Source: Tsukamurella spumae (GTDB taxonomy: Bacteria; Actinomycetota; Actinomycetes; Mycobacteriales; Mycobacteriaceae). Taken from it: 64,000 nt of DNA. How positions within the stretch are numbered: the first letter of the stretch is position 1; the number at the start of each line of letters is the position of its first letter. The notes below the pieces were generated by a model. The model had not been told where the DNA came from. It searched no databases and saw only the letters and a list, made by a program, of their open reading frames with translations. Position numbers and translations under genes: made by a program. Below, piece by piece: positions 1-64,000 of the stretch. The stretch covers positions 62,001-126,000 of the forward strand of contig NZ_JAAXOQ010000006.1 of the NCBI RefSeq assembly GCF_012396015.1, written 5' to 3'.

Positions 1-1174
<1,174 letters not shown>

Positions 1175-1217
1175 ACCTCGCCCGGGCCGGTGCTTCCGGG
1201 TTTTCGACGGTCCGCCG

Positions 1218-2414
1218 TCAGGCCGGGGTGGGTGCGATCCTGCCGGTGACCTCGCCGAGGTCGATGCGGGTGCCGTTCGGTCCGGACGCTGTGGCGCTGA
1301 TGGTGACCACGTCGCCGTCCTCCAGGAAGGTGCGCTCGGAGCCGTCGGCGAGACGCAGCGGTTCGGTGCCGTTCCAGGTGAGCTCGATGAGCGAACCGCG
1401 CTGGTCGCGCTCCGGGCCGGAGACGGTGCCGGAGGCGAACAGGTCGCCGGTGCGCAGGCTCGCGCCGTTGCTGGTCATGTGCGCCAGCATCTGCGCGGGC
1501 GACCAGTACATCTGCGCGTAGGGCGGGCGGGAGATCCGCGTGTCGTTGAGCTCGACATCGAAAACGATGTCCAGGCCCCACATCTCGGTCTCCCGCAGGT
1601 GGGGGAGCGGCACGGGGGCCTGCGTGGGGACCGCGACGCGAGCGGCATCCAGGGCCTCCAGCGGGACGATCCACGGCGAGATCGAGGTTGCGAAGCTCTT
1701 GCCCAGGAACGGGCCCAGTGGCACGTACTCCCACGCCTGGATGTCGCGCGCCGACCAGTCGTTCACCACGCACACGCCGAAGACGTGCTCGGCGAAATCG
1801 CCCGTGCCGACGCTGCTTCCGAGCGTGCTCGGCGCCCCCACGACGAAGCCCAGCTCGGTCTCGATGTCCAGGCGACCGGACGGACCGAACACCGGTGCGT
1901 CGTCGGACGGTGCCTTCCGCTGCCCCGCGGGCCGCACGACGGGCGTCCCGGAGGGGACGACGGTGCCCGCACGACCGTGATACCCGACCGGCAAATGCTT
2001 CCAGTTCGGCAGCAGCGCAGCGGAATCCGGGCGGAACATGCGGCCCAGGTTGGTGGCGTGGTGCTCACTGGCGTAGAAGTCGACGTAGTCGGCGACCGCG
2101 AAGCGGAGATGCAGCGTCACCTCCGTCAGCGGATGCAGGGCCGCGGCTCCGTCCGTCTCGCGCGCGGGATCGGTGAGCAGCGAGCCGATCTCGGCGCGCA
2201 CTCGGCTCCACTCCGTGCGGCCGCGGGCGAGGAAGCCGTTCAGTGACGGCGTCGCGAACACGGGGTCTCCGAGGGCGGCCGCGAGATCGAGCACATGGTC
2301 ACCGATACGCACGCCCACGCGAGCGGCGCCGTCGACCGGACGGAAGACCCCGTAGGGCAGGTTCTCGACGCCGAAGCCGGAGCCGGCGGGCACGGGCGCC
2401 CAGGTGGTGGTCAC
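1218..2414 (-). CDS. fahA: Fumarylacetoacetase
   Basis: The 398-residue product hydrolyses fumarylacetoacetate to fumarate and acetoacetate, the last step of tyrosine/homogentisate breakdown. It shows the family motifs DFYASEHHATN and a C-terminal FAH domain with the metal-site stretch DIETELGFVVG and VVNDWSARDIQAWEYVPLGPF. The frame is open further upstream, but the GTG at 2414 (VTTTWAPVPAGSGFG) fits the family N-terminus and overlaps the stop of the small upstream ORF as GTGA, so it is taken as the start. It is the last gene of the hpd-hmgA-fahA operon. No maleylacetoacetate isomerase is seen nearby. Confidence 0.93.
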   Translation of the reverse strand: MTTTWAPVPAGSGFGVENLPYGVFRPVDGAARVGVRIGDHVLDLAAALGDPVFATPSLNGFLARGRTEWSRVRAEIGSLLTDPARETDGAAALHPLTEVTLHLRFAVADYVDFYASEHHATNLGRMFRPDSAALLPNWKHLPVGYHGRAGTVVPSGTPVVRPAGQRKAPSDDAPVFGPSGRLDIETELGFVVGAPSTLGSSVGTGDFAEHVFGVCVVNDWSARDIQAWEYVPLGPFLGKSFATSISPWIVPLEALDAARVAVPTQAPVPLPHLRETEMWGLDIVFDVELNDTRISRPPYAQMYWSPAQMLAHMTSNGASLRTGDLFASGTVSGPERDQRGSLIELTWNGTEPLRLADGSERTFLEDGDVVTISATASGPNGTRIDLGEVTGRIAPTPA

Positions 2415-2524
2415 GATCGGTGTCCTTCTGTGTCGAGAGCGGCGGAGACCAGCGCGTTCGCGACCTCGGCGGGCTCCGGGAACAGGCCGGCGTCGTCGAC
2501 GAGCCCAGCCAGGAGCGGGGTCAT
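2411..2524 (-). CDS. 37-residue ORF coupled between hmgA and fahA
   Basis: A 37-codon ORF (MTPLLAGLVDDAGLFPEPAE... ending in HRS) fills the gap between hmgA and fahA. Its ATG overlaps the hmgA stop (ATGA) and its TGA overlaps the fahA GTG (GTGA), so it is translationally coupled on both sides. The LLAGLVDDAGLFP opening resembles, from memory, the N-terminus of a longer uncharacterised protein (about 300 residues) found near homogentisate genes in other actinobacteria. It may be the remnant of such a gene, kept as a coupling cistron, or a genuine small protein. Function is unknown. Confidence 0.5.
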   Translation of the reverse strand: MTPLLAGLVDDAGLFPEPAEVANALVSAALDTEGHRS

Positions 2525-3717
2525 CGCGACCAACTGCGGTAGTAGACACTGTCGTCCGTGGCGCGGGCGCCCTCGCCCAACTGCAGCGGCGCGAAGGTGT
2601 CGACCATGACGGCCAGCTCGTCGAACCGCTCCATGCCGATGCTGCCCTCCATCGCGCCGGGCTGTGGGCCGTGAGCGTGGCCGCCCGGATGCAGCGAGAT
2701 CGATCCCGGGCCGATGCCCGTTCCCTTGCGCGCCTCGTAGTCGCCCGCCACGTAGAACATCACCTCGTCGGAGTCCACGTTCGAGTGGTAGTACGGCACG
2801 GGGATCGACAGCGGGTGGTAGTCGACCTTGCGCGGCACGAAGTTGCAGACCACGAAGTTGTGTCCCTCGAAGACCTGGTGCACGGGCGGCGGCTGGTGCA
2901 CCCGGCCCGTGATCGGCTCGAAGTCCTCCACGTTGAACGTGTACGGGTACAGGCAGCCGTCCCAACCGACCACGTCGAACGGGTGCGTCGGCAGGACGTA
3001 GCGGGTGCCGGTCGCGCCGCCGGGGCCGCGATGCTTGACCAGCAACTCGACATCGGTACTCTCGCGCAGTAGGGGCTCCGACGGTCCGTGCAGGTCCCGC
3101 TCGCAGAACGGGGCGTGCTCGAGCAGCTGCCCGTACCGCGACAGGTACCGCTGGGGCGGGGCGATGTGACCGCCGCCCCCGCCGCACGCCTCGATCGCGT
3201 AGGCGCGCACCGTCGTCCCCTCCGCCGGCACCCAGCGATGGGTCGTAGCGCGAGGCATCAGCACGTAGTCGCCCGTGCGGAACTCGAGTGCGCCGAAGAC
3301 GGTCTCGACCGTACCTGCGCCGTCCTCGATGTACACGCATTCGTCGCCGATCGCGTTGCGGTACAGGGGCGACGGTGTCCCCGCTGCCACGTAGGAGATT
3401 CGCACGTCGGCGTTGCCCAGCACCAGCCGCCGGCCGGTCACCGCGTCCGCGGCGGAGGCCGCGGCGTCGTCGAACAGGTCGTGCAGCCGCAGGTGCCGGG
3501 GCAGCAGTGGGGCATTGGGCGTCAGGCTCAGGTCGCCCGGCTCCCATGGCGCGGCCGCGGTGATCGCCGACGGGATGCCGCGGTGGTACAGCAGTGAGGA
3601 GTCGGACGAGAAGCCCTCCTCGCCGACCAGCTCCTCGTAGTAGAGCTCGCCGTCCTCGCGCCGGAACTGGGTGTGGCGCTTGGGCGGAATCATGCCGACG
3701 CTGCGGTAGTAGGCCAT
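2521..3717 (-). CDS. hmgA: Homogentisate 1,2-dioxygenase
   Basis: This 398-residue non-haem iron dioxygenase opens the ring of homogentisate to maleylacetoacetate. It is a bicupin. The metal site is visible in the C-terminal half as PYYHSNVDSDEVMFY (His and Glu ligands) and HPGGHAHGPQPGAME (His ligand). The N-terminus MAYYRSVGMIPPKRHTQFR is typical of actinobacterial homologues, which are shorter than the roughly 440-residue proteobacterial enzyme. It lies 27 nt downstream of hpd, with an AGGAGGG-like ribosome site before its ATG, and overlaps the next ORF by 4 nt. Confidence 0.95.
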   Translation of the reverse strand: MAYYRSVGMIPPKRHTQFRREDGELYYEELVGEEGFSSDSSLLYHRGIPSAITAAAPWEPGDLSLTPNAPLLPRHLRLHDLFDDAAASAADAVTGRRLVLGNADVRISYVAAGTPSPLYRNAIGDECVYIEDGAGTVETVFGALEFRTGDYVLMPRATTHRWVPAEGTTVRAYAIEACGGGGGHIAPPQRYLSRYGQLLEHAPFCERDLHGPSEPLLRESTDVELLVKHRGPGGATGTRYVLPTHPFDVVGWDGCLYPYTFNVEDFEPITGRVHQPPPVHQVFEGHNFVVCNFVPRKVDYHPLSIPVPYYHSNVDSDEVMFYVAGDYEARKGTGIGPGSISLHPGGHAHGPQPGAMEGSIGMERFDELAVMVDTFAPLQLGEGARATDDSVYYRSWSR

Positions 3718-3744
3718 GGGAACCCTCCTGGTGGTGGTGTCTCT

Positions 3745-5652
<1,908 letters not shown>

Positions 5653-5671
5653 TCACGTTCGACGCGGGTCG

Positions 5672-5688
5672 CTGCGCAGATTGCGCAG
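5672..5688. promoter_or_regulatory. Perfect 7-3-7 palindrome upstream of the dehydrogenase
   Basis: CTGCGCA-GAT-TGCGCAG is a perfect inverted repeat in the 164-bp gap between the AsnC/Lrp gene and the amino-acid dehydrogenase. Size and symmetry suit a dimeric regulator. The adjacent AsnC/Lrp protein is the obvious candidate, but no second copy of this exact sequence was seen in the hpd-side intergenic region. Confidence 0.4.
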
Positions 5689-5816
5689 TTCTCGATCGCG
5701 GAACCGGCACGGGATGGGCATTCTGCGCGGTCAGTCGTGCATCGGTTGTCCGGCGCCGTCACCCGGTCGCACAGTGGTCTCGTTCACACCCGATCCCGCA
5801 GCCCCACAGGAGCGAC

Positions 5817-7043
5817 ATGAAGCAGCTGCTCACCCGGTTCGAAGCCAAGGCACCCGAGGTGGTCTTCGAATGGCACGACCCCGAGACCTCCGCCCGCGGC
5901 TGGACCGTCATCAACTCCCTGCGTGGTGGCGCGGCCGGCGGCGGTACCCGGATGCGACGCGGTCTGGACCGTCGTGAGGTCGAGTCGCTCGCCAAGACCA
6001 TGGAGGTCAAGTTCACCGTGGCCGGTCCAGCGATCGGTGGTGCCAAGTCCGGCATCGACTTCGATCCCACGGATCCGCGCAAGGACGAGGTGCTGCGCCG
6101 CTGGTTCACGGCCGTCACGCCCCTGCTCAAGGCGTACTACGGTACGGGTGGCGACCTCAACGTGGACGAGAAGCTCGAGGTCGTCCCGATCACGGAGAGC
6201 CTCGGCCTGTGGCACCCGCAGGAGGGAGTCGTCAACGGCCACTTCGCCCCCGACGCCCGCGATCACGTGCAGCGGGTGGGGCAGCTGCGGCTCGGCGTCG
6301 CGAAGATCGTGGAGGACCCTCGGTTCACGCCGGACCACGGCCGCCGCTACAGCGTGGCCGACCTCATCACGGGGTGGGGCGTCGCGGAATCGGTGCGCCA
6401 CTTCTACCGCGTGTACGGCGGCTCGCTCGAGGGCAAGCGCGTGATCGTGCAGGGCTGGGGCAATGTCGGTGCGGCGGCGGCCTACTACGCGGGGCAGGCC
6501 GGGGCGCGGATCGTCGGGATCATGGACCGTGACGGCGGCATCGTGCGGCCCGAGGGCATCAGCGCCGACGAGGTGACCGACCTGTACTTGGCCAAGCAGG
6601 GCAACCAGCTGGTGGCCGACGACCTGCTGACCTTCGACGAGGCCGCAGAGCGGATCTGGTCGGTCGGCGCCGAGGTCTTCCTGCCCTGTGCCGCATCGCG
6701 TCTCGTCACCCGCGAGCAGATCGACGAGATGATCGGCGCCGGCCTCGAGATGGTCGCGTGCGGCGCGAACGTGCCCTTCGCCGACCCCGAGATCTTCTAC
6801 GGTCCCGTCTACGAGCACGCCGATCAGCAGGTTGCCGTGATCCCCGACTTCATCGCCAACTGCGGCATGGCCCGCGCGTTCGCGATGCTCATGGAGGGTG
6901 AGGTCGAGGTCTCCGACGAGTCGATCTTCGGTGATGTCTCCCGCACCATCGGCACCGCGCTCGAGCGCTGCCACGCCCGGTCCGCGAGCTCGACGCTGGT
7001 GGCCGCCACCGCGTTCGAGATCGCCCTGGATCAGCTGGTCTGA
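5817..7043 (+). CDS. Glu/Leu/Phe/Val-type amino-acid dehydrogenase
   Basis: The 408-residue product belongs to the NAD-dependent amino-acid dehydrogenases that deaminate Leu, Val or Phe oxidatively. The N-terminal catalytic domain has the glycine-rich RGGAAGGGTRMRRG and the lysine-bearing GPAIGGAKSGIDFDP. TGGDLNVDE follows, and the C-terminal Rossmann domain contains VIVQGWGNVGAAAAYYAG. The ATG at 5817 follows AGGAG at good spacing, so the longer upstream frame was not used. Its place beside the tyrosine operon suggests it may feed arylpyruvates into that pathway, as a phenylalanine dehydrogenase would. Substrate specificity cannot be read from the sequence. Confidence 0.85.
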   Translation: MKQLLTRFEAKAPEVVFEWHDPETSARGWTVINSLRGGAAGGGTRMRRGLDRREVESLAKTMEVKFTVAGPAIGGAKSGIDFDPTDPRKDEVLRRWFTAVTPLLKAYYGTGGDLNVDEKLEVVPITESLGLWHPQEGVVNGHFAPDARDHVQRVGQLRLGVAKIVEDPRFTPDHGRRYSVADLITGWGVAESVRHFYRVYGGSLEGKRVIVQGWGNVGAAAAYYAGQAGARIVGIMDRDGGIVRPEGISADEVTDLYLAKQGNQLVADDLLTFDEAAERIWSVGAEVFLPCAASRLVTREQIDEMIGAGLEMVACGANVPFADPEIFYGPVYEHADQQVAVIPDFIANCGMARAFAMLMEGEVEVSDESIFGDVSRTIGTALERCHARSASSTLVAATAFEIALDQLV

Positions 7044-7055
7044 GCCGCGCGCCGA

Positions 7056-8568
7056 TCACATCCGCCGGAGGTCCGGCCACAGCTGCGACCAGGGCGCGCG
7101 GGCATGACACAGTCGGATGTCGACATCGGTGGAGGCGCCCGGCATTCCGATCCGGTGATGCACGCTCCGCAGTGTGCGGGACGAGGTGCACATGTCGGTC
7201 GCCGCGGGATCGTCGGCGTCGGCGATCCACAGCACCGTCGTCGCGGAGTCGGCGGGGCGGCCGAAGAATCCGTAGCCGCGGGCCGGACTGTAGACCGGTG
7301 GAAGACGGGATCCGTAGTAGTCGAGCGCGGCCGCCTGCCAGTAGGAGTTCGTGACGATCGCGGCGGGGTGATCCGCCGGCGGCAGCGCGGCGATGGATTC
7401 CTCGACGGCCAGAGTCATTTCGGGCCATCCGAACTGTCCGTAGACGGAGATCCGTAGGCCGGCCTCGACCTCCGAGGTCGGCTCGGGGATCTTCGTCTCG
7501 GGCGTGAAGGGCAGACTCGTGATCACGACCGCGACGGCGATCGCACCGAGAGGCATTGCGACCCAACGGATCCGTCGCCGACGGAAGTGTTCGACCGCCA
7601 CGGCGCCCGCGGCGAACACCACCGCGAACATGCCTCCCGGGTAGTACGGACGTCCGCTGGTGACGATGAAGACGATGACCAGCAGGATGAACGCGGGAGC
7701 GAGGAATCGATAGGGGCGCAGGCTATCCGAGCGCAGCAGTGCGTACAGGCCGACGAGGAGCAGCACGGCGCCGAGTACCCCGGCCATCACGAGCATGAGG
7801 GGCAGGAACAGCAGGCGGCCACCCGTGTACTGGCTCTCCTGCGCCACCTGACCGGTCAGCTCCAGGTACGGCCATGCGTGCCGTGCCTGCCAGAGCAGGG
7901 CCGGCACCATCGTCACCGTGGTGACCGCGCCCCGCCCACAGCGCCGGGCGCCGCCACAGATCGCGCGGCCCCCAGATCGACGAGGCGGCGATCACACACA
8001 CCCAGAACAGCGGGATCAACCACTTGACCTGCATGTCGACCGCAGTGACCGTGCCGGCCGCGAACAGCAGCCAGTCGCGCCGGGTTCGCACCCAGCGCAC
8101 CACGAGCCAGGAGATCGCGACCCACAGCGGGGTGTCGATCGCATTCGTCGCCAGCAGGGAGGACTGCAGCAGTAGGAAGGTCGACGTGGCGTAGGCGAAG
8201 GCGGACAGCGCTTGCGCGAACCGCCCGCCGCCGAGCTCGCGGGCGATCAGGGCGGCGAGCACCACACCGATCAGCGTCACGATCACCGAGGGCAGCCGGA
8301 AGAGGATGAGGGAGTCGCCGGGCATGGCCTCGCCGAGTCGCGCGAGGAGCGGCAGGATGGGGCCCTGGTCGGCGTAACTCACCGAAAGGTGATGCCCGGC
8401 ACTGATGAAGTACAGCTCGTCGCCGAACAGGTGGTAGCGGCTCGCCCCGAACAGTGCGGCGACTGCCGCGAGCACGGTGATCGGGACGACCGTCGCGTAG
8501 TCGAAGGGCGACGGTGCGGCGGGTGCACCGTCGGAGGAGGTCTCGTCGGCGAGAGTGGGTGGGATCAT
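7056..8568 (-). pseudogene. GT39/ArnT-like membrane glycosyltransferase, frameshifted
   Basis: Two frames together make one polytopic GT-C glycosyltransferase of about 500 residues. The N-terminal part (from ATG 8568, ribosome site GGAGG) has the typical luminal loop with HLFGDELYFISAGHH and YADQGPILPLLARL. The C-terminal part starts after about 7930 with LLWQARHAWPYLELTGQVAQ and carries further membrane helices and a soluble tail. The frame breaks at a run of four C at 7930-7933 (four G on the coding strand). Removing one base restores PALWAGAVVTTVTMVPALL. Such enzymes transfer sugars from polyprenyl-phosphate donors. It could be a real pseudogene or an assembly indel. Confidence 0.8.
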
Positions 8569-8708
8569 CGAGCGCCCTCCGGATCGGTGACGGTCAGACG
8601 GTGCCGGGCCCGGGCGGCGATGGCTGCACCGCCCGGAGGTGAAGCGCGAGCATCTGATCAGCGTAGGGGTGGAGGCCTCGTTCCGGTTCGCGCGCCGCGC
8701 GGGACGAA

Positions 8709-8742
8709 AAACGGGGCCCTCCGCGAGCGGAGAGCCCCGTTT
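8709..8742 (-). terminator. Rho-independent terminator after ferritin
   Basis: A strong hairpin with arms AAACGGGGC and GCCCCGTTT and a mostly paired inner stem is followed, on the minus strand, by a run of five T. It lies 25 nt downstream of the ferritin stop and ends that transcript. Confidence 0.85.
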
Positions 8743-8766
8743 CCCGGGCTGCAATAGGTGGTCTGA

Positions 8767-9270
8767 TCAGGCCTCGGTCGTGCGCGTGGGGCGCGACTTG
8801 AGTTCCTCGTCGAGACGGAGCAGGCCGGGGCCGTCACCGTCGATGAGCTTGAGACGACCGACGATCTCGCTGACCGTGGCCTCCTCCTCGACCTGCTCGT
8901 TGACGAACCACTGGATGAGCGCCTTCGAGTCGATGTCGTCGTTCGCCGCGCGGTACAGGTTGCGGATCGAGTCCGACACGCGACGCTCGTGCTCCAGCGC
9001 GACCTCGAACACGTCGAGGACGGTCGTCACATCCACCTTCGGGGCCGCCGAGGCGCCGATCTTCGGGTGGTTCCCGCGGTCCGACAGGTGGTCGATCCAC
9101 TTGTTCGCGTGGACGATCTCCTCATCGGCCTGGTGGCGCAGCCACGCGGCGATGCCCGACAGGTCACGGATCTCCATCTCGATGGCCAGCTGGCGGTAGA
9201 CCAGCGAGGCCTCGAACTCGAGCGTGATCTGGTCGTTGAACTTCTCTTCGAGTGCATCCGTCAACTTCAT
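8767..9270 (-). CDS. Ferritin (BfrB-like iron storage protein)
   Basis: The 167-residue product is a non-haem ferritin that oxidises Fe(II) and stores it as a mineral core in a 24-mer. The four-helix bundle carries the ferroxidase ligands: a Glu in the first helix (DQITLEFEASLVYRQLA), the ADEEIVHANKW motif in the second, and the QWFVNEQVEEE motif further on. The ATG at 9270 was chosen over an upstream start because MKLTDALEEKFNDQI is the family N-terminus. A partial IdeR-like box lies about 80-95 nt upstream, so iron-dependent control as for M. tuberculosis bfrB is plausible. Confidence 0.93.
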   Translation of the reverse strand: MKLTDALEEKFNDQITLEFEASLVYRQLAIEMEIRDLSGIAAWLRHQADEEIVHANKWIDHLSDRGNHPKIGASAAPKVDVTTVLDVFEVALEHERRVSDSIRNLYRAANDDIDSKALIQWFVNEQVEEEATVSEIVGRLKLIDGDGPGLLRLDEELKSRPTRTTEA

Positions 9271-9333
9271 GTGGACGACTCTAGAACCGTTCCAGCTATC
9301 GCGCAATGCAGGCAAGGCGACCCTTTGCGCAGG

Positions 9334-10800
9334 TCAGCCCCTATTTCTTAGGTTAGCCGCACCCCTCTTAGTCGCTCCTATCGCAAGATCGAGCGCGATG
9401 AAGCAGAGCAGGGAAACGCCGAACACCGGCAGGAACCAGCCGAGGAAGGCCACGCCCAGAATCGCCGGAATCGCATGCGACGGTTCGACCTTCCGGATCG
9501 CACCCCGTGCGGGCGGCGTCGGGAGCCCGCCGCGCTTCGGGCGCCGCTGCCACCACATCAGGTAACCGCGCACGATGACGACCACGAGCAGCGCGGCGAA
9601 CGCGACGAGCGCGATCTGATTGAGCAGACCGAACTGCCACCCCATGTGGGTGTTGATGAGGATCTCCGTCGCCTTCGCGAGCAGCGGCCAGGAAGCGAAG
9701 GAGAGCACGGTCGCGACCCGGCCCGTCTCCGGGTCGATCGCCGCCGAGTCGATGCCCATGCGCCAGGGCTGCCGGGTCTGCGCCACCGTGATCGCGACGG
9801 ACGGATCCGTCGGGATCGAGACCTGGACGGCACCGTCGACGCCCCGTTCGGCGGCCGCCGTGACGGCCCGGTCCAGGACGGCGATGTTGCGGGCCCGCGT
9901 CTGCGCGGCGACCTCGGGCGAGACGGTCGGCACCGCGGTGGGCATCTGATGATCGGCGTGCTCGCCGCCACCACCGGTGTGCTCGCCGCCCGGGGTGAGC
10001 GAGGTGGACAGCGTCGGCTTGACCCAGCCCATCTCGGCGCGCAGCTGGCCGATGTTCTCGCCCGCGTACTTCGACCAGGTCAGGCCCGTCACGGAGAAGA
10101 ACAGCAGGCCCACCAGGAGCCATGTGCCCATGGCTGCGTGCCGGCTCATCCTGCCGCCTCGGCCCTTCTGCTCGCGCGGATAGGCCAGCATGCGCTTCGG
10201 GTTCCCCCGTCGCTGGCGCCACCACAGGTACAGCCCGCCCAGGGCGACCACCCAGAGCCACGACGCCGCGAGCTCGCTGTAGAAGCGGCCGACGGCGCCG
10301 AGATGCAGATCGACGTGCAGCCGGTCGATCCAGAACCGGATCGGCAGCGCCTCGGTCGAGCCGTAGACCGGCAGCGCGCCCTGGACCCGGGCGGAGGCGG
10401 GGTCGACGTACACCGAGAGCTGGCGCCCCTCGGCCGCGAGAGCGGGGTCGTCGAACAGCACGCGGGTCGTGCGGCCCGGGCCGTCGCCGGTGCGGACCGC
10501 CGCGACCGGGAGGTCCGGGCGGCTCGCCTGCGCCGCGGCGACCTGTTCCGATAGCGGCCGTGCCGGTCCGTCCGTTGTCGCGGTGATCCGGTCCGCATAG
10601 ACGAATCGCTCGACGGTGGGAGCTGCGGCGTAGAGCCCGCCGCTGATCGCCGCGATGAGCAGGAACGGGCCGACGAGCAGGCCCGCGTAGAAGTGCAGCC
10701 GCAGGATCGCGGCGCGCCACCCGGGCCGCGCCTGCGGGCCGGCGGGTGGGGGTGTTCGGGTCGGGGGCGCGTCTTCGGCCGCCGATTCGGTCACTGACAT
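9334..10800 (-). CDS. PepSY-associated transmembrane protein (PiuB-like)
   Basis: The 488-residue membrane protein has a first membrane helix near residues 30-52 (LHFYAGLLVGPFLLIAAISG), a periplasmic PepSY region, further helices around 175-190 and 220-240, a His-rich loop (GEHTGGGGEHADHQM, about residue 273), a second PepSY-like region and C-terminal helices. Proteins of this architecture (PF03929) sit beside siderophore, iron or copper genes and may act as membrane reductases or metal-uptake helpers. Here it follows a His/Met-rich membrane protein by 83 nt behind a copper-sensor-like dyad and precedes ferritin. The His-rich loop agrees with a metal role. The exact activity is unknown. Confidence 0.8.
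   Translation of the reverse strand: MSVTESAAEDAPPTRTPPPAGPQARPGWRAAILRLHFYAGLLVGPFLLIAAISGGLYAAAPTVERFVYADRITATTDGPARPLSEQVAAAQASRPDLPVAAVRTGDGPGRTTRVLFDDPALAAEGRQLSVYVDPASARVQGALPVYGSTEALPIRFWIDRLHVDLHLGAVGRFYSELAASWLWVVALGGLYLWWRQRRGNPKRMLAYPREQKGRGGRMSRHAAMGTWLLVGLLFFSVTGLTWSKYAGENIGQLRAEMGWVKPTLSTSLTPGGEHTGGGGEHADHQMPTAVPTVSPEVAAQTRARNIAVLDRAVTAAAERGVDGAVQVSIPTDPSVAITVAQTRQPWRMGIDSAAIDPETGRVATVLSFASWPLLAKATEILINTHMGWQFGLLNQIALVAFAALLVVVIVRGYLMWWQRRPKRGGLPTPPARGAIRKVEPSHAIPAILGVAFLGWFLPVFGVSLLCFIALDLAIGATKRGAANLRNRG
9348..9366. promoter_or_regulatory. Partial IdeR/DtxR-like iron box
   Basis: TTAGGTTAGCCGCACCCCT matches the first nine bases of the 19-bp consensus TTAGGTTAGGCTAACCTAA and 13 of 19 overall. 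It lies upstream of ferritin, over the end of the PepSY gene. The second half is weak, so binding is uncertain. Confidence 0.3.
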
Positions 10801-10883
10801 GGGTCACCTCAAGAGTTGTGCGCGTACGCGCGGGAAGCCCGGGCGGCGGAGCCGATCCGGGCGGAGAACAGCGGGAGGTGGTG

Positions 10884-11546
10884 TCAGAGCGGCGGCGCGC
10901 GCAGCGCCCCGTGCCGCGCGAGCACGGGGAGCGGGACGGCGCGGAAGGTCCAGACCGGGGCGACGACGGTGCCGCGCGGCTCCCACCGGATCGTCGCCAG
11001 GGGGGTGAGTGACGCGAGCGCGGAGCGCAGCGCGTGCTCGGCGCCCGCGACGACGGCGCCCACCGCGACGGCCGAGGCGAGGTGCGCCGCGGCCATGGTC
11101 GGGCTCATCGCGAGGTGCCCCATCGAGACGCCGAGTACAAGGTGGCCGAGGCCCTGGCCGAGCAGCAGCATCGCCGCTGCGCCGACGGGGCCGGTCGCAC
11201 GCGGGCGTGCCGCGAGTGCTGCGAGCGCGGCGCACACCAGTGCCAGGAGGAGCACCGCGGTCATCGGGACCGACGGTGCCGCCGCCGGCATCGCGGTCGA
11301 TGTCATGTCGTGCATCGCGTGCGCCCCTGCGACACCCATGTCGTGGCCGGGCATCGACGCCATCGACGCCGACGTGTGCCCGGCGTGCACGGACGCCATC
11401 GGCATCGCGCCACCCATGTCGTGGCCCGGCATCGTCGCCGGGCCGCCGCGCATGGCGAGTGTGTGCGCCGTCAGGCTCGCGGCGAAGGAGACCAGGCCCA
11501 CCGCGGCGCCACGGATCGTGGCTTCGGGGCGGGCGGGGCGGAGCAT
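10884..11546 (-). CDS. His/Met-rich membrane protein, probable copper handling
   Basis: The 220-residue product starts with one membrane helix, continues with an extracytoplasmic stretch (about residues 35-92) in which MPGHDMG occurs twice among many Met and His residues, and ends with about three more helices. MxxHxM-type clusters are typical Cu(I)/Cu(II) ligands. The gene is the first of a likely two-gene unit with the PepSY protein, and a G/C-tract dyad resembling CsoR/RicR operators lies 11 nt upstream of its ATG. No named family was recognised. The copper role is inferred from composition and operator. Confidence 0.65.
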   Translation of the reverse strand: MLRPARPEATIRGAAVGLVSFAASLTAHTLAMRGGPATMPGHDMGGAMPMASVHAGHTSASMASMPGHDMGVAGAHAMHDMTSTAMPAAAPSVPMTAVLLLALVCAALAALAARPRATGPVGAAAMLLLGQGLGHLVLGVSMGHLAMSPTMAAAHLASAVAVGAVVAGAEHALRSALASLTPLATIRWEPRGTVVAPVWTFRAVPLPVLARHGALRAPPL

Positions 11547-11556
11547 GCGCCGAATA

Positions 11557-11574
11557 CTACCCCGTGTAGGGGAC
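11557..11574. promoter_or_regulatory. CsoR/RicR-like copper operator dyad
   Basis: CTACCCCGTGTAGGGGAC is a CCCC-N5-GGGG dyad immediately before the His/Met-rich gene. Paired C4/G4 tracts around an AT-richer centre are what CsoR-family copper sensors recognise. Its position would let bound repressor block a promoter overlapping it. No csoR gene is in the window. Confidence 0.45.
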
Positions 11575-11598
11575 GCGGCCGAAGGGGGAAGCGGCAGG

Positions 11599-12189
11599 TC
11601 AGGGCCGGGCGGCGGCGATGAACGCGCGAATGCGGGCCGGGTCCTTCACCCCGGGAGCCGACTCCACGCCGCTGGAGACATCCACCCCGGACGGCCCGAA
11701 CGCCGCGATGAGTTCGGCCACGTTGTCCGGCCGCAGGCCGCCGGCGAGCAGCCAATCGGCGTCCGGGGGGACCGGCAGGTCCGCCGGGTCGAAGGCGGCG
11801 CCCGAGCCGGGCACCGTCGCATCGATGAGCAGGCGCTCGGATCCGGCGTGGCCGGAGGCGGTGTACCGGGCGGCGGAGATCGCGCGGATGGTCGCGAATC
11901 CCGCGGCGGCGGCGCGCACGAAATGGTCGTCGGGTTCGTCGCCGTGCAGCTGGATCGTGTCGACGCCGGCCGCGCGGGCCAGGCGCAGCACCTCGTCGAT
12001 CGGCTGACCGCGGAACACTCCGACGGTCTCGACGCCCTCGGGCACTGCCGCGACCAGGGGCGCGGCCGCGCCCGCGTCGATCAGCCGGACGCTGCCGGGC
12101 GCGAAGACGAAGCCGACCGCGTCGGCGCTGGCAGCCACCGCGGCGGCCACGGTCTCGGCCGTCCGCAGCCCACACACCTTGACGAACAT
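11599..12189 (-). CDS. trpF: Phosphoribosylanthranilate isomerase
   Basis: This 196-residue TIM-barrel enzyme performs the Amadori rearrangement of N-(5-phosphoribosyl)anthranilate in tryptophan synthesis. The catalytic cysteine is in the opening FVKVCGLR motif, followed by DAVGFVFAPGSVR, QLHGDE, and the phosphate-binding WLLAGGLRPDN and GVDVSSGVES. The general acid Asp is in LLIDATVPGSG. It stands apart from any trp operon here. That is noteworthy because many Mycobacteriales lack trpF and rely on bifunctional PriA. Confidence 0.92.
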   Translation of the reverse strand: MFVKVCGLRTAETVAAAVAASADAVGFVFAPGSVRLIDAGAAAPLVAAVPEGVETVGVFRGQPIDEVLRLARAAGVDTIQLHGDEPDDHFVRAAAAGFATIRAISAARYTASGHAGSERLLIDATVPGSGAAFDPADLPVPPDADWLLAGGLRPDNVAELIAAFGPSGVDVSSGVESAPGVKDPARIRAFIAAARP

Positions 12190-12211
12190 CGCGCCGAGCC
12201 TACCGGCCCGT

Positions 12212-12496
12212 TCAGAAGGGCTGGCCGGGGATTCCGCTCGGCCCGGTGATCCCGGGAGTCGGGGTCGGCGTGGGCAGGGGCATCGTGCACGGCGGGAAGG
12301 TGGGGTTGTACGGCGGTGTGCACAGCTGCATGATGCAGTTCTTGCCGTTGTAGAAGGGCATCTGTCCCGGCGGGCAGGGCTCGAGCGCGTTCGCGGCGCC
12401 GACCGCGATCGGTGAGACGAGGCTCATCGAGATCAGTCCGAACGAGGCGAGGCCGGTGGCCAGTGCGCGGCGGCCGAGCGGGCGACGGTGTGGCAT
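12212..12496 (-). CDS. Small secreted Pro/Cys-rich protein
   Basis: The 94-residue product begins with a twin-Arg-containing signal peptide (RRPLGRRALATGLASFGL, cleavage likely after AVGAANA), then a short mature part with four cysteines (PCPPGQMPFYNGKNCIMQL and later PPC motifs) and a Pro/Thr tail (PTPTPTPGITGP). It resembles small secreted proteins of unknown function common in mycolic-acid bacteria. It is preceded by a good AAGGGG site. No function is known, and it seems monocistronic. Confidence 0.6.
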   Translation of the reverse strand: MPHRRPLGRRALATGLASFGLISMSLVSPIAVGAANALEPCPPGQMPFYNGKNCIMQLCTPPYNPTFPPCTMPLPTPTPTPGITGPSGIPGQPF

Positions 12497-12560
12497 GGGA
12501 ACCCCTTCGCAGTGAATGTTCGTTTCAGTCTATCAATCCAGGGTGTGGCCGCACCCGCGA

Positions 12561-14125
12561 TCACGGCAGGTCGTCACCGGCCCCGCGGAGGAAGGCGCCG
12601 CTCACCGCGACGGCGGGCCCGGAGCTCTCGCCGGACACAACCAGGGTCGCGAAGGCCAGATCGCCCACGATCCCGGCGAACCAGCCGTGCGCGTGGGTGT
12701 TGTCACCGAACTCGGCGGTTCCCGTCTTACCGCCCAGGCCCTCGATGTCGCGCAGGGCGGTCGCGGTCCCCGAGGTCACCGTCTCCCGCATCGCGGCGCG
12801 CAGCGCCGCGGCGATGCCGGCGTCGATGGGCCGGGCCTCGGTGTCCGCGCGGGCGGGCTCACCGTCGAACAGCGCGGGCCGGACCGTGCTGCGGGCGGCG
12901 AGCGAGGCCTCCACGACGGCGAGCCCGAAGGGCGAGGCCGTGACCTGCCCCTGTCCGATGGACTCCTCGACGCGCTCGGCCGGCGTGCGCGCAGCGGGTA
13001 CCGAGCCGGTCACGGTGGTGATGCCGGGGACGGTGAAGTCCACGCCGAGGCCGAAACCTTTCGCGGTGTCGCGCAGCGCGGTGTCGCCGAGTTCGGTGCC
13101 CAGGCCGGCCATCGTGGTGTTGCAGGACTTGGCGAAGGCGGTGTGCAGAGGCATTGTGCCGAGGGCGAATTCGTTCTCGTTGGGGATGGTGCGGTCGCCG
13201 AAGGTCGCGCGACCGGGACAGGCCAGCCGCGCGTCCGGGGTGGTGATCTTCGCGTCCAGGGCCGCGGCGGTGGTGACCGTCTTGAAGGTCGAACCGGGTG
13301 GGTACAAGCCGGTCAACGCGACGGGGCCCTGCGCGTCGGCGGCGGCGTTCTGCGCGACCGCGAGGATGCCTCCGGTGGACGGGCGGATCGCGACGAGCAT
13401 CGTGGCGCGCTTCTCGCCCGCGACGGCGGCATTCGCTGCGCGTTGCAGCCCCGCGTCGAGGGTGGTTCGGACGGGCGGGATCTGTTTCGTCGGAAAGGAA
13501 TCGACCAGACGGACCGGTGCGCCGTCGCGGTCGACGACGGTGACCGACGATCCCGCCGCGGCATCGACGTCGCGGCGCCAACGCTCCTCCAACCCCGTGA
13601 TCACCGGGGAGCGGAGCATCGGGGAGGCGGTCACCAGGCGGCCCTCCTCGCGGACCGTCACCCCGTCGATCCCGGTGAGCGGGCCGACCCGCCTCGCGTC
13701 GTCGGCCCGCAGCGAGATCACGGCGGTGGAGGAGGTCTTGCCCTCCAAGGACTTCCGGAGTCCGGCGGCAGTCACCGACGGATCGACGGTGCGGAGCCTG
13801 GTGGCGAGCGTTTTCGGCCGCGGAGGCGGCCTTCCCCGGGGCGAGGTTCACGACGGTGACCGTCTGCCGGGTCATCAGCGGCGCATTCTTCCGGTCGACG
13901 ACCGTGGTGGTGTACGGCTTCTCGTCGGCGTATCGCAGACGCGAGCCCGCGGCGGTGGCGTCGGGGTGGATCAGCGTCGGCGCCCACGTGACCTTGCCGC
14001 CGCCGGCCGCGATCTTCGTGGTGTACCGGATGCCGTGTCGGCGCGGTAGGGCCGAGGAGCAGATCGCGCACACTCATCTCCACCGGATCCGACAGTGCCG
14101 CAGGTGCCGGATCAGATCCATGAGC
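12561..14125 (-). pseudogene. Penicillin-binding lipoprotein (Rv2864c-like), truncated and frameshifted
   Basis: The transpeptidase half is intact in one frame (12561-13775): SxxK in YPPGSTFKT, KSCNTT, and KTGTAEFG. The upstream NTF2-like (MecA_N) half survives only in pieces: a frame with RYTTKIAAGGGKVTWAP ends at a TTTT run (13811-13814), where removing one base restores ETLATRLRTVDPSV. Two more single-base shifts near 14033 and 14048 would join it to PAALSDPVEMSVRDLLLG. A stop codon precedes that, and no signal peptide or start remains before the divergent gene. The family is an M. tuberculosis Rv2864c-type class B PBP. The missing 5' end argues for a true pseudogene. Confidence 0.72.
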
Positions 14126-14236
14126 CGGAGTCTAGGTCGAGTCGGGGGCGGCTTCGAGCTACTCCGGAGCCCGCGACGCGCCACACGCGGCGAAATCGGA
14201 TACGCGGGAGGGCGGAAGGCAGCACAATCGGCAGCT

Positions 14237-15433
14237 GTGAGTGAGGTAGAGATCGCGCAGATCCAGGAGGCGCTGATCGCCCGGATGAGCGATGTGACGG
14301 TGGCCGTCGCCGCGTCGATCCGCGCGGACATCCCCTTCTACGGGGCATCGGACCGGGTCTCCGACGAGTTCCTCGCCGAGTCCGTGCGGGACAACCTGAC
14401 GTACATGGTGGACGCGCTGACGGCCCCGTCGTTCGACACCGCGCCCGCCGCGGCGACCGGTCGTTCCCGGGCCGAGCTCGGCGTGCCCCTCGCCGCCGTG
14501 ATGCACGCCTACCGCATCGGCGTGCACCGGATGTGGCAGGAGGTGATGGCCATCGCGGAGGAGCAACCCGGCCTCAGTAAGCAGTCCCTCCTCGCCGCCG
14601 CGCAGCACATGTGGGAGGCGCAGGACCAGTTCGTCGACGCGATGGCCGGAGCCCATCGCGATCGCACCACAGAGCAGGCCCTCGACGATGCCGCCGAGCG
14701 TGCCGCCCTCGCCGAATACCTTCTGCAGGGGCGTATTCCGAGCGATCAGAGTCTGTGGGAGATCGCCACGCTGCTGCGCCTGCCCACGACGGGGCCCTAC
14801 CTCGCGGTGGCCGCGGCGACCACGGAGGTGGGCAAGCAGCCCCTGCCCGGCATCGTCGACCGGCTCCGGGCGATCGATGTCTACTCCGCGTGGCGGCTGC
14901 TGCCCGACCAGCAGATCGGCGTCGTGCACGCACCCACCGTCGCCGTCCGGACCGCCGTGATCGACCTGCTGCGACGCATCGCGACGGCCCGCGTCGGGGT
15001 CAGTGCGCCGTTCAGCGAACTCCGAGACACCCCGCACGGCTTGAACTTCGCGCGGCGCGAGTTGGTCGGGCCGGGGACCGGGGTGTCGGTGTTCGACGGT
15101 TCCGTGCTCGGCACGGCGGCGATCGCCGCGCCCGAGACCACCGTGGACCTGGCCCGCGCGGTACTGCGCAAGCTCCACGCACTGCCGGCGGAGGACCGGG
15201 ACCCGCTGTTCGCGACCTTCCGCGCGTGGGTCGCGCACGACGGCAACGTCAAGGACGCCTCGGCCGAGCTGTTCGTGCATCCGAACACCGTGCGCCACCG
15301 CCTGCGACGGATCGAGCAACTCACCGATCGGTCGATCAACGCGCCCCGCGAGGTGGCCGAGTTGTGCCTGGCGTTCGAGGTCGACGCGCGTGTGCGTCTG
15401 CAGATCGACGCGCCGCGCGACGGGACCGCCTGA
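14237..15433 (+). CDS. PucR/CdaR-type helix-turn-helix regulator
   Basis: The 398-residue product has an N-terminal RsbT-co-antagonist-like region (about 1-165, with VDAMAGAHRDRTTEQALDD near its end), a middle GGDEF-like CdaR region, and a C-terminal PucR helix-turn-helix (FVHPNTVRHRLRRIEQLTDR, about residues 350-370). This architecture is common in Mycobacteriales. The GTG at 14237 (VSEVEIAQIQEA) was chosen as the first start after the divergent PBP remnant. It stands 190 bp upstream of the PHA operon and could regulate it, as such proteins often control adjacent catabolic genes. That link is inferred. Confidence 0.85.
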   Translation: MSEVEIAQIQEALIARMSDVTVAVAASIRADIPFYGASDRVSDEFLAESVRDNLTYMVDALTAPSFDTAPAAATGRSRAELGVPLAAVMHAYRIGVHRMWQEVMAIAEEQPGLSKQSLLAAAQHMWEAQDQFVDAMAGAHRDRTTEQALDDAAERAALAEYLLQGRIPSDQSLWEIATLLRLPTTGPYLAVAAATTEVGKQPLPGIVDRLRAIDVYSAWRLLPDQQIGVVHAPTVAVRTAVIDLLRRIATARVGVSAPFSELRDTPHGLNFARRELVGPGTGVSVFDGSVLGTAAIAAPETTVDLARAVLRKLHALPAEDRDPLFATFRAWVAHDGNVKDASAELFVHPNTVRHRLRRIEQLTDRSINAPREVAELCLAFEVDARVRLQIDAPRDGTA

Positions 15434-15622
15434 GGAGGCGGCGCCGCACGCCGCCTGGCCGGGCGCGCTCCGAAGAAACCGGTCGGGATTCCCAGCACGG
15501 GTGATTGTGCTCGGTAACACTGACGGCCGCAAAAGGCTGTTTCCATCACCATCGACCCAATGGGGTGTGGGAGGTCACTCTGGAAAGGACGAAGACGACA
15601 CCACCACACGAAGGAGCCCTCG

Positions 15623-17122
15623 ATGACGAACCTCGCCGAGAACCTCGTCGCCGCGACCGCCGCCCATCCCGACGCGGTCGCCCTCAAATGCGACGATCTC
15701 GAGTACTCGTACGCGGCGTTCGACGAGGCGACGGCGAAGTTCGCGACCCACCTCGCCGCGCTCGGCGTGGAGCCGGGCGATCGCGTCGGCGTGATGCTCC
15801 CCAACATCCCGGCCTTCGCGATCGTCTTCTACGGCATCCTCCGCCGCGGCGCGGTGGCGGTCCCGATGAACCCACTGCTCAAGGCCCGCGAGGTGGAGTT
15901 CTATCTGGCGAACACCACGGCCAAGGCGGTTTTCGTCGCCCCGACCTTCGGCGCCGAGGCCGCCGCGGGCGCCAAGGACGCGGGTGCCGAGGCGCACCTG
16001 GTCGACGACGCGGTGCTCGCGGAGCTGCTCGCCGATGTCGAGCCGACGCCCGGAGTCGTCCCGCGCGAGGACCTCGACACCGCCGTCGTGCTGCACACCT
16101 CGGGGACCACGGGGAAGCCCAAGGGCGCCGAACTGACGCACGTCGGCCTGGCCAACAACTGCGAGATCGCCGGCCGCACCCTGTTCCACGCGCGACCCGG
16201 CGACGTGATGATGGGCTGCCTGCCCCTGTTCCACGTCTTCGGTCTCACCTGCGGCCTCAACGCCGCCGTGCGCTTCGGGCTCACGCTGACCCTGGTCCCG
16301 CGGTTCGACGCCCGCAAGGCGCTCGAGGTGATCGCCCGCGACCGGGTCACGATCTTCGAGGGCGTGCCCACGATGTACTCGGCGCTGATCGCGGCGAAGC
16401 AGCCCGGCGATGACGTCTCCTCACTCCGGGTCTGTGCGTCCGGCGGTGCCGCGCTGCCGCTCCAGGTCATCTCCGACTTCGAGAGCGACTTCGGCGCAGC
16501 GATCCTCGAGGGTTACGGCCTGTCGGAGACCTCGCCCGTCGCGTGCTTCAACCACCCCGACAGGGAGCGCAAGGCCGGCACCATCGGCACCCCGATCGAG
16601 GGCATCCGGATGCGGATCGTCGACGCCTCCGGCTCCGAGGCGCCCCAGGGCGAGCGCGGCGAGGTCCAGATCGCCGGCCACAACGTGATGAAGGGCTACT
16701 GGAATCTGCCCGAGGCCACCGCCGCGTCGATCGACGCGGAGGGCTGGTTCTCCACCGGCGACATCGGGATCATGGACGCGGACGGCTACTTCTCCATCGT
16801 CGACCGGAAGAAGGAGCTCATCATCCGCGGCGGCTACAACGTCTACCCGCGCGAGATCGAGGAGGTGCTCTACGAGCACCCCGCGGTCGCCGAGGTCGCC
16901 GTGATCGGCGTCCCCCACACCGAGCTGGGCGAGGAGGTCGGGGCCGCCGTCGCGCTCAAGCCCGGCATCGCCGCCACCGTCGACGAGCTGCGCCAGTACG
17001 TCAAGGACCGCGTGGCCGCCTACAAGTACCCCCGCCACGTCTGGCTTCTTGACACCCTGCCCAAGGGCGCCACCGGGAAGATCCAGAAGCGCGACATCAC
17101 CGTCCCCTCCGAGATCAACTGA
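15623..17122 (+). CDS. Long-chain fatty acid-CoA ligase (FadD type)
   Basis: The 499-residue enzyme adenylates a carboxylic acid and transfers it to CoA. The AMP-binding P-loop is LHTSGTTGKPKGAELTH (about residue 153). GYGLSETSPV and STGDIGIMDADGYFSIVDRK follow, and the C-terminal domain carries GGYNVYPREIEEVL and the catalytic lysine in GATGKIQKRD. The ATG is preceded by AAGGAG. As first gene of a tight cluster with PHA synthase, MaoC hydratase and PHA depolymerase, it probably reactivates hydroxy- or fatty acids freed from polymer or supplies acyl-CoA for it. Confidence 0.92.
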   Translation: MTNLAENLVAATAAHPDAVALKCDDLEYSYAAFDEATAKFATHLAALGVEPGDRVGVMLPNIPAFAIVFYGILRRGAVAVPMNPLLKAREVEFYLANTTAKAVFVAPTFGAEAAAGAKDAGAEAHLVDDAVLAELLADVEPTPGVVPREDLDTAVVLHTSGTTGKPKGAELTHVGLANNCEIAGRTLFHARPGDVMMGCLPLFHVFGLTCGLNAAVRFGLTLTLVPRFDARKALEVIARDRVTIFEGVPTMYSALIAAKQPGDDVSSLRVCASGGAALPLQVISDFESDFGAAILEGYGLSETSPVACFNHPDRERKAGTIGTPIEGIRMRIVDASGSEAPQGERGEVQIAGHNVMKGYWNLPEATAASIDAEGWFSTGDIGIMDADGYFSIVDRKKELIIRGGYNVYPREIEEVLYEHPAVAEVAVIGVPHTELGEEVGAAVALKPGIAATVDELRQYVKDRVAAYKYPRHVWLLDTLPKGATGKIQKRDITVPSEIN

Positions 17123-17157
17123 TCACCCCACGAACGAGAGAGTCGAGGCCGCCCGTC

Positions 17158-18852
17158 ATGACCACCACCGCAGAAGGCGCCGACGAGATCGTCGCCCCCC
17201 TGGATCTGTTGCTCGTCAACTCCACCAAATCGTTCGCGTCCCGCATGGTGCCGAACGCCGCCTGGGCCCGGTTCGGGCAGGCGCTCGCCGGCCAGCCGGT
17301 GACCGTGGCCGAGCGCATCGCGGGCCTGACGAAGGAACTGGGCCTGATCGCCGTCGGCCGCAGTGGCCGCGAGCCGAAGAAGGGCGACTTCCGGTTCAAG
17401 GATCCGGCCTGGGCCAACAACCCACTGCTCAACCGCATCGAGCAGGCCTACCTCGCCATCGCCGACCTGGCCGACCGGCTCTACGACGACGCCGACCTGG
17501 ATTGGAAGGACGCCGAGAAGATGCGGTTCGTCCTCGACAACCTCATCGAGGGCCTGTCGCCGACGAACAACCCGTTCGTCTCGCCGCTCGGCTGGAAGGC
17601 GATGATCGACACCGGCGGCCTGTCGATGGTGCGCGGGCTCACCGCCTTCGCCAAGGACATGGCCTCCAAGCCGCGCGTCCCGTCGATGGTCGATCCGAAG
17701 GCCTACAACGTGGGCGAGACCGTCGCGACGACGAAGGGCACCGTCGTGCTGCGGACCCGGATGTTCGAGCTGATCCAGTACGCCCCGCAGACCAAGCAGG
17801 TGCGCGAGGTCCCGCTGCTACTGGTGCCCCCGGTGATCAACAAGTTCTACATCATGGACCTCGCGCCCGGCCGCAGCCTCGTGGAGCACTACGTCAAGGG
17901 CGGCCAGCAGGTGTTCGCCATCTCGTGGCGCAATCCCTCGGCGCGGCACCGGGACTGGGGATTCGACGAGTACGGCAAGGCGATCATCGAGGCGCTCGAT
18001 GCGCTGCAGGTGATCACGGGCGTCGACACGGCGAACGTGTTCGCCACCTGCTCCGGCGGCATCCTCACCGCGATGGTCATGTCGCACCTGTACGCCACGG
18101 GCCACGGCGACCGGATCGCCGGCCTGACCTTCGGCGTGACCGTCCTCGACCAGAGCCACGCGGGCTTCGCGTCGGCACTGGCGGACCGTCGGGCGGCCGA
18201 CGCCGCGATCCGCACCTCCGCGAGCAAGGGCTACCTCGACGGTGCCGCGATGGCGGAGATGTTCGCCTGGCTCCGCCCGACGGACCTGGTGTGGCGCTAC
18301 GTGGTCAACAACTACATCCAGGGCCGCCCGCCAGCCGCGTTCGACGTGCTGTTCTGGAACGCCGACACGACCCGGATGGCGGCCGCCCTGCACCGCGACA
18401 TGGTGCTCATGGGACTGGAGAACAAGCTGGTCACGCCCGGCGCCTCGACGATGCTGGGCACCCCGGTGGACCTCTCCAAGGTCGAGGCCGACCTGTACGT
18501 GCTCGGCGGCATCTCCGATCACATCTGCCCCTGGCAGGCCACCGAGCGCAGCGCCGCGCTGTTCGGCAGCAAGGACAGCACCTACGTGCTGTCCACGGCC
18601 GGTCACATCGCCTCTCTGGTCAACCCGCCCGGTAACCCGAAGGCCTCCTACCGCACCGCTCCGGTCCTGCAGGAGCAGACGCCGGAGGAGTGGTTCGAGA
18701 CCGCCGAGAAGCAGTCCGGCTCCTGGTGGCCGCACCACCTGCAGTGGCTCGACGCCCGCAGCGGGGCGGAGGTCGGCGCACCGTCGGCCTTGGGAGCCCC
18801 CGGTTTCGAGCCCCTCGCCCCCGCACCCGGCACCTATGTGATGGAGAAGTGA
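17158..18852 (+). CDS. phaC: Polyhydroxyalkanoate synthase
   Basis: The 564-residue enzyme polymerises (R)-3-hydroxyacyl-CoA at the surface of storage granules. It has the N-terminal PhaC domain (about 50-230), the PLLLVPPVINKFYIMDLAPG segment at the start of the alpha/beta-hydrolase core, and the modified lipase box FATCSGGIL with the nucleophile Cys298. GGISDHICPW supplies the Asp, and STAGHIASLVNPPGN the His. Length fits class I/II synthases, which need no PhaE/PhaR subunit. It starts 35 nt after the ligase and is followed 4 nt later by the hydratase gene. No phasin is seen in the cluster. Confidence 0.93.
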   Translation: MTTTAEGADEIVAPLDLLLVNSTKSFASRMVPNAAWARFGQALAGQPVTVAERIAGLTKELGLIAVGRSGREPKKGDFRFKDPAWANNPLLNRIEQAYLAIADLADRLYDDADLDWKDAEKMRFVLDNLIEGLSPTNNPFVSPLGWKAMIDTGGLSMVRGLTAFAKDMASKPRVPSMVDPKAYNVGETVATTKGTVVLRTRMFELIQYAPQTKQVREVPLLLVPPVINKFYIMDLAPGRSLVEHYVKGGQQVFAISWRNPSARHRDWGFDEYGKAIIEALDALQVITGVDTANVFATCSGGILTAMVMSHLYATGHGDRIAGLTFGVTVLDQSHAGFASALADRRAADAAIRTSASKGYLDGAAMAEMFAWLRPTDLVWRYVVNNYIQGRPPAAFDVLFWNADTTRMAAALHRDMVLMGLENKLVTPGASTMLGTPVDLSKVEADLYVLGGISDHICPWQATERSAALFGSKDSTYVLSTAGHIASLVNPPGNPKASYRTAPVLQEQTPEEWFETAEKQSGSWWPHHLQWLDARSGAEVGAPSALGAPGFEPLAPAPGTYVMEK

Positions 18853-18856
18853 TCGC

Positions 18857-19309
18857 GTGAGTACCACCGTCAAGACCCCGCAGGAGCTGCTCGGAATGGT
18901 CGGGCAGACGCTCGGCACCACCGAGTGGGTGAGCATCGACCAGGACCGGATCGACCTCTTCGCCGACGCCACCGACGATCATCAGTGGATCCACGTGGAT
19001 CCGGAGCGGGCGGCCAAGGGCCCCTTCGGGGGGACCATCGCACACGGCTACCTGACGCTGTCGCTCGCGCCGGTGCTGTTGCAGGAGGCCCTCGTCGTTG
19101 AGGAGTACTCGGCCGCGCTGAACTACGGGCTCGACAAGGTCCGCTTCCCGTCGCCCGTGCCGGTCGGCTCGCGGTTGCGGGCCACCGTCGGCCTGGTGTC
19201 CGCCCAGGACAAGAAGGGGGCGATCGAGGCGGTCTTCCGCCTGACCTACGAGGTCGACGGTGCCGAACGTCCCGCTTGCATCGCCGATACGGTGGTGTTG
19301 TACCGATGA
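18857..19309 (+). CDS. MaoC-family (R)-enoyl-CoA hydratase
   Basis: The 150-residue hot-dog protein contains the hydratase-2 motif FADATDDHQWIHVDPERA with the catalytic Asp and His, and the FGGTIAHGYLTLSL stretch. PhaJ-type enzymes of this size hydrate trans-2-enoyl-CoA to the (R)-3-hydroxyacyl-CoA used by PHA synthase, linking beta-oxidation to storage polymer. The GTG start is 4 nt after phaC, and its stop overlaps the depolymerase ATG (ATGA). It is also similar to mycobacterial Rv0130/HtdZ-type hydratases. The PhaJ role comes from the operon. Confidence 0.88.
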   Translation: MSTTVKTPQELLGMVGQTLGTTEWVSIDQDRIDLFADATDDHQWIHVDPERAAKGPFGGTIAHGYLTLSLAPVLLQEALVVEEYSAALNYGLDKVRFPSPVPVGSRLRATVGLVSAQDKKGAIEAVFRLTYEVDGAERPACIADTVVLYR

Positions 19310-20211
19310 GCGACAACACATCCGACACGAGTAAGAGCGCCGAGGGTTCCGAGGTGGAGCTGCCCGAGGACCTGCTGATCGCCACGGGCGGGCAGCGGAT
19401 CCGGGTGCGCCACCGGCCGGGAACCGGTGTTCCGCTGGTGCTGTGCAACGGAATCGGTGCGAGCCTCGAGGTGCTGGACCCGTTCGTCGAGGCGCTCGAC
19501 CCCGAGCGCCCGGTGGTCCGGTTCGATGCGCCCGGCACGGGTGAGTCGCCGACCTCCCTGCTGCCCTACGGTTTCCCGTACCTGGCCTGGATCGTCGGGC
19601 GAGTGCTGGACGAGCTGGGCATCGGCGTCGTCGACGTCCTGGGTCTGTCCTGGGGTGGTGCGTTGGCGCAGCAGTTCGCCTTCCAGAACCCGATGCGCTG
19701 CCGGCGTCTGATCCTCGTGTCGACCGGCACGGGCGCGATCATGGTGCCCGGCAACCCGCGGGTGCTGTCGAAGATGGTCACGCCGAAGCGCTTCCGCGAT
19801 CCCGCCTATGCGGCGCAGGTGGCTGGCGAGCTGTACGGCGGGTCGGTCCGGGAGGACTCGGCGGACATCGGCGAGACCTTCTCCCGGCAGATGCACGCGG
19901 GATCGAAGATGGGCTACCTGCACCAGCTCATGGCCGGATCGGTGTGGACCTCGATCTTCGCGCTGCCGGTGATCCGCCAGAAGACGCTCCTGGTGTTCGG
20001 CGAGGACGACCCGATCATCCCCATGATCAACGGCCGGATCTTCGAGCTGCTCCTCCCGAGGGCGACGCTCTACCGGCACGACGGAGGCCACGTCGACCTG
20101 GTGACCCGCCCGCAGAAGCTGGCGCGGGAGGTCGAGGACTTCCTCGGGACGCCGCACCTGGGGCGGCGTCAGTGGCGCAGGAGGACGGGGCTGCTCACAG
20201 CCCGCGACTGA
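19306..20211 (+). CDS. phaZ: Medium-chain PHA depolymerase
   Basis: The 301-residue alpha/beta-hydrolase closely resembles the intracellular medium-chain-length PHA depolymerase of Pseudomonas throughout. Shared features are NGIGASLEVLDPFVEALDP, the nucleophile elbow GLSWGGALAQQFA, VSTGTGAIMVPGNPRVL, GEDDPIIPMIN with the catalytic Asp, and HDGGHVDLV with the catalytic His. It releases 3-hydroxyacids from stored polymer. The ATG at 19306 overlaps the hydratase stop. The cluster thus carries synthesis, precursor supply, mobilisation and reactivation in one transcript. Confidence 0.9.
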   Translation: MSDNTSDTSKSAEGSEVELPEDLLIATGGQRIRVRHRPGTGVPLVLCNGIGASLEVLDPFVEALDPERPVVRFDAPGTGESPTSLLPYGFPYLAWIVGRVLDELGIGVVDVLGLSWGGALAQQFAFQNPMRCRRLILVSTGTGAIMVPGNPRVLSKMVTPKRFRDPAYAAQVAGELYGGSVREDSADIGETFSRQMHAGSKMGYLHQLMAGSVWTSIFALPVIRQKTLLVFGEDDPIIPMINGRIFELLLPRATLYRHDGGHVDLVTRPQKLAREVEDFLGTPHLGRRQWRRRTGLLTARD

Positions 20212-20250
20212 ACCTGGAATCGTTCTGACATCGGGCGTACTCTATTTCGC

Positions 20251-20676
20251 ATGAGCGAGGTGGACACCGCCGAGGATCGGCTGCGCGGCGTGGGGTTGCG
20301 GATCACCGCGCCCCGCGTCGCCGCGCTCGGCTTCCTCGACGGGCATCCCCATGCCACCGCGGACGATGTCGCGGAGTTCCTGCGGGGCCGGCTCGGCACC
20401 GTCGCCACGCAGACCGTCTACGACGTGCTGCGGGTCTGCGCGGAGAAGGGCCTGCTCAGGCGCATCGAGCCCGCCGGATCCGCGGTCAGGTACGAGGCGC
20501 GGGTCGCCGATAACCATCACCACCTGGTGTGCCGCTCCTGCACGAAGATCGTCGACATCGATTGCGCCGTCGGGGCCGCCCCGTGCCTGACGGCCGACGA
20601 GGACCACGGCTTCGTCATCGACGAGGCGGAGGTGACCTTCTGGGGTTACTGCCCCGACTGCGCCGCCGCGCGCTGA
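20251..20676 (+). CDS. Fur-family metalloregulator (FurA-like)
   Basis: The 141-residue product has an N-terminal winged helix (TVATQTVYDVLRVCAEKGL) and a C-terminal dimerisation domain with a His-rich metal site (DNHHHLVCRSC) and two CxxC pairs (CRSC, CPDC) for structural zinc. In mycobacteria FurA is a redox/iron sensor that represses the adjacent katG. Here katG is absent and an Ohr-type peroxidase gene follows 160 nt downstream. Fur proteins with this layout may respond to peroxide, and the neighbour suggests a role in hydroperoxide defence. Confidence 0.88.
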   Translation: MSEVDTAEDRLRGVGLRITAPRVAALGFLDGHPHATADDVAEFLRGRLGTVATQTVYDVLRVCAEKGLLRRIEPAGSAVRYEARVADNHHHLVCRSCTKIVDIDCAVGAAPCLTADEDHGFVIDEAEVTFWGYCPDCAAAR

Positions 20677-20836
20677 TTCCTCCAGGTACTCGCTTTCCCC
20701 GGACCGCATGCTCCGGGCACCTGCCGCCTCGGGTCGGCGCACCGTCGAACCCCGGGGACGCGCGGCGTGATGCGGACTACTGTCGAGGGGGACGCCGCCC
20801 GGAATCGGGCGGCACGAATGCGAAGGAGCGCACGAT

Positions 20837-21262
20837 ATGAGCCTGGACGTCGTCTACACCATCTCCTCGACCGCCACCGGCGGTGGCCGCGACGGTCACG
20901 TGAAGTCGGCCACCGGCCGCATCGACCTCGACACCCGGCCCCCGAAGGAGATGGGCGGCAACGGCGAGGGCACCAACCCGGAGGAGCTGTTCTCCGCCGG
21001 CTACGCCGCGTGCTTCCTCGGTGCCGTCCGCGCCGTCGGCCGCACCGAGAAGGTCACGATCCCCGACGACGCCACCGTCGAGGTGACCGTCGGTTTCGGC
21101 AAGACGGAGACCGGGTTCGGCATCAACGCCGCGATCACGGCGACCCTCCCGGGTCTCGCGCAGGCCGACGCCGAGGCGATCGTCGCCAAGGCGCACCAGC
21201 TCTGCCCCTACTCGAACGCGACGCGCGGCAACATCGACGTCGACCTGACCACCGCGGTCTGA
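20837..21262 (+). CDS. ohr: Organic hydroperoxide resistance protein
   Basis: The 141-residue OsmC/Ohr-family thiol peroxidase reduces organic hydroperoxides with lipoyl-protein reductants. It has the typical start VVYTISSTATGGGRDGHVKS, the peroxidatic Cys59 in GYAACF, and the resolving Cys123 in CPYSNATRGN. Length matches the family. No OhrR (MarR) regulator is adjacent. The Fur-type regulator upstream may take that place. Confidence 0.94.
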   Translation: MSLDVVYTISSTATGGGRDGHVKSATGRIDLDTRPPKEMGGNGEGTNPEELFSAGYAACFLGAVRAVGRTEKVTIPDDATVEVTVGFGKTETGFGINAAITATLPGLAQADAEAIVAKAHQLCPYSNATRGNIDVDLTTAV

Positions 21263-21305
21263 TCGTCCGCTGAGCACCCTGCTCCGCCCCGCCGCCCTGG
21301 GACTG

Positions 21306-21656
21306 GTGTTCCTGGGCGGCGCGGTCGGCACCTTCGTGCGCGCCGAGGTCGGGCACTGGTTGCCGCACACGCCGTTCCCGTGGGCAACCTTCGCGGTGAA
21401 CATGGTCGGCACGTTCCTGCTCGGCGGCATCGTCTCCGCGCTCGCGCAGCGACCCGACGACGAGCGGCACCGTCGGGTCAGGCTCCTGTTGGGCACGGGT
21501 TTCTGTGGGGGACTGACCACCTACAGTGCGTTCGCGCTGGACATCCACGGCGCCTCCCCGGCCGTCGGTGCGCTGTACGCCGGTGCGACGGTGCTGCTCG
21601 GTCTCGTCGCGGCCCTCGCCGGGGCGTTGTCGGTGCCCAAGGTGATCCCGGCGTGA
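21306..21656 (+). CDS. crcB: Fluoride channel subunit (CrcB/Fluc)
   Basis: The 116-residue four-helix membrane protein has the Fluc motifs GGAVGTFVR, FAVNMVGTFLLGG and GTGFCGGLTTYSAF, whose Asn and Phe residues line the fluoride pore. The GTG at 21306 leaves the first helix short. The frame is open back to about 21270 (LSTLLRPAALGLVF), but no ATG/GTG/TTG lies there, so a CTG start near 21270 is possible. The last codons overlap the second crcB (GTGA). Paired unequal subunits form antiparallel heterodimers in many actinobacteria. Confidence 0.85.
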   Translation: MFLGGAVGTFVRAEVGHWLPHTPFPWATFAVNMVGTFLLGGIVSALAQRPDDERHRRVRLLLGTGFCGGLTTYSAFALDIHGASPAVGALYAGATVLLGLVAALAGALSVPKVIPA

Positions 21657-22009
21657 CCACCCTCCTGATCACTCTCGGGGGCGGGCTCGGGGCCGTCCTG
21701 CGATACCTGGTCGACGGTGCGCTGCGCCGTCGGCTCGTCGAGTGGTCCACGGCCGTGATCAACACGACCGGCTCCTTCGTGCTCGGGGTCCTCGCGGGCC
21801 TCGCGGCGAGGAACGGGATCGGCGGCGAGGCCCTGGCGATCCTCGGCACCGGTGTGTGCGGCGGCTACACGACCTTCAGCACGGCCACCGTCGAAACGCT
21901 GACTCTGTTGCGGGACAGGCGGTATCGGGAGGGCGTGGGCTACGGACTGTGCACGCTGGTCGCGAGCGTGGTCGCGGTGTGGGGCGGCTACGCCCTCGGC
22001 GCGCTCTGA
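21653..22009 (+). CDS. crcB: Fluoride channel subunit (CrcB/Fluc), second
   Basis: The 118-residue protein repeats the Fluc pattern: LITLGGGLGAVLRYLVDG, AVINTTGSFVLGVLAGL and GTGVCGGYTTFSTATVE. It starts with a GTG overlapping the first subunit's stop and ends 7 nt before the convergent membrane-protein gene. Together the two likely form a heterodimeric fluoride exporter. No fluoride riboswitch was recognised upstream of the pair. Confidence 0.9.
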   Translation: MTTLLITLGGGLGAVLRYLVDGALRRRLVEWSTAVINTTGSFVLGVLAGLAARNGIGGEALAILGTGVCGGYTTFSTATVETLTLLRDRRYREGVGYGLCTLVASVVAVWGGYALGAL

Positions 22010-22016
22010 AACCGAG

Positions 22017-22550
22017 CTACCCGCCGCTGCGCTCCTGCGCGTACCGGTACACCGGCCGCGTGAGGATCAGCGAGAACAGCATGAGCAGCATCACGATCAC
22101 GGCGCCCCACATCGGTAGACCCGCGAGCGGGGCGCCGTTGTGGTCGATACCGTAGCGGCTCACCGGATCCGAGTAGGCGCGCTCATTGCCCAGCAGCGCC
22201 GCGGCCGCGGCCGCGAGGAACCCCGCGAACACGGCGAGGCCGTAGAGCGCCGCCGCCCAGCGTTGCCCGAACAGGGCGAACAGGCCCGTGAACGCCATCG
22301 CGGCGCACACCACGAGCCCCGCGATCGCGAGCACGAGGATCGTGATGGTGCGCACGCCGAGCGGCGATCCCGGGAAACTCCCCGGGTAGCCCATCGTGCC
22401 CAGCAGGGCCGAGCACTGGATGATCGCGGTCAGGTACAGGGCGATGGCCCCCGCGCCCGCAGCGAGCGAGACGAGAACCCACAGCCACATCGCGCCGGGC
22501 CGCCGCCGGGAGCGGCGCGAGCGGGGCGAGTCGTCGCGTGCACCCGCCAC
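22017..22550 (-). CDS. Four-helix membrane protein, unknown function
   Basis: The 177-residue product has a basic cytoplasmic start (SRRSRRRP), then four predicted helices at about 20-43, 67-93, 97-117 and 147-165. A loop with YSDPVSRYGIDHNGAPLAGL lies between the third and fourth. The GTG start shares one base with the upstream yqeY stop, so the two are coupled. Similar short membrane proteins occur in actinobacteria without known function. Confidence 0.7.
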   Translation of the reverse strand: MAGARDDSPRSRRSRRRPGAMWLWVLVSLAAGAGAIALYLTAIIQCSALLGTMGYPGSFPGSPLGVRTITILVLAIAGLVVCAAMAFTGLFALFGQRWAAALYGLAVFAGFLAAAAAALLGNERAYSDPVSRYGIDHNGAPLAGLPMWGAVIVMLLMLFSLILTRPVYRYAQERSGG

Positions 22551-23014
22551 TAGGCGAGCTTCGCCTTGACGGCGGTGGACAGCCGCTTTCCGTCCGCGGC
22601 GCCCGCCGCCTTCGCGTTCGCGACCTTCATGACCTGGCCCATCTGGCGCACCGTCGGGGCCTCGCCGAGCTCGGCGGTCACCTCGGCGACCGCGGCGTCG
22701 ACGAGCGCACTCAGTTCGTCGTCGCCGAGCTGCTTCGGCAGGTAGCGCGACATGACCTCGGCCTCGGCACGCTCCTTGTCGGCGAGCTCGTCGCGGCCGT
22801 TCGCGGCGAAGATCTCGGCCGCCTCGCCACGCTTCTTCACCTCACGCGCGACCACCTTGAGGAACTCCTCGTCGGTGAGGGCGTGCGCGGTGCCCGAGGT
22901 CTCCTCGTTCTGGATCGCGGACAGCAGCATCCGGAGCGTGCCGGTGACCAGGGTGTCCTTGGCCTTCATCGCGGTCTTGAGATCGTCGCGGATAGCGGCC
23001 TTCACTTCTGACAT
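22550..23014 (-). CDS. GatB/YqeY-domain protein
   Basis: The 154-residue helical protein matches the YqeY family (MSEVKAAIRDDLKTAMKAKD, SRYLPKQLGDDELSALVDA, GQVMKVANAKAAG). The domain resembles the tail of the GatB amidotransferase subunit and is thought to bind tRNA, but its cellular role is unsettled. The ATG at 23014 was preferred over a longer frame. It diverges from the metallophosphoesterase gene across 53 bp. Confidence 0.9.
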   Translation of the reverse strand: MSEVKAAIRDDLKTAMKAKDTLVTGTLRMLLSAIQNEETSGTAHALTDEEFLKVVAREVKKRGEAAEIFAANGRDELADKERAEAEVMSRYLPKQLGDDELSALVDAAVAEVTAELGEAPTVRQMGQVMKVANAKAAGAADGKRLSTAVKAKLA

Positions 23015-23067
23015 GGCCTCCAAGTTACGCGGTGTGCGCTGGGGCGGCAGCTGAGTATCCTGGGGCA

Positions 23068-24018
23068 ATGGCAGTTCACCCACTTGTCCGCGCCGGTGCC
23101 GGCCTGGCGGGCGCGGGCATCGCGTCCATCGCCTACGCCACGGTCCTCGAGCGCAACGCGTTCACGCTGCGCGAGCACACGCTGCCGATCCTGCCTCCCG
23201 GCACGCCCACCCTCCGGATCCTGCACATCTCGGACCTGCACATGACGCCCGCGCAGCGACTCAAGCAGGGGTGGGTGCGCGAGCTGGCGGCTCTCGAGCC
23301 CGACCTCGTGGTCAACACGGGTGACAACCTGTCGCACCCGCGGGCCGTGCCGTCGGTGGTCCAGACCCTCGATCCGCTGTTGGCGCGCCCCGGCCTGTTC
23401 GTGTTCGGGTCCAACGACTACTTCGGGCCCACCCCGAAGAACCCGGCCAAGTACTTCGACAAGGACCACGAGCGCAAGCACGGCGAGCCCCTGCCCTGGC
23501 AGGACCTGCGCGCCGCGTTCTCCGAGCGGGGCTGGCTCGATGCCACGCATCAGCGCCGTCGCCTCGAGGCCGGAGGAGTCACGATCCAGGTCGCAGGCGT
23601 CGACGATCCGCACATCGAGCGGGACCGGTACGAGACGATCGCGGGCCGCGCCGACGAGGCCGTCGACCTACGGCTCGCGCTCACCCACTCCCCGGAACCG
23701 CGCGTGCTCGATCGGTTCGCCGCCGACGGCTACGACCTCGCCCTCGCCGGCCACACCCACGGCGGCCAGCTGTGCCTGCCCGTGTACGGCGCGCTGATCA
23801 CCAACTGCGGGTTGGATCGCTCGCGGGTGAAGGGTGCCTCCGCCTGGGGCGCGCATATGAAGCTGCACGTCAGCGCTGGCCTCGGCACGTCACCATGGGC
23901 ACCGTTCCGCACGTTCTGCCGCCCCGAGGCATCGCTGCTGACCCTCGTGGGCGCGCCCGTCCGCGACCGGGAGCTCGAGCTCGGCCCCGTCATCGCCCCG
24001 GAGTCGGTACAGGCCTGA
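23068..24018 (+). CDS. Metallophosphoesterase (Rv3683-like)
   Basis: The 316-residue protein has an N-terminal hydrophobic segment and a calcineurin-like phosphoesterase domain with all metal-site motifs: ISDLHM, NTGDNLS, GSNDY, THSPEP and LAGHTHGGQL. Its counterpart in M. tuberculosis (Rv3683) lies directly beside ponA2. Here ponA2 is 17.6 kb away, which shows that the region between them was inserted or rearranged. Substrate is unknown. Confidence 0.88.
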   Translation: MAVHPLVRAGAGLAGAGIASIAYATVLERNAFTLREHTLPILPPGTPTLRILHISDLHMTPAQRLKQGWVRELAALEPDLVVNTGDNLSHPRAVPSVVQTLDPLLARPGLFVFGSNDYFGPTPKNPAKYFDKDHERKHGEPLPWQDLRAAFSERGWLDATHQRRRLEAGGVTIQVAGVDDPHIERDRYETIAGRADEAVDLRLALTHSPEPRVLDRFAADGYDLALAGHTHGGQLCLPVYGALITNCGLDRSRVKGASAWGAHMKLHVSAGLGTSPWAPFRTFCRPEASLLTLVGAPVRDRELELGPVIAPESVQA

Positions 24019-24073
24019 CCTGCCGATTTCCCGCCCGACGGTGGCTGTAGTAACCTTATCGAGGTTGTCACCA

Positions 24074-24147
<74 letters not shown>

Positions 24148-24170
24148 CTCGTTGGTTGAGACGACAGCAG

Positions 24171-24210
24171 GGCGCTGACCTGGGATTTCCTGGGTCAGCG
24201 CCTTACTTGT
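24171..24210 (+). terminator. Hairpin after tRNA-Pro
   Basis: GGCGCTGACC (24171-24180) pairs with GGTCAGCGCC (24193-24202), followed by TTACTTGT. It is a likely transcript end for the tRNA gene. Confidence 0.65.
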
Positions 24211-24218
24211 CTCTGTGG

Positions 24219-24602
24219 TCAGGGACCGCGGGTCTCTCTTCCCAGCTCAAGCTCCAACTCGGCGATGCTGGCGAGCACGGACGCAATCATGCGGCCCGCC
24301 GCCGTGGACGTGTCGATGCCTTCCCTCAGCGAGCGCAGCGTGATCCCGCGCGCGGACAGCTCGGCGATGGTCGAGGACACCTCGGCGACGGACCTGCCCA
24401 AGCGCTCAATGCCCACCACCAAGATCACATCGCCCGCGCGGGCGTAGTCCAGCATCGCTTGCAGCCCTGGGCGTTCCGTACCCGCTTTCCCGCTGAGGCG
24501 ATCCCCGAACATGCGCTCGCAGGGGAAGCTGTGGGCGAGGAGTTGATCCTCCTGCTGATCGAGCACCTACGCGGTCGTCGATACGCGGACGTACCCGAGC
24601 AT
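24219..24602 (-). pseudogene. Serine recombinase (resolvase) with amber stop and lost C-terminus
   Basis: From the ATG at 24602 the frame reads MLGYVRVSTTA, then TAG, then VLDQQEDQLLAHSFPCERMF. YVRVST carries the catalytic serine. Resolvases normally have a Gln or similar residue at the stop position, so a single CAG-to-TAG change is the simplest cause. The rest of the catalytic domain follows (DRLSGKAGTERPGLQAML, LVVGIERLGRSVAEV, LREGIDTSTAAGRM), but the protein ends at GRETRGP without the DNA-binding domain. It lies 71 nt from tRNA-Pro and looks like the dead recombinase of an old island. Confidence 0.85.
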
Positions 24603-24649
24603 GTGCGGACGCGCGGTGGTGTCAGTTCCCCATGTGTCCCAGTGTGGGA

Positions 24650-25553
24650 GGGGATGCTCGTCCGGCGTCTGACCGTGTGTCATGTCCCCCAGTTCTGGGT
24701 GAGTATTCCCCAATCGGGGTTGGGGTGTGGTCTTGGTGATCAGTGCTGGTTACCGTTCGCTGTGCAAGGTATCGAATCGGGTTGAGGACTGGTGAACGGG
24801 AGTGTTGCGGGTGCGAGAGCGCTTGGGATGGAATCGGTTTCGTTCTGATGATCGGTGGGGTTCTTTAGCTTGTGGGCGTTCGTTCGCATCGCGGATGTGG
24901 TGCCCGGTGGTGCTGGTGTCGGCGCTGCTGGCGGCAGCGGTGGCACTGTTCGGTACGGCGACGGCAGGTGCTGACCCCGCCCCAAAGCCGTCCGGTGACA
25001 TCACGCGGGTCAAGACCACACCTGATGGATTCACGATCACGATCAAGCTGCTCAAGAACCGCTTGGACGCAGTGCCCCCGCTCGACTCGTCCCCGTTCAG
25101 CCGCGAGGCGTTCTTGGCGGGGGACAACACGGTGAAGATCGATGGACCCCCTGGGGGCAAGCTGCTCGGCGCGAGCTTCGAAACGGGTTATCAGATTGGT
25201 TACCCCGCCAAGGTTGGCGCGGAAGGCGGCGCGACGGTGACTCTCACGACGCCTGATCTGTCGGTCAACGGCGGGGTGAACACGGGGCTGAACGCCTCCG
25301 TAACTCCCTCTGTCCAGGGCCAGGGCGGGATCAGCGGTGGTCAGCCGTCGGGGTCGGTCGGCGGCGGTGTCACGGGCACGGTCGGCGGCAACGTCGGCGC
25401 GAACGTCGGCGCGCAGTCCAAGATCATCCCTTCGCAGACGGCGACGTTCAAGATCGAGCACGGTGGGATCACCGAGGTGCCTATCGCGAAGATCGCCCTG
25501 ACCTCGCCGTCGGCCTACCTGAGCCTAAGCGGCGTTCACCTGTCCGCCAGCGG
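24650..25553 (+). repeat. 904-bp direct repeat, copy 1
   Basis: This segment is identical base for base, as far as I could compare by eye, to 30331-31234 (offset 5681). It holds the upstream region and most of the MspA-family porin gene. After 25553 the copies diverge by mostly silent changes to the end of the porin gene and then become different secreted-protein genes. Confidence 0.95.
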
Positions 25554-25656
25554 TGCAGCGGGCCAAATGACCGTTCGCACCTTCACCCGCGTGATCATGC
25601 GCACCGAGCTGGGCTCGACCCAGCAGGTTGCGTACGGTCCTGCGATCCGACTTTAG
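24802..25656 (+). CDS. MspA-family porin, copy 1
   Basis: Up to 284 residues, with a hydrophobic signal segment (about residues 32-57, MWCPVVLVSALLAAAVALFG, cleavage after TAGA). The mature part matches the MspA family: LDSSPFSREAFLAGD, LLGASFETGYQIGYPAKVG, VTLTTPDLSVNGGV, and a C-terminal AAGQMTVRTFTRVIMRTE. MspA proteins form octameric beta-barrel pores in the mycolic-acid outer membrane. Unusual is a Gly-rich insert at about 172-205. The start is uncertain: GTG 24802 gives a long basic leader, while ATG 24895 begins at residue 32. A secreted-protein gene follows after 9 nt. Confidence 0.85.
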   Translation: MLRVRERLGWNRFRSDDRWGSLACGRSFASRMWCPVVLVSALLAAAVALFGTATAGADPAPKPSGDITRVKTTPDGFTITIKLLKNRLDAVPPLDSSPFSREAFLAGDNTVKIDGPPGGKLLGASFETGYQIGYPAKVGAEGGATVTLTTPDLSVNGGVNTGLNASVTPSVQGQGGISGGQPSGSVGGGVTGTVGGNVGANVGAQSKIIPSQTATFKIEHGGITEVPIAKIALTSPSAYLSLSGVHLSASGAAGQMTVRTFTRVIMRTELGSTQQVAYGPAIRL

Positions 25657-25665
25657 GGAGATACG

Positions 25666-26568
25666 ATGCGAGTGTCTGCGAGTGTCCGTGCACTAATCGG
25701 CTTCGTGATCGCATCGCTCGTCGCAGCGATGCTGTCCGTCACTGCCAGCGCTCCTGCGGGGGCTGATCCTGCTGCTGATTGCCAGCGCGCGTGGACGCAG
25801 TACTGGACTTCAAACTTCCCAAACCAGCCTGTTCCACCCGTTCCTGCCGGGTGGTGCAAGCCGACACAGGTTCCGACACAGCCGACAATGACCCCGCTTC
25901 CCACGGGGCCAACGAACACAGTCCCGCCGTCGCCTGTCTCGCCCACCGAGACTGCTGGGGGTACGCCTCCTGCTGCGACGGCACCGCCCGCGCAAGGGAC
26001 GGGCACCCCAGCACGGACCCCTGCCAACCCTGCGGAGACGACATCGGCATTCCAACTGCCTGGTGGCGAGAGTTCGACACCGAACACGACGGCTGAAACC
26101 TCGACAACTGCGGAAACCACGTCAACGCAGCCTGAGACAACCTCTGCTACGACCAGCGCGCCCACAGAGACGACCGACTCCACGACGACGACGGACGCAC
26201 CTTCCGAAGAGACGACTGGAACGACTTCTGCGCCTGCGACTACTGAGCAGACATCGCAGACCAGCGCGACGAGCAGTGAGCAATCAACCGAGTCTCAGTC
26301 TACAGGAGACTGTTTCAAGCAGAATTATCCACAGGGGCTGGGTAAGCAGATGGTCAAGTCGGGCTTTATGGGTGCGCTCCGAGGCGCTGTCCAAGGTGCC
26401 ATTGTCGGATGTGTCGGCGGTGCCGTCATGGGCGCGGGCGTCGGCTGCGGACCTGCTGCTTTGGGCGGCGGGGTAATCGGTTTCGTCGGCGGCTTCGCAG
26501 GCGGCGCAATCGCTGGTGGCCCAGCCACTCAGGCTGGAAAGACCCTATACAACTGCAAGAAGAAGTAG
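25666..26568 (+). CDS. Secreted polymorphic-toxin-like protein, glycine-zipper C-terminus
   Basis: 300 residues in four parts. A signal peptide (1-33, cleavage near GAD) is followed by a conserved block (34-66) containing ADCQRAWTQYWTSNFPNQP with cysteines 39 and 64, then a long Pro/Thr/Ser-rich linker (67-212), then a C-terminal domain (about 213-300) with KSGFMGALRGAVQGAIVG and GGAVMGAGVGCGPAALGG repeats ending in cysteine and lysines. The last part is a glycine zipper typical of membrane-inserting peptides and bacteriocins. The first 66 residues and linker style recur in the protein at 31349, whose C-terminus is unrelated. Co-transcribed with the porin and followed by a membrane protein. 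Toxin role is inferred. Confidence 0.65.
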   Translation: MRVSASVRALIGFVIASLVAAMLSVTASAPAGADPAADCQRAWTQYWTSNFPNQPVPPVPAGWCKPTQVPTQPTMTPLPTGPTNTVPPSPVSPTETAGGTPPAATAPPAQGTGTPARTPANPAETTSAFQLPGGESSTPNTTAETSTTAETTSTQPETTSATTSAPTETTDSTTTTDAPSEETTGTTSAPATTEQTSQTSATSSEQSTESQSTGDCFKQNYPQGLGKQMVKSGFMGALRGAVQGAIVGCVGGAVMGAGVGCGPAALGGGVIGFVGGFAGGAIAGGPATQAGKTLYNCKKK

Positions 26569-26588
26569 TACGGCTCTAGGAGGTGAAG

Positions 26589-27023
26589 ATGAGTGATTCG
26601 AGACGAATTCTAGGGATCGCAGTCGCGGGACTCCCACTGTATGTGATTGTTTCAGCGCTCGCGTACCAGTCAGTTGGTCAACTAGATGTAAGTTCGCAGT
26701 CAGATGACCTTCCGACATGGATTCTGGTCGGGTTTTTGCTATTCGGAGCGTTATCGTTGGTGATGCTCGTATGGCTTATCCGCTCTCTGCGGTCAGGCGA
26801 TGACCCTGCGTCTATCGAAGCACGCAGAAACATTGCGATTGCAGTTGCTGTCGCGGTAATCGGCTCAATGCTGTTGGAGGGTGTGCTGCGAGTAGCATTT
26901 GAAATCGCGACTCCTGTACCGACCTTGATCTTGAGTGCGTGTACGTACCTCGCGGGAATCGCCCTGGCTGCGCTCGTTTTCTGGTGGCAGAATTCTAGCC
27001 AAGCTGAGCATGGTAGGGGCTAG
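26589..27023 (+). CDS. Four-helix membrane protein, candidate immunity protein
   Basis: The 144-residue product has four predicted helices (about 9-27, 43-65, 81-104 and 113-137) with short loops. ATG 26589 follows a strong AGGAGG site only 20 nt after the glycine-zipper gene. A small polytopic protein directly after a predicted membrane-active toxin is the usual position and type for an immunity protein. Base composition is clearly lower in GC than the flanking core genes. No family was recognised, so immunity is inferred from context. Confidence 0.55.
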   Translation: MSDSRRILGIAVAGLPLYVIVSALAYQSVGQLDVSSQSDDLPTWILVGFLLFGALSLVMLVWLIRSLRSGDDPASIEARRNIAIAVAVAVIGSMLLEGVLRVAFEIATPVPTLILSACTYLAGIALAALVFWWQNSSQAEHGRG

Positions 27024-27065
27024 TAGTTGACTCCGCGCGCGTAGGGCATTAGGGGGAGCTGAGCG

Positions 27066-27944
27066 ATGGACACCTTGTGGAATGTTCTTGCGTTCGTATC
27101 GGCTTGTTGGCTAGTCGTGGTTGGTGCGATATGTGGGCGTAGGCTTGTGTGCATCAGCAATAACCGTGGGAGCGGTGGGGGTGCCTTACGTGTGATTTCG
27201 ACGCACTTCGTCGTGAACTGGCGCAACTACCTGTGGTGCGCCGTTGCTGCCTCGGCCTTCCTGCTGATTTCCATCGTGCTAACCTCTTCAGAAGCCTCTT
27301 ATCATCGTGCGGCAGGAGTGGGGATCACGGTAGTGATCGCCTTTCTGTGCCTGGCAGGTTTGGTTGCGTCGGGCGTTGGGCGGAGGAAGCTCGATAGCTA
27401 TTTCTGGGTGGGTGCACTGTCTCTTGCGTTCGTCGTCGCCGCAATGAATGCGCCCTTATTTTCGAAACCGCCGGGAACGGTACGTTCCCTATCACACTTG
27501 GCTTCTATTCCAAACCAGTTCCCGTCTGAACCTGGAAGTGTGAAAGCGCCGATAGCGCAAGGAGATTGTACAAAGGTGACACCAAATCAATCAGGCAAGG
27601 GCGGCAAGTTTGTTGTCGCTAAGGTAGCATGCGGGGACGTCAGTCCTTATCGAGTCAATGCCGTTGTTGGAGTCGGTAGGTCGTGTCCCACGTCGGACTC
27701 CGACCTTGAGTTTAAAGCGAACGGGTACACGGCATGTCTCGATTATGACTGGGACGCAGTGAATTGCATGGTGATTAGTGGACCCGCAGTTGTGAAATTG
27801 CCGTGCAGTTCCCAAGTGACGTCGGGTAGAAAGCTGGTAGCTGACGCGCTAGTTACCGAGTCAACGGATGTCCAGCTGTGCTTAGAGGACGGTATCGTGC
27901 ATGCAGACAGACGATTCACTGTGTGTACGAAGTCTGTTCCCTAA
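27066..27944 (+). CDS. Membrane protein with Cys-rich extracytoplasmic domain
   Basis: 292 residues with four N-terminal helices (about 5-24, 57-75, 85-106 and 118-136), then a domain outside the membrane (about 140-292) containing eight cysteines, including GDCTKV, KVACGD, TACLDYDWDAVNCM and VQLCLEDG. The last part resembles a septum-formation-type (DUF4190/DUF4352-like) tail in cysteine spacing, but no match is certain. It is low in GC and follows the candidate immunity gene by 42 nt with a GGGGAG site. It may be a second immunity factor or unrelated island cargo. Confidence 0.5.
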   Translation: MDTLWNVLAFVSACWLVVVGAICGRRLVCISNNRGSGGGALRVISTHFVVNWRNYLWCAVAASAFLLISIVLTSSEASYHRAAGVGITVVIAFLCLAGLVASGVGRRKLDSYFWVGALSLAFVVAAMNAPLFSKPPGTVRSLSHLASIPNQFPSEPGSVKAPIAQGDCTKVTPNQSGKGGKFVVAKVACGDVSPYRVNAVVGVGRSCPTSDSDLEFKANGYTACLDYDWDAVNCMVISGPAVVKLPCSSQVTSGRKLVADALVTESTDVQLCLEDGIVHADRRFTVCTKSVP

Positions 27945-28276
27945 TCCTTCTCTCGGCTGACCCGCGAGATAAGAAGCCCACCGAACCCTAGATAGCTTCC
28001 ATATACAAGGAATGCGAGACTGTAGATCAGCACGGTGGTTGTTGTCGCGGTATTCGCAGTTGCGAACGCCGCAGTGCCGAAGAGTGCTATCGCCAGTACG
28101 GGGGCGGCTATCCAAAATGTAGCCTTCATTTTCGAGTCTCGGAGACGTCGAGGGATCGTTCCCGAAAGCATTGCTTCAACAAACCCCCATGATGGATTAT
28201 CGTGCTCGTCGCCCGTCGAATGCTCAGCAGCCTGGGTTTTTGTTCGATCCGCATTCGGTTTGTGTTTGTCCTCCAT
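27941..28276 (-). CDS. Small two-helix membrane protein
   Basis: 111 residues with a charged cytoplasmic N-terminus (MEDKHKPNADRTKTQ) and two helices (about 51-70 and 78-103). It converges with the preceding gene, overlapping its stop by 4 nt. Composition is AT-richer than the core. Function is unknown. The gap to the next gene (28277-28374) shows nothing recognisable. Confidence 0.45.
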   Translation of the reverse strand: MEDKHKPNADRTKTQAAEHSTGDEHDNPSWGFVEAMLSGTIPRRLRDSKMKATFWIAAPVLAIALFGTAAFATANTATTTTVLIYSLAFLVYGSYLGFGGLLISRVSREKD

Positions 28277-28374
28277 GATGGGGGCGATCCTCTCTTGTCT
28301 TGCTCGTTTAGAGCGCCACGCGGCTCAAGCATACCTGGATGTCCGAGAGCTTCTGCCTGGTCTGATTCTCGCGC

Positions 28375-28605
28375 TCACCTGCGCGTATCTAGTCCCCGAG
28401 CGAGCCCGTCCAACCACTCCTCGACCGCCCCACCACCGCGTATCCGCAGCCCCCTGTCCTGCTCGCGGTACAGGTCGAGCACGCTGATGTACGCGCCCAG
28501 CTCCTCTGCGCGGGCGACCGTGTGCGCCTCCTCGACCCGCCCGAGAAACACGGCGCGGGACAGGGCTGGGCGGTGGATCGTCATGCCCCCATGCTCCTCG
28601 CTCAC
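28375..28605 (-). CDS. Small ORF coupled to an antitoxin-like gene
   Basis: 76 residues if started at the GTG that overlaps the previous frame's stop (GTGA), or 69 from ATG 28584 (MTIHRPALSRAVFLGRVEEA). The product is soluble and acidic/basic mixed, with no motif I recognise. The coupled position suggests it belongs to the truncated toxin-antitoxin operon upstream. Confidence 0.4.
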   Translation of the reverse strand: MSEEHGGMTIHRPALSRAVFLGRVEEAHTVARAEELGAYISVLDLYREQDRGLRIRGGGAVEEWLDGLARGLDTRR

Positions 28606-28825
28606 GGCCCATCCAGGACCGCCAAGGCGTGCAGTAGATCAGCCCGACCGTACGCCGTGCCGACGGTGCGAGCACGGCCCCGTCCGCCCTCGTCATCACA
28701 GACGGGTGCACGAGCACGGCCACGGGCACCCCGTTGCGGGTCAGCGTGACGGGCTCGGACTCGCACCTGGCGATGAGCGCGGACAGGGCCGCGCGGGCGC
28801 GGTGCAGTGGGATGGTCGCGGTCAC
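28602..28825 (-). pseudogene. Phd/YefM-like antitoxin, probably frameshifted
   Basis: From GTG 28825 the frame gives VTATIPLHRARAALSALIAR then EPVTLTRNGVPVAVLVHPS, which matches the Phd/YefM antitoxin core (helix, then T-R-NG-PVAVLV strand). After about SARR near 28645 this frame runs on without stop, while the next frame gives AYGRADLLHALAVLDGP and a stop overlapping the following GTG. A single-base shift would join them into a protein of about 75 residues. Its GTG overlaps the upstream fragment's stop. It appears to be part of a broken toxin-antitoxin operon. Confidence 0.4.
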
Positions 28826-28985
28826 GGGCACCGACCACCGCGATGCGGCACGGGCAGGCCCGCTCGGCGTAGGCGGCTCGCGAGGTTCCGTGTGCCGCGC
28901 CAATCGCTCGGCGTGCGGGCGAGCACGAGCACGGGCAGATCGGGGCGGCACGGCGGTGGGACAAGCCGCAGGTGTCGGCGGCACG
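28822..28985 (-). pseudogene. HicA-like C-terminal fragment cut by the IS element
   Basis: About 54 codons remain, beginning exactly at the IS end: RRHLRLVPPP, then LARTPSDWRGTRNLASRLRR and AGLPVP. The pattern (basic-His strand, PSD-W-RG-RN, RLRRAGL) resembles small HicA/YcfA-type RNA-binding toxins. The stop overlaps the antitoxin-like GTG (GTGA). The 5' half is missing, replaced by the IS3-family element. A related N-terminal fragment lies at 33657-33839. Confidence 0.35.
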
Positions 28986-29015
28986 TGAACCGCCCCGGGT
29001 AGTCCGGAGACTGAC

Positions 29016-29954
29016 TCAAACAGGCACCGGCACCGGGTGGTGGGGTGCTCTTGCAGCGTAGTACGCGGCTTCGAGTTCGGCGGGTGGGATGTCGCCGCAG
29101 TACTCGTAGGGCCGCTGGTGATTGAACCAGTCGACCCATTCGGTGGTGCCGTATTCGACCTGCTCGACGGTCCGCCAGGGCTTGCGGGGTTTGATCAGTT
29201 CGGTCTTGTAGAGCCCGTTGATCGTCTCCGCGAGTGCATTGTCATACGAATCGCCAGCGGTACCAATGGAACCAGTGATTCCGGCGCCGACGAGACCTTC
29301 GGCGAAGCGGGCCGCGGTGTACTGCGCTCCCGCATCGGTGTGGTGAATGACCTCGCGCGGGTCATGCCCGTCGCGGTGGCGGGTCCACACCGCGTGGTCG
29401 AACGCCGCCAGCACCAGGTCGGTGGTCATGGTCGAGCCGACGGCCCAGCCGATGATCCGCCGGGCGTAGGCATCAGTGACGAACGCGACGTACGCCCACC
29501 CCGCCCACGTCGAGACGTAGGTCATGTCTGCCACCCACAGCTGGTTCGGGCGGGTCGGCGAGAAACTGCGTTGGACCAGGTCCGGGTAGCGATCAGCTCG
29601 GTGGCCGGAGATCGTGGTGCGTTTGACCTTCCCGCGCACCGCGCCGGCCAGGCCGGCCTCACGCATCAACCGTTCGACCGTGCAGCGGGCCACCGCCACG
29701 CCCATCCGATTGAGCACGATCCACATCTTCCGTGCCCCGAACACCGCGTAGTTCGCTGCATGAACATCCCGGATCTGATTGCAGAGCACCGCTTCCCGAA
29801 CCTCGGCAGCGGTCGCGGGGCGGTCAACGTGCTCGTAGTACGTCGAGGGGGCGATCTTCACACCGTGCTCGGTGAGCACCGCGCAGATCGGTTCGACACC
29901 CCACCGCAGACCACCCCCGTCACGCCGGTCGGCATGAGCACGGATGAAGTCCAC
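29016..29954 (-). CDS. IS3-family transposase OrfB (DDE integrase)
   Basis: The 312-residue frame holds an HTH_21-like region and the rve integrase core with catalytic residues Asp143 (WVADMTYVSTW), Asp207 (HHTDAGAQY) and Glu243 (YDNALAETINGLYK), spaced as in IS3 elements. It begins a few bases after the orfA stop in the -1 frame, so the working transposase is expected as an OrfAB fusion by programmed frameshifting. Both frames are intact, so the element may be active. Confidence 0.92.
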   Translation of the reverse strand: MDFIRAHADRRDGGGLRWGVEPICAVLTEHGVKIAPSTYYEHVDRPATAAEVREAVLCNQIRDVHAANYAVFGARKMWIVLNRMGVAVARCTVERLMREAGLAGAVRGKVKRTTISGHRADRYPDLVQRSFSPTRPNQLWVADMTYVSTWAGWAYVAFVTDAYARRIIGWAVGSTMTTDLVLAAFDHAVWTRHRDGHDPREVIHHTDAGAQYTAARFAEGLVGAGITGSIGTAGDSYDNALAETINGLYKTELIKPRKPWRTVEQVEYGTTEWVDWFNHQRPYEYCGDIPPAELEAAYYAARAPHHPVPVPV

Positions 29955-29956
29955 GA

Positions 29957-30280
29957 TCAGCCGTGTGGCCGGTCGAACTCGGCCGCGAAGAAAGCCGACG
30001 CCGCCTTCAAAATCGCGTTCGCGCGTTTGAGCTCGGCGTTCTCCCGCTTGAGCCGGCGGATCTCCTCCGACTCCACCGAGGTGACCCCCTCACGCTGGCC
30101 CGCGTCGACCTGCGCGGTTCGCACCCACTTACGGATCGACTCCGCCGTTGTCACCCCCAGCAACGGCGCGATCCGCTGCATCGCCGACCACTCCGACTCC
30201 CCGTCAGGCCGCTCGGCGACCATCCGCACCGCGCGCGCCTTCAACTCCGTCGGATACCGCCTCGATGTGTTCCCTGCCAT
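29957..30280 (-). CDS. IS3-family transposase OrfA
   Basis: 107 residues with a helix-turn-helix (RRYPTELKARAVRMVAE to about residue 60) and a leucine-zipper-like coiled coil (EIRRLKRENAELKRANAILK, about 73-93), ending FFAAEFDRPHG as in many actinobacterial IS3 OrfA proteins. It binds the inverted repeats and gives the DNA-binding half of the OrfAB transposase. Confidence 0.92.
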   Translation of the reverse strand: MAGNTSRRYPTELKARAVRMVAERPDGESEWSAMQRIAPLLGVTTAESIRKWVRTAQVDAGQREGVTSVESEEIRRLKRENAELKRANAILKAASAFFAAEFDRPHG

Positions 30281-30330
30281 GACTCCAACCTTCCAACATT
30301 CGGAGTCTCTGGACTACCCGGGGCGGTTCA

Positions 30331-31234
30331 GGGGATGCTCGTCCGGCGTCTGACCGTGTGTCATGTCCCCCAGTTCTGGGTGAGTATTCCCCAATCGGGG
30401 TTGGGGTGTGGTCTTGGTGATCAGTGCTGGTTACCGTTCGCTGTGCAAGGTATCGAATCGGGTTGAGGACTGGTGAACGGGAGTGTTGCGGGTGCGAGAG
30501 CGCTTGGGATGGAATCGGTTTCGTTCTGATGATCGGTGGGGTTCTTTAGCTTGTGGGCGTTCGTTCGCATCGCGGATGTGGTGCCCGGTGGTGCTGGTGT
30601 CGGCGCTGCTGGCGGCAGCGGTGGCACTGTTCGGTACGGCGACGGCAGGTGCTGACCCCGCCCCAAAGCCGTCCGGTGACATCACGCGGGTCAAGACCAC
30701 ACCTGATGGATTCACGATCACGATCAAGCTGCTCAAGAACCGCTTGGACGCAGTGCCCCCGCTCGACTCGTCCCCGTTCAGCCGCGAGGCGTTCTTGGCG
30801 GGGGACAACACGGTGAAGATCGATGGACCCCCTGGGGGCAAGCTGCTCGGCGCGAGCTTCGAAACGGGTTATCAGATTGGTTACCCCGCCAAGGTTGGCG
30901 CGGAAGGCGGCGCGACGGTGACTCTCACGACGCCTGATCTGTCGGTCAACGGCGGGGTGAACACGGGGCTGAACGCCTCCGTAACTCCCTCTGTCCAGGG
31001 CCAGGGCGGGATCAGCGGTGGTCAGCCGTCGGGGTCGGTCGGCGGCGGTGTCACGGGCACGGTCGGCGGCAACGTCGGCGCGAACGTCGGCGCGCAGTCC
31101 AAGATCATCCCTTCGCAGACGGCGACGTTCAAGATCGAGCACGGTGGGATCACCGAGGTGCCTATCGCGAAGATCGCCCTGACCTCGCCGTCGGCCTACC
31201 TGAGCCTAAGCGGCGTTCACCTGTCCGCCAGCGG
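30331..31234 (+). repeat. 904-bp direct repeat, copy 2
   Basis: Identical to 24650-25553. It starts at the base after the IS3-family right end, so whatever preceded the porin in this copy has been lost. The identity ends inside the porin gene at 31235, where silent differences begin (GGCGCTGCGGGGCAG against GGTGCAGCGGGCCAA). Confidence 0.95.
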
Positions 31235-31337
31235 CGCTGCGGGGCAGATGACCGTTCGCACATTCACCCGCGTGATCATGCGCACCGAGCTGGGCTCCAC
31301 GCAGCAGGTTGCCTACGGTCCTGCGACAAAACTGTAG
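30483..31337 (+). CDS. MspA-family porin, copy 2
   Basis: Same 284-residue protein as copy 1 apart from the last residues (ATKL in place of AIRL). The final 100 bp differ from copy 1 at many synonymous sites, which means the 3' ends are older than the identical 5' part and that gene conversion or a recent recombination made the rest uniform. It is followed 11 nt later by a secreted protein with a different C-terminal domain. Start uncertainty is as for copy 1 (alternative ATG at 30576). Confidence 0.85.
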   Translation: MLRVRERLGWNRFRSDDRWGSLACGRSFASRMWCPVVLVSALLAAAVALFGTATAGADPAPKPSGDITRVKTTPDGFTITIKLLKNRLDAVPPLDSSPFSREAFLAGDNTVKIDGPPGGKLLGASFETGYQIGYPAKVGAEGGATVTLTTPDLSVNGGVNTGLNASVTPSVQGQGGISGGQPSGSVGGGVTGTVGGNVGANVGAQSKIIPSQTATFKIEHGGITEVPIAKIALTSPSAYLSLSGVHLSASGAAGQMTVRTFTRVIMRTELGSTQQVAYGPATKL

Positions 31338-31348
31338 GGGGCTGACCA

Positions 31349-32428
31349 ATGAGACTTGACGTAACTGCGCGTACCTTCGTTTCCGCTCTGATTGGCGTAT
31401 CGGTTGCGGTGACTGCGGTGGGGTTCGCTGCGCCCGCGTACGCTGATCCTGCCGCTGATTGCCAGCGTGCGTGGACGCAGTATTGGACTTCGAACTTCCC
31501 AAACCAGCCCGTTCCACCCGTCCCCGCTGGCTGGTGCAAGCCGCCGACAACTCCGACGCAGACGACTATGGCGCCTCTTCCGACCGTGCCAACCAACACG
31601 GTGGCTGTCTCGCCCGTATCGCCCACAGAAACAACGCCAACCACGTCGGCTCCGTCTGCGATTGCACCGACTGGGTCGCCATCTGCACCCCTTACGCCTG
31701 CAAACCCCGCAGAGACTACAGCGCCGTTCCAGCTCCCAGGAAACGGCTCGCCGTCGGGTGGTGATTCTGAGGTGGTTGCGCTTCGCGCCATCTCCGCGCG
31801 AAATTACAACGTCCCAATTGATCGCCTCCGTAGCGAGTTTACGCAGTACGCGAAGGCGAATGATAAGCGCTATATGGACGTTTTGAATCAAGCCAAGGTC
31901 AATGCGGACAGGGCGGTCAATAGCGACGACACGGTATCAATTGGCGGTTCAGGGGGCGTGTGCGGAAAGCCGCCGAACCAGCAGCTTGGGCGGGCAAGAA
32001 ATGTAGGCGACTTCTTCTTCTCCGACTCGTGTAAGGGAAATGGCATAGCGGCGTACAACCATGGGCACAATGGCATATTTGTGACATTGGAGGACACTGT
32101 TGAATCCAATGACGAGAAGGGGGTTCACTACGTTTATCGCGCAGATTTGACAATGCGTCTTAATCCGCGCAAGTACAGTGTGAAACTCAGCAACGCAGCG
32201 CGCGAAGGCGCTGCGTCTTACGCCAAGTCGAAGATCGGCAAGGGGTATAATGCGGCAGGGTTCGCCTTCAATAAGAAGGGTGGTCCGTCGGTTAATTCGT
32301 TCAACTGCTCTCAGCTGATCTGGGCTGCGTACTACGAAGCGCCAGGAGGTCGTGACCTTGACGACGGTGGGGGTCCTGGTGTGTATCCTCGCGATCTGAC
32401 CACTGGTCCATACGTGTCAAGCTACTAG
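31349..32428 (+). CDS. Secreted polymorphic-toxin-like protein, permuted NlpC/P60 C-terminus
   Basis: 359 residues. Signal peptide (1-32), the same conserved block as the protein at 25666 (33-65; ADCQRAWTQYWTSNFPNQP, cysteines 38 and 63) and a Pro/Thr-rich linker to about 140. The C-terminal domain (about 210-359) has His240 in NHGHNGIFVTLED, then Cys320 in NSFNCSQLIWAAYYE, and GGGPGVYPRDLTTGPYVSS at the end. His-before-Cys order and the CSQLIW and GVYPRDL motifs fit the permuted NlpC/P60 (YiiX/YebB-like) hydrolases, which cut amide or ester bonds in peptidoglycan or lipids. A lipoprotein gene follows after 13 nt. Toxin role is inferred. Confidence 0.7.
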   Translation: MRLDVTARTFVSALIGVSVAVTAVGFAAPAYADPAADCQRAWTQYWTSNFPNQPVPPVPAGWCKPPTTPTQTTMAPLPTVPTNTVAVSPVSPTETTPTTSAPSAIAPTGSPSAPLTPANPAETTAPFQLPGNGSPSGGDSEVVALRAISARNYNVPIDRLRSEFTQYAKANDKRYMDVLNQAKVNADRAVNSDDTVSIGGSGGVCGKPPNQQLGRARNVGDFFFSDSCKGNGIAAYNHGHNGIFVTLEDTVESNDEKGVHYVYRADLTMRLNPRKYSVKLSNAAREGAASYAKSKIGKGYNAAGFAFNKKGGPSVNSFNCSQLIWAAYYEAPGGRDLDDGGGPGVYPRDLTTGPYVSSY

Positions 32429-32441
32429 CGAGGAGCTGGCA

Positions 32442-33656
32442 GTGCAGCTACGACGACGGGTGCTCGGTATCGGAGCCACGATTGTTCTGGCGATCAGCGC
32501 TCAAGGGTGTGGTCCCGGGGAAGCTGACATCGATGTCTCTTTATTAGGCCCGTCTGTGGAACGCCTGCCTTCGGATGCTGTGGCAGCAGTGATGTTGAGT
32601 CCGCTCGATGTCCAATTCAAGAAGGGGTCGATCGCAGACATATCACGGCTGGTTTTCTTAAATCGCGACATGCAGCCCGTCGGACACTTGCGCGCCTTAG
32701 GGATGTTTCGATCTCAGTTGGTCAGGGTTGGGGACGTTCTCGGGTTCGTCGACCGTGAAAACTCTCTGACTGTCTCCAAAGACGGTCTGCAGCGCCGCCA
32801 GATGGGGCCGTTCGGTATCTCGGCGGTTGGCGCTTCTGCACGGCAATCGGGCCAGCAGGCTGTGATTTGGACCGACGGCGGGATTAAGTCCGCGCAGACT
32901 GGCTACGAATCGCACCTCGTGCGATTCAGGCCGAACGGTACCGTGGAGAGTGCCCAAGTTGAAGGTCGACTCGTCGCCTCTGGGGTGTGTGGCTCCGACC
33001 ACCTTGCGATCATGGAATCGGTCGGTTCAACCCCAGCGTCGCGAGTTGTATCGGTCAGTGACTCAGGCATTCGACAGGGCGCGCCCTGGGCGGGCGGATC
33101 GTCCCAGAGTGGACGTGAAATGCCTTGGGCTTGCCTCAATCAACAGGTGAGAGTTTACCTCACCAACTCCACCTACGGCAACGGAGTCGGGGGCACGGGA
33201 GTGTGGACAATTGCGCTGGGAACCTTAGCGTCCGACGACGGCGAGAGCCACTATTTCAACAACTCGACCCCTGCCGAGTACGCAAATCTTCAAAATGAGT
33301 GGCGTTCGGTTGTTGCGACGGGTGATGCCTGGTGGCAAGAGGGCGGGGAGAGGCGATTCGTTCGTGAGGATGGAGCCGTTGCTCAACTCGCGGCGGACGG
33401 ATTGAGCGTAAGCGAGGTCTTCCGAGCCAAGGCGCGCAACGAAACTGTTATGGCAGCTGACATGGTCTCGCCTCAAAGCTCGGGGTTGACCTATTCGATT
33501 GTTCGCAACGGTGATGCGGAGGATCAGGTGCTGTCCATAGTGTCCAAGCATGACGGTAGCGCGAAGAGGTTCGCCAACCTGGAGTGGTTGCGAAAGGCGA
33601 CTCTGGGGCAGCCTTTCGGGATATCCGACGTGGCGGCCCTTCGAGAGATCGGCTGA
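32442..33656 (+). CDS. Lipoprotein, candidate immunity to the hydrolase
   Basis: 404 residues with a lipoprotein signal (LGIGATIVLAISAQGC; Cys23 is the lipidated residue) and a large extracytoplasmic part rich in short strands with repeated V-G-D and W-x-x-G segments, perhaps a beta-propeller. GTG 32442 follows GAGGAG and lies 13 nt after the hydrolase gene. A surface-anchored protein is where an inhibitor of a secreted hydrolase would be needed. No family was recognised. The stop at 33656 coincides with the point where a HicA-like remnant begins on the other strand. Confidence 0.55.
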   Translation: MQLRRRVLGIGATIVLAISAQGCGPGEADIDVSLLGPSVERLPSDAVAAVMLSPLDVQFKKGSIADISRLVFLNRDMQPVGHLRALGMFRSQLVRVGDVLGFVDRENSLTVSKDGLQRRQMGPFGISAVGASARQSGQQAVIWTDGGIKSAQTGYESHLVRFRPNGTVESAQVEGRLVASGVCGSDHLAIMESVGSTPASRVVSVSDSGIRQGAPWAGGSSQSGREMPWACLNQQVRVYLTNSTYGNGVGGTGVWTIALGTLASDDGESHYFNNSTPAEYANLQNEWRSVVATGDAWWQEGGERRFVREDGAVAQLAADGLSVSEVFRAKARNETVMAADMVSPQSSGLTYSIVRNGDAEDQVLSIVSKHDGSAKRFANLEWLRKATLGQPFGISDVAALREIG

Positions 33657-33839
33657 CTCGTCGCTGGGCGCGAACGGCACAACGATGAACCGCCGCGAGG
33701 TCGCTGTCGGCGGCGGGATCAAGCGCACGTGCCGACGACGCCGTTCCACGCGCCAGCCGTACTCGCGGGCGAGGTCGATGAGGTCGGGCAGGTCAATGCG
33801 TCTGACCTGACTAATGGGAAGTACTAGGTCAGTCGACAT
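33657..33839 (-). pseudogene. HicA-like N-terminal fragment
   Basis: From ATG 33839 the frame gives MSTDLVLPISQVRRIDLPDL, then REYGWRVERRRRHVRLIPPP and RFIVVPFAPSD, which resembles the first half of the HicA-like fragment's family at 28822-28985. After PSD the homology stops at the end of the lipoprotein gene, and the frame continues antisense through it. The C-terminal RLRRAGL part is absent. The two fragments overlap in family coordinates, so they come from two different paralogues. Confidence 0.35.
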
Positions 33840-33887
33840 CAGTTCGGCAGACTTGGTATCGGTAGCCGCTGCTGGGTGAGCACTCAA

Positions 33888-34090
33888 CCTGACCGGGCGT
33901 GTTCTGGAGCCCTTTGTTAAGACCGTGCCCTCAGCGGTGCGCCAGGAAGGTCGATCGCTGGTGGGATGTCGTGCCGGCTCCTGTCCATCGGGGGTGTGAG
34001 CACTGATCCATTAGTTCGCGGCTTACCTTCTCGGCTCGGTCACCAGAACCCTCGATCCCCGGGGGTGACGAAGAGGAGGAGGTGCTGAAG
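33888..34090. other. Non-coding stretch before the IS110 fragment
   Basis: No gene is seen here. The stretch directly precedes an IS110-type transposase start with an AGGAGG site, so part of it may be the left non-coding end of that element, the region that encodes the bridge RNA in IS110-group elements. No structure was established. Confidence 0.3.
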
Positions 34091-34429
34091 ATGTTGTTCA
34101 TCGGAGATGACTGGGCCGAAGATCACCACGATGTGGAGCTTCAGGACGAAGAGGGGCGGGTGTTGGTGGTGACGGTGGCCGCCGCCGTGGTGCAGTCAGT
34201 GCTGGTGCGCCGATGGTGGCGTGGTGTCGCGACGGTGGCAGCGCCCGTGATCGGCGGGCTGATCATCCTGTGGGCGCTCGCGCACAGGGATGGATACCTC
34301 GGCGTCGACGGACCACGGCTGCCGATTCTGGTCGTATTCGTTCTGGTGCTCGTCGGCGTCGGCGTCGGGGTACGGGAGATCGGGAGTCGAGTCGGCATCG
34401 CGTCGAGGGCTGGACTGGGTGAGCAGTAG
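34091..34429 (+). pseudogene. Chimeric ORF: IS110 transposase start fused to a membrane protein
   Basis: The first about 26 residues (LFIGDDWAEDHHDVELQDEE) are the conserved N-terminus of IS110-family DEDD transposases, including the first catalytic Asp. From about residue 27 the sequence is unrelated to transposases: VAAAVVQSVLVRRWW, then two membrane helices (about 45-60 and 74-93), ending AGLGEQ. The whole 112-residue frame is open with a good ribosome site. A deletion appears to have joined an IS110 5' end to a small membrane-protein gene. It may be expressed, but transposase function is gone. Confidence 0.65.
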
Positions 34430-34581
34430 CGCCCTCTGCCAGAACCGACCGCCAGGCCGTGGTGCTCACGGTGCCGCCGAAAGGGGCACGGTGGTTGGAA
34501 GCGACGAAGCCTTACGCGCTGCGGGCCGGTCGATCTGGACGACGGTGACCGGGCGCTCGCCAGCGCCGACGTACGGCGCGC

Positions 34582-35373
34582 TCAGGACGATGTCGGACCG
34601 TGGACGGCGGAGCCGGTGGCGATACCGGTGACCGTGCACACTCCGAAGCGCCCGCCGCGGTCGAACATGCTGGCCGAGGAGATGCTGACACCGGCGACGG
34701 TGACGAATTGATCTGCCTCCAAGCCGATCTCGTCACTGATCGGGGCGCGAGCGAGCGCCATCGAGACATCGCCGTTGATGGTCTCGACGCCACCCGTGCC
34801 CATGCCGGTCACCAGGTTGGTGCAGTCGGAGACCATCGCGGCGCGGGCGAAGGGCGTGGTGTCCTCGCCGTCGAGCACCCGCCAGCCGACCGTCCAGATC
34901 CGTTTGCGCTCGGCGTTCGCCCACACGTCGGGAGTCTCGGCGGAGATGTAGTCGCCGCTCCCGCTCGCCATCGCCAGACGCAACCCGTCATCGTGCGGTG
35001 GCGCGGGGACGTGCGGATCGGACCAGACGACACCGTCGGGCTGCGGGGCGGGGTGGTAGAACGTGGCGGTAGCGCGGACGACGGTCTTGTCCTCCTGGAC
35101 GATCTCGGCCTCCGACACCCGGATCCGGCGACCCGAGCGGACGAGGCGGGTGCGCACCTCCAGGTGCCCGGAGCGGACCATGCGGAACATGTCGCAGTGC
35201 CAGCGAGCGCCGACCAGCCCTTCGCCGAACTCGGTGTCGAGGACCTGCGCGAGGAGACCCGTGATCGCCGGGCCCGATAGGGTGCCGGGCGCCCAGCGCC
35301 CCTCCGCTGCGGCCAGCGAGTCGAAGCCGCCGCCGCTACGGGTGAATTGTGGTGATACGTCCTGCCTGGTCAC
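34582..35373 (-). CDS. Acyl-CoA thioesterase family protein
   Basis: 263 residues, a double hot-dog TesB-like thioesterase: SGPAITGLLAQVLDTEFGEG, ARWHCDMFRMVRSGHLEVRT, SEAEIVQEDKTVVRATATFY, and a second half with FARAAMVSDCTNLVTGMG and ISSASMFDRGGRFG. Such enzymes hydrolyse acyl-CoA thioesters. GTG 35373 was preferred over longer frames because VTRQDVSPQF precedes the domain properly. It stands alone, facing the island. The 150 bp between it and the IS110 chimera show nothing recognisable. Confidence 0.8.
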   Translation of the reverse strand: MTRQDVSPQFTRSGGGFDSLAAAEGRWAPGTLSGPAITGLLAQVLDTEFGEGLVGARWHCDMFRMVRSGHLEVRTRLVRSGRRIRVSEAEIVQEDKTVVRATATFYHPAPQPDGVVWSDPHVPAPPHDDGLRLAMASGSGDYISAETPDVWANAERKRIWTVGWRVLDGEDTTPFARAAMVSDCTNLVTGMGTGGVETINGDVSMALARAPISDEIGLEADQFVTVAGVSISSASMFDRGGRFGVCTVTGIATGSAVHGPTSS

Positions 35374-35493
35374 CCCTATCGGTCTACCAGGCGCCCCGAC
35401 GGCACCCGTCGGCAACCCGGCTGTCAGCAGCGCAGTCCGCCCCGAACGACGACCTCGGCCCTCGACCGGGCCGCCGGACGGTAGAACTGACGG

Positions 35494-35928
35494 ATGGCGA
35501 TCGACGCGATTCACCTCCCGCTGGATACTCGGCTCACCCTGCTCGCCGCCGGCCTCGTCTTCCTCTGGGCGCTCGCGTTGGGGGTGTGGAAGTACCACGG
35601 GATCCTGACCTCGCCCGAGCATCAGGCGCACGTGTACGTGGACATCGCGCACCGCGCCGCACTGCTGTACTCGTTCGCGCTCCTGCTGACGGCGGTCTTC
35701 GTGCAGCTGAGCGCCTGGCCGCAGTGGGTCGACCTGACCGCCGCCGCTGTTCTGACCTTCTTCTTCGTCGCCGCGATCGCCAGCTACTGCTGGCACGGGG
35801 CGCGCCGCGACACCGACAACCAGCTCGCCGCTCCCGCTCATGGGGTGCGAGGGTTCATGATCGCGCTGATCGTCGGCGAGATCGGCGCGTTCGTCGTTCT
35901 TCTGGCGGGATTCGTCGCAGCCTGGTAG
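35494..35928 (+). CDS. Four-helix membrane protein, unknown
   Basis: 144 residues with four helices (about 14-30, 55-70, 75-100 and 118-142) and a conserved-looking loop KYHGILTSPEHQAHVYVDIA. Similar proteins are common in actinobacteria, but I know no function. It diverges from the thioesterase gene and stops before the GntR operator. Confidence 0.6.
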   Translation: MAIDAIHLPLDTRLTLLAAGLVFLWALALGVWKYHGILTSPEHQAHVYVDIAHRAALLYSFALLLTAVFVQLSAWPQWVDLTAAAVLTFFFVAAIASYCWHGARRDTDNQLAAPAHGVRGFMIALIVGEIGAFVVLLAGFVAAW

Positions 35929-35988
35929 GCGGAGCGCCCCGAACCGGGCGCCCCGTCTGTCGCAAAAGCGGGCGACGAAGATCGTCAC

Positions 35989-36005
35989 AACTGGTCCAAC
36001 CAGTT
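35989..36005. promoter_or_regulatory. GntR/FadR-type operator palindrome
   Basis: AACTGGTCCAACCAGTT is a perfect 7-3-7 inverted repeat with the TGGT-N3-ACCA core typical of FadR-subfamily GntR regulators. It lies 34 nt upstream of the gntR start, well placed for autoregulation of the gntR-desaturase unit. Confidence 0.75.
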
Positions 36006-36038
36006 GATCTATTGATCTGTCTGTGTCATCGTGGGGTC

Positions 36039-36755
36039 ATGGAACTTGAGCCCATCACCCGCGTCGCGGTCTCAGACGAGGTGTTCGCGCGGCTCGCCGA
36101 CGAGATACTGTCGGCGCGCCTGTCACCCGGGGAGCCGCTGCCCGCTGAGCGGCTCCTCGCCGAGAAGTTCGCGGTGAATCGTCATGCGGTGCGCGAGGCG
36201 CTCAAGCGTCTGCGTCAGGCCGGCCTGATTCACATCGCCCAGGGCGGGAGGACGCGAGTCCTGGACTGGCGGGAGAACGCGGGTCTGGACATTCTCAGCG
36301 GCGTGGCCGCAGCGGGAGTGGTTCCGCCTCTCAAGGTCCTGCTCGACATCACGCAGATGAGGCTCGTGGTCGCAGCAGATGCGGCGCGGCTGTGCGCCGT
36401 ACGCGCTGACGATGAACGTCGTGCGCTCATCGTCGATCTGGCGCAGCAGTACCCGCAGGGCGGCTTCGAGGCGGATGAGCGGTTCTGGACCGCGGTCATC
36501 GACGGTTCGCAGAACGTCGCCTATCGCCTGTCCCTCAACACGCTGCTCGCCGGCATGCACGACGTCGGCGAAACCGTTTTCCGCGCTCTGGAACTCGACC
36601 GCGAGTTGCTGGACAGGCAAGCGCATCTTGATCTGGCTTCAGCCATCGCGCGCGGCGATGCCGATGAGGCCCGCGCGGTGACGACTCAGATGCTCGGGGG
36701 AGTCATCACGGCACTGCAGGAAATGACCCAATCGATCGAGGAGACCACGAACTAA
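36039..36755 (+). CDS. GntR-family regulator (FadR subfamily)
   Basis: 238 residues: winged helix (about 15-75; ADEILSARLSPGEPLPAERL, VNRHAVREALKRLRQAGLI) and an all-helical FCD-type effector domain (about 85-230; DAARLCAVRADDERRAL, HLDLASAIARGDADEARAVT). FadR-type proteins sense acyl-CoAs or organic acids. The ATG at 36039 follows GTGGGG. Two nucleotides separate its stop from the desaturase-like gene, so both share the transcript behind the palindrome. Confidence 0.88.
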   Translation: MELEPITRVAVSDEVFARLADEILSARLSPGEPLPAERLLAEKFAVNRHAVREALKRLRQAGLIHIAQGGRTRVLDWRENAGLDILSGVAAAGVVPPLKVLLDITQMRLVVAADAARLCAVRADDERRALIVDLAQQYPQGGFEADERFWTAVIDGSQNVAYRLSLNTLLAGMHDVGETVFRALELDRELLDRQAHLDLASAIARGDADEARAVTTQMLGGVITALQEMTQSIEETTN

Positions 36756-36757
36756 TC

Positions 36758-37621
36758 ATGTTTGACATCATTCTGCCGGCGATACCGGTCTTCGTCGTCC
36801 TGCTGGTCGTGGAGTACCTCTCCTTCCGGCTCCGCCCCGACGATCACGAGTTGGGCTACGACATCCGGGACTCGCGCACGAGCCTGACGATGGGTATCGG
36901 CAACGTCGTCATCAACATCGGATGGAAAATGGTCTCGCTGGTGGTGCTGGCCGCGGCGTTCATGATCTCACCGTTCTCGTTGTCGCCGACGAACCCGCTC
37001 ACCTGGGTCATCCTGTTCTTCGCTGACGACTTCCTCTACTACTGGTTCCATCGCACGCACCACACCATTCGAATCCTGTGGGCGAGCCACGTCGTGCATC
37101 ATTCGAGCCGGTACTTCAACTTCTCCACCGCCCTCCGGCAGACGTGGACGCCGTTCACGTACCTGCCGTACTGGATTCCACTGGCACTGCTGGGCATGCC
37201 GCCGTGGATGATCATGCTGCAGCAGTCGATCAGCTTGATCTATCAGTTCTTCATCCACACCGAGCGTGTGGGAAAGCTCTGGCGTCCTATCGAATTCGTA
37301 CTCAACACCCCCTCGCATCATCGGGTTCACCACGGCTCCAATGCGCAGTACCTCGACCGCAACTACGGCGGCATCATGATCATCTGGGATCGACTGTTCG
37401 GAACCTTCGAAGCGGAGGGCGAGCGGGTCGTGTACGGCCTGACGAAGAACATCGACACGTACAACCCGGTCAAGGTGGCCACGCACGAGTACGCCGCGAT
37501 CTACCACGACATGCGCGGAGCCTCGAACTGGCGCGATCGATACGGTTACCTCGTGCGAGGGCCCGGCTGGGTTCCGCAGTCCACCGCGGAAGCAGCCGCG
37601 GCGGAGTCCGCATCGAAGTGA
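36758..37621 (+). CDS. Sterol desaturase / fatty acid hydroxylase family protein
   Basis: 287-residue membrane di-iron protein with about four helices and the three histidine boxes of the superfamily: HRTHH, HVVHHSS and HHRVHHG, plus the ADDFLYYWFHR lead-in. Members hydroxylate or desaturate lipids using O2. It forms an operon with the GntR regulator. The substrate cannot be told; fatty-acid or steroid modification fits the FadR-type partner. Confidence 0.88.
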   Translation: MFDIILPAIPVFVVLLVVEYLSFRLRPDDHELGYDIRDSRTSLTMGIGNVVINIGWKMVSLVVLAAAFMISPFSLSPTNPLTWVILFFADDFLYYWFHRTHHTIRILWASHVVHHSSRYFNFSTALRQTWTPFTYLPYWIPLALLGMPPWMIMLQQSISLIYQFFIHTERVGKLWRPIEFVLNTPSHHRVHHGSNAQYLDRNYGGIMIIWDRLFGTFEAEGERVVYGLTKNIDTYNPVKVATHEYAAIYHDMRGASNWRDRYGYLVRGPGWVPQSTAEAAAAESASK

Positions 37622-37753
37622 TGATGCGGTGGAGGCGGATCGTCGGGTAACGGACACGCAACGGTCACCTGCAATTCGTCACACGGGCCACTCGAGCCAC
37701 CTACTGTGCGGATGGAACGGCCCCGTCCGGGGGCCGCGCAGAGAGGGAACATC

Positions 37754-37987
37754 ATGGGGCTCGCAGGCAGCGTCCGCAGCGAACTCGACGATCTGACCAC
37801 CCAGCTCACACTCATCGCCGATTCCATCGGTCGCACCGGCGACGACCTCCAGATCGATGCCCGCAGCCTGCACGAGACCGGTTCGTGCGACGCGGTCAAC
37901 TCCATCGCCCGTCGCCTCGACGATCAGGGGCAGCAACTGCGCAAGCTGCAGGCGCGGATCACCACGGTGGCGCACACCCTCGCCTGA
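37754..37987 (+). CDS. Small helical protein
   Basis: 77 residues (MGLAGSVRSELDDLTTQLTL...), predicted as two or three amphipathic helices with heptad-like leucines. The ATG at 37754 follows GAGAGGG. It has no WXG motif, so it is not an obvious ESX substrate, although size and helical character are similar. Function is unknown. Confidence 0.5.
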   Translation: MGLAGSVRSELDDLTTQLTLIADSIGRTGDDLQIDARSLHETGSCDAVNSIARRLDDQGQQLRKLQARITTVAHTLA

Positions 37988-38002
37988 TCGGCCGGGGCCG
38001 GC

Positions 38003-38722
38003 TCAGCCCCGGCCGATCCGCATCTCCGCGAGCCAGGCGCGGAAGTCCGTGTAGGCCGCGGTGAGCGCCTCCGCCGGCCAGTCCGCGGGAGACAGCGCCG
38101 GCGGCAGCAACGGGTCCTCGTAGAGATGGCGCACCAGGGCCACCATGGTCAGGAACCGGGCCTGCCCGTCGTCGCCGGCGTCGTCGACCGCGGCCAGCAG
38201 AGCGTGGCCGCGTCGGGACCACTCCGGCAGGTTCCACAGCGTGTGCGCGAGTTCGACGGGGTCGTCCTCGGGTCGGGCGGAGAAGCGTGTCGCGACGTCC
38301 CGCACCGCAGCGGGCCACGGACGGTCGATGTTCGCCGGCCGCATCCACACCCCCTCGCGGAGCTCCGCGAGGCGCAGCCGGGTCATCTCGACGCGCAGGC
38401 CCGCGCGGTGGCCCGCGCTCCGGCCGCTCGTCGTGATGATCGCCGTCTCCCAGGTCCCGTCCCACGCCGTCGTCGCGGGGGCGTCCGTGCGCGCCTGACG
38501 GTGCACCAGCCGCTCGGAGAGCGCGTACCGTCCGCCTTCGCGCACCAGGTCGCCCGAGGTCACCATGCGCGACATCGCCGCGCGGGTCGTCGATTCCGAG
38601 ATCCCGAACAGCCGCATCGCCGCCACGATCTCACGTCCCTCCAGCTCGGGCGGGTGAGCTCCGAGCAGCAGGCTGAGCACGGCCGAGCGTGCCGAGACCG
38701 TCGTGGTGAGGGAGGGGGACAT
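38003..38722 (-). CDS. PaaX-family transcriptional regulator
   Basis: 239 residues with the PaaX winged helix (ARSAVLSLLLGAHP, SESTTRAAMSRMVTSGDLVR) and the C-terminal PaaX domain (DGTWETAIITTSG, LRLAELREGVWMRPANID). PaaX proteins repress catabolic operons and are released by an aryl- or acyl-CoA. It diverges from the AidB-like dehydrogenase across 194 bp. That gap contains TTGCAT and ATGCAA spaced as an inverted pair, a possible operator. Confidence 0.85.
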   Translation of the reverse strand: MSPSLTTTVSARSAVLSLLLGAHPPELEGREIVAAMRLFGISESTTRAAMSRMVTSGDLVREGGRYALSERLVHRQARTDAPATTAWDGTWETAIITTSGRSAGHRAGLRVEMTRLRLAELREGVWMRPANIDRPWPAAVRDVATRFSARPEDDPVELAHTLWNLPEWSRRGHALLAAVDDAGDDGQARFLTMVALVRHLYEDPLLPPALSPADWPAEALTAAYTDFRAWLAEMRIGRG

Positions 38723-38916
38723 CGGCGTCGACGCTACACCGCGGTGCCCGGCCGCCCAGCGGGTCGACGGTCCGGGAGGAAGCGATGACGGAGGCGAGCC
38801 GGTGCGCACTCGGGGTCACGAATCCATTGCATTTCTGGTGCGGCTGTCATGGATATGCAACACTGAGTGCAACGGCTCGGGAGGGTCGCGCACCGTCGAA
38901 CCGGAGGAACCGCAGC

Positions 38917-40565
38917 ATGCCCACGCACGAAGTGACCAATCAGGTGCCGCCGCTGCTCGGCTTCAACACCGCCGAGACCCCGATGATCGACGACGCGTTG
39001 CGGCGTGCGCACGTGGACGCCGCGCAGTTGGACGAGATCCACGCGCTCGGGGCGCTCGGCGGTACCGCCGAGGCCCTCGAGTGGGGCGATCTCGCGGAGG
39101 CGCACCCGCCCGTCCTCAAGACCCACGACCGGTACGGCAACCGCGTCGACGAGGTGGTGTACGACCCCGCCTACCACCAGCTCATGAAGGTCCCGTCGAG
39201 CACGGCCTGCACGCCGCGCCGTGGGCCGAGTCGAGCCCTAACGCCCACCTCGTCCGCGCCGCGAAGTTCAGCGTGTGGGGCCACGTCGACGCCGGACACG
39301 GCTGCCCGATCTCGATGACCTACGCCGTCGTCCCGGCCCTTCGCGCGAATCCGGCGCTCGCCGCGCAGTACGAGCCGTTGCTCACCGCGAAGGAGTACGA
39401 CTTCGGTCTGCGCGCCCCGCTCAGCAAGCGCGGCCTCATCGCCGGCATGTCGATGACCGAGAAGCAGGGCGGCTCGGACGTGCGTGCCAACACCACCCGC
39501 GCGATTCCGCAATCCGATGGGACGTACCGGATCACGGGCCACAAGTGGTTCAGCTCGGCCCCGATGTCCGACCTGTTCCTGACGCTCGCGCAGACCGAGT
39601 CGGGTGTCTCGTGCTTCTTCATCCCTCGCGTGCTGCCCGACGGGACGCGCAATGCCTTCGCCCTGCAGCGCCTCAAGGACAAGCTGGGCAACCACTCCAA
39701 CGCCAGCAGTGAGGTCGAGTACGACGACACCGTCGGTTGGCTGGTCGGGGAGGAGGGCCGCGGGGTGCGCACCATCGTCGAGATGGTGAACATGACCCGC
39801 CTCGACTGCGTGCTGGGCACCGCGACCGGCATGCGGGCCGGACTCGCCCAGGCCGCGCACCACGCCGCGCACCGGAAGGCCTTCGGCGCCGAGCTCATCG
39901 ATCAGCCGCTCATGCGCAACGTGCTCGCCGACCTCGCCGTGGAGGCCGAGGGCGCGACCACCGCGGGCCTGTGGCTGGCCGCCCTCACCGACCGTTCCGT
40001 CGCGGGCGACGAGGACGCCTCGGCGCTGCGCCGGATCGCCCTGGCGGTCACCAAGTACCACGTCTGCAAGCGCGGCCCGATCCATGCCGCGGAGGCGCTG
40101 GAGTGCTTGGGCGGCAACGGATACATCGAGGACTCGCGGATGCCGCGCCTGTACCGCGAGGCCCCGCTGCTGTCCGTCTGGGAGGGATCCGGCAATGTCG
40201 CAGCCCTGGATGTCTTGCGCGCCATGGCGCGGGAGCCGCAGGCCGTCGCCGCCTTCTTCGAGGAGCTCGACGCCGCCACCGGGGCGGACGCCGCGTACGA
40301 CGCCGCGGTCGCCGAGCTCAAGGGCGCCTTCGGGGCGCTCGACCTCGGTGATCAGCAGGCGCTGCAGTTCGGCGCCCGTCGCCTCGTCGGTCAGATGGCC
40401 GCCGCCCTGCAGGGATCGCTGCTGGTCCGCTTCGGCCACCCCGCCGTCGCCGACGCCTACACCCGCAGCCGGCTCGCGGGCGACCGCGGCGATGTCTTCG
40501 GCACGCTCCCACAGGGTGTCGACACCGCCGCGATCCTCGACCGCGTGACGCCGAAGATCGGCTGA
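38917..40565 (+). pseudogene. AidB-like acyl-CoA dehydrogenase with one-base frameshift
   Basis: Two frames make one full-length protein of about 549 residues. The first (from ATG 38917, ribosome site GGAGG) runs from MPTHEVTNQVPPLLGF to YHQLMKV. The second continues with VEHGLHAAPWAESSPNAHLV to the end. The break is at CCC, 39192-39194; one extra base would restore the frame. The body follows E. coli AidB closely (GMSMTEKQGGSDV, GHKWFSSAPMSD, LKDKLGNHSNASSEVE, LYREAPLLSVWEGSGN). AidB binds FAD and DNA in alkylation response; relatives act on branched acyl-CoA. It may be an assembly indel. Confidence 0.85.
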
Positions 40566-40631
40566 ACAATTCACCTTCGGCCCCGCACTGGGACGTGATA
40601 TCGCGCTATCATGGCATTGGAGGTGGTATCG

Positions 40632-40856
40632 ATGCCGAACGTGCTCATTCGCGGACTCAGCGCCGCGGCCGTCGAGAGGATCGACGAAGATGCGGCCGCC
40701 CTGGGATTGTCTCGCAACGAATACCTTCGGCGCCGATTCGAGGACGGACTTCCGATGCAGTCGGACGTAGCGGTGAGCGCTGAGGACTGGGCCAGGTCGG
40801 CGGACGCCTTCGTCGATCTGGCAGATCCGGATGTCATGGACGCCGCATGGCGGTGA
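40632..40856 (+). CDS. vapB: VapB-type antitoxin (ribbon-helix-helix)
   Basis: 74 residues: an N-terminal RHH ([20 protein letters not shown] to [13 protein letters not shown]), then an acidic toxin-binding tail ([19 protein letters not shown]). The ATG at 40632 has GGAGG nine bases upstream. It overlaps vapC by 10 nt. The pair is expected to repress its own promoter; GATATCGCGCTATC lies just upstream. Confidence 0.85.
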
Positions 40857-41272
40857 CGGAATGGCTGATCGACAAATCGGCCTACGTTCGGCTCCAGCAA
40901 GGAGTCGCCGCGGATCGCGACACGTGGAACCGACGGATTGAGCGTGGCCTCGTTCGGCTCTCGCCGATCACACGACTGGAACTCGGATTCTCCGTCCGCT
41001 CCGGCGAGCTCGGCCGAGAAGCCTTCGCAACCCCACCGTTGTTGCTGATGCCCATCGAGCGCCTCACTCCGGCAATGGAAGACCGTGCCTGGGAAGTGCA
41101 GATGCTGCTCGCGGACAAGGGGCAGCACCGCGCCCCCTCGATACCGGACCTGTTGATCGCCGCGACCGCGGAGAAGGCGGGATTGACGGTGCTCGCCGTC
41201 GACAAGGGTTTCGGACTGATCGCGGAGATCACGGGGCAGCCGATAGAGACGCTCGTTGTCATCCAGTCGTGA
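40847..41272 (+). CDS. vapC: VapC-type PIN ribonuclease toxin
   Basis: 141 residues with all acidic PIN-domain residues in place: Asp9 (LIDKSA), Glu45 (ITRLELGF), Asp101 ([10 protein letters not shown]) and Asp119 (AVDKGFG). It cuts specific RNAs, often tRNA, when released from VapB. The frame is intact, so the pair looks functional. Confidence 0.9.
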
Positions 41273-41284
41273 CGGAGTGGCCGA

Positions 41285-41663
41285 TCAGGATGTGATGACC
41301 GGCCACATCGCCGGCGCAACCACCTCTTTGAGCTGCGCCCACGGCACGGTGATCGGGTAGTAGTCGCCCGATGCATGGCTCACGCCCGCATACACAGTGA
41401 GCCCTTCGGGTGAGGGGACCCAGTTCGCCATGTCGCGGGCCGGGTCATCGATGAAGGGGGCGAACCCGCCGGGTGCTGCAGTGCTCGACTTAACCAGCGA
41501 GGCCAGCTTGTTCAGGCCGTCGGTGCTGTCGGTGAACAGCCCGGCTACCACGCCGCCGCCGATGTACGTGCGTCGGCGATCCCGATGTCCCGGACGAGCA
41601 GGAGACGACGGTCACCGTCGAACCCGCCAGGAGGAGCGCCACGACGGCGCGTCCGCCGCGCAC
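41285..41663 (-). pseudogene. RsiV/DUF3298-like lipoprotein with internal deletion
   Basis: The 5' part, from a GTG just after the ponA2 stop, gives VRGGRAVVALLLAGSTVTVV then the lipobox SC and SSGTSGSPTHV. It then loses frame, and after a shift near 41570 the next frame gives GGGVVAGLFTDSTDGLNKLA to WAQLKEVVAPAMWPVITS. The latter is the C-terminal part of a secreted DUF3298/RsiV-like domain, whose usual length is over 200 residues. About 100 or more central residues are missing, so this is a deletion remnant, formerly the gene after ponA2. Confidence 0.6.
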
Positions 41664-41664
41664 G

Positions 41665-44193
41665 TCAGTTCCCCGGGGTCGGCGCCGGCGCGGGCACCGG
41701 GCCGCCGCCCTGGCCACCCGCACCGGGGATGGTGAACTGCCCGAAGCCCGGGATGGTGATGGTGGTGCCGCCCGGCCCCGTCTGGACGCCGGGGAGGGAC
41801 GGGGTCGCCGGTGCGGGGGCGATGCCGTTCGACAGGTTCAGGGTGATCGTCGACCCGGGCTGCGTGAAACCGGACGGCGAGGTGGAGACGACGGTGCCGT
41901 TCGGCGCGGAGTTGTTCACGTACGCGACCGTCGCCTTGAAGCCCGCGGCCTCGATCCGGGACCGCGCCGCGGCCTCGTTGAGTCCGATCACGTTCGGGAT
42001 CTTGCCGGGGCCGAAGCCGTCCCGGTACTTCGGGTCGACGGAGGGCAGCGCGACGGGCCCGTAGATCGTCGAGATCGGTTTCATCGCGGTGTACCAGGCC
42101 AGCGCCGGCTCGTTGCCGCCGTAGACATTGCCGTCGCCGCAGGGCCGCAGCGGGCTCGTGCAGATGGGGCCGGGGGAGTTGCCGTCGTTGTAGACGTAAC
42201 TGGCGCCCGCGTACTGGTTCGTGAACGCGAGGAAGGCCGACGAGCGGAAGGTCTCGGTGGTGCCGGTCTTGCCCGACAGCGGCAGTGTCCACCCCGCGCG
42301 GGAGGCGGAGCCGGCGGAGGTACCCGCGCCGCGGTCGTCCTGGCTCAGCGCGTTCGCGAGGGTGTTCGCCAGGCCCTTGTCGATGACCTGCTCGCACTTC
42401 TCGGACTTGAAGGGCACCGGGGTCGTCTCCGGCTTACCGTCGGGCCCCACGGACTGCGTGCCGTCGCTGTTGCGCTTGGGCTGGGTGATCGACTGGATCG
42501 GGTTCGCGGGGCACCACATGCCGCCCGACGACAGCGTGGCGGCGACATTGGTCAGCTCGAGTGCGCTCACCGCGGTCGGACCGAGGGTGAACGACGCCAG
42601 GTTCTGCTTCTTGAACATGTCGGCGAGGCTGTCGCTGCCGAAGCCCGAGCTCCCGGGCAGGGTGTACGAGCGCATGCCGAGCTTGACCGCCATATCGACC
42701 ACCGGGGTGACGCCCACCTGCTCGATCAGCTTGACGAAGGGCGTGTTCGGCGAGGTCGCGAGGGCCTGCGTCAGCGACATGGAGTACGGGTACGAGCCCG
42801 CGTTCTTCACGCAGTAGGAATCGGACGGACAGCCCGCGTAGCCGCCGTGCCCCATCCCCTTGACCTGCACCGTGGACGGCACGGTGACATTGGTGTCCAG
42901 GCCCATGCCCTTCTCCATGGCCGCGGCCACCGTGAAGATCTTGAAGGTCGAGCCGGCGCCGTCGCCGACCTGGGCGAAGGGCTCGGGCTGGACGGTCTGC
43001 CCCTTGCCCACGTCCAGGCCGTACACCCGCGAGGAGTTCATCGCGACGATGTCGTGCGAGGTCTCGCCGGGCTTGATCACGTTCATGACCTGCGCGACAT
43101 TGGAGAGCGTCGGGCTGGCGGTGGCGGTGAGCGCCGATTGCACCGAGTCCTGGACCCGCGGGTCGAGCGTGGTGCGGATCGTGTAGCCGCCGCGCATCAC
43201 CAGGTCCTTGGAGATCCCGGCCTGGGCGAGGTACTGCAACACGTAATCGCAGAAGTAGCCGCGGTTGGCGACCGCCGAGATGCAGCCGCCGGGCAGCGTG
43301 TTCGGGCGCGGGAGGACGCCGAGGGGCGCCTGCTTGGCCGCCCGGTACTCCTCGGCCTGCTTCGGGAAGTTCGCGATGAGCGTGTCGAGGACGGTGTTCC
43401 GGCGGATCGTGACGCCCTGGGGGTTGGTGTACGGGTCCAGCGACGAGCTCGACTGGACCATGCCCGCGAGCATCGCCGACTCCGGGATGCTCAGCTGCGA
43501 GGCCCGCTTGCCGAAGTAGGTCTGCGCCGCCACCTCGATGCCGTAGGCGCCGTTGCCGAAGGGCACCAGATTCAGATAGCGCGCGAGGATCTGCTCCTTG
43601 GCGATCACCTTCGCCTGCGCGTCGTCGACCCCGTGCTCCTTCTTCGCGCGTTCGGTGAGCGTGCGCTCGAGCGTGAGCGCCATCCGGACCTCGCGGAGCT
43701 TGCGGGCCGGGGTGGTCTCGACCGCCGCGCGCCGATCCGCGTCCGACTTCGCGAGGACGAGCAGCTGGTAGTTCTTGATGTACTGCTGATCCAGCGTCGA
43801 CGCGCCCTGTTGGACCTCGCCCGCCGACTGGTTCTTCAGGAAGGCCCGCAGGGTGCCCTGGTAGTCCACGCCGTCGTGCTCCATGAACCGCTTGTCCTCT
43901 ATCGAGATGATCGAGCGCACCATGTTCTGCGAGATCTGATTGAACGGGACCTGCACGCGCCGCTGGTCGTAGAGGTAGGCCATCGGCGCTCCGGTCGAGT
44001 CGACCACCGTGGTCACCTCGGGCACCTGGCCCTCGAGCAGCTCCGAACTGATGTTGTCGACGGTGTCCGCCGCACGGTTCGAGATGAGGCCGACGCCGCC
44101 GACGTACGGGAACAGGACACCGGCGACCAGCAGACCGGCCAGCAGGATGCAGCCGACCAGTTTCGCGATCACTCCGGGTTTCGACACGGTCAC
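41665..44193 (-). CDS. ponA2: Bifunctional class A penicillin-binding protein (PonA2)
   Basis: 842 residues: membrane anchor (about 8-30), GT51 transglycosylase domain (IISIEDKRFMEHDGVDYQGT, QGASTLDQQYIKNYQ, ILARYLNLVPFGNGAYGIE), transpeptidase domain with SxxK in GAGSTFKIFTV, SPN in ATSPNTPF and KTGTTETF, and a C-terminal PASTA domain (IPNVIGLNEAAARSRIEAAG) with a Pro/Gly-rich tail. It makes and cross-links peptidoglycan. GTG 44193 starts VTVSKPG; GTG 44187 is an alternative. It diverges from whiB4 as in M. tuberculosis, but its usual neighbour, the metallophosphoesterase, is now across the island. Confidence 0.93.
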   Translation of the reverse strand: MTVSKPGVIAKLVGCILLAGLLVAGVLFPYVGGVGLISNRAADTVDNISSELLEGQVPEVTTVVDSTGAPMAYLYDQRRVQVPFNQISQNMVRSIISIEDKRFMEHDGVDYQGTLRAFLKNQSAGEVQQGASTLDQQYIKNYQLLVLAKSDADRRAAVETTPARKLREVRMALTLERTLTERAKKEHGVDDAQAKVIAKEQILARYLNLVPFGNGAYGIEVAAQTYFGKRASQLSIPESAMLAGMVQSSSSLDPYTNPQGVTIRRNTVLDTLIANFPKQAEEYRAAKQAPLGVLPRPNTLPGGCISAVANRGYFCDYVLQYLAQAGISKDLVMRGGYTIRTTLDPRVQDSVQSALTATASPTLSNVAQVMNVIKPGETSHDIVAMNSSRVYGLDVGKGQTVQPEPFAQVGDGAGSTFKIFTVAAAMEKGMGLDTNVTVPSTVQVKGMGHGGYAGCPSDSYCVKNAGSYPYSMSLTQALATSPNTPFVKLIEQVGVTPVVDMAVKLGMRSYTLPGSSGFGSDSLADMFKKQNLASFTLGPTAVSALELTNVAATLSSGGMWCPANPIQSITQPKRNSDGTQSVGPDGKPETTPVPFKSEKCEQVIDKGLANTLANALSQDDRGAGTSAGSASRAGWTLPLSGKTGTTETFRSSAFLAFTNQYAGASYVYNDGNSPGPICTSPLRPCGDGNVYGGNEPALAWYTAMKPISTIYGPVALPSVDPKYRDGFGPGKIPNVIGLNEAAARSRIEAAGFKATVAYVNNSAPNGTVVSTSPSGFTQPGSTITLNLSNGIAPAPATPSLPGVQTGPGGTTITIPGFGQFTIPGAGGQGGGPVPAPAPTPGN

Positions 44194-44434
44194 CAGGATA
44201 CGTGCCGACCCGCACGATTCCGGGGTCCCGACGCGCCGACCAGGGCGTCGGTACGGGCGTACAGATTTTCTTGGACCACTGTTCCGATCTACCTCGGTCC
44301 TCGACTTGTGTCCTCCGTGTGATTCAGGTAACACTATTGCAGAAGATGTGGTGACCACCTCGATCGGCCCCCCGTACACCTCCGGGACGGACCGAGGGAG
44401 GGCCGGGGCCATGACACGCGAAAGGGGATGTCAC

Positions 44435-44749
44435 ATGACAAGTGCACGGGTTCTGGTCGACGACGAGGATCGCCTGGTTTGGGTCTCCAAGGCCAAGTGT
44501 CGCGACGTCGATCCCGATGAGCTGTTCGTCCGTGGCGCCGCCCAGCGCAAGGTCGCGACCATCTGCCGCCATTGCCCGGTCCAGCTCGAGTGCGGTGCCG
44601 ATGCGCTCGACAGCCGCGTCGAGTTCGGCGTCTGGGGCGGGATGACGGAGCGTCAGCGCCGTGCCCTCCTCCGCCAGCACCCGGAGGTCACCAGCTGGCG
44701 TGCCTTCTTCGAAGCTCAGCGCGAGCGCAAGCGCGTCGTCGCCGGCTGA
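44435..44749 (+). CDS. whiB4: WhiB4-type iron-sulfur redox regulator
   Basis: 104 residues with the four WhiB cysteines (AKCRDV, ICRHCPVQLEC) that hold a [4Fe-4S] cluster and the GVWGGMTERQRRALLRQ turn and basic region that binds DNA. Position next to ponA2 and the two ATPases identifies it as WhiB4, a sensor of O2/NO that regulates antioxidant genes. The ATG at 44435 is preferred; an in-frame ATG at 44411 would add eight residues. Confidence 0.93.
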   Translation: MTSARVLVDDEDRLVWVSKAKCRDVDPDELFVRGAAQRKVATICRHCPVQLECGADALDSRVEFGVWGGMTERQRRALLRQHPEVTSWRAFFEAQRERKRVVAG

Positions 44750-44775
44750 CTCCCCGCCTCCCAGCGGGAGGTATC

Positions 44776-44811
44776 AGGGCCTCGTACCTTCGACGGTGCG
44801 GGGCCCTTTCG
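44776..44811. terminator. Terminator between whiB4 and the ATPase gene
   Basis: AGGGCC (44776-44781) pairs with GGCCCT (44802-44807), extended inside by CGTACC/GGTGCG, with TTTC after it. It lies between convergent genes and may serve both. Confidence 0.65.
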
Positions 44812-44820
44812 TATGCTCGG

Positions 44821-45927
44821 CTACTGAGTTCGGCCGACGATCTGCTCCGCGACGGCCTGCAGCGCCTCCAGGTTGGCCACCTCGAAGGGCAGCGAGGGCA
44901 CGCCCACCACCGGGACCGTCGGGCACCGTCGGACGAACTCCCCGAGCACGTGCACCTCGCGCGCCGCGATCTCCGCACGCCATGCGTGCACGCGGAGGAC
45001 GGCCTCGGCGGTGCGGGCGGCACCGTCGGGCCCCAGGCGCCCGGACGCGGCGCGGGCGGCCTCGACGGGGAGCGCGGCCAGCCCGGGGTGCGTGCGGTTG
45101 ACGATGAGTCCGGCGAGCGGCATCGATTCGCCCGCGAGCCGCTCCACGAAGTACGTGGCCTCGCGCAGCGTGTCCTCCTCGGGTGAGGCGACCACGACGA
45201 ACCGGGTGCTGGGCTGTGCGAGCATCGCATAGGTGCGATCCGCGCGTTCCTGGAAGCCGCCGATCAGGGTGTCCATCTGGGAGACGAATCCGGAAGCGTC
45301 CGAGAGCATCTGGCTGCCGACGATGGTCGAGACCAGCTTCAGCGCGATCCCCATGCCGCCCGAGACCAGCCGGCCGAAGCCGCGGGTGGGGCCCGCGATC
45401 AGCCCCATCAGGCGCGAATCGAGTAGGGAGCCGAAGCGTTTCGGCGCGTCCAGGAAGTCGAGGGCGTTGCGTGACGGCGGCGTGTCCACCACCACGAGGT
45501 CCCAGCGCTCGTCGGCGGTGAGCTGGCCGAGCTTCTCCATCGCCATGTACTCCTGCGTCCCGGAGAACGAACTGGCCACGGTCTGGTAGAAGGGATTGGC
45601 CAGGATCTCCTGCGCCCGTGCGGGATCCGCATTCGAGGTGACCATCTCGTCGAAGGTCCGCTTCATGTCGAGCATCATCGCGTGCAGGGTGCCGTCGCCG
45701 GGGACGTCCACCTCCTGCGGCTCGTTCGTCAGGTCGGCCACGCCGAGGGCCTGCGCGAGCCGGCGCGCGGGATCGATCGTCAGGACCACCACCCGCCGGC
45801 CCTGTTCGGCCGCCCACAGCGCCATCGCCGCAGCCGTCGTGGTCTTGCCCACCCCACCGGAGCCGCAGCACACCACCACGCCCGTGCCCGGATCCATCAG
45901 CTGGGGACCCAGTTCCAAGCCGATCAT
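44821..45927 (-). CDS. Anion-pump-type ATPase (Rv3680-like)
   Basis: 368 residues, ArsA/GET3-type P-loop ATPase: deviant Walker [18 protein letters not shown] (about 21-36), the switch [31 protein letters not shown], and [12 protein letters not shown]. With the neighbouring paralogue it is a counterpart of M. tuberculosis Rv3679-Rv3680, reported as membrane-associated ATPases for redox or metabolic stress. ATG 45927 overlaps the upstream gene's stop (ATGA). The frame continues upstream but lies inside the partner gene. Confidence 0.9.
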
Positions 45928-46961
45928 CGAACCCCCGCCTCTTCCAGCGCGCCCGCCAGTTCGCGGATGCCACGCAGGTCCACCCCACCGGTCAGCAAGG
46001 GCAGCTCCAACCGGCCCGCGACCTCGATCGCCAGCAGGTCCGCGCGCGCCTCCTCCTGGCCGTCGACCGTCCGCGCGAACTGGATGGTCTCCGTGAGCAA
46101 CCCGGCCAGGTCGTCGTCGGACAGGGCGAGCCCGGCACCGTCGAGCGCGGCCCGGACCGCAGGGCCGTCGACGGTGCCGTCGGCGGCGGCCCGCAGCTGA
46201 TCGGCGTCGAGGAGTTGCGGCAGCGTCCGGTTGACGATGACCGCGCCGACCTTGAGATCGAGTTCGCGCAGCTCCCGCGCGGCCTCCGCGGTCTCCTGGA
46301 TCGGCAGCGACTCGAGGAGCGTGACCAGGTGTACGACGGTGCCGGGGGAGTGCAGCAGGCGCACCACCCGGTCCGCCTGGCCGGCGATCGGGCCCGCCTT
46401 CGCGATCTCCTTCATCGCCCGCGTGACGTCCAGGAACTTCCCGATGCGGCCCGTCGGCGGCGCGTCCACGACGATCGCGTCGTAGGTGTACCGGCCGTCG
46501 CGGTCGCGGCGCTGCGTGCACTCCATGATCTTGCCGGTGATGAGGATGTCCTTGAGGCCCGGCGCCAGCGTCGTCGCGAACTCGATCGCACCGATCGACT
46601 TGAGCGCGCGAGCCGCGAGGCCCATGCCGTAGTTGGTCTTGAGGTAGTCGAGGAAGGTGGCCTCGACGTCCATCGGGAGCGCGAAGACGGTGCCGGTGCC
46701 GGCGGTCGCGATCTTCGTCTCGGTCGGCGGCAGTTCGCCCAGCTCGAAGGTGGGGGCGATGCCGGCGCGGCCCTCGACCTCGATCAGCAGGACCTTCTTG
46801 CCGCCCTCGGCCAGCGCGAGGGCGAGCGCTGCGGCCACCGTCGACTTGCCGGTCCCGCCCTTACCGGACACGAAGTGCAACCGGGAGGCCCGCAGATCCT
46901 CGGGCCATGCCGTCGCCGTGTCCTGCGCGACCCCGCTCGGGTCCGCCTCGCTCACCACCAC
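45924..46961 (-). CDS. Anion-pump-type ATPase (Rv3679-like)
   Basis: 345 residues with Walker [21 protein letters not shown] (about 31-50), [30 protein letters not shown] and [13 protein letters not shown]. It belongs to the same ArsA/GET3 group as the downstream gene, and the two likely form a heteromeric ATPase. A GTG at 46961 (VVSEADPSG) is the start. It diverges from the DUF4177 gene across about 165 bp. Confidence 0.9.
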
Positions 46962-47125
46962 GACCGGAGCATAGCGATACCGCCGTGCACGCCCGGGCCG
47001 ATAGCCTGAACCTCCCCGTGCAATGCGACCGAGAACACGTTCCCGCGGCGGCTCCGCCTCCGCGCATCCCCGGGGTTGGGGGATCGCGCCTATCGCGCCG
47101 CCCGGGTGGTGGATAGGGTGAGGCC

Positions 47126-47290
47126 ATGAGTGAGAAGACCACGTGGGAGTACTCCACCATCCCCCTGCTGACCCATGCCACCAAGCAGATCCTCGACACC
47201 TGGGGCTCCGACGGCTGGGAGCTCGTCACCGTGCTTCCCGGCCCCACCGGTGAGCAGCACGTGGCCTACATGAAGCGGCCCCTCTCGTGA
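47126..47290 (+). CDS. DUF4177 small protein
   Basis: 54 residues (MSEKTTWEYSTIPLLTHATK..., WGSDGWELVTVLPGP, AYMKRPLS) matching the small DUF4177 family of two-strand/helix proteins. Its stop overlaps the RidA GTG (GTGA). The same small gene sits here in mycobacteria (Rv3678A). Function is unknown. Confidence 0.85.
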   Translation: MSEKTTWEYSTIPLLTHATKQILDTWGSDGWELVTVLPGPTGEQHVAYMKRPLS

Positions 47291-47754
47291 GCGCCGTCTC
47301 CGCCCGGCTCGCCGAGCTCGGCATCGTGCTGCCCGAGGTCGTGCCGCCGCTCGCCGCGTACGTTCCGGCCACGCAGGTGGGCGACCTGGTGCACACGTCC
47401 GGCCAGCTGCCCCTCGTCGACGGCGTTCTCCTCGCGCAGGGCAAGGTCAGCGAGAACGCGGAGGGTGTGGTGGACGTCGAGACCGCCGTCGCCGCCGCCC
47501 GGCAATGCGCGCTCAACGCGCTGGCCGCCGTGCACGCCCTCGTCGGGATCGACAGTGTCAAGCGCGTGGTCAAGGTCACCGGCTTCGTCGCCTCCGCGCC
47601 CGGATTCTCGGGTCAGCCCGCCGTCGTCAACGGCGCGTCCCTCCTGCTCGGTGAGGTCTTCGGGGACGCGGGCGTGCACGTCCGGTCCGCCGTCGGCGTC
47701 GCGGAACTGCCGCTGGGTGCGCCCGTCGAGGTCGAGCTCACGGTCCAGGTATGA
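47287..47754 (+). CDS. RidA/YjgF-family protein
   Basis: 155 residues with the RidA fold (GDLVHTSGQLPLVDGVLL, AARQCALNALAAVHALVG, VKVTGFVASAPGF). RidA proteins hydrolyse reactive enamine/imine intermediates of amino-acid metabolism. The usual catalytic Arg near position 105 is not obvious here, so it may be a RidA subgroup with another role. It overlaps both neighbours by 4 nt. Confidence 0.88.
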   Translation: MSAVSARLAELGIVLPEVVPPLAAYVPATQVGDLVHTSGQLPLVDGVLLAQGKVSENAEGVVDVETAVAAARQCALNALAAVHALVGIDSVKRVVKVTGFVASAPGFSGQPAVVNGASLLLGEVFGDAGVHVRSAVGVAELPLGAPVEVELTVQV

Positions 47755-48575
47755 CCCGCGAGCATCCCGCGCCGGGGAAGCTGCGGCAGGTCACTCCCTT
47801 CGCCGCGGTGCTGCTCTGCGACAACCCGTCGGTGATGACCCTCGAGGGCACCAACACCTGGCTCCTGCGGGCCCCCGGGCGCGAGGAGTCCGTGGTCGTC
47901 GACCCCGGCCCCAAGGGCGACAAGAAGCACCTGCGGCGGGTCGCGAAGGCCGCGGGCACCGTCGCTCTGACGCTCGTGACGCACCGCCACGCCGACCACA
48001 CGGGCGGGCTGAAGAAGTGGGAGGAGCTCACGCGCAGCCCCATCCGCGCCTTCGCGCCGAAGTTCTGCATCAACACCGCGACCCCGCTCGTCGGCGGCGA
48101 GGTGATCGAGGTCGCGGGCCTGCGGATCACGGTGCTGCACACGCCGGGCCACACGGCCGACTCGCTGAGCTTCCTGGTCGACGTCGACGGTGCCACGGAC
48201 CAGCCGGGAGCCCTCGTCTCCGGCGACACCCTGCTCGGGCGCGGCACCACGGTGCTCGACGCCACGGACGGCACGCTCGCCGACTACCTCGGCTCGCTGG
48301 AGTCGTTGTCGACGGTGGCCGACGGTCGCGTCCTGCTACCGGGCCACGGCCCGGACCTGCCGGACGCGGGGCCCGTCGTCGCGGCGTACGCCGCGCACCG
48401 TCAGGACCGCTTGCAGCAGGTGCGCGACGCGCTCGACGAGCTGGGCCTGAGCGCCGCTGACGCCAAGCCCATGAAGATCGTCAAGCACGTCTACCGCGAC
48501 GTCGACAAGAAGGCCTGGCCGGCCGCGCGCATGTCCGTCAAGGTCCAGCTCAGGTATCTAGCCGAGCACGGCTGA
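47751..48575 (+). CDS. Metallo-beta-lactamase-fold hydrolase (Rv3677-like)
   Basis: 274 residues with the zinc motif THRHADHTGG, LHTPGHTADSL, SGDTLLG and PGHGPDL, and a C-terminal winged-helix-like part (KPMKIVKHVYRDVDKKAWPA) as in LACTB2-type proteins. Such enzymes act as glyoxalase II-like esterases or single-strand RNases. It ends the DUF4177-ridA-MBL unit and converges with crp. Confidence 0.9.
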   Translation: MTREHPAPGKLRQVTPFAAVLLCDNPSVMTLEGTNTWLLRAPGREESVVVDPGPKGDKKHLRRVAKAAGTVALTLVTHRHADHTGGLKKWEELTRSPIRAFAPKFCINTATPLVGGEVIEVAGLRITVLHTPGHTADSLSFLVDVDGATDQPGALVSGDTLLGRGTTVLDATDGTLADYLGSLESLSTVADGRVLLPGHGPDLPDAGPVVAAYAAHRQDRLQQVRDALDELGLSAADAKPMKIVKHVYRDVDKKAWPAARMSVKVQLRYLAEHG

Positions 48576-48608
48576 GCGAACAGGTGGGACGCCTGCCGGA
48601 CGAGGGAT

Positions 48609-48695
48609 GGGGCGGGGAGACGCTGCAAACGATTCTGCAGTGCCCGAGGCGCTGGCCGAGGGCGCGAAGCCTAGTGCGCAGCGACTCCCCGCCCC
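48609..48695. repeat. Long inverted repeat between MBL and crp genes
   Basis: GGGGCGGGGAGACGCTGC (48609-48626) and GCAGCGACTCCCCGCCCC (48678-48695) are complementary at 17 of 18 positions, with a 51-nt loop. It fills almost the entire gap between two convergent genes. It could be a bidirectional terminator or fold into a structured RNA. No T-run follows either arm. Confidence 0.6.
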
Positions 48696-48702
48696 AGACC
48701 GG

Positions 48703-49377
48703 TCAGCGAGCCCGACGCGCCAGGCGCTCGCTGTCCGTGATCACCACGGACTTGCCCTCGAGGCGGAGCCAGCCGCGGTGGGCGAAGTCGGCGAGTGCCT
48801 TGTTGACCGTCTCGCGGGAGGCGCCGACGAGCTGTGCGATCTCCTCCTGTGTGAGGTCGTGGGTCACGCGCAGGGCACCGTTCTCGTGCGTGCCGAAGCG
48901 CTGCGCGAGCTGCAGCAGCTGCTTTGCGACGCGGCCGGGGACGTCGGTGAAGATGAGATCGGCCAGGTTGTTGTTGGTGCGCCGCAGGCGGCGGGCGAGT
49001 ACGCGCAGCAGCTGCTCCGCGATCTCGGGCCGGTCGCGGATCCACGCGCGCAGGGCCTCGCGGTCCATCGTCATCGCGCGGACCTCGGTGATGCAGGTCG
49101 CGCTCGACGTGCGGGGGCCCGGGTCGAAGATCGACATCTCACCGAACATGTCCGACGGGCCCATCACCGACAGCAGGTTCTCGCGACCGTCCGGCGAGCG
49201 GCGGCCGAGCTTCACCTTGCCGGCGAGGATGATGTACAGCCGGTCACCCGGCTCGCCCTCGTTGAAGATCACATGCCCGCGGGGATAGTCGACCTCGTGC
49301 AGATCCTTGGTGAGCGCATCGACCGCGCCAGGCTCGACACCTTGAAAAATGCCGGCCCGCGCCAGGACCTCGTCCAC
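48703..49377 (-). CDS. crp: cAMP receptor protein (Crp, Rv3676-like)
   Basis: 224 residues from GTG 49377 ([19 protein letters not shown]), the same length as M. tuberculosis CRP and nearly identical to it over long stretches ([40 protein letters not shown]). The cAMP pocket ([15 protein letters not shown]) and the helix-turn-helix ([20 protein letters not shown]) are complete. It is a global regulator of carbon use and resuscitation. A CRP-type site lies 88 nt upstream, so autoregulation is likely. Confidence 0.95.
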
Positions 49378-49464
49378 GGGGTACCTCGTTCCTTGATCGA
49401 CCAACCGCCGCAGGCGGCGATCGCCGCGACCTGGAGTGTGAGTTTATAAAGCGTTCCGCGCTGG

Positions 49465-49480
49465 TGTGGGAAATCGCACA
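49465..49480. promoter_or_regulatory. CRP-binding site upstream of crp
   Basis: TGTGGGAAATCGCACA fits the mycobacterial CRP consensus TGTGA-N6-TCACA with one change in each half, keeping the dyad. It lies between crp and the divergent or neighbouring genes and is a likely autoregulatory site. Confidence 0.6.
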
Positions 49481-49613
49481 GACCTCTGTGGTGAACATTA
49501 CCCGCTCGCACCATGAACGGCACGTCTGCGTTCCACATTTGGCCCGTCCGATGCCGTGGCGAGGTCCGCGAAGGCCGGCTGGGCGAGGGCCCGTCAGGTC
49601 GAGGAATGCGGTC

Positions 49614-49829
49614 TCAGCTGGCCCGGCGCTCGGCTCCACCGTCGAGGTCGAGACTGTCGACGGCCTTGGGGAGGCCGATCCGCGCCAGCGTCTCGACATC
49701 GGGTGCCTCGTCGTCGCCGGTGACGGGTGGCACCGCGGGTTCGGCGGTCACCCGCCTCTCGATTCGCTCCATGGCCAATGCGAACAGCATCAGCACCACC
49801 GGGAACAGCAACCCGAGCAATCCTTGCAT
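49614..49829 (-). CDS. Small single-helix membrane protein (Rv3675-like)
   Basis: 71 residues: one N-terminal helix (LLGLLFPVVLMLFALAMERI) and an acidic cytoplasmic tail (PVTGDDEAPDVETLARIGLP). The position upstream of crp matches M. tuberculosis Rv3675. Function is unknown. The 235 bp between it and crp contain the CRP site and otherwise nothing recognised. Confidence 0.7.
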   Translation of the reverse strand: MQGLLGLLFPVVLMLFALAMERIERRVTAEPAVPPVTGDDEAPDVETLARIGLPKAVDSLDLDGGAERRAS

Positions 49830-49904
49830 GCCGGACAGTAAACACAGCCAAGGTCTCGATACGGCAACGAATGAGCGACGTCGCCGTCGTTAGAATCGAT
49901 TCTC

Positions 49905-50675
49905 ATGCCCCCGAAGCCGGAGTCCCACCTCGCGCTGGTGCGGCGTGCCCGCCGGATGAACCGGACTCTGGCGGCCGCGTTTCCCCACGTGTACTGCGAA
50001 CTCGACTTCACGGATCCGCTCGAGCTGTCGGTCGCCACGATCCTCTCGGCGCAGTGCACCGATGTTCGGGTGAATCAAGTCACACCGGCGTTGTTCGCCC
50101 GCTATCGGACGGCCGCCGACTACGCGGGGGCGAACCGGGCGGAGCTCGAGGAGTACATCCGCTCCACCGGCTTCTACCGCAACAAGGCCACCTCGATCAT
50201 GGGGCTGGGGCAGGCGCTCGTGGACCGGTTCGACGGCGAGGTACCGCGCACCCTGAAGGAGCTCGTCACGCTCCCGGGCTTCGGTCGCAAGACGGCGAAC
50301 GTCGTCCTGGGCAATGCCTTCGACGTCCCCGGAATCACCGTGGATACGCATTTCTCCCGCCTGGTGCACCGCTGGGAGTGGACCGAGGAGCAGGACCCGG
50401 TGAAGATCGAGCTCGCCGTGGGCGAGCTGATTCCGCGCAAGGAATGGACACTCCTCAGTCACCGGGTGATCTTCCACGGTCGTCGCGTCTGCCACGCCCG
50501 CAAGCCGGCGTGCGGCGTGTGCGTCCTGGCCAAGGACTGTCCCTCGTTCGGCACCGGCCCGATCGACCCCGTCGAGGCGGCGGAGCTGGTCAAGGGCCCG
50601 GAACGCGACCACCTGCTGGAGATCGCGCCGCCCCCGCCCCGTCGGCGGCGGGTGCAGGCGGGAGCCGGTCGATGA
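49905..50675 (+). CDS. nth: Endonuclease III
   Basis: 256 residues. DNA glycosylase/AP lyase for oxidised pyrimidines: helix-hairpin-helix with the catalytic Lys in [16 protein letters not shown], catalytic Asp in [13 protein letters not shown], and the four [4Fe-4S] cysteines in [17 protein letters not shown]. The C-terminal tail is longer than in E. coli (211 residues). Its TGA overlaps the ATG of the TlpA-like gene. Confidence 0.95.
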
Positions 50676-51340
50676 ACTCACCCGCCCCGTTGCTTCCGGG
50701 CGAACGGCGCAGCCGCGTCCCCGCCCGCGTGCGCGCTCTCGTCGTCTGCGCGGTCGTCGTGGTCGCGCTGGCCGTCGCGATCTGGCCCCGGGGCGGCGAC
50801 GGTGCCCCGGCCTCGCCGACGCAGGGGGCGGCACCGTCGACCAGCGTGAGCCCCGGGCAGGTGACGGCGGCCCGGGAGCGGGCGGCGCAGCCGGCGTGCC
50901 CCGCCGGGATCGGCGCGGCGCAGTTGAGGAGCCTGTCGCTGAGCTGCCTCGGCGACGGCGCGCCCGTGGACCTCGCGGCCCCGACCACCCGCCCGACGCT
51001 GATCAACGTCTGGGCCTGGTGGTGCGGGCCGTGCCGCGTCGAGCTGCCCGCCCTCGCGGAGATCGCCGCACGCGCCGGTGACCGCCTGACGGTGCTCGGC
51101 GTGCACGCCGACCCGAACGCCGTCGCGGGCCTGGACCTCCTGGCCGAGCTGAAGGTGAAGCTGCCCACCGTGCAGGACCCGCAGGCGGTCGTCGCGGCGC
51201 TGCTCGGCGCCCCGCGTGCCTACCCCGTGACCGTTCTGTTGCGTTCCGATGGCACTGTTGCCGGTGTGCACGCCCAACCCTTCACCTCCGCCGACGACGT
51301 GGCCGCCCTGGTGCGCACCGAGCTCGGGGTGAGCCTGTGA
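50672..51340 (+). CDS. TlpA-like membrane-anchored thioredoxin (Rv3673-like)
   Basis: 222 residues: one membrane helix (about 22-42; [19 protein letters not shown]), a Thr/Ser-rich spacer, and a thioredoxin fold with the active site [15 protein letters not shown] and cis-Pro in AYPVTVLL. It faces outward and likely reduces disulfides in secreted proteins or in cytochrome c maturation. It overlaps nth and the NUDIX gene by 4 nt each. Confidence 0.9.
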
Positions 51341-52047
51341 GCACCCCGCAGTGGCTCGATCCACTGCTGGGCAACCTCGGCGGTGTCGCCGACGAGCTCC
51401 GGCTGCGCGGCGGTGCTGTCGCCGCGCTGCAACGGACGAAGCATCCGCGTCCGGCGTCCGTCCTGATCCTGTTCGACGGTGACCCGGGCGCGTCCGGCTC
51501 GACCCCGCCCGAGGACGCGACGGTGCTGCTCACGCAGCGCGCGTCCGCCCTTCGCCAGCACTCGGGCCAGGTGGCCTTTCCCGGCGGCAAGCGGGATCCG
51601 GAGGACGTCGACGATGTCGCCGTCGCGCTCCGGGAGGCCTGGGAGGAGACGGGGTTGGATCCGTCGTCGGTCGAGATCGTCGCCGAGCTCGACCCCATCG
51701 AGGTGCCAGTGTCGGGCTTCCGGGTGGTTCCGGTCATCGGCTACGCCGCGCGGCCCTCCGAGGTGGGCGTCGTCGATCCCGGTGAGACCGCGCTCGTCCG
51801 GCGCGTGCCGCTGGCCGAGCTCATCGACCCCGCGCACCGGTTCATGGTGCGCAAGTCCTTCTACCGTGGGCCGGCGTTCGCGGCCGGGCCGATGCTGGTC
51901 TGGGGCTTCACCGGCGGGCTGATGAACGCGCTGATCGGCGCCGCGGGCTGGGAACGTCCGTGGAACACCGGCGACGTGCGGCCCCTCACCGACGAGGTGC
52001 GCGCCGCCGCGGCGCGTGCCGCGACCTGGCAGGAGAACGCCCGATGA
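51337..52047 (+). CDS. NUDIX hydrolase, CoA pyrophosphatase type (Rv3672-like)
   Basis: 236 residues. The Nudix box is GGKRDPEDVDDVAVALREAW followed by EETGL, preceded by LRQHSGQVAFP, the extension that marks CoA-pyrophosphate hydrolases (NudL). It would trim CoA or acyl-CoA to phosphopantetheine and 3',5'-ADP. It overlaps the genes on both sides by 4 nt, within the nth-tlpA-nudix-marP operon. Confidence 0.9.
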   Translation: MSTPQWLDPLLGNLGGVADELRLRGGAVAALQRTKHPRPASVLILFDGDPGASGSTPPEDATVLLTQRASALRQHSGQVAFPGGKRDPEDVDDVAVALREAWEETGLDPSSVEIVAELDPIEVPVSGFRVVPVIGYAARPSEVGVVDPGETALVRRVPLAELIDPAHRFMVRKSFYRGPAFAAGPMLVWGFTGGLMNALIGAAGWERPWNTGDVRPLTDEVRAAAARAATWQENAR

Positions 52048-53243
52048 CCGGATCGACCTGGGTCGACGTGGTCGTCGTCGGGCTCGTGCTCCTCGCCGCG
52101 CTGTCCGGCTACCGGCAGGGCGCCGCGGCCTCGGTGCTCGCGTTCGTCGGCGTGGTGCTGGGCGCCGCGGCGGGTGTTCTGCTGGCCCCGCACGTCCTCG
52201 ACTCGGTGAACAACCCGACGGGGCGCGTCGTGCTCGGCGTCGGCCTGCTCGCGGGCCTGGTGATCATCGGGGAGCTGTCCGGCATGGTCCTCGGCCGCGC
52301 GGTGCGCAGTTCGATCCGGCACGGCGGCCTGCGGACGGTGGACTCCGGCGTGGGCGCGGTCGTGCAGGTGGGCGCGCTGCTGGTGGCGGCGTGGCTGGTC
52401 GCGATCCCGCTCACCACCGCCGCCGCGCCGCAGATCGCGCGGTCGGTGAACGGTTCGTACGTGCTCGGCAAGGTCAACGGATTCGCCAAGGTGGTCGGGG
52501 CCGATGGGCTGCCGCAGAAGTTCGCGTCGATCATCGACGACTCCGGGCTGCCGCAGGCACTGGGGCCATTCGTCAACACCCCGGTGGTCAGCGTCGACGC
52601 CCCCGATCGCGTCGACTTCACCGACCCGGTGGTGCAGCGGGTCCGCTCCTCGGTGGTGCGCATCGACGGCCAGGCCCCGTCGTGCAGCCGCGCGCTCGAG
52701 GGCTCGGGCTTCGTCTCGACCGCCGGCCGCGTGGTCACCAACGCGCACGTCGTCGCCGGCACCCGCAGCGTGCAGGTCACCGTCAACGGCACCAAGAAGT
52801 ACAGCGCCCAGGTCGTCTACTTCGACCCCCAGACCGATGTCGCGGTGCTCAACGTGCCCGGCATGACGGCCGCACCGCTGCGGATCGTGTTCAACGGAGC
52901 CAAGCCGGGCGACCCGGGCTTCGTGCTCGGATTCCCCGGCGGCGGGCCGCTGACGCTGTCCTCGTCGCGCGTGCGCAGCCAGCAGACCCTCGAGGGCCGC
53001 AACATCTACCGCGACGCGCAGGTCCGGCGCGATGTCTACCTGCTGCGCGGGCAGGTCCGCCCGGGCAACTCCGGCGGGCCGATGTTCGACCGGCAGGGCA
53101 ACGTGGTGGGGGTGATCTTCGGCGTCGCGGTCGACGACGCGGACACCGCGTTCGCGCTGACGGCCAAGCAGGTCGAGCCGGCGCTGCAGGCCGGTAGCAC
53201 CGCCACCGCGGGTGTCTCGACGGGCGACTGCGTCAACCGCTGA
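52044..53243 (+). CDS. marP: Membrane serine protease MarP
   Basis: 399 residues: four N-terminal helices (CvpA-like, about 8-130), then a periplasmic chymotrypsin-fold protease with the triad His (VVTNAHVVAGT), Asp (DPQTDVAVLNV) and Ser (VRPGNSGGPMF). Two cysteines (PSCSRALEG and the C-terminal GDCVNR) match the regulatory disulfide known for M. tuberculosis MarP (Rv3671c), which is needed for acid resistance. Length is almost the same (397 in M. tuberculosis). Confidence 0.94.
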   Translation: MTGSTWVDVVVVGLVLLAALSGYRQGAAASVLAFVGVVLGAAAGVLLAPHVLDSVNNPTGRVVLGVGLLAGLVIIGELSGMVLGRAVRSSIRHGGLRTVDSGVGAVVQVGALLVAAWLVAIPLTTAAAPQIARSVNGSYVLGKVNGFAKVVGADGLPQKFASIIDDSGLPQALGPFVNTPVVSVDAPDRVDFTDPVVQRVRSSVVRIDGQAPSCSRALEGSGFVSTAGRVVTNAHVVAGTRSVQVTVNGTKKYSAQVVYFDPQTDVAVLNVPGMTAAPLRIVFNGAKPGDPGFVLGFPGGGPLTLSSSRVRSQQTLEGRNIYRDAQVRRDVYLLRGQVRPGNSGGPMFDRQGNVVGVIFGVAVDDADTAFALTAKQVEPALQAGSTATAGVSTGDCVNR

Positions 53244-53295
53244 CGACGCCCGACTCGCCGGGCCGGGCCGCGGCACCGTCGGACGGGCGGCCGGC

Positions 53296-54261
53296 TCAGG
53301 GCAGGAGACGGGGACCGGGCAGGTCCGCGAGGAAGTCCGCCAGCTGCGGCCCGACGATGCCGGGCGCCTCCTCGTGGGCGTAGTGCCCCGCGTTCTCGAC
53401 GGCGCGCACCCGGTAGTCGTCGGCCCAGTCGTGGCTCGAGTACACGGGCTGCGGCAGGACGTACGGGTCGACCTCGCCGCGGAAGGCGAGCACCGGGATG
53501 TGCAGCCGCTGATTCATGCTGCCGAGGAAGCGGCTGCCGTCGGGCCGGAACTGGCTGCGCCACGCCCAGCGCGCGTATTCGAGGGCGCTGTGCGCGGTGC
53601 CCGGGATCTGGATGGCGCTGCGGTACTGCGTGAGCGCCTCCGCGTAGTCGGCGCTGCGCCGCCAGGTCGAGCCGCTGCGGGCGGCGTAGAGAGCGCCGAT
53701 CTCGGCACCGTCGTCCCTGGTCAATCGGTCCTCGGCGACACGAGGGAGCTGCGCGAAGGTGATCGGGCCGAGCATCGCCGAACGCTGGTCCTTGTTGCGC
53801 AGTGCCGAGCGCTTGAGCGCGATCGGGTGCGGCGAGGAGATCACGGCGATCGCGGAGACCACCCGCGGGTGCAGGGTGGCCGTGGCCCAGCAGCCCAGGC
53901 CGCCCTCGCCGTGCCCGACCACCGCGGCGGACGTGTGCCCGAGCGCGCGGATGAGGCCGCTGATGTCCCCGGCCAGGGTCCAGCCGTCGTACCCGCGGGG
54001 CGGCTTGTCGCTGTCGCCGTAGCCGCGCAAGTCGACGGCGACGGCCCGGTGGCCGGCGTCGTGCAGCTGGGGGAGCAGGTGCCGCCAGCTCCACCAGAAG
54101 CCGCCGAAGCCGTGCAGGAACACCACGAGCGGCCGGTCGGCGGCGGCCGGACCGGTGTCCGGCCGGTACTCGACGGCGTGCAGCCGGATCCCGTTGGCGC
54201 GGACGTCGAGATGCTCCCACGGGCCGGCGAACCGGACGCTCGACGGGTCGGGACTGGTCAC
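53296..54261 (-). CDS. Alpha/beta-hydrolase (EphE-like), unusual nucleophile elbow
   Basis: 321 residues with the alpha/beta-hydrolase core: oxyanion motif VFLHGFGGFWWSW, AVDLRGYGDSDKPPRGYDGW, acid loop FRGEVDPYVLPQPV and a catalytic-type His in ENAGHYAHEEAPG. The nucleophile elbow, however, reads VVGHGEGGLG: a Gly stands where Ser or Asp is expected (GHSxGG or GHDxGG). The locus matches M. tuberculosis ephE (Rv3670), annotated as epoxide hydrolase. The enzyme may use another residue or be non-catalytic. GTG 54261 follows GAGGAGAAG. Confidence 0.85.
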   Translation of the reverse strand: MTSPDPSSVRFAGPWEHLDVRANGIRLHAVEYRPDTGPAAADRPLVVFLHGFGGFWWSWRHLLPQLHDAGHRAVAVDLRGYGDSDKPPRGYDGWTLAGDISGLIRALGHTSAAVVGHGEGGLGCWATATLHPRVVSAIAVISSPHPIALKRSALRNKDQRSAMLGPITFAQLPRVAEDRLTRDDGAEIGALYAARSGSTWRRSADYAEALTQYRSAIQIPGTAHSALEYARWAWRSQFRPDGSRFLGSMNQRLHIPVLAFRGEVDPYVLPQPVYSSHDWADDYRVRAVENAGHYAHEEAPGIVGPQLADFLADLPGPRLLP

Positions 54262-54287
54262 CTTCTCCTCGCCTCGGGCTCGTCGGG

Positions 54288-54794
54288 TCAGCGCCCGGCG
54301 TCGCCCGACGGTGCGCCGCTCTTCAGGGCCGCCATCGGGTCGACATCGCCCTTGAGGAGCGACTGCGACTCCTTGAGCGAGGCGATCGTCTTCTGCGGGC
54401 CGCGGATCTTGCGCACCTTGAGGAAGCCGAAGAGCGCCGCGAGACCGGCCACGATCAGCATCAGGACGAACACGATGAGCGAGGCCGCCCACATCGGCAG
54501 CCACACGTTGAGCAGCCAGGCGAGGAAGAAGAAGAAGAAGAACGACGAGTACAGCGCGACGACGCCGGCGACGGCGAAGAACGCCGAGCCGGTCGCGGCC
54601 TTCTTCACGTCCCGCATGGTCTCGGCCTTGGCCAGCTCGACCTCGGCGCGGACCAGCGAGGAGACCTGGGCCGATGCGTCGCGCACGAGACTGCCGATCG
54701 TCGGATCGCCGGAGGCGGTCACGCTGGGATCGGTGAGCGGGATCGCCGAGAGTGTGCGCGGGGTCCCGCTCGTGGGTGTGCTGTCCAAGCTCAC
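54288..54794 (-). CDS. Holin-superfamily III (DUF1469) membrane protein (Rv3669-like)
   Basis: 168 residues: a helical region (SLVRDASAQVSSLVRAEVEL), two membrane helices (about 71-98 with SSFFFFFFLAWLL, and 102-124), and a charged tail. This is the Actinobacterial Holin-X/putative phage holin III family, not a phage gene here. It precedes the EphE-like gene by 26 nt and shares its transcript. Confidence 0.85.
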   Translation of the reverse strand: MSLDSTPTSGTPRTLSAIPLTDPSVTASGDPTIGSLVRDASAQVSSLVRAEVELAKAETMRDVKKAATGSAFFAVAGVVALYSSFFFFFFLAWLLNVWLPMWAASLIVFVLMLIVAGLAALFGFLKVRKIRGPQKTIASLKESQSLLKGDVDPMAALKSGAPSGDAGR

Positions 54795-54831
54795 TGTGGT
54801 CCTCCTCTAGTTGTAGTCATCGTGCCAGAGG

Positions 54832-56046
54832 TTACGAATGCGCGTGCAGCCTCCCACGCCTGAGCAGCAGCAGGGACCCGATGACAGACGCCGCCACGGA
54901 GGTCAGCAGGACCGCCGCCTTCGCCAGATCGGCCTCGTCGGCGGGCAGCGCGAGCTCCGCGACCAGCAGGCTCACGGTGAAGCCGATCGCGCCGAGCACG
55001 CTGAGCGCCAGGATGTCCCGGCCGGCCAGGCCCTCGGGGCGCTCGGCGAGCCGGAGCCGCACGGCCAGCGCGGCGGCGCCCGAGATGCCGATGATCTTGC
55101 CGACGAACAGGCCGATCATGATGCCGAGCGCCAGCTCGTCGGTGAACAGGTCGCGGAAGACCCCGCCGTTCACGGCGACGCCCGAGGCGAAGAACGCGAA
55201 GATCGGCACGCAGATCAGCGCCGAGACCGGCTGGATCCGGTGCTCGAGCCGTTCGGCCGGAGACGAGAGCTCGCCGGGGTCCGGCCGCACCCGGGTGAGC
55301 AGGCCGAGCGCGACGCCCGCGATGGTGGCGTGCACCCCCGACTGCAGCACGGCCACCCAGACGACGATCGCGATCGGGACGTAGAGCAGGGGCGTGGAGA
55401 TCCGACGGTGCTGGGCGAACCAGTACAGCGCGCAGCCGCCGGCGGCGACGGCGAGCCAGCCCGCGCGGAGCTCTCCCGCGAACAGCACCGCGATGACGAC
55501 GATCGCGATCAGGTCGTCCACCACGGCGAGGCCGAGCAGGAACACCCGCGCGCCCGAGGGCAGCCGGGACCCGATGAGCGAGAGGATGCCGAGCGCGAAC
55601 GCGATGTCGGTGGCTATGGGGATGGCCCACGCGGTGCCGATGTGCGGGTCGTCGTGGGCGACCGTGAAGGCGATGACCGCGGGGACGACGACGCCGCCGA
55701 CCGCGCACAGCACGGGCAGTGCCGCGCCGCGCAGAGTGGACAGTTCCCCGACCACCAACTCGCGCTTGAGCTCCAACCCGGCCACGAAGAAGAAGATCGC
55801 GAGCAGGCCGTCCTTGGCCCAGTCGGCGAGCGAGAGCCGCAGGTGCAGGCTCTGGCCGAAGAGGCTCCAGTCGTCGCTGCCGAGGTGGATCTCGCTCAGG
55901 TGCGCGTAGCCCCCGGACCACGGCGAGTTGGCCCAGACGAGGGCGATCGCGGCGGCGACGAGAAGCGCTGTGCCGCCGACGGTCTCGGTACGGAGGAAGC
56001 GGATCAGCGCGCGTGAGGCCGTGAACCGTGGCGGTGCGTCGGTCAT
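54832..56046 (-). CDS. nhaA: Na+/H+ antiporter NhaA
   Basis: 404 residues with about 12 helices and the NhaA signature: WAIPIATDIAFALGILSLIG and the ion-binding Asp pair in LAVVDDLIAIVVIAVLF, plus LRGAALPVLCAVGG and GSRLPSGARVFLLG. It exports sodium in exchange for protons at alkaline pH. ATG 56046 (MTDAPPRF) was chosen over the slightly longer frame. It diverges from the MFS gene across 80 bp. Confidence 0.94.
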   Translation of the reverse strand: MTDAPPRFTASRALIRFLRTETVGGTALLVAAAIALVWANSPWSGGYAHLSEIHLGSDDWSLFGQSLHLRLSLADWAKDGLLAIFFFVAGLELKRELVVGELSTLRGAALPVLCAVGGVVVPAVIAFTVAHDDPHIGTAWAIPIATDIAFALGILSLIGSRLPSGARVFLLGLAVVDDLIAIVVIAVLFAGELRAGWLAVAAGGCALYWFAQHRRISTPLLYVPIAIVVWVAVLQSGVHATIAGVALGLLTRVRPDPGELSSPAERLEHRIQPVSALICVPIFAFFASGVAVNGGVFRDLFTDELALGIMIGLFVGKIIGISGAAALAVRLRLAERPEGLAGRDILALSVLGAIGFTVSLLVAELALPADEADLAKAAVLLTSVAASVIGSLLLLRRGRLHAHS

Positions 56047-56126
56047 CCGTCGAACGTACCGCAGCACAGCCCGGTGATCCGGGTCACGCGCGTTCGTGCG
56101 CGTCGCGAACGGTAATCTCTGCGCTC

Positions 56127-57473
56127 ATGACCGTGACCGAAACCGACCGGCCCGTGAACCGCCGTCGGATCGTCGTCGCCTCGATGGTGGGCACCACCAT
56201 CGAGTTCTTCGACTTCTACATCTACGCGACCGCAGCAGTGCTGGTCTTCCCCACCCTGTTCTTCCCGAAGGGCAACGACACGGCGGCGCTGCTCAGCTCG
56301 TTCGCGACCTTCGGGCTGGCCTTCGCCGCGCGGCCCCTCGGTTCGATCCTGTTCGGCCATTTCGGCGACCGGATCGGCCGCAAGGCGACGCTCGTGGGTT
56401 CGCTGCTCACGATGGGCATCGCGACCTTCCTCATCGGCCTGCTGCCGACCTACGCCGTGGCCGGGTACTGGGCTCCCGGACTGCTCGCACTCATGCGCTT
56501 CGCGCAGGGCCTCGGCCTCGGCGGCGAGTGGTCGGGTGCGGCGCTGCTCGCGACGGAGACCGCCGAGAAGGGCAAGCGCGCGTGGGCCGCGATGTGGCCG
56601 CAGCTGGGCGCGCCCTTCGGCTTCTTCCTCGCCAACGGCGTCTTCCTCATCCTCATGGAGGCGCTGGACTTCGACTCCAAGAACCCCACCACCAGCCACG
56701 CCTTCATGACCTGGGGATGGCGCGTGCCCTTCCTGCTGTCCGCGGTCATGGTGATGGTGGGTCTGTACGTGCGCCTGCGGATCTCGGAGACGCCCGTCTT
56801 CGCGAAGGCCGTCGAGGAGGGCAAGAAGGTCAAGGCGCCCATCGGCGAGGTGTTCCGCACCGCGTGGCGTCCGCTCATCATCGGCACCTTCGTCATGGTC
56901 GCCACGTACACGCTGTTCTATCTGGTGACCACGTGGATCGCCTCGTACGGCGTGGGCAAGGTCGTGGACAAGTCCGGTATCAAGCTGACCTTCTCGTTCA
57001 CCGACTTCCTGAAGATGCAGCTGATCGCGGTGCTCTTCTTCGCCGCCTTCGTGGCGGTCTCCGGGTGGCTCGCGGATCGGTTCGGGCGCCGCCTCGTCCT
57101 GATCATCGTGACCGTCGCGATCATCGTCTACGGTCTGCTGTTCAAGTGGATCCTCGACCCCGCGACGACCACGCAGGGCTCGATGCTGGCGGTGCTCATC
57201 GTGGGGTTGACGCTCATGGGCCTGACCTTCGGCCCCATGAGCGCCGTGCTGCCAGAGCTGTTCTCGACCAACGTCCGGTACACAGGCAGTGGCGTCTCGT
57301 ACAACCTCGCATCCATCCTCGGCGCGGCGATCGCCCCCTTCATCGCGACCTGGCTGGTGCACAGCTACGGCGTGACCTGGGTGGGCGTCTACCTCGCGAT
57401 CGCGGGCGCGACGACGCTGATCGCGCTCGTCGTCATGCGTGAGACGCGCGACGTGGAGCTCGATAAGGTCTGA
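56127..57473 (+). CDS. MFS metabolite:H+ symporter (MHS family)
   Basis: 448 residues, 12 helices, with the MHS-family start VVASMVGTTIEFFDFYIYAT, the loop motif GHFGDRIGRKATLVG and RFAQGLGLGGEWSGAALL. Relatives include ProP (osmolytes), ShiA (shikimate) and KgtP (2-oxoglutarate). The substrate cannot be assigned. Next gene starts 4 nt after its stop. Confidence 0.9.
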   Translation: MTVTETDRPVNRRRIVVASMVGTTIEFFDFYIYATAAVLVFPTLFFPKGNDTAALLSSFATFGLAFAARPLGSILFGHFGDRIGRKATLVGSLLTMGIATFLIGLLPTYAVAGYWAPGLLALMRFAQGLGLGGEWSGAALLATETAEKGKRAWAAMWPQLGAPFGFFLANGVFLILMEALDFDSKNPTTSHAFMTWGWRVPFLLSAVMVMVGLYVRLRISETPVFAKAVEEGKKVKAPIGEVFRTAWRPLIIGTFVMVATYTLFYLVTTWIASYGVGKVVDKSGIKLTFSFTDFLKMQLIAVLFFAAFVAVSGWLADRFGRRLVLIIVTVAIIVYGLLFKWILDPATTTQGSMLAVLIVGLTLMGLTFGPMSAVLPELFSTNVRYTGSGVSYNLASILGAAIAPFIATWLVHSYGVTWVGVYLAIAGATTLIALVVMRETRDVELDKV

Positions 57474-57476
57474 TCC

Positions 57477-58379
57477 ATGCGGATCCTGATCGTCGGCGCG
57501 GGTGCGACCGGTGGCGCGTTCGGCACGCGCCTGATCGAGGCCGGGCGGGACGTGACCTTCCTCGTCCGGCCCGCCCGCGCAGCCCTGGTGCGGCGCGAGG
57601 GACTCCGGTTCACGGACCCGTCCGGCACGCGCACGCTTCGCGTCGGCGTGCGCACGGCGGACGAGATCGCCGCTGCGCCGGAGGTCTTCGATCTCGTGGT
57701 GATCACGGTCAAGGCCCCCGCGCTCGAGGCGGCGATCGCCGATGTCGCGCCCGCCGTGGGGGAGGGCACCGTCGTCCTGCCCATCCTCAACGGCATGGCC
57801 CACCTGGACCGGCTCGAGCAGGCGTTCGGGAGTCGCGTCCTGGGTGGGCTCGCCATGATCGTCGCCACCCTCGACGACGGTGCCGTGGTCCAGATGAACG
57901 ACTGGTCCGCGATCACCATCGGCGACGGTGCGCCCGCGGTCGCCCGGGCCCTCGACGTGCCGGGGATCCGGCTCACCGTCGAGGGTGACATCGTCGGCGC
58001 GATGTGGGCCAAGTGGGCGTTCATCGCCGCCAGCGGCATCGACTGCTGCCTGTTCCGCAGCGCGGCGGGCCCGGTGATCCGCGCCGGCGGAGAGCCGCAG
58101 GTGCGGGCGCTCATCGCGGAGACCGAGGCGGTGGCCGCGGCGGCCGGCCACCCGGTTCCCGCGGCCTCCCACGAGCGGACCGTCGCGACGCTCGTGGACG
58201 CCGATTCGACGATGACCTCCTCGCTCTACCGGGATCTCGTGGCGGGCTTGCCCCACGAGGGAGAGCAGATCCTCGGCGACCTCGCGGCGCGCGGGCGAGC
58301 GCTGGGGGTGGCGACGCCCCTGCTCGACCTCACCCTGGTCCAGGTGCGGGCGGACGCCCTGCAGCGGGCAGGATCCTGA
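57477..58379 (+). CDS. Ketopantoate reductase family (PanE-like)
   Basis: 300 residues with the N-terminal Rossmann motif ILIVGAGATGGAFGTRLIEA, the substrate region PILNGMAHLDRLEQ, the catalytic Lys in GAMWAKWAFIAASG and a C-terminal helix bundle. Members reduce 2-dehydropantoate to pantoate with NADPH in CoA synthesis, but many paralogues act on other keto acids. It overlaps the convergent mug gene by 50 nt. Confidence 0.85.
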   Translation: MRILIVGAGATGGAFGTRLIEAGRDVTFLVRPARAALVRREGLRFTDPSGTRTLRVGVRTADEIAAAPEVFDLVVITVKAPALEAAIADVAPAVGEGTVVLPILNGMAHLDRLEQAFGSRVLGGLAMIVATLDDGAVVQMNDWSAITIGDGAPAVARALDVPGIRLTVEGDIVGAMWAKWAFIAASGIDCCLFRSAAGPVIRAGGEPQVRALIAETEAVAAAAGHPVPAASHERTVATLVDADSTMTSSLYRDLVAGLPHEGEQILGDLAARGRALGVATPLLDLTLVQVRADALQRAGS

Positions 58380-58935
58380 CGCCGGCGGCCTCCGCGGCCG
58401 CGCGATAGGCCGCCGCCAGCGTGTCCACGGTCTCGTGGGCGTTGAGCCCGCTGGGATTGGGCAGGACCCATACCTGTGTCTCGCCGATGGTCCGGTCCTG
58501 CGGGCCGGGCGCGGCCTTGGGCTCGTGGAAGGCCGTGCGGTACGCGGTGATCCCGAGGACGGCGAGGATCGTCGGGGCCACCTCGTGGACGCGCTCGACG
58601 AGCGCCTCGCCGCCGGCCCGGAGCTCGTCGGCGGAGAGCTCGCTCGCCTTCGCCGTCGCCCGCGGCGCCACGTTGGTGATCCCGATCCCGGCCTCCACCA
58701 GTGCGTTCCGGTCCGCGAAGGTCATGCCGTCGGACGCGTCGATGAGGTGATCGACGATCCCCGCGGTGTACAGCGCCGGGTAGAAGCGGTTACCGGGCCG
58801 GGCGAAATGCGCCCCGGTGGCGGCCGTCCAGAGGCCGGGGTTGATCCCCGAGAACAGCAGCCTGCAGCCGGGACCGATCAGGTCGGGCACCGTCGTATCC
58901 GAGTAGGCGAGGAGTTGCTCGCGCGTGAAGCCCAT
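58330..58935 (-). CDS. mug: Mismatch-specific (G:U/T) DNA glycosylase
   Basis: 201 residues of the Mug/TDG uracil-DNA glycosylase family: active-site GINPGLWTAATGAHFARPGN with the Asn, and the second motif VLPNPSGLNAH. It removes uracil, ethenocytosine or thymine from mismatches with G. It converges with the PanE-like gene; the last 17 codons are read on opposite strands. Confidence 0.93.
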   Translation of the reverse strand: MGFTREQLLAYSDTTVPDLIGPGCRLLFSGINPGLWTAATGAHFARPGNRFYPALYTAGIVDHLIDASDGMTFADRNALVEAGIGITNVAPRATAKASELSADELRAGGEALVERVHEVAPTILAVLGITAYRTAFHEPKAAPGPQDRTIGETQVWVLPNPSGLNAHETVDTLAAAYRAAAEAAGVRILPAAGRPPAPGPG

Positions 58936-58978
58936 GGATTACTGCCTACAGGGTCGCGCCGGCGTGGTCCACTGGGGC

Positions 58979-59503
58979 ATGACCGTCGACGACCTCCTCG
59001 CCCGCACCGAGATCCACGACGTGGTGCTGCGCTACTGCCGGGGCATCGACCGGCTCGACCTCGATGCGGTCCGCGCCTGTTATCACCCCGGCGCCGTCGA
59101 CCACCACACCGGTTTCGACGGCCCCGTCGAGGAGTACGTGCCCTGGGTGCGTGGACAACTGGAGTCGCTCGGCGGCACGCACCACCAGGTGGGCAACCAC
59201 CTGTGCGAGGTGTCCGGGGACGTGGCGGTGGTCGAGACCTACTGCACCGCGACGCACTGGTCCGCGCCCGGCGCCGAGCTGCAGGCCTACCTGACCCTCG
59301 GCCTGCGCTACGTGGACCGGTTCGAGCGCCGGGCCGGATGGTGGGCGATCGCGGAGCGCTGGGCCGTCACCGATTGGACGCGGTGGGAGAAGGACCTGAC
59401 GGGACCGCTCGGCGTGCCGGAGGCGGGGCCGCCGCCCGCGCGCGGCGGGGGCGACCCGGTCGACGTGCTGCGGGCTCAGGTGCTCGGGCGCGAGCGCTCG
59501 TAG
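58979..59503 (+). CDS. SnoaL-like (NTF2-fold) protein
   Basis: 174 residues with the SnoaL_4 pattern: EIHDVVLRYCRGIDRLDLDA, VRACYHPGAVDHHTGFDG, GTHHQVGNHLCEV and AIAERWAVTDWTRWEKD. Relatives include dehydratases and ring hydroxylases, and many are of unknown activity. ATG 58979 is 44 nt beyond the divergent mug start. The 178 bp after it (to 59681) hold no recognised gene; a minus-strand frame there has no start. Confidence 0.8.
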   Translation: MTVDDLLARTEIHDVVLRYCRGIDRLDLDAVRACYHPGAVDHHTGFDGPVEEYVPWVRGQLESLGGTHHQVGNHLCEVSGDVAVVETYCTATHWSAPGAELQAYLTLGLRYVDRFERRAGWWAIAERWAVTDWTRWEKDLTGPLGVPEAGPPPARGGGDPVDVLRAQVLGRERS

Positions 59504-59681
59504 ATCCGCCGGACGACGTCCTCGATGTTGGGTTCCTCGACGGTGGGGTCGCGGACCGTACGGGAGAACGAGGGGCCGGACGGAACGGATAAGGGCGGCA
59601 GGCCCGGACACCGCGGTCGCGTGGTGCGACGTCACAGTGGCCTGACGTTACCGCCCTCCCGTGTCTCGGGCCAGCCCCCGG

Positions 59682-61628
<1,947 letters not shown>

Positions 61629-61858
61629 AAGTCGAATCCTAGGTACGGCGTGGGTGGCGGGCGGTGGGAAAGCTGAAATTCGACCGTATCGACCAGGGGT
61701 TGCACGAGGGTTGCAGGTCCCCGAGGCCGGGCGCCCGCATCGCCCGGCGGCCGCAATCCAGAGCATTCCGGTAGGAGTGCTCACGTTTGCCGGGACAGGC
61801 GGCGTGGACACCTTTAAGGTTCTGTTCACCAGATAGCCGAACTCAGGCGGAGGAAGTT

Positions 61859-63490
61859 GTGGGAATACGAAGTAGGCGGTGGCCGGCGGCGCGGGCGATC
61901 CTCGCTACCGCGGTCGCGGCGACCCTGGCGGTGTCGGGGTGCAGCATGGAGGGCGCGAGGTCCGTCAACACGACGGGGCCGAACGCGATCATCCGCGCGT
62001 ACGCGGGCGAGCCCCAGAACGGGCTCGTGCCCACTGACACCAACGAACAGATGGGCGGGCGCATGATCCGCTCCCTGTTCACCGGTCTGTATCAGTACGA
62101 CGCGGACGGCAAGCTGCAGCTGGCGAATGCGCAGTCGGTGGACACCACCGACAACAAGCATTTCGTCGTCAAGCTCAAGCCCGGTTGGAAGTTCACCGAC
62201 GGTACGCCCGTGAAGGCCTCCAACTATGTGCGGGCGTGGAACTTCGGTGCTGCGGTCGGGAACCTGCAGAAGCAGCAGGACTTCTTCGCCGCGATCGACG
62301 GTTTCGAAGACGTCTCGCACAAGGGCACGTCGACCACCGAGATGCGCGGCTTGAAGGTCGTCGACGACAACACCTTCACGATCGACCTCACGGAGCCGAA
62401 CATCGACTTCAAGCTGAGTCTCGGCCACACCCCCTTCGTTCCGCTGCCCGACGTCTTCTTCACCGAGGGCAAGGACAAGTTCGGCCAGAACCCGATCGGC
62501 AACGGCCAGTACAAACTGAAGCAGTGGCGACACAACGTGCAGGTCGACATGGTGCGCAACGACGACTACCAGGGTACGAAGCCGAAGAACGGCGGCTTGA
62601 CCTTCATCCTCTACGCCACGCTCGATGCGGCGTACGCCGACCTCGGGTCGGGCAACCTCGACGTGATGGAGATCCTGCCGCCCAGCGCGCTGCGCTCGTA
62701 CAAGAAGTCGCTGGGCTCGCGCGCGATGGTCAAGCCGACCGCGCAGACCCAGGCCTTCTCGATCCCGGAGTACCTGGACCACTTCAAGTACGACGAGGAG
62801 GGACGGCTGCGTCGTGAGGCCATCTCGATGTCGGTCGACCGGGACCTCATCGTGGACAAGATCTTCTTCGGTACCCGTATTCCCTCGGTGGACTTCACGG
62901 CCCGCACGATCCCCGGTTGGGATCCGAACATCCCGGGCAACGACACGCTCAAGCACAACCCGGACAAGGCCAAGCAGCTGTGGGCACAAGCCAACGCGAT
63001 CCGCCCCTGGGATGGGATCTTCAGCATCGCGTACAACACCGATGGCGGCCACCAGACCTGGGTGGACGCGGTGTGCGGCCAGATCACGAACACGCTCGGC
63101 ATCCAGGCGCAGGGCAAGCCCTACGCCACCTTCAAGCAGATCCGCACCGAAGTAACCGCGCGCTCGCTGAAATCTGCGGCTCGGACCGGCTGGCAGGCGG
63201 ACTACCCTTCGCTCCTCAACTTCCTGGGGCCGCAGTACATCAGCACCGGCAGCTCGAACGACGCGGTCTACAGCAATCCAGAGTTCGACGCGAAGGTCCG
63301 CGCCGCGGAGCAGGCTCCCGACCAGACGGCGTCGAACCGGCTGGCGAACGAGGCGCAGGTGATCCTCCTACGCGATCTGCCGGTGGTGCCGTTGTGGGAC
63401 TACCTGGCGGTGGGCGGCCGCGCGGACGGTGTCAACGCGGAGCTCACCTGGAGCGGTGACCCCGACTATCCGAACATCACCAAGGAGTGA
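61859..63490 (+). CDS. dppA: Peptide-binding lipoprotein (DppA/OppA type)
   Basis: 543 residues: lipoprotein signal ending LAVSGCS (about Cys26), then an SBP_bac_5 domain (GRMIRSLFTGLYQYDADGKL, VVKLKPGWKFTDGTPVKASN, DDNTFTIDLTEPNIDFKL, GNGQYKLKQW). It captures peptides outside the membrane for the ABC permease that follows 6 nt after. GTG 61859 has an ideal GGAGGAAG site and was chosen over the longer frame. Its position next to acs equals M. tuberculosis Rv3666 (dppA). Confidence 0.92.
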   Translation: MGIRSRRWPAARAILATAVAATLAVSGCSMEGARSVNTTGPNAIIRAYAGEPQNGLVPTDTNEQMGGRMIRSLFTGLYQYDADGKLQLANAQSVDTTDNKHFVVKLKPGWKFTDGTPVKASNYVRAWNFGAAVGNLQKQQDFFAAIDGFEDVSHKGTSTTEMRGLKVVDDNTFTIDLTEPNIDFKLSLGHTPFVPLPDVFFTEGKDKFGQNPIGNGQYKLKQWRHNVQVDMVRNDDYQGTKPKNGGLTFILYATLDAAYADLGSGNLDVMEILPPSALRSYKKSLGSRAMVKPTAQTQAFSIPEYLDHFKYDEEGRLRREAISMSVDRDLIVDKIFFGTRIPSVDFTARTIPGWDPNIPGNDTLKHNPDKAKQLWAQANAIRPWDGIFSIAYNTDGGHQTWVDAVCGQITNTLGIQAQGKPYATFKQIRTEVTARSLKSAARTGWQADYPSLLNFLGPQYISTGSSNDAVYSNPEFDAKVRAAEQAPDQTASNRLANEAQVILLRDLPVVPLWDYLAVGGRADGVNAELTWSGDPDYPNITKE

Positions 63491-63496
63491 CGACCG

Positions 63497-64000
63497 ATGC
63501 TGAGATTTCTCCTGAGCCGGCTCGGGCAGTTGGTCATCGTCTTCTTCGGTGCCACGCTGCTGATCTACGCGCTCGTCTTCCTCGTGCCGTCCGACCCGAT
63601 CGCCGCGCTCGGCGGTGACCGGCAGCTGCCGCCCGACGTGGTCGAGGGCCTGCGCGCTCAGTACCACTTGGACCAGCCCTTCTTCGTGCAGTACTGGTAC
63701 TACATCAAGGGCGCGCTCACGCTCGACTTCGGCACCTCGTTCTCGGGGCAGCCGGTGTGGGACGTGATGAAGCGGGCCTTCCCCGTCACCGTGAACCTGG
63801 CGCTCATCGCGCTCGCGGTGGAGGCGATCCTCGGAATCTTCTTCGGTGTCCTGGCCGGCCTCAAGAAGGGGAAGATCTTCGACACCACGATCCTGTTCGT
63901 GTCGCTGATCATCATCGCGGTGCCGATCTTCGTGCTGGGCTTCATCGCGCAGTACGTCTTCGGCGTGAAACTGCAGTGGTTCCCGGTCACCGTCGGCGGC
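63497..64000 (+). CDS. dppB: Peptide ABC transporter permease (DppB), partial
   Basis: The first 168 residues are present; the gene runs off the window. It has the DppB/OppB start LRFLLSRLGQLVIVFFGATL, the VPSDPIAALGGDRQLPPDVV loop, LDFGTSFSGQPVWDVMKRAF and the second and third helices. It forms the membrane channel with DppC. It starts 6 nt after dppA. Confidence 0.92.
   Translation, partial: MLRFLLSRLGQLVIVFFGATLLIYALVFLVPSDPIAALGGDRQLPPDVVEGLRAQYHLDQPFFVQYWYYIKGALTLDFGTSFSGQPVWDVMKRAFPVTVNLALIALAVEAILGIFFGVLAGLKKGKIFDTTILFVSLIIIAVPIFVLGFIAQYVFGVKLQWFPVTVGG

Follow-up and report, generated by a model that had tools for sequence, protein, structure and literature searches.

MspA-family porin genes coupled to probable polymorphic toxin cassettes in Tsukamurella spumae and Gordonia

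Gene layout of the two cassettes

The window, i.e., the whole stretch of DNA analysed, comprises 64,000 nt of Tsukamurella spumae (NZ_JAAXOQ010000006.1, GCF_012396015.1; contig positions 62,001–126,000, forward strand). It contains two cassettes with a common gene order, in which an MspA-family porin gene is followed by a gene for a secreted-type protein (sec1 or sec2) and then by genes for membrane or lipid-anchored proteins. The features are as follows (CTD, C-terminal domain).

24074..24148, + strand: tRNA-Pro(cgg), just 5′ of cassette 1 (ARAGORN)
24219..24566, − strand: ORF with a serine resolvase N-terminal domain, between the tRNA gene and cassette 1 (Pfam Resolvase, E 2.5e-24)
24649..25550, + strand: 5′ module copy 1, i.e., upstream region and most of the porin gene, 100% identical to 30330 onward (repeat search, sliding identity)
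24802..25656, + strand: porin 1, MspA family, 284 aa, group A (Pfam PF09203, E 6.3e-36; 1UUN MspA, E 6e-10)
25666..26568, + strand: sec1, with Sec-type signal (by eye), two-cysteine block, Pro/Thr linker, NPAETTSAFQLPG motif and glycine-zipper-like CTD (translation, block profile, motif)
25762..25857, + strand: two-cysteine block of sec1
26305..26565, + strand: sec1 CTD, glycine-rich, four cysteines (translation; without Pfam match)
26583..27023, + strand: 146-aa candidate immunity protein for sec1 with four TM segments (translation, TM prediction)
27066..27944, + strand: protein of 292 aa, membrane segments at the N terminus (by eye), C-terminal part LppU-like (phrog_21858; NCBIfam NF049864 at E 1.5e-13, below cut-off)
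28986..30330, − strand: IS3-type insertion sequence, terminal inverted repeats of 27 bp (96%) (Pfam rve, HTH_Tnp_1; flanking bases)
30483..31337, + strand: porin 2, MspA family, 99% identical to porin 1 (whole-genome scan, E 1.8e-35)
31349..32428, + strand: sec2, with Sec-type signal (by eye), two-cysteine block, Pro/Thr linker, NPAETTAPFQLPG motif and YiiX/C92-like CTD (translation, Pfam, block profile, motif)
31442..31537, + strand: two-cysteine block of sec2
31766..32425, + strand: sec2 CTD, with the motifs NHGHNG and NCS conserved in a permuted papain-like (YiiX/C92) fold
32442..33656, + strand: 404-aa candidate immunity protein for sec2 with a lipoprotein-like signal (lipobox by eye; relatives behind homologous CTDs)

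Every element of the two-cassette plan described in the initial annotation was recovered: the MspA porin, the short gap from the porin stop to the sec start (9 nt for sec1, 11 nt for sec2), the shared two-cysteine block and Pro/Thr linker, the unrelated CTDs and the membrane or lipid-anchored genes. The IS3-type element, whose right end abuts cassette 2, sits between the cassettes, and the span is therefore not a single continuous operon. The resolvase-domain ORF is a mobile-element remnant, and the tRNA gene is possibly the insertion site of an island. In a synteny comparison, a flank gene was found in 9 of 16 genomes of the window's genus.

The DNA of the two cassettes is 100% identical from 24649 and 30330, respectively, over ~900 nt (to about 25550 in cassette 1; sliding identity). 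Identity (30-nt windows) falls to 0.17–0.43 in the codons of the signal peptide, recovers to 0.87–0.93 across the block and disappears in the CTD. This succession of high identity in the porin, low identity in the signal codons and high identity again in the block shows that the block is conserved beyond a simple recent duplication.

Porin 1 scores 124.4 bits against PF09203 (cut-off 22.9) and resembles the MspA of structure 1UUN in sequence. Porins 1 and 2 are among six MspA matches in the whole-genome scan, and a search of plasmids for porin relatives found none. Porins of this family are known chiefly as nutrient channels and nanopore tools.

Secreted proteins and candidate immunity proteins

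The segment common to sec1 and sec2 consists of ADPAADCQRAWTQYWTSNFPNQPVPPVPAGWC and the Pro/Thr-rich linker, which is nearly uncharged, and the similarity of their CTDs is below detection. In Pfam (E up to 1), porin 1, sec1 and sec2 gave only MspA, a sub-threshold C92 match and two chance-level matches; neither secreted protein matched WXG100, LXG, a TPS domain or any other known toxin leader domain. By eye, the sec1 CTD is membrane-active in character. The sec2 CTD has a permuted papain fold in which His and Cys are conserved, scores 20.2 bits against Peptidase_C92 (cut-off 27) and is matched by phrog_29771. PDB sequence searches with this CTD and with that of the block protein L098 gave no match, nor did a search of phages for the sec2 CTD.

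The predicted immunity gene of sec1 has a G+C content of 0.533 vs. 0.685 for the window, with a single weak relative (E 5.9e-4) among 290 other genomes and no match in the plasmids searched. Relatives of the 404-aa gene behind sec2 adjoin homologous CTDs, directly 3′, in four Gordonia loci, and profile comparison finds further relatives 3′ of C92 genes in other genera.

These further C92 CTDs follow leaders made of LGFP repeats, in records from Rhodococcus, Nocardia, Corynebacterium and Prescottella. Three of the LGFP proteins score above the Peptidase_C92 cut-off (L120, L121, L135) and three below (L119, L136, L137). The gene 3′ of them encodes 354–408 aa, at a gap that ranges from overlapping to 30 nt on chromosomes and is 83–178 nt on plasmids, where C92 CTDs occur in three records, all LGFP-type. 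The chromosomal downstream family is related to that of the 404-aa gene in a profile comparison that left out the three plasmid genes (prob 90.6, E 1.3e-6). The LGFP-C92 proteins thus resemble sec2 in having a homologous CTD and a downstream gene of similar length, profile-related for the chromosomal set, but differ from it in a leader made of LGFP repeats. No MspA relative was found near their genes in stretches of 4.7–10.6 kb.

Recurrence in Gordonia and related genomes

A profile of the block yields 36 strong copies, spread over 18 of 59 Gordonia genomes; a search with the block adds one in the window's genus, giving 39 with the two of the window. G. alkaliphila WW102, an environmental strain, carries several cassettes. 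The block searches left out five of eight matches at E 0.01–0.1 in one case and three of 39 at E above 0.004 in another. MspA lies immediately upstream of 35 of the 39 block genes (20 genomes), contrary to a block found mostly without the porin. The exceptions are L092 (a 15-residue trace), L093, L096 and L113; L100 and L101 each have an interrupted porin reading frame. Altogether, 323 MspA matches occur in the 59 Gordonia genomes, of which 32 are block-linked, and the block-linked porins fall into three divergent MspA groups (A, B and C). At order level the block was found in at least 3 of 397 sampled genomes and at phylum level in at least 4 of 346 (for both samples, part of the first-look candidates scored). 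Two extra phylum-level matches (E 6e-4 and 8e-4) were short and judged to be chance, and L016 (E 7e-4, with a stop inside) was excluded by its ORFs.

The closed block proteins are 232–567 aa long as called, with export signals recognised by eye. Linker length is 34–38 residues where the leader has the group C motif (17 leaders) and 55–58 where it has the group A motif (three leaders). Rather than one recurring CTD, the 39 proteins carry about 19 CTD groups (blastp; four truncated or decayed CTDs left out), including the YiiX/C92-like papain fold, Amidase_6, calpain and an M10-type protease. In the 19 block proteins scanned with Pfam, a CTD family was recognisable in only four, with Peptidase_C2, Amidase_6 and Peptidase_M10 above cut-off in three. 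The CTD of L115 looks HNH-like by eye and gave no Pfam match; an aerolysin-like identity of the L079, L083 and L088 CTDs, seen by eye only, was dropped. A crude classifier places 26 of 36 downstream genes as membrane or lipid-tethered, and SMI1_KNR4/SUKH-1 is above the Pfam cut-off in one of ten downstream proteins scanned, a Gordonia gene.

Two modules that vary separately

Porin and leader vary together, as do CTD and downstream gene. Porin distances correlate with leader distances over 31 loci (Mantel r 0.64, p 0.0001; within-genome permutation p 0.0019), and the correlation of porin with CTD distances is r 0.07 (p 0.08). The porin–leader covariation may reflect linkage rather than contact. 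For CTD and downstream gene, 528 pairs from 33 loci comprise 12 that share both, five that share the CTD only (without blastp-detectable downstream homology) and none that share the downstream gene only (permutation p 5e-5). All 12 pairs with homologous downstream genes are thus CTD-homologous too, but they form three clusters only, and 10 of them stem from a single cluster of five C92 loci.

Interpretation and alternatives

The combination of a shared leader with many CTDs, CTD-specific downstream genes, C92 domains on LGFP leaders with a profile-related gene behind them, and a SUKH-1 gene argues strongly for the polymorphic toxin reading of the initial annotation, and the cassettes very likely represent such a system with an MspA-coupled leader. 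The further suggestion that the porin is a dedicated partner gains from the recurrent adjacency to three divergent MspA groups and from the porin–leader covariation.

We consider it fairly probable that these are toxin–immunity cassettes built from two modules, i.e., a delivery module of porin and leader (Sec-type signal, two-cysteine block, Pro/Thr linker of near-fixed length and second short motif) and a payload module, in which the variable CTD is joined to an adjoining downstream gene that would protect the producer. Sec would export both porin and toxin, the porin would assemble in the producer's mycomembrane and the leader may dock on its own porin. The unfolded, nearly uncharged linker could then permit release of the toxin through the porin or its display at the surface, and the putative toxin would attack neighbouring cells at their envelope or in their interior. 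The MspA constriction is narrow, and a folded CTD should therefore not pass. A more specific version, in which the porins are dedicated conduits or anchors of a two-partner-like route through the mycomembrane, with the block docked at the inner face of its cognate porin, the linker threading the pore and the toxin displayed or released outside, is offered tentatively; the group C linker would measure roughly 11 nm if extended, close to the length of MspA.

Export or display is favoured over a role of the porin as receptor or entry pore on neighbouring kin, where the cassette copy would keep kin susceptible or give the producer control of uptake. This alternative appears unlikely, even though 15 of 28 similar Gordonia MspA porins (E up to 1e-20) have no block neighbour (two of the 15 at contig ends; the other 13 have one), as a receptor could, the near-identical porins of the window accompany different payloads, and the many membrane-tethered downstream candidates fit toxins that reach the target periplasm. 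Receptors of known toxins are usually unlinked, however, and in 35 of 39 cases the porin gene stands directly 5′ of the putative toxin gene, which suits a role on the producer side. Still less probable is a porin without physical role, either a 5′ passenger that provides promoter and exchange homology or a channel for nutrient uptake after killing. The complete identity of the ~900-nt upstream and porin region between the cassettes would be expected of a recombination anchor, and most Gordonia MspA genes lack a block partner; leader distance, however, tracks porin distance even under within-genome permutation, and three divergent MspA groups in the same position indicate that the association has outlasted homology at the DNA level.

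Very improbable, too, is an ordinary function of the secreted proteins as cell-wall enzymes, adhesins or effectors directed at a host, next to unrelated lipoprotein genes. C92, Amidase_6, calpain and M10-type domains do occur in ordinary secreted enzymes, but this explanation sits poorly with a single leader that bears about 19 unrelated groups of CTDs, with downstream genes specific to the CTD, with the SUKH-1 gene, with CTDs that LGFP leaders carry as well and with copies that are broken or truncated. The modular toxin–immunity reading would enlarge the polymorphic toxin repertoire by a class of leader and by many toxin-like domains, so far uncharacterised, with candidate immunity proteins. 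The passage of proteins through the mycolic-acid outer membrane has long been an open question, and a recurrent, covarying porin–toxin pair in non-model Gordonia offers a tractable genetic system for porin-based export, anchoring or import of proteins.

Comparison with known systems

No description of an MspA-coupled toxin system appeared in the titles and abstract openings among the matches listed in the literature search. CpnT of Mycobacterium tuberculosis, as presented in excerpts of PMC8092274 and PMC8593097, joins leader and toxin in a single protein that depends on type VII secretion. CpnT/TNT resembles the present proteins as an outer-membrane-crossing protein with a C-terminal toxin domain; the cassettes, in contrast, divide the parts between two genes with Sec-type signals, and sec1 and sec2 carry no WXG-type Pfam domain, which leaves the analogy to CpnT drawn at the outset a weak one. 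According to an excerpt of PMC8092301, the WXG-100 polymorphic toxins of Mycobacterium abscessus prophages are type VII substrates whose partner is ESAT-6-like; like the present putative ones, they form toxin and immunity cassettes in a related mycolic-acid bacterium, with a porin taking the place of that partner here.

In CdiB/CdiA and two-partner secretion of Gram-negatives, an outer-membrane pore gene also adjoins that of an exported protein that has a conserved block near its N terminus. The pore here is of MspA type rather than FhaC/CdiB, the closed exported proteins have 232–567 aa as called, and an FhaC/POTRA transporter with a TPS-domain partner was not found by Pfam in porin 1, sec1 and sec2 (E up to 1). 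Polymorphic toxin systems have a constant leader, swapped CTDs and an immunity gene directly 3′. The present cassettes share with them the constant leader, the swapped CTDs, an immunity-like 3′ gene, CTDs that occur across leader types and SUKH-1, and they differ from the known systems in the coupling of the leader to the gene of an MspA-type mycomembrane porin.

Cassette layout and surroundings

The initial annotation had described a polymorphic toxin system coupled to MspA porins in two cassettes (24650..33656). In each cassette, a secreted-type protein (sec1 or sec2) comes after the porin and carries a Sec-type signal (judged by eye), a conserved two-cysteine region (the block), a Pro/Thr linker and a C-terminal domain (CTD); the signal, block, linker and a second motif make up the leader.

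24802-25656, porin 1, MspA-family (Pfam MspA, E 6.3e-36)
25666-26568, sec1
26583-27023, cassette 1 membrane protein, 146 aa, four predicted membrane segments
27066-27944, cassette 1 membrane protein, 292 aa
28986-30330, IS3-type element with 27-bp inverted repeats, adjoining cassette 2
30483-31337, porin 2 (MspA match in the whole-genome scan)
31349-32428, sec2
32442-33656, cassette 2 lipoprotein-like gene, 404 aa

Porins 1 and 2 are two of the six MspA matches in a scan of the whole genome. Porin 1 was aligned with solved MspA, 1UUN (E 6e-10; 3.5e-10 with the trimmed porin), placing the DDGD of 1UUN, whose acidic residues form the MspA constriction, opposite NGGV. The block occurs twice in this genome, a third row of the search (E 0.37) being left out.

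The DNA of the two cassettes is 100% identical starting at 24649 in cassette 1 and 30330 in cassette 2 and reaching to about 25550 in cassette 1, and identity drops at the porin end and across the signal peptide. The block DNA is 87–93% identical while the signal-peptide DNA has diverged, showing that the block is conserved across a diverged signal peptide; the CTD DNA is unrelated. The G+C content is 0.685 for the window and 0.53–0.55 for the genes downstream of sec1 and the sec2 CTD, and a tRNA-Pro followed by a resolvase remnant lies upstream of cassette 1. The region looks like island DNA. A Phd/YefM antitoxin domain was observed in ORF 28325-28984 (-), beside the IS element, and relatives of the C-terminal part of the 27066-27944 product occur in 14 prophage records of Mycobacterium abscessus, where the genes are labelled hypothetical or lipoprotein.

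Linkage of the block to MspA porins

A search of 16 Tsukamurella genomes with the 54-residue block gave one more strong match (genome G014, E 1.4e-9), whose porin is 86% identical to the window porin and lies 10 nt from the block gene. Using the window porin against 401 genomes of the family (at most six candidates scored per genome), genomes including Gordonia alkaliphila WW102 and G. effusa NBRC 100432 were found to carry an MspA porin followed by a secreted-type protein bearing an analogous block, AETPAERCKRETxAYNxAWK...PPxPYxC. In an alignment with the window block, two cysteines, one tryptophan and two prolines are invariant across nine sequences. A block profile yielded 36 strong matches (E below 1e-13), spread over 18 of the 59 Gordonia genomes. 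At order level it matched in 3 of 397 genomes and at phylum level in 4 of 346, where two of the matches were chance-like.

MspA lies directly upstream in 34 of the 39 block loci examined (the 36 Gordonia matches, the G014 locus and both window loci), with gaps of −9 to +98 nt when measured to the called ORF starts; L082, with a porin tail at its contig start, is the 35th. No MspA gene was seen upstream of the block gene in L093, L096 and L113, nor in L092, which has just a 15-residue trace, and the porin frame is interrupted in L100 and L101. Because MspA matches number only roughly five per Gordonia genome (323 in 59), chance adjacency is estimated for well under one of the 36 Gordonia loci. 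The adjacency is not reciprocal, as most MspA genes lack a block neighbour; among 28 Gordonia porins from the window-porin search, 13 have such a neighbour, and the other 15, two of which sit at a contig end, have none. At three further Gordonia loci (L021, L035, L039), the porin is followed, 2–7 nt on, by a Pro/Thr-rich protein of 134–151 aa that has a hydrophobic stretch near its N-terminus and lacks both block and CTD. Its ending, GSF(N/T/V)LP, is similar to PFQLPG, a motif found in the window leaders; this protein is possibly a non-toxin porin partner.

By eye, the porins form three divergent groups, A in Tsukamurella and B and C in Gordonia. In the three group A loci the second leader motif reads NPAETT..FQLPG or close to it; the form GPxL..PT... 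belongs mostly to group B loci, and group C loci have HAPTDIP...PI. The second motif was parsed in 31 of 39 leaders (8 without a parse), and the linker from the second cysteine to it spans 55–58 residues with the A motif (3 leaders), 34–38 with the C motif (17) and 34–41 in 10 of 11 parsed B-motif leaders, the eleventh (L083) being misparsed as 216 where the motif position gives 36. Leader distance follows porin distance (Mantel r 0.64, p 0.0001, 31 loci; within-genome permutation p 0.0019), whereas porin distance is hardly correlated with CTD homology (r 0.07, p 0.08, 31 loci); this set omits five loci without a porin ORF, L100, L101 and the duplicate L099.

The CTD and its downstream gene

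Pairs of loci were compared for CTD and downstream gene (33 loci, 528 pairs; exact duplicates L082 and L099, three contig-cut genes and L101, without a downstream ORF, were left out). Both are shared by 12 pairs, the CTD alone by five and the downstream gene alone by none (permutation p 5e-5); in one CTD-only pair, L083/L092, a related gene is present further downstream. Since five loci with the C92 CTD (the YiiX/Peptidase_C92-like papain-type domain of sec2) supply 10 of the 12 pairs, the association represents three independent clusters.

A crude hydropathy and lipobox classifier placed 26 of 36 downstream candidates as membrane or lipid-tethered and 9 as soluble (two transposase-like by eye), with one absent. 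SUKH is an immunity superfamily, and in the Gordonia locus L100 a SUKH-1 protein above the Pfam cut-off follows, after 2 nt, a CTD that appears nuclease-like by eye; this was the only immunity-type match among ten downstream proteins scanned.

The C92 CTD behind LGFP leaders

Scanning the genome collection for the C92 CTD gave eight loci, three in two Gordonia species and one each in Corynebacterium tapiri, Rhodococcus sp. SMB37, Nocardia uniformis, a C. glucuronolyticum bin and an Acidobacteriaceae bin. LGFP repeats are present in L119, L120 and L121, L123 being cut by its contig, and in all four a gene of 367–408 aa follows. The 404-aa window gene gave no tblastn match to these genes at 1e-3; a profile comparison nevertheless showed the two families to be related (228 columns, prob 90.6, E 1.3e-6). 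Three plasmid records share the LGFP–C92 layout, with a 354–390 aa gene 83–178 nt after, and no MspA relative was found in the chromosomal and plasmid stretches examined. The LGFP repeats thus seem to be a further type of leader for polymorphic toxins in mycolic-acid bacteria, one not described among the literature matches listed.

Among the LGFP loci, L119, L120, L121, L135 and L136 have the same C92 CTD behind LGFP leaders and then a 354–408 aa gene, and in L137 (2011-3950, a Prescottella equi conjugative plasmid) the LGFP–C92 gene is split into two annotated frames before a 376-aa gene. The Acidobacteriaceae-filed L122 (1-4699), possibly a misbinned contig, has a broken C92 CTD flanked by two relatives of the 404-aa gene.

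Proposed working

At the level of sequence, a constant porin–leader module is combined with an exchangeable module of CTD plus downstream gene. The CTD would be toxic, the downstream gene protective, and the porin would act with the leader. At about an even chance, we favour a role for the producer's own porin, through which the toxin would be exported or on which it would be displayed. That the porin is instead the receptor seems unlikely, and that it has no physical role, less likely still. LGFP repeats probably retain proteins at the mycolic-acid cell wall; therefore, both the porin-linked and the LGFP leaders may serve to put the toxin at the surface.

Comparison with known systems

Polymorphic toxins have been described before, among them WXG-100 types from prophages of M. 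abscessus (PMC8092301), and mycobacteria have a known toxin in CpnT (PMC8092274; PMC8593097). An MspA-coupled toxin system is not described among the literature matches listed, and thus the cassettes are best read as a variant within a known toxin class, the MspA-coupled delivery module being the part for which we found no description. By analogy only, the glycine-rich CTD of sec1 and the four-segment membrane protein downstream resemble a bacteriocin of the pore-forming kind paired with its membrane-bound immunity protein.
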